In this document: one piece after another, positions 1 through 14,865 of the stretch | Numbering within the stretch: position 1 is the stretch's first letter | Layout: every line of letters begins with the position of its first letter | NCBI GenBank assembly: GCA_014189685.1 | Contig: DVAB01000005.1 | Location: 1 to 14,865 of the forward strand | Origin: Candidatus Naiadarchaeum limnaeum | GTDB lineage: Archaea; Undinarchaeota; Undinarchaeia; Undinarchaeales; Naiadarchaeaceae | Length of the DNA stretch: 14,865 nt | Reading direction: 5' to 3' | Notes under the pieces: generated by a model | What the model saw: only the letters and a program-made list of their open reading frames with translations | Database searches by the model: none | What the model was told of the DNA's origin: nothing | Program-made: the position numbers and the translations under genes

Positions 1-839
1 ATTGCAGCAGCTGCAACCCCTGTTGGCCCGCGGCCGGAAACTAAATCTTTTTTGTTTGCCTTGTTTAAAATTTCAATTGCTTTTTCCTGAACTTTCGGGG
101 ATAATTTTAATTCAGAGGCAAATCTGCTAATATAATCCACCGGGCTTGTTGGCAGTAATTTGATTCCAAGTTCTCTTGTGATAAATCTATAAGTTCGCCC
201 AACCTCGCGCTTTTTGACATTGCTTGCCTCAGCAATTTCATCAAGCGTGCGCGGAACATTGTGCTTTCTGCAGGCCGCATAAAGCGCTGCTGCAACAACC
301 GATTCCATTGAGCGGCCGCGAACTAAACCCTTTGTAACAGCCTTTCTGTAAATTAGAGCAGTTGTCTCGCGGATATTTTTTGGAAGTCCAATTGCAGAGC
401 TAATCCTGTCCAATTCAGAAAGTGCGTATCTTAAGTTTCTTTCAGTTGCAGTGCTAACTTGCCTGTGCCATCTCTTTAATCTATAGAAAGAAGCTCTTTT
501 TGAAGGTGTTAATTTGTATAAATCAGAAAATCCCTGATCTCCGATACTTGTACTTAAACCCTTATCATGCCTTGTATAAGTTAAAAATGATCCTGTTCTG
601 TCGCGCTTTTGTTTCTGCTCGTAATCAAAAGCTCTCCATTCCTGCGTTGTATCGATTTGTTTTTCCTCGATAACCATGCCGCAGCCATTACAGAAGCGCT
701 CTGCTCTCTTGGGGTCGTTTTTAATATCAGTGCTACTACAATCAGGGCATTTCTCAACAGCTCCTGCTATTAAGCCAGGGGCTTTTTTAGGCCATGCTGT
801 TTTGGCCTTTGCTCTGTGCTTAACCCTCTTAGCCTTCAT
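1..839 (-). CDS. tfb: Transcription initiation factor TFB (TFIIB homologue), 3' end cut off by the window
   Basis: TFB recruits RNA polymerase to TATA/TBP complexes at archaeal promoters. The minus-strand reading from ATG at 839 is open to the window edge (279 codons; the family is usually about 300-330 aa, so only the end is missing). An N-terminal zinc ribbon is visible with Cys31, Cys34, Cys50 and Cys53 (CPDC and CNGCG). It is followed by the B-reader/linker signature (EWRAFDYEQ, then RTGSFLTYTRHDKGLST) and two cyclin-type repeats. The first contains the stretch GRSMESVVAAALYAACRKH and the second ends at the edge in GRGPTGVAAAA. The start codon lies 11 bp inside the end of gar1, so the two genes are probably co-transcribed and translationally coupled. 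Gar1-TFB linkage is known from other archaea. No key residue appears to be missing in the visible part. Confidence 0.97.
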   Translation of the reverse strand, partial: MKAKRVKHRAKAKTAWPKKAPGLIAGAVEKCPDCSSTDIKNDPKRAERFCNGCGMVIEEKQIDTTQEWRAFDYEQKQKRDRTGSFLTYTRHDKGLSTSIGDQGFSDLYKLTPSKRASFYRLKRWHRQVSTATERNLRYALSELDRISSAIGLPKNIRETTALIYRKAVTKGLVRGRSMESVVAAALYAACRKHNVPRTLDEIAEASNVKKREVGRTYRFITRELGIKLLPTSPVDYISRFASELKLSPKVQEKAIEILNKANKKDLVSGRGPTGVAAAA

Positions 840-1089
840 TTTTCTCCCCGATATATATGTGCGAATTAACAAAATTCTCCACCTTAAGGCCGTGCTTTGG
901 TTTAATAGTAAGATAAGGAGCATTTACAGGACCGAATATCTCTTGTATCTCTCCAATTTTGCGCTGTTTGTCACTAAAAAGTGGTTTATTTAGCAATTTA
1001 GCGGCATTTTCCAGGCTTAAAACCGAGTTACAGCGAGCAATCAGGCTCTTGTCCTTTGAAATATTAATTACACTGCCAAAAAGTTGCAT
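829..1089 (-). CDS. gar1: H/ACA ribonucleoprotein subunit Gar1
   Basis: Gar1 is a small subunit of the H/ACA RNP that guides pseudouridylation of rRNA, where it helps Cbf5 handle substrate RNA. The 86-residue protein carries the diagnostic beta-barrel signature KIGEIQEIFGPVNAPYLTIK (the family consensus runs K-I-G-x-v-x-d-v-F-G-P-V-x-x-P-Y), preceded by a strand ending in the LLNKPLF region. Its length is normal for archaeal Gar1. The ATG at 1089 lies about 29 nt downstream of a TATA-like box on the same strand, which suits a leaderless transcript. Its TAA overlaps the start of tfb by 11 bp, so this is the first gene of a gar1-tfb operon. The charged C-terminal tail (EKNEG) is short. Confidence 0.93.
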   Translation of the reverse strand: MQLFGSVINISKDKSLIARCNSVLSLENAAKLLNKPLFSDKQRKIGEIQEIFGPVNAPYLTIKPKHGLKVENFVNSHIYIGEKNEG

Positions 1090-1113
1090 AAGTTTAAATA
1101 AGATGGAAAGAAG

Positions 1114-1123
1114 TTATATATAA
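1114..1123 (-). promoter_or_regulatory. TATA box for gar1-tfb
   Basis: Read on the minus strand this is TTATATATAA, a near-ideal archaeal box A, centred about 29 nt before the gar1 ATG at 1089. That spacing puts the transcription start at or next to the ATG, so the message is probably leaderless. No Shine-Dalgarno sequence is visible. Confidence 0.75.
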
Positions 1124-1197
1124 GGATTGCGTTTTAGAAGTGTTATACTAATGTTATAGTGCTGTTACAAAAGAAAAACGCGCTGATATGCGATAAC

Positions 1198-1208
1198 TTA
1201 TTAATAAA
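1198..1208 (+). promoter_or_regulatory. TATA-like box for the membrane regulator gene
   Basis: TTATTAATAAA is centred about 28 nt before the ATG at 1231. No Shine-Dalgarno sequence precedes that ATG, so a leaderless transcript is likely. The box shares the divergent intergenic region with the gar1 promoter. Confidence 0.6.
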
Positions 1209-1211
1209 TGA

Positions 1212-1227
1212 CCTCTCTATTTAGAGG
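1212..1227. promoter_or_regulatory. Inverted repeat between TATA box and start: possible operator
   Basis: CCTCT (1212-1216) and AGAGG (1223-1227) form a perfect 5-bp inverted repeat with a 6-nt spacer. If transcription starts at the ATG at 1231, the repeat occupies roughly -19 to -4, where a bound protein would block polymerase. Because the gene it precedes encodes a winged-helix regulator, autoregulation is a reasonable guess. Five-base arms are short and could be chance. Confidence 0.35.
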
Positions 1228-1230
1228 ATT

Positions 1231-2100
1231 ATGCAAAAACTGGCAATTTTTACAATAGTAATTCTGCTTTTTACAATTAGCAGTGCAAATGCACAATTAA
1301 CTACAACAATTGAGGAAAGCGATCAATCAATTGTTTGGAGCGCAGAATGGAAAACTGAAAATTCTGCTCTTGCTTCGGGGGGAACTTGGAAAACCGCGAA
1401 CAAAATTGGAGCTGAATTAATTTTTAATTTTGAAGGAAATGCAATTTCTCTGATTTATGCAAAAGGCCCGCAATCCCCGACTGCAGAAATTGAGATTGAT
1501 GGAATAAAAGCTCTTGAAATAAATGCAAGCTCGGATACTTACATTGGAAGAGTCCGCTATATAATTGCACAAAATTTGGAAACAGGAAAACATGTATTGA
1601 AACTAAAAATAATTTCTACTGGTGCGAAAAACGGATTTGCTGTTGATGCTTTTGAGGTGCAAAGTTTTGAGCAAAAGGAGCAAGGACAGTTTAATTTATT
1701 TTTATTAGTTGCAGTTATTGCTTTAGCTATAGTTGGGGTAGGATTTTATAAATTCTACACACTAGGCACGCCAAAAATTGAAATTCCAAAAGCAATGGAA
1801 AAGCCTTCTGTTTTGAAAAAAGCGCCAAAAACGGAAGTTGAACAGGGCGCGCGGATGAAGGATATCATGCGCGCGCTGGATGAAAAAGATAAATCAATAG
1901 TAAATTACTTACTTGAAAACAAGGGAAAAGCAAAGCAATCACAAATAAGGCATTCTTTAGGAATGCCGCGCAGCACTCTTTCAAAAAGAATCGCAATTTT
2001 GGAGCAGAGAAACATTGTTGAGACAAAAGAAGTCGGAAAAACCAATTTAGTAAAATTAACACCCTGGTTTGTCTCTGGAAAGGAAAAGGAACGGTCTTAA
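1231..2100 (+). CDS. Membrane-bound one-component regulator: external CBM-like sensor, TM helix, cytoplasmic winged helix
   Basis: The 289-residue protein begins with a signal peptide (1-21, ending SANA). Residues about 32-145 form a beta-rich domain resembling galactose-binding-like/carbohydrate-binding modules: a SGGTW turn, a G-x-x-I-x-L-I-Y strand followed by KGPQSPTAEIEIDG, then TGKHVLKLKI and FAVDAFEV at the end. Residues 154-173 are one transmembrane helix, followed by a basic, proline-containing linker. Residues 218-280 form a winged helix-turn-helix: DKSIVNYLLENKGKAKQSQI, then the recognition-helix region MPRSTLSKRIAILEQRNIVE and a wing ending in KTNLVKLTPW. This topology puts the sensor outside and the DNA-binding domain inside. 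Membrane-anchored wHTH regulators are known in archaea, but I do not recognise this exact family. Its place directly upstream of five surface-protein genes suggests it may control them; that is inference. Confidence 0.85.
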   Translation: MQKLAIFTIVILLFTISSANAQLTTTIEESDQSIVWSAEWKTENSALASGGTWKTANKIGAELIFNFEGNAISLIYAKGPQSPTAEIEIDGIKALEINASSDTYIGRVRYIIAQNLETGKHVLKLKIISTGAKNGFAVDAFEVQSFEQKEQGQFNLFLLVAVIALAIVGVGFYKFYTLGTPKIEIPKAMEKPSVLKKAPKTEVEQGARMKDIMRALDEKDKSIVNYLLENKGKAKQSQIRHSLGMPRSTLSKRIAILEQRNIVETKEVGKTNLVKLTPWFVSGKEKERS

Positions 2101-2105
2101 GACTA

Positions 2106-2142
2106 TTTTTTAGAAAAGGAGCATTTTAACGACGATTTTTTT
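2106..2142 (+). terminator. Candidate poly-T terminator after the regulator gene
   Basis: Two T runs, T6 at 2106-2111 and T7 at 2136-2142, lie just after the stop at 2100. Archaeal RNA polymerase terminates at such oligo-T tracts without needing a hairpin. In an AT-rich genome the runs are suggestive only. Confidence 0.4.
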
Positions 2143-2159
2143 GAGTTGTTTCGCAGTGG

Positions 2160-2169
2160 TTTTAAGTAT
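2160..2169 (+). promoter_or_regulatory. Possible TATA box for the secreted Ig-like protein gene
   Basis: TTTTAAGTAT lies between the T-tracts and the Shine-Dalgarno site. It would place transcription start near 2187-2190 and leave a leader of about 37-40 nt that includes the Shine-Dalgarno sequence. The match to box A is moderate. Confidence 0.35.
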
Positions 2170-2213
2170 TGTTTCTAGCAGAATTAGGGCAAGAAAAAAA
2201 TGAAAAATTTTAA

Positions 2214-2223
2214 AAGGAGGTGA
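2214..2223 (+). promoter_or_regulatory. Strong Shine-Dalgarno site before the gene at 2227
   Basis: AAGGAGGTGA is an essentially perfect complement to the archaeal 16S rRNA 3' end, six bases before the ATG at 2227 when measured from the GG core. It fixes the start codon and contrasts with the apparently leaderless genes elsewhere in the window. It suggests high translation of this secreted protein. Confidence 0.85.
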
Positions 2224-2226
2224 AAA

Positions 2227-3312
2227 ATGAAAAAAATAATTCCGTTGATTGCGATAATCCTGCTCGCAGGAATTGCACAGGGAGTAAGCGCGGCAAGTGT
2301 TGATTGGGATAGAACGATGTTAGACTTAGGCAATGTTGTCCCAGGAGGTACAATTTTTGGATCAGCAACTGTCGTATCTACTGGAATTAACAATAATGTG
2401 AGAATTGTTGAACAGGATGTATCTCTAGATCCATTATACCCCAATAGTCCCTATTATCGCCTATACGGCCTAATAAATATAACGTCCCCTCCCGGAAGAG
2501 GAGAAATTTATGATATAGTGGAGCTAGGGACATTAGGGGATGGTCAGAGAGTCAATGTAGAGTTTAAATGTGAACCAAGGCAGAACTTACCACCAGGTGA
2601 TTACTGGGCAACTTTCTCAGTTAATTCCACAGAAGATGTGCCAGGAAGCATTTTAAATGTAACATGTATTGTATTGCCTAGCTCCCCCGACATACAACCG
2701 CCAACTGTAAGCAGTGTTACGCCTACAACAGCTATCCAAGGCCAACCGCAAACATACAGAGTAACAGCAACTGATAATGTTGGAGTGGTAAGCTGCAACT
2801 TTTTCTGGGACAGTGTTGATAAAGGCGCAATGACACTTGTCTCTGGAAATGCGCAGAATGGGGTATGGGCAAAAACTTACACAGAGAATGTTGCTGGAAC
2901 TCATGTAGCAAAGGCAGAGTGCCGCGATGCTGCAAATAATCTTGGAATTGGACCTGATACAAACATAGAAGTAACTCCGCGACAGTGCACAGGCAATGTG
3001 AGACTATTGCTTAGTCCAAACCCGGTCCAAAGAGGGGGAAGGGTTACAGCTACTGTTTATGGATTAAGCTCTGAATGCGCTGGAAAGGACGCATTGATAA
3101 GATACAAGTCTAGCAATGGCCCGCTTGTTACAAAATGCACTTTAACTAGCAGTGGAATGTGCAGAGCTTTCTTCATCGCACCTGGACAACCAGGCTTCCA
3201 TCCATATTTTGCACTGGTAGACAAAAACAATGATGGCAGGTATGATTGGAGCTTTGGAGAAATTGGCTATGCCCTTCTTAAAGTGTTAGGCTGGGGCTGG
3301 CCATATCCATAG
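2227..3312 (+). CDS. Secreted multidomain Ig-like protein with C-terminal Ca-loop-like motif
   Basis: A 361-residue exported protein with a clear signal peptide (1-22 or 1-23, ending GVSAA). Residues about 24-150 form a beta-sandwich-like domain (DLGNVVPGGTIFGSATV; later PPGDYWATFSVNS). After a PDIQPPTVSSVTP linker, residues about 158-250 look like a bacterial-type Ig domain (TYRVTATDNVGVVSCNFFWD; DAANN). The C-terminal part (253-361) holds another beta domain and the acidic loop DKNNDGRYD at 332-340, which matches a DxNxDG calcium-binding pattern. Eight cysteines in the mature protein suit several disulfides, hence an extracellular location. There is no C-terminal transmembrane segment, lipobox or sorting motif that I recognise, so it is either released or held by partner proteins. 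The end, rich in Gly/Trp/Pro, is unusual. Specific function unknown. Confidence 0.85.
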   Translation: MKKIIPLIAIILLAGIAQGVSAASVDWDRTMLDLGNVVPGGTIFGSATVVSTGINNNVRIVEQDVSLDPLYPNSPYYRLYGLINITSPPGRGEIYDIVELGTLGDGQRVNVEFKCEPRQNLPPGDYWATFSVNSTEDVPGSILNVTCIVLPSSPDIQPPTVSSVTPTTAIQGQPQTYRVTATDNVGVVSCNFFWDSVDKGAMTLVSGNAQNGVWAKTYTENVAGTHVAKAECRDAANNLGIGPDTNIEVTPRQCTGNVRLLLSPNPVQRGGRVTATVYGLSSECAGKDALIRYKSSNGPLVTKCTLTSSGMCRAFFIAPGQPGFHPYFALVDKNNDGRYDWSFGEIGYALLKVLGWGWPYP

Positions 3313-3347
3313 AGTAAGCATTGCTTGAGAGAAGTAATTCACAATCT

Positions 3348-3368
3348 TCCGCGGCCGCGAGCTGCGGA
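3348..3368. other. GC-rich palindromic island downstream of the secreted protein gene
   Basis: In an AT-rich spacer, a 21-base GC-rich block contains the perfect palindrome CGCGGCCGCG (3350-3359) and a possible hairpin with TCCGC (3348-3352) paired to GCGGA (3364-3368). No T-tract follows, so it is not a classical terminator. It could be an RNA 3'-end structure or a protein-binding site. Confidence 0.35.
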
Positions 3369-3405
3369 TGTTTCATATTTAAAAGAAAAAATGAGGCAGA
3401 GAAGC

Positions 3406-3414
3406 TTTAAATAA
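3406..3414 (+). promoter_or_regulatory. Upstream TATA-like box of the large surface protein gene
   Basis: TTTAAATAA, preceded by C, is a good box A match. It predicts a transcript start near 3435-3440, giving an approximately 85-nt leader ahead of the ATG at 3523 that would include the hairpin at 3461-3485. A second TATA box closer to the gene competes as the main promoter. Confidence 0.45.
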
Positions 3415-3460
3415 TTGCCCGAACACGGAAAATGTAACCCCTGAACAGTAGTGATAGCGA

Positions 3461-3485
3461 AAGACTTCAACGGATTTGGAGTCTT
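3461..3485 (+). promoter_or_regulatory. Ten-base-pair hairpin upstream of the large surface protein gene
   Basis: AAGACTTCAA (3461-3470) pairs with TTGGAGTCTT (3476-3485) along all ten positions, with one G-U wobble, around a 5-nt CGGAT loop. It lies between the two TATA-like boxes, 38 nt before the ATG. If the upstream promoter is used it would be an RNA leader hairpin; if only the proximal promoter is used it is an untranscribed inverted repeat that could bind a regulator. Confidence 0.5.
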
Positions 3486-3492
3486 GAATAGG

Positions 3493-3501
3493 TATAAAAA
3501 A
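3493..3501 (+). promoter_or_regulatory. Proximal TATA box deciding the start of the large surface protein
   Basis: TATAAAAAA is centred about 26 nt before the ATG at 3523, the spacing expected for a leaderless archaeal transcript. This supports ATG 3523 over the in-frame GTG at 3451, which would put 24 non-signal residues ahead of a perfectly good signal peptide. Confidence 0.6.
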
Positions 3502-3522
3502 GGAGTAGTTTATTCGAAAGAT

Positions 3523-6500
3523 ATGCAAAAAACAAAAATTCATTTCGCAGCCGCATTCATTATAGCGGCTACTTTTTTCCTTATTGGTTTAGGGACAGTA
3601 GAAGCTGCAATAAGTCCAACTATTTACATAACTGCGCCTGTAAACAACACAAAGACAAATGACAACACACCAAGCATATTTTTCTACTTTACTGATCCTG
3701 AAGCTGGGAACGGGAGTGCAACTCTTTATTTTAATGCAACAAATGTTTCGTATAATGGAACTGTCTTTAACAACACAAACACATCTCTCACAGCGAGCAC
3801 GCTCTCAGATGGGAACTGGACCTTTTGGGTTAATGTAACAGATTTTTTTGGGGATACGAATAAGAGTTGGATGTATGACATCTTGATTGACACCACTCCG
3901 CCTATTATAACTTTTGTAAACCCTACTGATTCAAACATAAGCGCACAAAGAGATTGGTTTTACATAAACACTACTTTAAACGAGGAAGGTCAATCTGCAA
4001 ACGCAGAAATAAATGGCAGTAATTATAGTATGGCGCAAGGAACAACTAATTTGGAATGGTTTATTAATAGAAGTGGACTTTCTGAGGGCAACTATACATG
4101 GCGAATTTTTGTAAATGATACGCTTTTGAATAATGGGAAAACTGGATTCGCATGGACAAATATAACTGTTGTTTTTGATAATGATGGTGATGGATTTAAT
4201 TCAAGCATTGATTGCAATGATAATAATGCGACTGTTAGGCCATTACTTAATAATAGTGAAAATAATATAAGCTCAAACATTCTTGTCTGCTCCGGAATTT
4301 ATATCGCAAAAATTTATCTTGGTAATAACAACATTTATCTGGATGGAAACGGCTCAACTATTGGCGGAAATAATTCTACTGCGGGGCCATGGCCTAATGG
4401 AATTACAGTGCATCCGTACAATTCAATTGAAATAAGAAATTTTAACATACAAAATTATAGTGGCAATGGTATCATTTCTGATATTACTCCAGGCACAAGC
4501 AACACTAACATTATAAATAATAATATTTCTCATATCAGCGGCGCTGCAATAAATCTAACTACAACAATTAATTTCACAATAAAAAACAACAATATTTTCT
4601 CAAGCAAATTTGGAATACTTTTGGACAGCGCAAACTTTACAACAATTAAAAACACAGTATTCGAGAGCAGCATAGAGGAATATGGAATCGCTCTTATAAA
4701 TTCCGCCGGCTTTAATACAATTGAAAACAACAGCATTAATGCAGGGAGTATTGGAATAGATTTGGCTTATTTAACAGGGTATAACAGCATTAGCTACAAC
4801 AACATCACCTCGTCATCAATATACGCAATCATTATTACAGGAAGCGTATACAACAACATAACATTCAATAATATTTACGGAAATAACTGGGATGGCATCT
4901 TTTTTGACACAAGCGGCGCAGATCCAAGCAGCAACAATGTTTCGTATAACAACATTTATAGCAACAGCAATTATGAGATAAATAACCAGCAAACCGCAAA
5001 CATAACTGCAGAATTTAATTGGTGGGGCACAACAGACTGCAGCGCAATAAACGCATCTATTTATGATTATTATGATAACTCAAGCCTTGGAATTGTTGAC
5101 TGGGCGCCATTTTTGAATGATAGCTATCCAAATGGCGTTCCAAGTCCCTGCCCATCACCGCCGCCAAATACCCCTCCGACAATTAACATAACAGCACCTC
5201 CCAACAACACAAAAACAAACGACAACACTCCTTTAATCACATTTTACTTTACTGACCCTGAAAACACTACAGCAGAATCACGACTCTACAATTCATACTG
5301 CCAATTTTCAACAAATAACACAACCACGCAAAATAATACTTATACTAATTTAGAAAGCAACTCAGATCCAAATTGTTTGGGCGGAATTCCTGATGGAAAT
5401 TGGAGCTTCTGGGTTAATGTTACGGATTACATAACTGAAAACAAGAGCGAGCTTTTGTATTTGATAATCGACACAATTCCGCCTGGAGTATTTTATGACA
5501 CAGGGACAGACCAGAATGGAACATACAGCAAAAACTGGATTTTTATAAATGGGACAGCCACTGATCCAACTCCAAGCATAGGGCTTGTGCTTGAATTTAA
5601 TGGCGCAAATGAAAGCTGGGATAATTGCCAAACAACTGACGGGACGTGGGTAAATTGCTGGAAAAATAAAACAGGCTTGGCAGATGGGACTTATTTATTT
5701 AAGGTTTATGCACATGACGGCGCTGGAAATGAAAACACAACGGAAATAAGGATTGTCACTCTTGATACAACCCCTCCATCAAATATTCCATGGATTAACG
5801 ATACCTCAAATGGAACAAACTGGATTTATTGGGAGTGGCCGCAGGATGCAACTTTAGGATTTAGCCACTATGAAATCTGGCTAAACAATACTTTTAGGGA
5901 AAACAAGAGCACTTCCAATTATAATGCAACTGGCTTAAGCGCAAACACAGGCTACGAGATTCAAGTCAGGCCAGTTGATGATGTTGGCAATATTGGAAAT
6001 TGGACAAATGATACTGGATTTACAAAAGCTTCCACAGGAGGAGGCGGAAATAACAATGACGGTGGCGGCGGAAATAACGGAGGCGGGGGAGTAAGCACAA
6101 ATCTTACAAACAAAACAAACCCACAAGCCAGAGTTCCTGGAGTTTCTCAAGCAATAAACAGAACAGTTCAAACACCTTCAAGCCTGATAATAAATCTTTC
6201 AAAAGAATTCTCAGCGCGCGGCTTGATAAAATTAGAGCTAAGAGTTGGCGATGTAATCCAAGTTGAAATTGCAAAAGAGCCGCACACAATAACAATTGAT
6301 AAAATAAATGCGAAAAACAAAACTGTAACTTTGATAATTCGCTCAACTCCAACAGAGGTTAATTTGAAAGAGAGCGGAAGCGTTTTGGTTGATGTGGATG
6401 GGGATGGGAAATATGATATCAAGATTATAATTGATAGAGTTGATGGAGAGAAGACAACTGTAATTCTGCAGGACTTAAAAGTTGAGCGCGAGCAAACACC

Positions 6501-6621
6501 AACTGCATTTTTAACTTTAACACAGGGACAAGTGGGGATATTAGGAGCGATAATTGGAGCAGCAATGTTTAGTATACTTGTGTATTTTTATGTAAGAAAA
6601 AGAGAGATGGTGAAACGATGA
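3523..6621 (+). CDS. Large membrane-anchored surface protein: Ig-like repeats, metal-binding motif, beta-helix, FN3
   Basis: A probable adhesin-like cell-surface protein of 1032 residues, counted from ATG 3523. Order: signal peptide (1-28); Ig-like repeat (32-126); second Ig-like domain (127-218); a MopE-type metal-binding motif with DNDGDG and DCNDNNATV (219-238); a right-handed beta-helix (PbH1/NosD-like) with N-rich rungs such as NNNIFSSKFGILLDSA (about 260-535) ending in FNWWGTTDC; an Ig-like domain nearly repeating the first (552-652); another Ig-like domain (655-748); an FN3-like domain (752-835); a Gly/Asn linker (839-856); a beta domain with DVDGDGKYD (957-965); a transmembrane helix (1004-1023); and a basic tail. 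Dozens of N-x-S/T sequons suggest heavy N-glycosylation. The in-frame GTG at 3451 is an alternative start but less likely. Its TGA overlaps the next ATG, so the two proteins are probably made together. The ligand is unknown. Confidence 0.9.
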   Translation: MQKTKIHFAAAFIIAATFFLIGLGTVEAAISPTIYITAPVNNTKTNDNTPSIFFYFTDPEAGNGSATLYFNATNVSYNGTVFNNTNTSLTASTLSDGNWTFWVNVTDFFGDTNKSWMYDILIDTTPPIITFVNPTDSNISAQRDWFYINTTLNEEGQSANAEINGSNYSMAQGTTNLEWFINRSGLSEGNYTWRIFVNDTLLNNGKTGFAWTNITVVFDNDGDGFNSSIDCNDNNATVRPLLNNSENNISSNILVCSGIYIAKIYLGNNNIYLDGNGSTIGGNNSTAGPWPNGITVHPYNSIEIRNFNIQNYSGNGIISDITPGTSNTNIINNNISHISGAAINLTTTINFTIKNNNIFSSKFGILLDSANFTTIKNTVFESSIEEYGIALINSAGFNTIENNSINAGSIGIDLAYLTGYNSISYNNITSSSIYAIIITGSVYNNITFNNIYGNNWDGIFFDTSGADPSSNNVSYNNIYSNSNYEINNQQTANITAEFNWWGTTDCSAINASIYDYYDNSSLGIVDWAPFLNDSYPNGVPSPCPSPPPNTPPTINITAPPNNTKTNDNTPLITFYFTDPENTTAESRLYNSYCQFSTNNTTTQNNTYTNLESNSDPNCLGGIPDGNWSFWVNVTDYITENKSELLYLIIDTIPPGVFYDTGTDQNGTYSKNWIFINGTATDPTPSIGLVLEFNGANESWDNCQTTDGTWVNCWKNKTGLADGTYLFKVYAHDGAGNENTTEIRIVTLDTTPPSNIPWINDTSNGTNWIYWEWPQDATLGFSHYEIWLNNTFRENKSTSNYNATGLSANTGYEIQVRPVDDVGNIGNWTNDTGFTKASTGGGGNNNDGGGGNNGGGGVSTNLTNKTNPQARVPGVSQAINRTVQTPSSLIINLSKEFSARGLIKLELRVGDVIQVEIAKEPHTITIDKINAKNKTVTLIIRSTPTEVNLKESGSVLVDVDGDGKYDIKIIIDRVDGEKTTVILQDLKVEREQTPTAFLTLTQGQVGILGAIIGAAMFSILVYFYVRKREMVKR
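3619..3903 (+). repeat. First copy of the duplicated Ig-like domain
   Basis: Residues 33-127 of the large surface protein. It shares NNTKTNDNTP, FYFTDPE, DGNW-FWVNVTD and the closing LIDT-PP with the segment at 5176-5484. Identity is also visible at DNA level around the NNTKTNDNTP codons. Confidence 0.85.
4300..5127 (+). repeat. Beta-helix rungs within the large surface protein
   Basis: Residues about 260-535 consist of degenerate rungs of roughly 20-25 residues with the rhythm N-N-x-I-x-x-x-x-x-G-I-x-L-x-x-S. This is typical of right-handed parallel beta-helices and explains the Asn-rich, AAC/AAT-heavy DNA in this stretch. Confidence 0.8.
5176..5484 (+). repeat. Second copy of the duplicated Ig-like domain
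   Basis: Residues 552-654 of the large surface protein, the counterpart of 3619-3903. It is slightly longer through an insertion between FYFTDPE and DGNW that carries two cysteines. The two copies bracket the metal-binding motif and the beta-helix. Confidence 0.85.
6609..6613 (+). promoter_or_regulatory. Shine-Dalgarno core before the propeller gene
   Basis: GGTGA lies inside the last codons of the upstream gene, four bases before the ATG at 6618. Together with the ATGA stop/start overlap it supports translational coupling. Confidence 0.55.
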
Positions 6622-8294
6622 AAAACAAACGCAAAATTCTTTTAGTGATATTAACTCTGCTTTTGATTATGGTCATAGCTTTTCCTACACCAACCGTACT
6701 AGCAAAGAAAAGTTCTCATATGCCTGCTACGGAAAGTGATATAACTATAGGCAATGTTGCATCGGGATACGCACACTTTAACAAGCCATCGTGCGATCAA
6801 ATTCCAATTGACGAACCGCGCTCAAATCATAATGATATGGTTTATGGGGGCACGGCTATCCATGGACACTTTTTTACTTTTGATCCGACAACAGATACTT
6901 TTACTGATAAAGGGATACCTGTACCGCATGATCCTTTTCAAACAATTGTAGATCTTACAATAGGAAAGGATGGTAAAGTTTATGGGCTATCATATCAAGA
7001 AAATACTCTATTTATCTACGATCCTGCAACAGATACAACATTAACAAGAGGTCCTATTTCTGATCCGCAGCTAACTGGAGGCACTCTTACAGCTGGTTTA
7101 GATGGGAGAATCTATGGATCAATAAGCACACTTGTTGGGAGTTTGAAAGTGTTTATGTACAATCCTGCTACAAATACATTTAGACAAAATGTTATTGATT
7201 TTTTTGTTGAGAGTACTATTGGAGAACTGACAACTGGATCTGATGGAAAAATATATGCTGGTGCGCGGAGTGGCAGGCAAGCAGTTAATAGCGGACATCT
7301 TGTTATTTATGACCCTGCCTCAGATAAAGCAAGTGATAAAGGAAAACCATTTCCATTTATTGATGGTATTTGGGCCCTAACAGCAACCGACTCCGGCATA
7401 ATTTATGGTGTTGCGGTCGATTATAGTACTACTGATATTGTTTACTTGTTTTCATATGATCCCGCAACAGATACTTTTACTAATAGAGGAACTTTAATGA
7501 ACAATGGAATAGTGTGGCATAATGCTATGACAACTGGTAATGATGATTTTATTTATATAGGAGGAAGTGAAATACGAAGTAGTACTATACTCATCCATAA
7601 GCTTTTCATATATGATACACGCACATCCACATTATCCAGTAAAGAAATTCAGCCGATAGATAAAAGGCCATTTGCTTTAGCAACAGCTCCTGATGGAAAA
7701 ATATACATTGGCACAGGAACAAGTACTGATACTGGAGGGGTTCGTTCTCCTACAGATTTAATTGTTTACGATCCAGTTACTCAAAGCTTTACATCTAAAG
7801 GAGATGCAGTTGCAGGAGAATTATATATTAGTGCTTTGGCGATCAATGATATCTTCTCTTCCTCAACAACCACCCCAACAGCAGATGCAGGCCTAGACCA
7901 AACAGTTCTTGTAAATGAAATTGTAAATTTGAACGGTCAAGGAACAGATCCTGATGGTTTCATAACTTTATACGAGTGGGACTTTGAAGGAGATGGGATA
8001 TATGACTGGAGCTCTACAACATCCGGTGTAACTAATCATGTTTACACTTTGGTAGGAATTTACGATGCGACATTGAGAGTAACAGATAATGATGGCCTAC
8101 AAGATACTGATTTTGCAATTATAAATGCCATCGAAAAAGAAGAAACGCAATGCAACCCAAGAGATTTACCAAGCTGGTATAAAGGATGTTACCAAAACTC
8201 GGATTGTTGCCCTGGCTGGATTTGTTTGTACATGCCAAACCTTCCGGATAATAAACCGGGAAAGTGCATCCTAGCCAATGAATTTGACAATTGA
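6618..8294 (+). CDS. Secreted seven-repeat beta-propeller with PKD domain and knottin-like C-terminus
   Basis: A 558-residue exported protein. A hydrophobic signal peptide (about 1-29, ending TVLA) is followed by seven repeats built around a strand such as LFIYDPATDT-x-T-x-x-G (near 86, 131, 178, 228, 277, 329 and 381), several preceded by DGKVYG or DGKIYIG. This is the pattern of a seven-bladed beta-propeller. Residues about 418-505 form a PKD domain (TADAGLDQTV, YEWDFEGDG, YDATLRVTDNDG). The last 47 residues carry six cysteines (512, 524, 530, 531, 536, 550) in a C-x11-C-x5-CC-x4-C-x13-C order typical of inhibitor-cystine-knot peptides. There is no transmembrane anchor. The ATG overlaps the stop of the anchored surface protein by ATGA, so the two may form a complex. 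Propellers and PKD domains usually mediate protein or glycan binding; the partner is unknown. Confidence 0.88.
   Translation: MKNKRKILLVILTLLLIMVIAFPTPTVLAKKSSHMPATESDITIGNVASGYAHFNKPSCDQIPIDEPRSNHNDMVYGGTAIHGHFFTFDPTTDTFTDKGIPVPHDPFQTIVDLTIGKDGKVYGLSYQENTLFIYDPATDTTLTRGPISDPQLTGGTLTAGLDGRIYGSISTLVGSLKVFMYNPATNTFRQNVIDFFVESTIGELTTGSDGKIYAGARSGRQAVNSGHLVIYDPASDKASDKGKPFPFIDGIWALTATDSGIIYGVAVDYSTTDIVYLFSYDPATDTFTNRGTLMNNGIVWHNAMTTGNDDFIYIGGSEIRSSTILIHKLFIYDTRTSTLSSKEIQPIDKRPFALATAPDGKIYIGTGTSTDTGGVRSPTDLIVYDPVTQSFTSKGDAVAGELYISALAINDIFSSSTTTPTADAGLDQTVLVNEIVNLNGQGTDPDGFITLYEWDFEGDGIYDWSSTTSGVTNHVYTLVGIYDATLRVTDNDGLQDTDFAIINAIEKEETQCNPRDLPSWYKGCYQNSDCCPGWICLYMPNLPDNKPGKCILANEFDN
6873..7802 (+). 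repeat. Seven propeller repeats
   Basis: Seven copies of a strand motif resembling YDPATDTFTxKG are spaced by about 45-52 residues, covering residues 86-395. DNA similarity is visible between copies, for example ACAGATACTTTTACT at the first and fifth, which suggests relatively recent blade duplication. Confidence 0.8.
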
Positions 8295-8315
8295 AGAGGA
8301 GGGGAGCAATATTTG
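8283..8315 (+). repeat. Imperfect direct repeat, copy 1
   Basis: Starts TTTGACAATTGAAGAGGAGG and matches 8431-8463 at 28 of 33 positions without gaps. It covers the end and stop of the propeller gene and runs into the spacer. Confidence 0.7.
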
Positions 8316-8399
8316 GGACAATTGGGTATCTCTATGTTAGAAGAAATGGCCTTGCAGCAAAAAAGCTCCAATCAACTTCGTAGCTATAATATGGTTTAA
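8313..8399 (+). other. Candidate 28-codon small ORF, possibly a relic
   Basis: A TTG at 8313 opens a 28-codon frame ending in TAA at 8397-8399. A good Shine-Dalgarno-like AGGAGGGGA (8297-8305) sits seven bases upstream, just after the propeller stop. An internal ATG lies at 8334. No family is recognisable, there is no hydrophobic segment, and the rare start codon argues against it. It may instead be the decayed start of a gene, because the repeat places it opposite the start of the gene at 8448. Confidence 0.2.
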
Positions 8400-8402
8400 A
8401 TA
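8395..8402 (+). promoter_or_regulatory. TATA-like box before the second beta-helix gene
   Basis: TTTAAATA, preceded by GG, is a good box A core. It predicts initiation near 8425, leaving a short leader of about 20-40 nt before the candidate starts (TTG 8439, ATG 8448, GTG 8463). Confidence 0.45.
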
Positions 8403-8430
8403 CTGGAGTTCATACTTGCATTTGATAATA

Positions 8431-8463
8431 TTTGACAATTGAAAAGGATGAGAACAATTTTTG
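8431..8463 (+). repeat. Imperfect direct repeat, copy 2
   Basis: Starts TTTGACAATTGAAAAGGATG and matches 8283-8315 at 28 of 33 positions, exactly 148 bp downstream. It includes the start region of the second beta-helix gene. Confidence 0.7.
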
Positions 8464-10868
8464 TGAACAAAAAAATATACACAGTACTTATTATAGCTTT
8501 AGCGCTGTTTTTTGTAAAAATTAATTTCGCGGCCGCGGATTGCACGAATGGAAACAATCCGCCTACAGATGGAGATTGGCTAATTGGGAATGAAACAATT
8601 TGCGAGGATATGGCAATTGTTCTGAATGGGAATTTAACTATAAATGATACTGGAAATGCGACTTTTAGGAATGTCACTCTTTACCTAAACTCATCTTATA
8701 ATCTTTCAAACGGAATCTCTGTTTCGGGGGGTTCTTATTATATCTACCCTAATTCTGCAGGTGAGCCATCTAGCATACTTGCTTATGATCCACTGTATCA
8801 CTACAAATTTGCAGTTTACAGTGGCTCAACTTTTATAATTGCTGATTCTGAGGTAAGTGATGTTGGGATAAATTCAGATTTAGACAAAAGCGGTCTTTAT
8901 ATAGCAGCGCACAATGCAATAGTCAACAGCAGCAATATAAGCAATAGCGTGCATGGAGTAATTGTTGATTTTGCAAACAACACTCAAATAATAGGAAACG
9001 ATATATTCGATATTGACTTCTTTGGAGTTCTTTTATTTGACTCCAATTACGCACTAATTTCGGATAATTTTATTGAAGATGTCGGCGCAGATGGCGTAAG
9101 AGTTGTTGCCTTTTTTGCAACAAGCAACCACAATGTTATCAACGGAAATACAATTCTCAATCCGCCAGAAGCTGGAATACTTGTTGATAAAGCGTCAGAC
9201 ATCAATATAACGGAAAATTTAATTCAAAACTCGGAACAGGAAGGAATAAGTATAGAAAATGTGAACACAACTGCGCTTATCGCAAACAATACAATAACTT
9301 CTTCAGGATTCACAGGGATTAAAGTTTTTAATTCTATAGGAGGAAATTATCTAAAACTATTGGGAAATTCTGTCTCAGATACCCAGAATATAGCAGGAAT
9401 TTGGCTTGCTAAAACAAACTTCACAGATATCGGCTACAATAATTTAAGCGAAAACTATGTTGGGCTATATTTGACAGATAGCCAAAACAATTCTATACAT
9501 GATAACACGATCTATCTAAGTGAGAAGAATGGAATATACTTAACTGGTTTTACATTTGGAAACAGGGAAACCGCAAATAACACTATTGAAAACAATACAA
9601 TCTCAAACACAACAATCGGACCAGAAATTACATTGGCCGATTCAGATTCGAATGTAATTAAAAATAACACAATTCTTTCTGATATGACTGGAATTTATCT
9701 CAGCAGTTCGCATAAGAATAACTTATTTTTAAATAATCTTGAAAGTAGCGTCGCGACAGTGGGAACAGGAATTGCTTCAGACTACGGATCTACGAATAAC
9801 AATATAAGCGAAAACGAAATCAAATTTTTTGGACTTGGGATTTATTTAAAAGAGAACATTGATACAACAATTGCAAATAACGAATTCGTAAAGAATGGCT
9901 ATGGGATAATAATGGGCGATTCATTTGGAATAGACGTTTTTAATAACTTGATTAATAACACAGATCCGCTTGCAATAGGAGGATTTGGAATTGAAATATT
10001 TAGGTCAAACGCAACAATAGGGGGTAACGAAGTAATAAAGTATAGCCATGGCATTTATATTAGCGATAACTCATATCCCATCATTGAGAATAACACTCTT
10101 GCCTCAAACGAGGCTTTTGGAATATTTCTGATCAACTCCTCAGCGATTACCTCGCCCCCGGATCTAAATGGGACAAACACATTTGCTCCAAATAATTCAG
10201 AGGGTAGAATACTCCAGCAATGGTTTTTAACAGTTAGAGTTATAGATACGAATTCAAATCCGATAGAGGGAGCTGATGTACTTGTATGTCAGAACATAAC
10301 TAATACATGCTGGGGCACGATGACAGACCCAAATGGATATGTTTATAATTTGGGTGCTATTGAATACGATATTAACAATTCTGGAATCCTTACAGATTGG
10401 AGTCTGCATAACATCTCCGCAAACAAAACAGGTTATGTTACAAACTCAACTCTTGAAACAATTGATTCTTATAAATCAATTATAATTCAATTGGCGCCTA
10501 TACCTCCTACACCGCCACCACAGCTACAAGGAGAAGGCGGAGGCGCAAACATTGGCACAGGACTGCATACAAACTCATCAGGAAAGCCAGAAGCAGGAGT
10601 ACTCAGAGCTCCACAACCTCCTGCACTGCCAGTTCCAACTCCGACAGTTACTACACCTGCCCCGGCCCCTGAGCCAGCCACAATTCCACCATCAGCAGGC
10701 CCAACTGGTTTAATAACATTGGCACGAATTAGGGAAAATTCACTCTGGCTTTTATTAGTAATAGCTATGCTAATTATGGGGTATTACTCATACAGAAAGT
10801 ATGGAAAAAAGCGCACAACTTCAAGAAAAGTTTATAAAACCAATCTGTACTCTATAGAAGTGACATGA
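8448..10868 (+). CDS. Membrane-anchored NosD-like beta-helix surface protein
   Basis: An 806-residue surface protein, counted from ATG 8448. A signal peptide (about 1-30, ending NFAAA) precedes a Cys32/Cys52 pair and an N-terminal cap. Residues about 140-570 are right-handed beta-helix rungs (for example NNSIHDNTIYLSEKNGIYL), typical of PbH1/NosD-like repeats. Residues about 590-682 look like a carboxypeptidase-regulatory-like/Ig domain (LTVRVIDTNSNPIEGADVLV, ISANKTGYV) with two cysteines. A long Pro/Thr/Ala stalk follows (683-750), then a transmembrane helix (about 765-781) and a basic tail. N-x-S/T sequons are abundant. The start is uncertain: TTG 8439 and GTG 8463 are in frame; ATG 8448 is favoured as the only ATG, while GTG 8463 has an AGGATGAG ten bases upstream. 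Related NosD proteins in copper enzyme maturation are periplasmic, but this one looks structural or adhesive. Ligand unknown. Confidence 0.88.
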   Translation: MRTIFVNKKIYTVLIIALALFFVKINFAAADCTNGNNPPTDGDWLIGNETICEDMAIVLNGNLTINDTGNATFRNVTLYLNSSYNLSNGISVSGGSYYIYPNSAGEPSSILAYDPLYHYKFAVYSGSTFIIADSEVSDVGINSDLDKSGLYIAAHNAIVNSSNISNSVHGVIVDFANNTQIIGNDIFDIDFFGVLLFDSNYALISDNFIEDVGADGVRVVAFFATSNHNVINGNTILNPPEAGILVDKASDINITENLIQNSEQEGISIENVNTTALIANNTITSSGFTGIKVFNSIGGNYLKLLGNSVSDTQNIAGIWLAKTNFTDIGYNNLSENYVGLYLTDSQNNSIHDNTIYLSEKNGIYLTGFTFGNRETANNTIENNTISNTTIGPEITLADSDSNVIKNNTILSDMTGIYLSSSHKNNLFLNNLESSVATVGTGIASDYGSTNNNISENEIKFFGLGIYLKENIDTTIANNEFVKNGYGIIMGDSFGIDVFNNLINNTDPLAIGGFGIEIFRSNATIGGNEVIKYSHGIYISDNSYPIIENNTLASNEAFGIFLINSSAITSPPDLNGTNTFAPNNSEGRILQQWFLTVRVIDTNSNPIEGADVLVCQNITNTCWGTMTDPNGYVYNLGAIEYDINNSGILTDWSLHNISANKTGYVTNSTLETIDSYKSIIIQLAPIPPTPPPQLQGEGGGANIGTGLHTNSSGKPEAGVLRAPQPPALPVPTPTVTTPAPAPEPATIPPSAGPTGLITLARIRENSLWLLLVIAMLIMGYYSYRKYGKKRTTSRKVYKTNLYSIEVT

Positions 10869-11884
10869 GCAGAGCTATAACAATTGCGCTAGTAATTTTT
10901 GTGCTTTTAGTTAGTGGATGTATTAGTTCCCCTACTATAGAAAAAATAAAACCAACGCCCTTAAAACTCCCAAAACCAACACAACTAATTGTTCAATCTG
11001 AACCGAGCGCGGACAATAAGTTTGCTGAGGTTACTGTGCAATTGTGGACTGTAACTACTTATCCTCGGCTAGTTAATGGAACTATTGTTGATACTTATTA
11101 TCAAGGAAGAACTGCTGTTGAGGGGGTATTAAATGTAGAAATAGTTGATGCTGATGGAAAAAGAGTTTATTGGAATAATAACACTATAAAGGCAGCAGAT
11201 CTGATGACAACTACAAACATCACAAATGAAATAGACGCAGATACGCTCTTTGGTAGATTTAAAGGATATCAATTCAGGATTCCAATAAATGAAATAGTAA
11301 AAAGCACAAAGACTCTTGGTGTATTAAAAGTTGGTTTAATCCTGCCAGAGGGACTTGAGGTTAAAGAAGAAGTAGCTTTTTATCAAATACCAACAACAGC
11401 TCCAAGTGAAAAAAAGATCAGTTATGAGCAGGAATACCTGAATAGCAGAAAAGTTTATAATTTATATCAAGAGAGAGGCGGGCTAAAGCTAACACTTGAG
11501 AGCACAGGCTATTTCAACTTTTATAGCGAGTATTGGTTAGGCGGGTCAGGAACGAAAAAAGTTTATAGAATAGATACAATTGTTGAAAACATAGCAAAGG
11601 ATGGCAAAGAAAGAACATACATATTTGGCGATGCAGCACTAATAGTAGATGGAAAGCAATACCAATTAAGCAGCGATGAAGCTACAAATCCAATCTATGA
11701 GGGTGCTTCCAAAAAAATTACATTCTATACAGAACATCCAATTTATCAATCTAGAGCAGCAGACACTCCTCAAAATATAAATGGAAAGACAATAAGATTC
11801 GTGCCCGGAGATGCTCAAGTAACGGGTGAGGATATCTATGACTACTCTCGAGAGAAATTTAAAGAGTTTGAATTTGTTGGATAG
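10865..11884 (+). CDS. Predicted lipoprotein, unknown function
   Basis: A 339-residue protein beginning with a short hydrophobic signal and a lipobox LVSGC, so Cys19 is the probable lipidated residue after cleavage. The mature part is beta-rich. One half (about 55-170) contains AEVTVQLWTVTTYPRLVNGT and KVGLILPEG; the other (about 200-339) contains GLKLTLESTGYFNFYSEYWL and TYIFGDAALIVDG. There is no second membrane segment. I do not recognise a family. The ATG overlaps the stop of the anchored beta-helix gene by ATGA, so the two are probably translated together, and a role as an accessory to that surface protein is inferred. Its TAG abuts the stop codon of the convergent flavoprotein gene with no spacer, so any 3' untranslated regions overlap. 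Confidence 0.85.
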   Translation: MSRAITIALVIFVLLVSGCISSPTIEKIKPTPLKLPKPTQLIVQSEPSADNKFAEVTVQLWTVTTYPRLVNGTIVDTYYQGRTAVEGVLNVEIVDADGKRVYWNNNTIKAADLMTTTNITNEIDADTLFGRFKGYQFRIPINEIVKSTKTLGVLKVGLILPEGLEVKEEVAFYQIPTTAPSEKKISYEQEYLNSRKVYNLYQERGGLKLTLESTGYFNFYSEYWLGGSGTKKVYRIDTIVENIAKDGKERTYIFGDAALIVDGKQYQLSSDEATNPIYEGASKKITFYTEHPIYQSRAADTPQNINGKTIRFVPGDAQVTGEDIYDYSREKFKEFEFVG

Positions 11885-13021
11885 CTAAAACCATCTCAAA
11901 ATCCTAGAGCGCTCGAAATCAATTTTTTTCTCGTAATTTTCCTCATTTGCTTCAGTTAAATTAACAACAGGATTCGGCTTTTCAAAAAATTTCCCATCTG
12001 TTTGTGTAGCCTTCCCATCCCCAACCTCTACGAAACAAGCGCCCTCGCCTTTGAAAATTTCTGTTTTTCCGCCTTTAATTTTTGCAATTATATTTTTTGC
12101 AACAATTTGCGCCTCTGCTTCTGCAAAAATTCCTGCTTTGGGCAGGGCCATTCCATTTGCAAGCTTGATTGTTGTGCAATCCCCAACTGCAAAAACATTC
12201 TCAAACTTTGTCTGCAGATTTTCAGAATTTACTTCTACCCAGGAATTTTCCTGCGCTAATCCGGATTGGACTAAAACTTTTGGAACTCTATGAGGCGGAA
12301 CAGCAATAACAATATCTGCTAAAATATCCTGTCCATTATCAAAAAACACTTTACCCTGCTTGAATTCCTTAACCTTATAACTTGGAAAATAATCAATTTT
12401 CTTTTTTGCAAGCATTTCTTTTACAATTTCCCCGTTTTCCTTCCCTGCAACAGGAATTGGCTGCGGCTCTGCAGTAAAAATTGCCATTTTGATATTTTGT
12501 CTTACAGCTCTTTCCCTGAAAAAGTCATCCAGCATAAATGCTGCCTCGTACGGGGCTGGAGGACATTTAAAAGGCATGGAACAAATTATTACTGCGATTT
12601 TTCCTTTTTCAAAATTTTCAATCCTTTCGTTTAGTTTTATAACTTGCTCCAAATCATACAGATTAAAACCATTATTAAATCCAGAGATTTGCTCAGGAGT
12701 GAGAGCTGCGCCAAGGGCAATAATTAGATAATCAAACACATACTCATCGTTTAAAGTATAGACTCTTTTATTCTGCGCATCAATTTTTACAATTTCCTCA
12801 TGAACTAAAAAAATTCCCTTTTTCTTTAATCCACTTAAATCATGAACAATCTCATCTTTTGATTTTTTGCCAACCAAAACCCATAATTTTGAAAGCCCCA
12901 TATAAAATTCACGCCTTTTGTCAAAAAGATAAATTTCGTGCGGCAGTTTTAAATCCTTGATTAAAATATTTGCAGCTTCCAGGCCGCCAAAGCCTGCCCC
13001 GAGGATTCCGATTTTTGCCAT
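11885..13021 (-). CDS. FAD-dependent oxidoreductase of the SQR/NDH-2-like family
   Basis: A 378-residue flavoprotein with the two-dinucleotide-binding-domain fold. The N-terminal Rossmann motif is KIGILGAGFGGLEAA (GxGxxG at 8-13), with the acidic FDK end of beta-2 at 33-36. Then come DYLIIALGAAL (98-108), the segment KCPPAPYEAAFMLDD (152-166) typical of sulfide:quinone oxidoreductase-like enzymes, and the second FAD motif NVFAVGDCTTI (275-285), where Asp281 would contact FAD. Cysteines are at 147, 153, 282 and 329. Cys153 aligns with one catalytic cysteine of SQR, but I cannot find a convincing set of all three, so sulfide oxidation is unproven; NADH:acceptor or disulfide reduction are alternatives. 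ATG 13021 is preferred over TTG 13039 because GILGAGFGG then follows directly and a TATA box lies about 25 nt upstream. The gene is convergent with the lipoprotein gene and divergent from the DUF4258 gene. Confidence 0.9.
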   Translation of the reverse strand: MAKIGILGAGFGGLEAANILIKDLKLPHEIYLFDKRREFYMGLSKLWVLVGKKSKDEIVHDLSGLKKKGIFLVHEEIVKIDAQNKRVYTLNDEYVFDYLIIALGAALTPEQISGFNNGFNLYDLEQVIKLNERIENFEKGKIAVIICSMPFKCPPAPYEAAFMLDDFFRERAVRQNIKMAIFTAEPQPIPVAGKENGEIVKEMLAKKKIDYFPSYKVKEFKQGKVFFDNGQDILADIVIAVPPHRVPKVLVQSGLAQENSWVEVNSENLQTKFENVFAVGDCTTIKLANGMALPKAGIFAEAEAQIVAKNIIAKIKGGKTEIFKGEGACFVEVGDGKATQTDGKFFEKPNPVVNLTEANEENYEKKIDFERSRILRWF

Positions 13022-13041
13022 ATAAGTTTCTAATTTCAACT

Positions 13042-13051
13042 GATTAATAAA
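13042..13051 (-). promoter_or_regulatory. TATA box for the flavoprotein gene
   Basis: On the minus strand this reads TTTATTAATC, centred about 25 nt before the ATG at 13021, which suits a leaderless message and supports that start over TTG 13039. Confidence 0.6.
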
Positions 13052-13081
13052 CTCTATTGGGGGTTACCTAGTTAAAAAAAG

Positions 13082-13089
13082 TTTATATG
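13082..13089 (+). promoter_or_regulatory. TATA box for the DUF4258-DUF2283 pair
   Basis: TTTATATG is centred about 26 nt before the ATG at 13112, supporting that start (leaderless) over the in-frame TTG at 13097. It lies back to back with the flavoprotein promoter in a 90-bp divergent spacer. Confidence 0.6.
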
Positions 13090-13111
13090 TTAAAAATTGC
13101 GCAGCTTTTTT

Positions 13112-13333
13112 ATGAAAAAAGATATCATATTCAGTCCGCACGCAAAGATGAGAATACTGCAACGTGGAATAAATGAGGAAACTATAATTGAGATAATCCG
13201 CAATCCTGAATATACATTAAAAAGTTTCCTTGAAAGAAAGATTGCAGTCAGAAAAATAGGAGACAAATCTTGGCACGTTATATATATTGAAGAAGAAAAG
13301 ATAATAAAGGTGGTGACGATATATTATGAATAA
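13112..13333 (+). CDS. DUF4258 family protein, probable toxin of a type II TA pair
   Basis: A 73-residue basic protein. The N-terminus SPHAKMRILQRGINEETIIE (about 8-27) is the H-A-x-x-R-M/I-x-x-R-G-I signature of DUF4258, followed by IIRNPE, then strands IAVRKIG, WHVIYIE and KVVTIYY. DUF4258 proteins resemble RelE/HigB-like ribonuclease toxins in size and context, but the activity of this one is unproven. The TAA overlaps the start of the DUF2283 gene by 8 bp, which is typical of a co-translated toxin-antitoxin operon. The start at ATG 13112 is chosen because of the TATA box 26 nt upstream; TTG 13097 is an alternative. Confidence 0.8.
   Translation: MKKDIIFSPHAKMRILQRGINEETIIEIIRNPEYTLKSFLERKIAVRKIGDKSWHVIYIEEEKIIKVVTIYYE
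13307..13317 (+). promoter_or_regulatory. Shine-Dalgarno site for the DUF2283 gene
   Basis: AAAGGTGGTGA lies inside the end of the DUF4258 gene, eight bases before the ATG at 13326. It supports that start over the second ATG at 13335 (17 bases away) and provides separate, strong initiation of the downstream partner. Confidence 0.7.
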
Positions 13334-13544
13334 TATGAAAATTGATAGAGACGAAGAATTGAATACAGCTTACATTTATATTAAGGATAGGGTTGAGAAA
13401 GGCGAGGCAAAGAAGACTATAGCTGTTAATGATGAGATTATTTTGGATTTCTCTGAGGATATGAAATTGCTTGGAATTGAAATTCTAAATGCTGAGAAAT
13501 ATTTGGGCAGTGCTGAAAAAAGAAAAGTTGCGCGGCCGGCTTAA
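13326..13544 (+). CDS. DUF2283 family protein, probable antitoxin partner
   Basis: A 72-residue acidic-to-neutral protein with the DUF2283 pattern: DEELNTAYIYIKD near the N-terminus (family form D-x-x-x-D-x-x-Y-I-x-L), a central VNDEIILDFSED, and the closing KLLGIEILNAEKYL (family form G-I-E-I-L-x-A). Members often sit next to DUF4258 genes, and the pair has been proposed as toxin-antitoxin; which component is toxic is inferred from the RelE-like look of DUF4258. No DNA-binding domain is visible, so autoregulation would need an unusual mechanism. The 8-bp overlap with DUF4258 and its own strong Shine-Dalgarno site suggest it is made in excess. The C-terminal tail is basic (EKRKVARPA). Confidence 0.82.
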   Translation: MNNMKIDRDEELNTAYIYIKDRVEKGEAKKTIAVNDEIILDFSEDMKLLGIEILNAEKYLGSAEKRKVARPA

Positions 13545-13552
13545 TCAATAAT

Positions 13553-13861
13553 TTACCATCCAGGATAAATCAATCCAACAACAATTGAAACTACTAACCC
13601 ACTTAATCCTGCAAGCAATATATTATTTGTGGCCCGAAAAATTAAAACTAAAGCCCCAACTCCGCTCAAAGCCATTATATTCGCAGGCGCAAAATGACCA
13701 TAAACAATTAAGCGATAAATTATTGGAAAAATTATTCCTGCACTAATAAAAACAATCAATTCCTGCGAAAAAAATCCGATTGAAAAATTTATAAAAATTC
13801 CTAAATACAAAAGCGCTGCTGCTATTAAAACAGAAAGTATTGAAGCTTTTGAGAGGGCCAT
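13553..13861 (-). CDS. Small four-helix membrane protein, unknown function
   Basis: A 102-residue, almost entirely hydrophobic protein with about four predicted transmembrane helices (near 7-27, 33-52, 60-76 and 80-98). Charged residues are scarce, and a short loop YRLIVYGHFAPAN sits between helices 2 and 3. No family is recognisable. Its ATG shares one base with the stop codon of the upstream zinc-finger membrane protein (TAATG), so the two are translationally coupled and may act as one membrane complex. It converges on the DUF2283 gene with an 8-bp spacer. Confidence 0.75.
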   Translation of the reverse strand: MALSKASILSVLIAAALLYLGIFINFSIGFFSQELIVFISAGIIFPIIYRLIVYGHFAPANIMALSGVGALVLIFRATNNILLAGLSGLVVSIVVGLIYPGW

Positions 13862-14448
13862 TAGCTGTACTTAATTTCTATCCTCTCCAAATCCATCAAA
13901 ATTAAATTCTCATATTCAAAATTCTCTCCCCCGTTTACAGTCATCTTAACTTTTTTAGCATCTGTATTACAGTAGTCAAGAATGCAGGTTGAGTTGAACA
14001 CTTTCTCTTTTCCGCTCCACTTGCTCCAAGTGAGGAAAAAATGTCTTAGTTTAAATTCTTTTACAACAGGCGACTCCACGTGTAGTTTTCCAGTTTGGTC
14101 GTGAGTATGGATAATATTCATTGTTGTACTTGTTGTTCCAATTCCTTCAGGAAATATAAACGGTTGCTCATTAATTGTGATATCAAGCTCTGGATGAATA
14201 TGCATCGCCAATCCTGTGTGGGCAATATTTGTTTCTAAAACAAAGCGGTCATCCACATTGCCTATAGGAGTTTGCGGACTTTTTGGGGCATTTATTACAA
14301 AATAGCCAATAGCAATTATTAACAAAACAACAACTGCCAAGAGCGCGTAGGTGTAAGTCTTCTTTCTTCCGTGTTTTGTATCTAAATGCTGCGCTAATGC
14401 ATCGTGCGAATTGAATTCATGTCCGCATTTTTCACATTTGAAAGCCAT
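13861..14448 (-). CDS. Membrane protein with cytoplasmic C2H2 zinc finger and His-rich external domain
   Basis: A 195-residue protein counted from ATG 14448. Residues 5-26 are a classical C2H2 zinc finger: Cys5-x2-Cys8-x12-His21-x4-His26 (FKCEKCGHEFNSHDALAQHL). A basic GRKK precedes one transmembrane helix (33-53), so the finger should be cytoplasmic and the rest external. The external part has His83-x-His85 (MHIHPELDITIN), then IIHTHDQTGKLHVES with His114, His116 and His123, and a Cys155/Cys160 pair. The H-x-H ... H-T-H-D ... H-V-E-S arrangement occurs in a recurring domain of unknown function that I suspect binds metal. An in-frame GTG at 14511 is rejected because it would overlap the divergent gene. 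The stop shares a base with the four-helix protein start, indicating an operon. Role unknown; metal sensing or handling is an inference. Confidence 0.82.
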   Translation of the reverse strand: MAFKCEKCGHEFNSHDALAQHLDTKHGRKKTYTYALLAVVVLLIIAIGYFVINAPKSPQTPIGNVDDRFVLETNIAHTGLAMHIHPELDITINEQPFIFPEGIGTTSTTMNIIHTHDQTGKLHVESPVVKEFKLRHFFLTWSKWSGKEKVFNSTCILDYCNTDAKKVKMTVNGGENFEYENLILMDLERIEIKYS

Positions 14449-14452
14449 AAGG

Positions 14453-14460
14453 TTTTTAAA
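14453..14460 (+). promoter_or_regulatory. TATA-like box for the rightward truncated gene
   Basis: TTTTTAAA is centred about 26 nt before the ATG at 14483. It starts only five bases from the leftward start codon at 14448, so the two divergent promoters interlock. Confidence 0.5.
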
Positions 14461-14464
14461 CTCC

Positions 14465-14473
14465 AATTTATTA
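14465..14473 (-). promoter_or_regulatory. TATA-like box for the zinc-finger membrane protein operon
   Basis: On the minus strand this reads TAATAAATT, centred about 21 nt before the ATG at 14448. This is slightly short of the ideal 25-27 but is the only candidate in the 34-bp gap. Confidence 0.4.
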
Positions 14474-14482
14474 CAGCGAAGT

Positions 14483-14865
14483 ATGAAAGCCAGATATATA
14501 ATTTTATCCACTGCTCTATTTTTTTTAAGCTCAATTGCTCTTGTGTTTGCACATGGGGCTGAACTCTCAACTTGGCAAAGGCTTGGAATCCCTGATCCCT
14601 ATCAAATTTTAAGCTATTCAGCTGCAATAATGGTAGTTGCTCTTGTTCTCGCTGCTTTTTTAAAAAAGGAAATGAGCCCAACTTTACAAAAAATTGCTTA
14701 CATTGCAATTGCAATCCCTGTAATAATAGGAACACTTTATCTCTCAGGAGCAACTGTTTATTTAAATCAAAAATCATGGAGCGGCGGGCCTGTTCACTGG
14801 CATGCTGATTTTGAGATATGGGTTTGTGGAGAGCAAATTGATATTATTGATCCAAAAGGATTCAG
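14483..14865 (+). CDS. Membrane protein with external H-x-H domain, 3' end cut off by the window
   Basis: 127 codons are visible from ATG 14483 to the edge, without a stop. Residues about 5-25 form a hydrophobic signal or first helix (ends VFAHG). Two further helices follow at about 43-60 (YSAAIMVVALVLAAFL) and 70-94. The external part begins with PVHWHADFEIWVCGEQIDII (103-122), containing His105-x-His107. This parallels MHIHPELDITINEQPFIFPE in the divergent zinc-finger protein, so the two probably carry related external domains. The start is supported by a TATA-like box 26 nt upstream, and no Shine-Dalgarno sequence is present. The function is unknown, and the missing remainder could carry the H-T-H-D and H-V-E parts of the domain. 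Confidence 0.8.
   Translation, partial: MKARYIILSTALFFLSSIALVFAHGAELSTWQRLGIPDPYQILSYSAAIMVVALVLAAFLKKEMSPTLQKIAYIAIAIPVIIGTLYLSGATVYLNQKSWSGGPVHWHADFEIWVCGEQIDIIDPKGF

What the first reader, a model, noticed from the sequence alone, without database searches (positions are those of the whole stretch)
8151..8267. Knottin-like six-cysteine module at the C-terminus of an archaeal propeller-PKD protein
Six cysteines occur as C-x11-C-x5-CC-x4-C-x13-C (residues 512-550), with NSDCCPGWIC at the core. This is the inhibitor-cystine-knot order found in small toxins and protease inhibitors of eukaryotes. As the tail of a secreted archaeal protein it could be a stable binding tip, an inhibitor or a toxin-like payload.
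Basis: partly seen in the sequence, partly recalled or inferred. Interest (0 to 1): 0.62.

Follow-up and report, generated by a model that had tools for sequence, protein, structure and literature searches.

The report
Knottin-like tail on archaeal surface protein
A secreted protein of a small-genome archaeon ends in a six-cysteine module with the cysteine order and spacing of animal and plant knottins; similar modules, single or in long tandem strings, recur patchily in other archaeal surface proteins, so this is probably a disulfide-locked binding domain rather than a toxin.

Summary
Residues 512-550 of the 558-aa ORF at 6618-8294 read C-x11-C-x5-CC-x4-C-x13-C, at the stated coordinates. The clustering of cysteines is far beyond chance (P about 2e-6).

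The knottin (inhibitor cystine knot, ICK) reading is supported as a likely fold, not proven. Alone, the module scores 20.9 bits against Pfam Toxin_12 (cut-off 21.0). AlphaFold models (mean pLDDT 68-70) show the expected beta-hairpin and resemble almost only knottins, but weakly (Foldseek E>0.6, Z up to 3.4). Disulfide pairing could not be read out.

No whole-length orthologue was found, and none of the five held relatives in its phylum has the module.

An archaeal profile built without the window finds ICK-like modules in 11 of 394 archaeal genomes and none in 43 other, mostly bacterial, genomes. It hits almost only knottins in the PDB. Examples: a pilin-like protein with 23 tandem modules, one with 17 that passes Pfam Conotoxin_I2, a PKD-module-PKD protein, three proteins ending in such a module.

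Best reading: a secreted propeller-PKD surface protein whose C-terminal knottin-like domain is a rigid binding or stabilising tip. A toxin or inhibitor payload is unsupported. Convergence with animal toxins is the default.

The parts
6618..8294 (+). Gene of the secreted propeller-PKD-knottin-like protein (558 aa); its start overlaps the stop of the upstream gene, so it is probably in the same operon
   Evidence: ORF and translation; Pfam
6618..6704 (+). Likely signal peptide (residues 1-29, ending PTPTVLA before KK)
   Evidence: Read by eye from the sequence; no signal predictor was run
6810..7847 (+). Kelch-like beta-propeller repeats (about residues 65-410; limits approximate)
   Evidence: Pfam Kelch_6 32.8 bits, cut-off 25.3; Kelch_1 21.8 bits, cut-off 20.1
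7869..8126 (+). PKD domain (about residues 418-503)
   Evidence: PKD_4 50 bits, cut-off 27; many PKD proteins match this part
8151..8267 (+). Six-cysteine knottin-like module C-x11-C-x5-CC-x4-C-x13-C (residues 512-550)
3451..6621 (+). Upstream neighbour: 1056-aa beta-helix / Ig-like protein with a C-terminal transmembrane stretch
8439..10868 (+). Downstream neighbour: NosD-like beta-helix protein with a C-terminal transmembrane stretch

Best explanation
The module is a small disulfide-locked domain of ICK (knottin-like) fold at the C-terminus of a secreted surface protein. The protein is exported by an N-terminal signal. The six cysteines are oxidised outside the membrane, helped by a DsbA-like enzyme. 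The module then acts as a rigid, protease-resistant tip that binds a partner (a glycan, an S-layer component or another cell's surface) or caps the PKD stalk, next to a propeller that may also bind ligand. Shown: cysteine order and spacing, clustering beyond chance, domain order, resemblance to known knottins, recurrence of such modules in archaeal surface proteins, a DsbA-like gene in the genome. Inferred: disulfide pairing, export, partner binding.
For: Cysteine pattern far beyond chance. Module alone: Toxin_12 20.9 bits against 21.0, E 0.0006; the nearest PDB sequence by phmmer is an ICK spider toxin, E 0.026. Profile of the window plus four G292 modules: the great majority of its 21 PDB hits are known ICK peptides, best 7e-6. 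Profile of archaeal modules without the window: 62 PDB hits, almost all knottins, best 7e-9. AF2 models have a hairpin at 27-30/41-45; Foldseek and VIA matches are almost all knottins or Dickkopf-type domains. The archaeal profile finds modules in 11 of 394 archaeal genomes, including PKD-module-PKD in G292 and C-terminal modules in G051, G091 and G117. Window-free profiles score the window's core above all 1000 tail shuffles (G167: 12.9 bits, E 0.006; combined: 11.6 bits). A DsbA-like protein with a CPFC site is encoded. The neighbouring same-strand genes look like surface proteins.
Against: Model confidence is only moderate; Foldseek E-values are above 0.6 and VIA Z is at most 3.4, all below any firm threshold. 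No disulfide connectivity was available. The first loop (11) and last loop (13) are longer than in most archaeal modules (6 and 4). A G292-only profile does not recover the window (2.8-5.2 bits). No VKOR or DsbB was found, and the DsbA-like ORF ends early. No relative in the phylum carries the module. Nothing tested here shows binding.
Confidence: 0.55

Rival explanations
1. A toxin-like or inhibitor payload: the C-terminal knottin is presented or released to block a channel, protease or receptor of a competing or host cell.
For: The nearest sequence matches are channel toxins, and the weak NCBIfam match is called a putative bacteriocin.
Against: The NCBIfam match is 18 bits against a cut-off of 80. 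No inhibitory loop and no immunity gene was recognised. Similar archaeal modules sit in long tandem strings or between PKD domains, which suits adhesion or structure better. Cysteine-driven matches to toxins say nothing about activity.
Confidence: 0.12
2. A disulfide domain that is not a cystine knot (different pairing), used only to stiffen or protect the C-terminus.
For: Low-confidence models; pairing unknown.
Against: The CC doublet with x5 and x4 spacing matches ICK families closely, and window-free profiles of such modules find almost only ICK structures.
Confidence: 0.2
3. A metal-binding cysteine cluster (zinc or iron-sulfur), or cysteines left unpaired.
For: The organism may be anaerobic; no VKOR or DsbB was found.
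Against: The protein has an export signal, no CxxC pair occurs in the module, Pfam found no zinc or Fe-S family, and the only metal-protein PDB hits (Fe-hydrogenase, E about 2) match just the CCPGW stretch.
Confidence: 0.08
4. A chance or decaying tail with no function.
For: No orthologue found; the module is absent from five relatives, whose genomes are 75-86% complete.
Against: Cysteine clustering P about 2e-6 and the exact core spacing in only 0.03% of tail shuffles; open frame with no defect.
Confidence: 0.05

Closest known systems
Inhibitor cystine knot peptides (knottins): spider ion-channel toxins (Pfam Toxin_12), squash trypsin inhibitors, tachystatin, asteropsins
   Same: C-C-CC-C-C order, x5 between C2 and CC, x4 after CC, predicted C-terminal hairpin
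   Different: Fused to the end of a large secreted archaeal protein; longer first and last loops; pairing not shown; just under the Toxin_12 cut-off
Dickkopf_N (PF04706) and Conotoxin_I2 (PF17557) domains
   Same: Same type of module; other archaeal proteins found here (G167, G035) pass these Pfam cut-offs
   Different: The window module itself matches neither
CCPGW family putative bacteriocin (NCBIfam NF047792)
   Same: Shares the CCPGW string and an upstream Cys
   Different: 18 bits against a cut-off of 80; the model is only 50 residues long, whereas here the string lies in the tail of a 558-aa protein
Archaeal modules in G292 (four tandem copies; PKD-module-PKD)
   Same: Similar layout, PKD neighbour, long last loop (10-15), similar residues around and after Cys6 (RCCLPNEF / KCILANEF)
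   Different: A profile of these alone does not recover the window; the sixth position is a CC doublet there

Membership tests
Inhibitor cystine knot (knottin) fold | Six cysteines in the order C-C-CC-C-C with permitted loop lengths | tested here: met
   C-x11-C-x5-CC-x4-C-x13-C
Inhibitor cystine knot (knottin) fold | Disulfides 1-4, 2-5, 3-6 forming a knot | not testable with these tools
Inhibitor cystine knot (knottin) fold | Compact fold with an antiparallel beta-hairpin | tested here: inconclusive
   Hairpin-like strands predicted, pLDDT 68-70; matches almost all knottins but Foldseek E>0.6, VIA Z at most 3.4
Pfam Toxin_12 (PF07740) | Score at or above gathering cut-off of 21.0 bits | tested here: not met
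   20.9 bits for the module alone, 15.5 in the full protein
CCPGW putative bacteriocin (NF047792) | Score at or above cut-off of 80 bits | tested here: not met
   18.1-18.3 bits
Dickkopf_N (PF04706) / Conotoxin_I2 (PF17557) | Pfam match to the window module | tested here: not met
   No match listed up to E=10
PKD domain proteins | PKD match above cut-off | tested here: met
   PKD_4 50 bits, cut-off 27

The most novel reading that the evidence does not exclude
Some archaea use knottin domains as a general surface-protein building block (single at C-termini, between PKD domains, or strung in tens along pilin-like proteins) as stable recognition elements for contact with other cells; the window is one divergent single-copy case.
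Probability: 0.3. Interest if true: 0.7.

Novelty: new variant of a known kind. Interest (0 to 1): 0.45.

Why it matters
A 2015 scan of archaeal PDB chains with a cystine-stabilised-peptide predictor found none (PMC4491269). Finding ICK-like modules in 11 of 394 archaeal genomes, some in long tandem arrays on surface proteins, would extend knottins to archaeal cell surfaces. It would give tractable candidates for how small, possibly symbiotic archaea recognise partners, and a natural source of stable scaffolds.

Tried and rejected
Homologues of the module in phages, plasmids and IMG/VR by tblastn: only chance matches at E 3 or worse, or none. A second pattern hit in the own genome (G000:C17) lacks six-Cys context and looks like chance. 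Most of the 65 viral pattern hits are low-complexity or cysteine-soaked frames; only L204 (four modules in one ORF) looks real. Alignment A3 contained a wrong letter in one hand-typed row and was not used for any search or claim; A4 replaced it. A G292-only profile failed to recover the window, so close homology to those modules is not claimed. The CCPGW string in a conotoxin table belongs to a framework V peptide without the ICK order. PHROGs gave a virion structural protein match to the propeller only; PADLOC none. Literature searches found no paper on archaeal knottins in the held library.

Full report
OBSERVATION. The ORF at 6618-8294 (+) encodes 558 residues. Its cysteines are at 59, 512, 524, 530, 531, 536 and 550. 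The last six give C-x11-C-x5-CC-x4-C-x13-C at 8151-8267, as reported. The chance of at least 6 of 7 Cys in the last 47 residues is 1.7e-6. Even given six Cys in the tail, 1.0% of shuffles have the loose ICK order and 0.03% the x5/x4 core.

CONTEXT. Pfam finds Kelch repeats and a PKD domain (418-497). A hydrophobic N-terminal stretch looks like a signal peptide (read by eye). The gene starts inside the stop of an upstream 1056-aa beta-helix/Ig-like protein and is followed by a NosD-like beta-helix protein and a likely lipoprotein. This is a run of surface-protein genes. The genome is 0.98 Mb, 98% complete, in a phylum with six held genomes; it carries archaeal-type TFIIB. The organism could not be named with these tools.

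IS IT A KNOTTIN? Alone, the module scores 20.9 bits against Toxin_12 (cut-off 21.0, E 0.0006), and 15.5 in the full protein. phmmer against PDB gives an ICK spider toxin at E 0.026. AlphaFold2 on residues 508-558 gives pLDDT 68 alone and 70 with three rows from L204, with strands at 27-30 and 41-45 of the model. Foldseek and VIA list mainly knottins (hanatoxin, EETI-II, psalmotoxin, tachystatin) and Dkk4, but with E above 0.6 and Z at most 3.4, below firm thresholds. Disulfide pairing could not be read. I put the ICK fold itself at about 0.7.

RELATIVES. Whole-protein searches recover essentially only the PKD part elsewhere. In its phylum only the own genome has the module, but the five others are 75-86% complete. 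A DNA pattern survey of 394 archaeal genomes and follow-up found ICK-like modules in other archaeal proteins. G167: 857 aa, 148 Cys, pilin-like N-terminus by eye, 23 tandem modules; Pfam Dickkopf_N 74.7 bits and Toxin_12 32.7 bits, above both cut-offs. G035: 1744 aa, 17 modules, Conotoxin_I2 129.9 bits (cut-off 27). G292: four tandem modules in one protein, one in a PKD-module-PKD protein, one in a 286-aa protein. G051: one mid-protein module. A profile of 29 archaeal modules, window excluded (A4), hits 11 of 394 archaeal genomes at E 0.001 or better, in 10 genera; the genomes that supplied the modules are among them. It hits 0 of 43 other genomes reached through PKD matches, mostly bacterial; that control lacks a positive of its own. 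Follow-up found modules at the extreme C-terminus in G051, G091 and G117. The same profile hits 62 PDB sequences, almost all knottins, best E 7e-9. A viral contig, L204, carries four modules in one ORF.

HOW CLOSE IS THE WINDOW TO THESE? Leave-one-out tests are modest. A G167 profile scores the window 12.9 bits (E 0.006 for 2000 proteins), above all of 1000 tail shuffles, on the core only. A combined profile gives 11.6 bits, again above all shuffles. G292-only and G035-only profiles do not separate it (5.2 bits each). A4 does not call the window genome at E 0.001. The kinship therefore rests on layout and core, not on firm sequence homology. Convergence on the ICK spacing is common in eukaryotes (general knowledge) and remains the default for any link to animal toxins.

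CAN IT FORM DISULFIDES? The own genome encodes a DsbA-like protein with a CPFC site (L258:1693-2445), though that ORF looks like a joined, truncated pair. Pfam VKOR and DsbB were not found.

MECHANISM. Most likely a rigid disulfide-locked tip on a secreted propeller-PKD protein, for binding or stability. Shown: pattern, domain order, resemblance, recurrence in archaeal surface proteins. Inferred: pairing, export, binding. A toxin or inhibitor payload is possible but has no positive evidence beyond cysteine-driven resemblance; the bacteriocin family match is far below its cut-off.

NOVELTY. The held literature gave no report of archaeal knottins; one 2015 PDB scan predicted none in archaeal chains (PMC4491269). 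Automatic Pfam labels such as Dickkopf_N may already sit on some of these proteins in databases (own knowledge, unchecked). I rate it a new variant of a known kind. The patchy archaeal set, especially the pilin-like string, is more interesting than the single window copy.

Noticed in passing
L159:1993-4563 (-), genome G167 contig 3: 857-aa protein with 148 cysteines: a pilin-like N-terminus followed by 23 tandem ICK-like modules; passes Pfam Dickkopf_N and Toxin_12 cut-offs.
   Followed up: partly
L104:3535-8766 (+), genome G035 contig 37: 1744-aa protein with 17 tandem ICK-like modules; passes the Pfam Conotoxin_I2 cut-off with 130 bits. A member of the same family (G151) has similar arrays.
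   Followed up: partly
L258:1693-2445 (-), own genome contig 51: DsbA-like ORF in which the C-terminal half of one DsbA domain precedes the N-terminal half of another, then stops; possibly a frameshift, deletion or assembly error. A neighbouring membrane ORF carries a CPAC motif.
   Followed up: partly
L204:7208-8599 (-), IMGVR_UViG_2886410390_000001: A viral or prophage contig ORF with four ICK-like modules.
   Followed up: partly
L267:1965-2639 (-), L268:1644-2291 (+), L262:2273-3025 (-): Archaeal ORFs of 216-251 aa that end in an ICK-like module, as the window protein does; one (L268) weakly resembles Pfam Toxin_18.
   Followed up: partly
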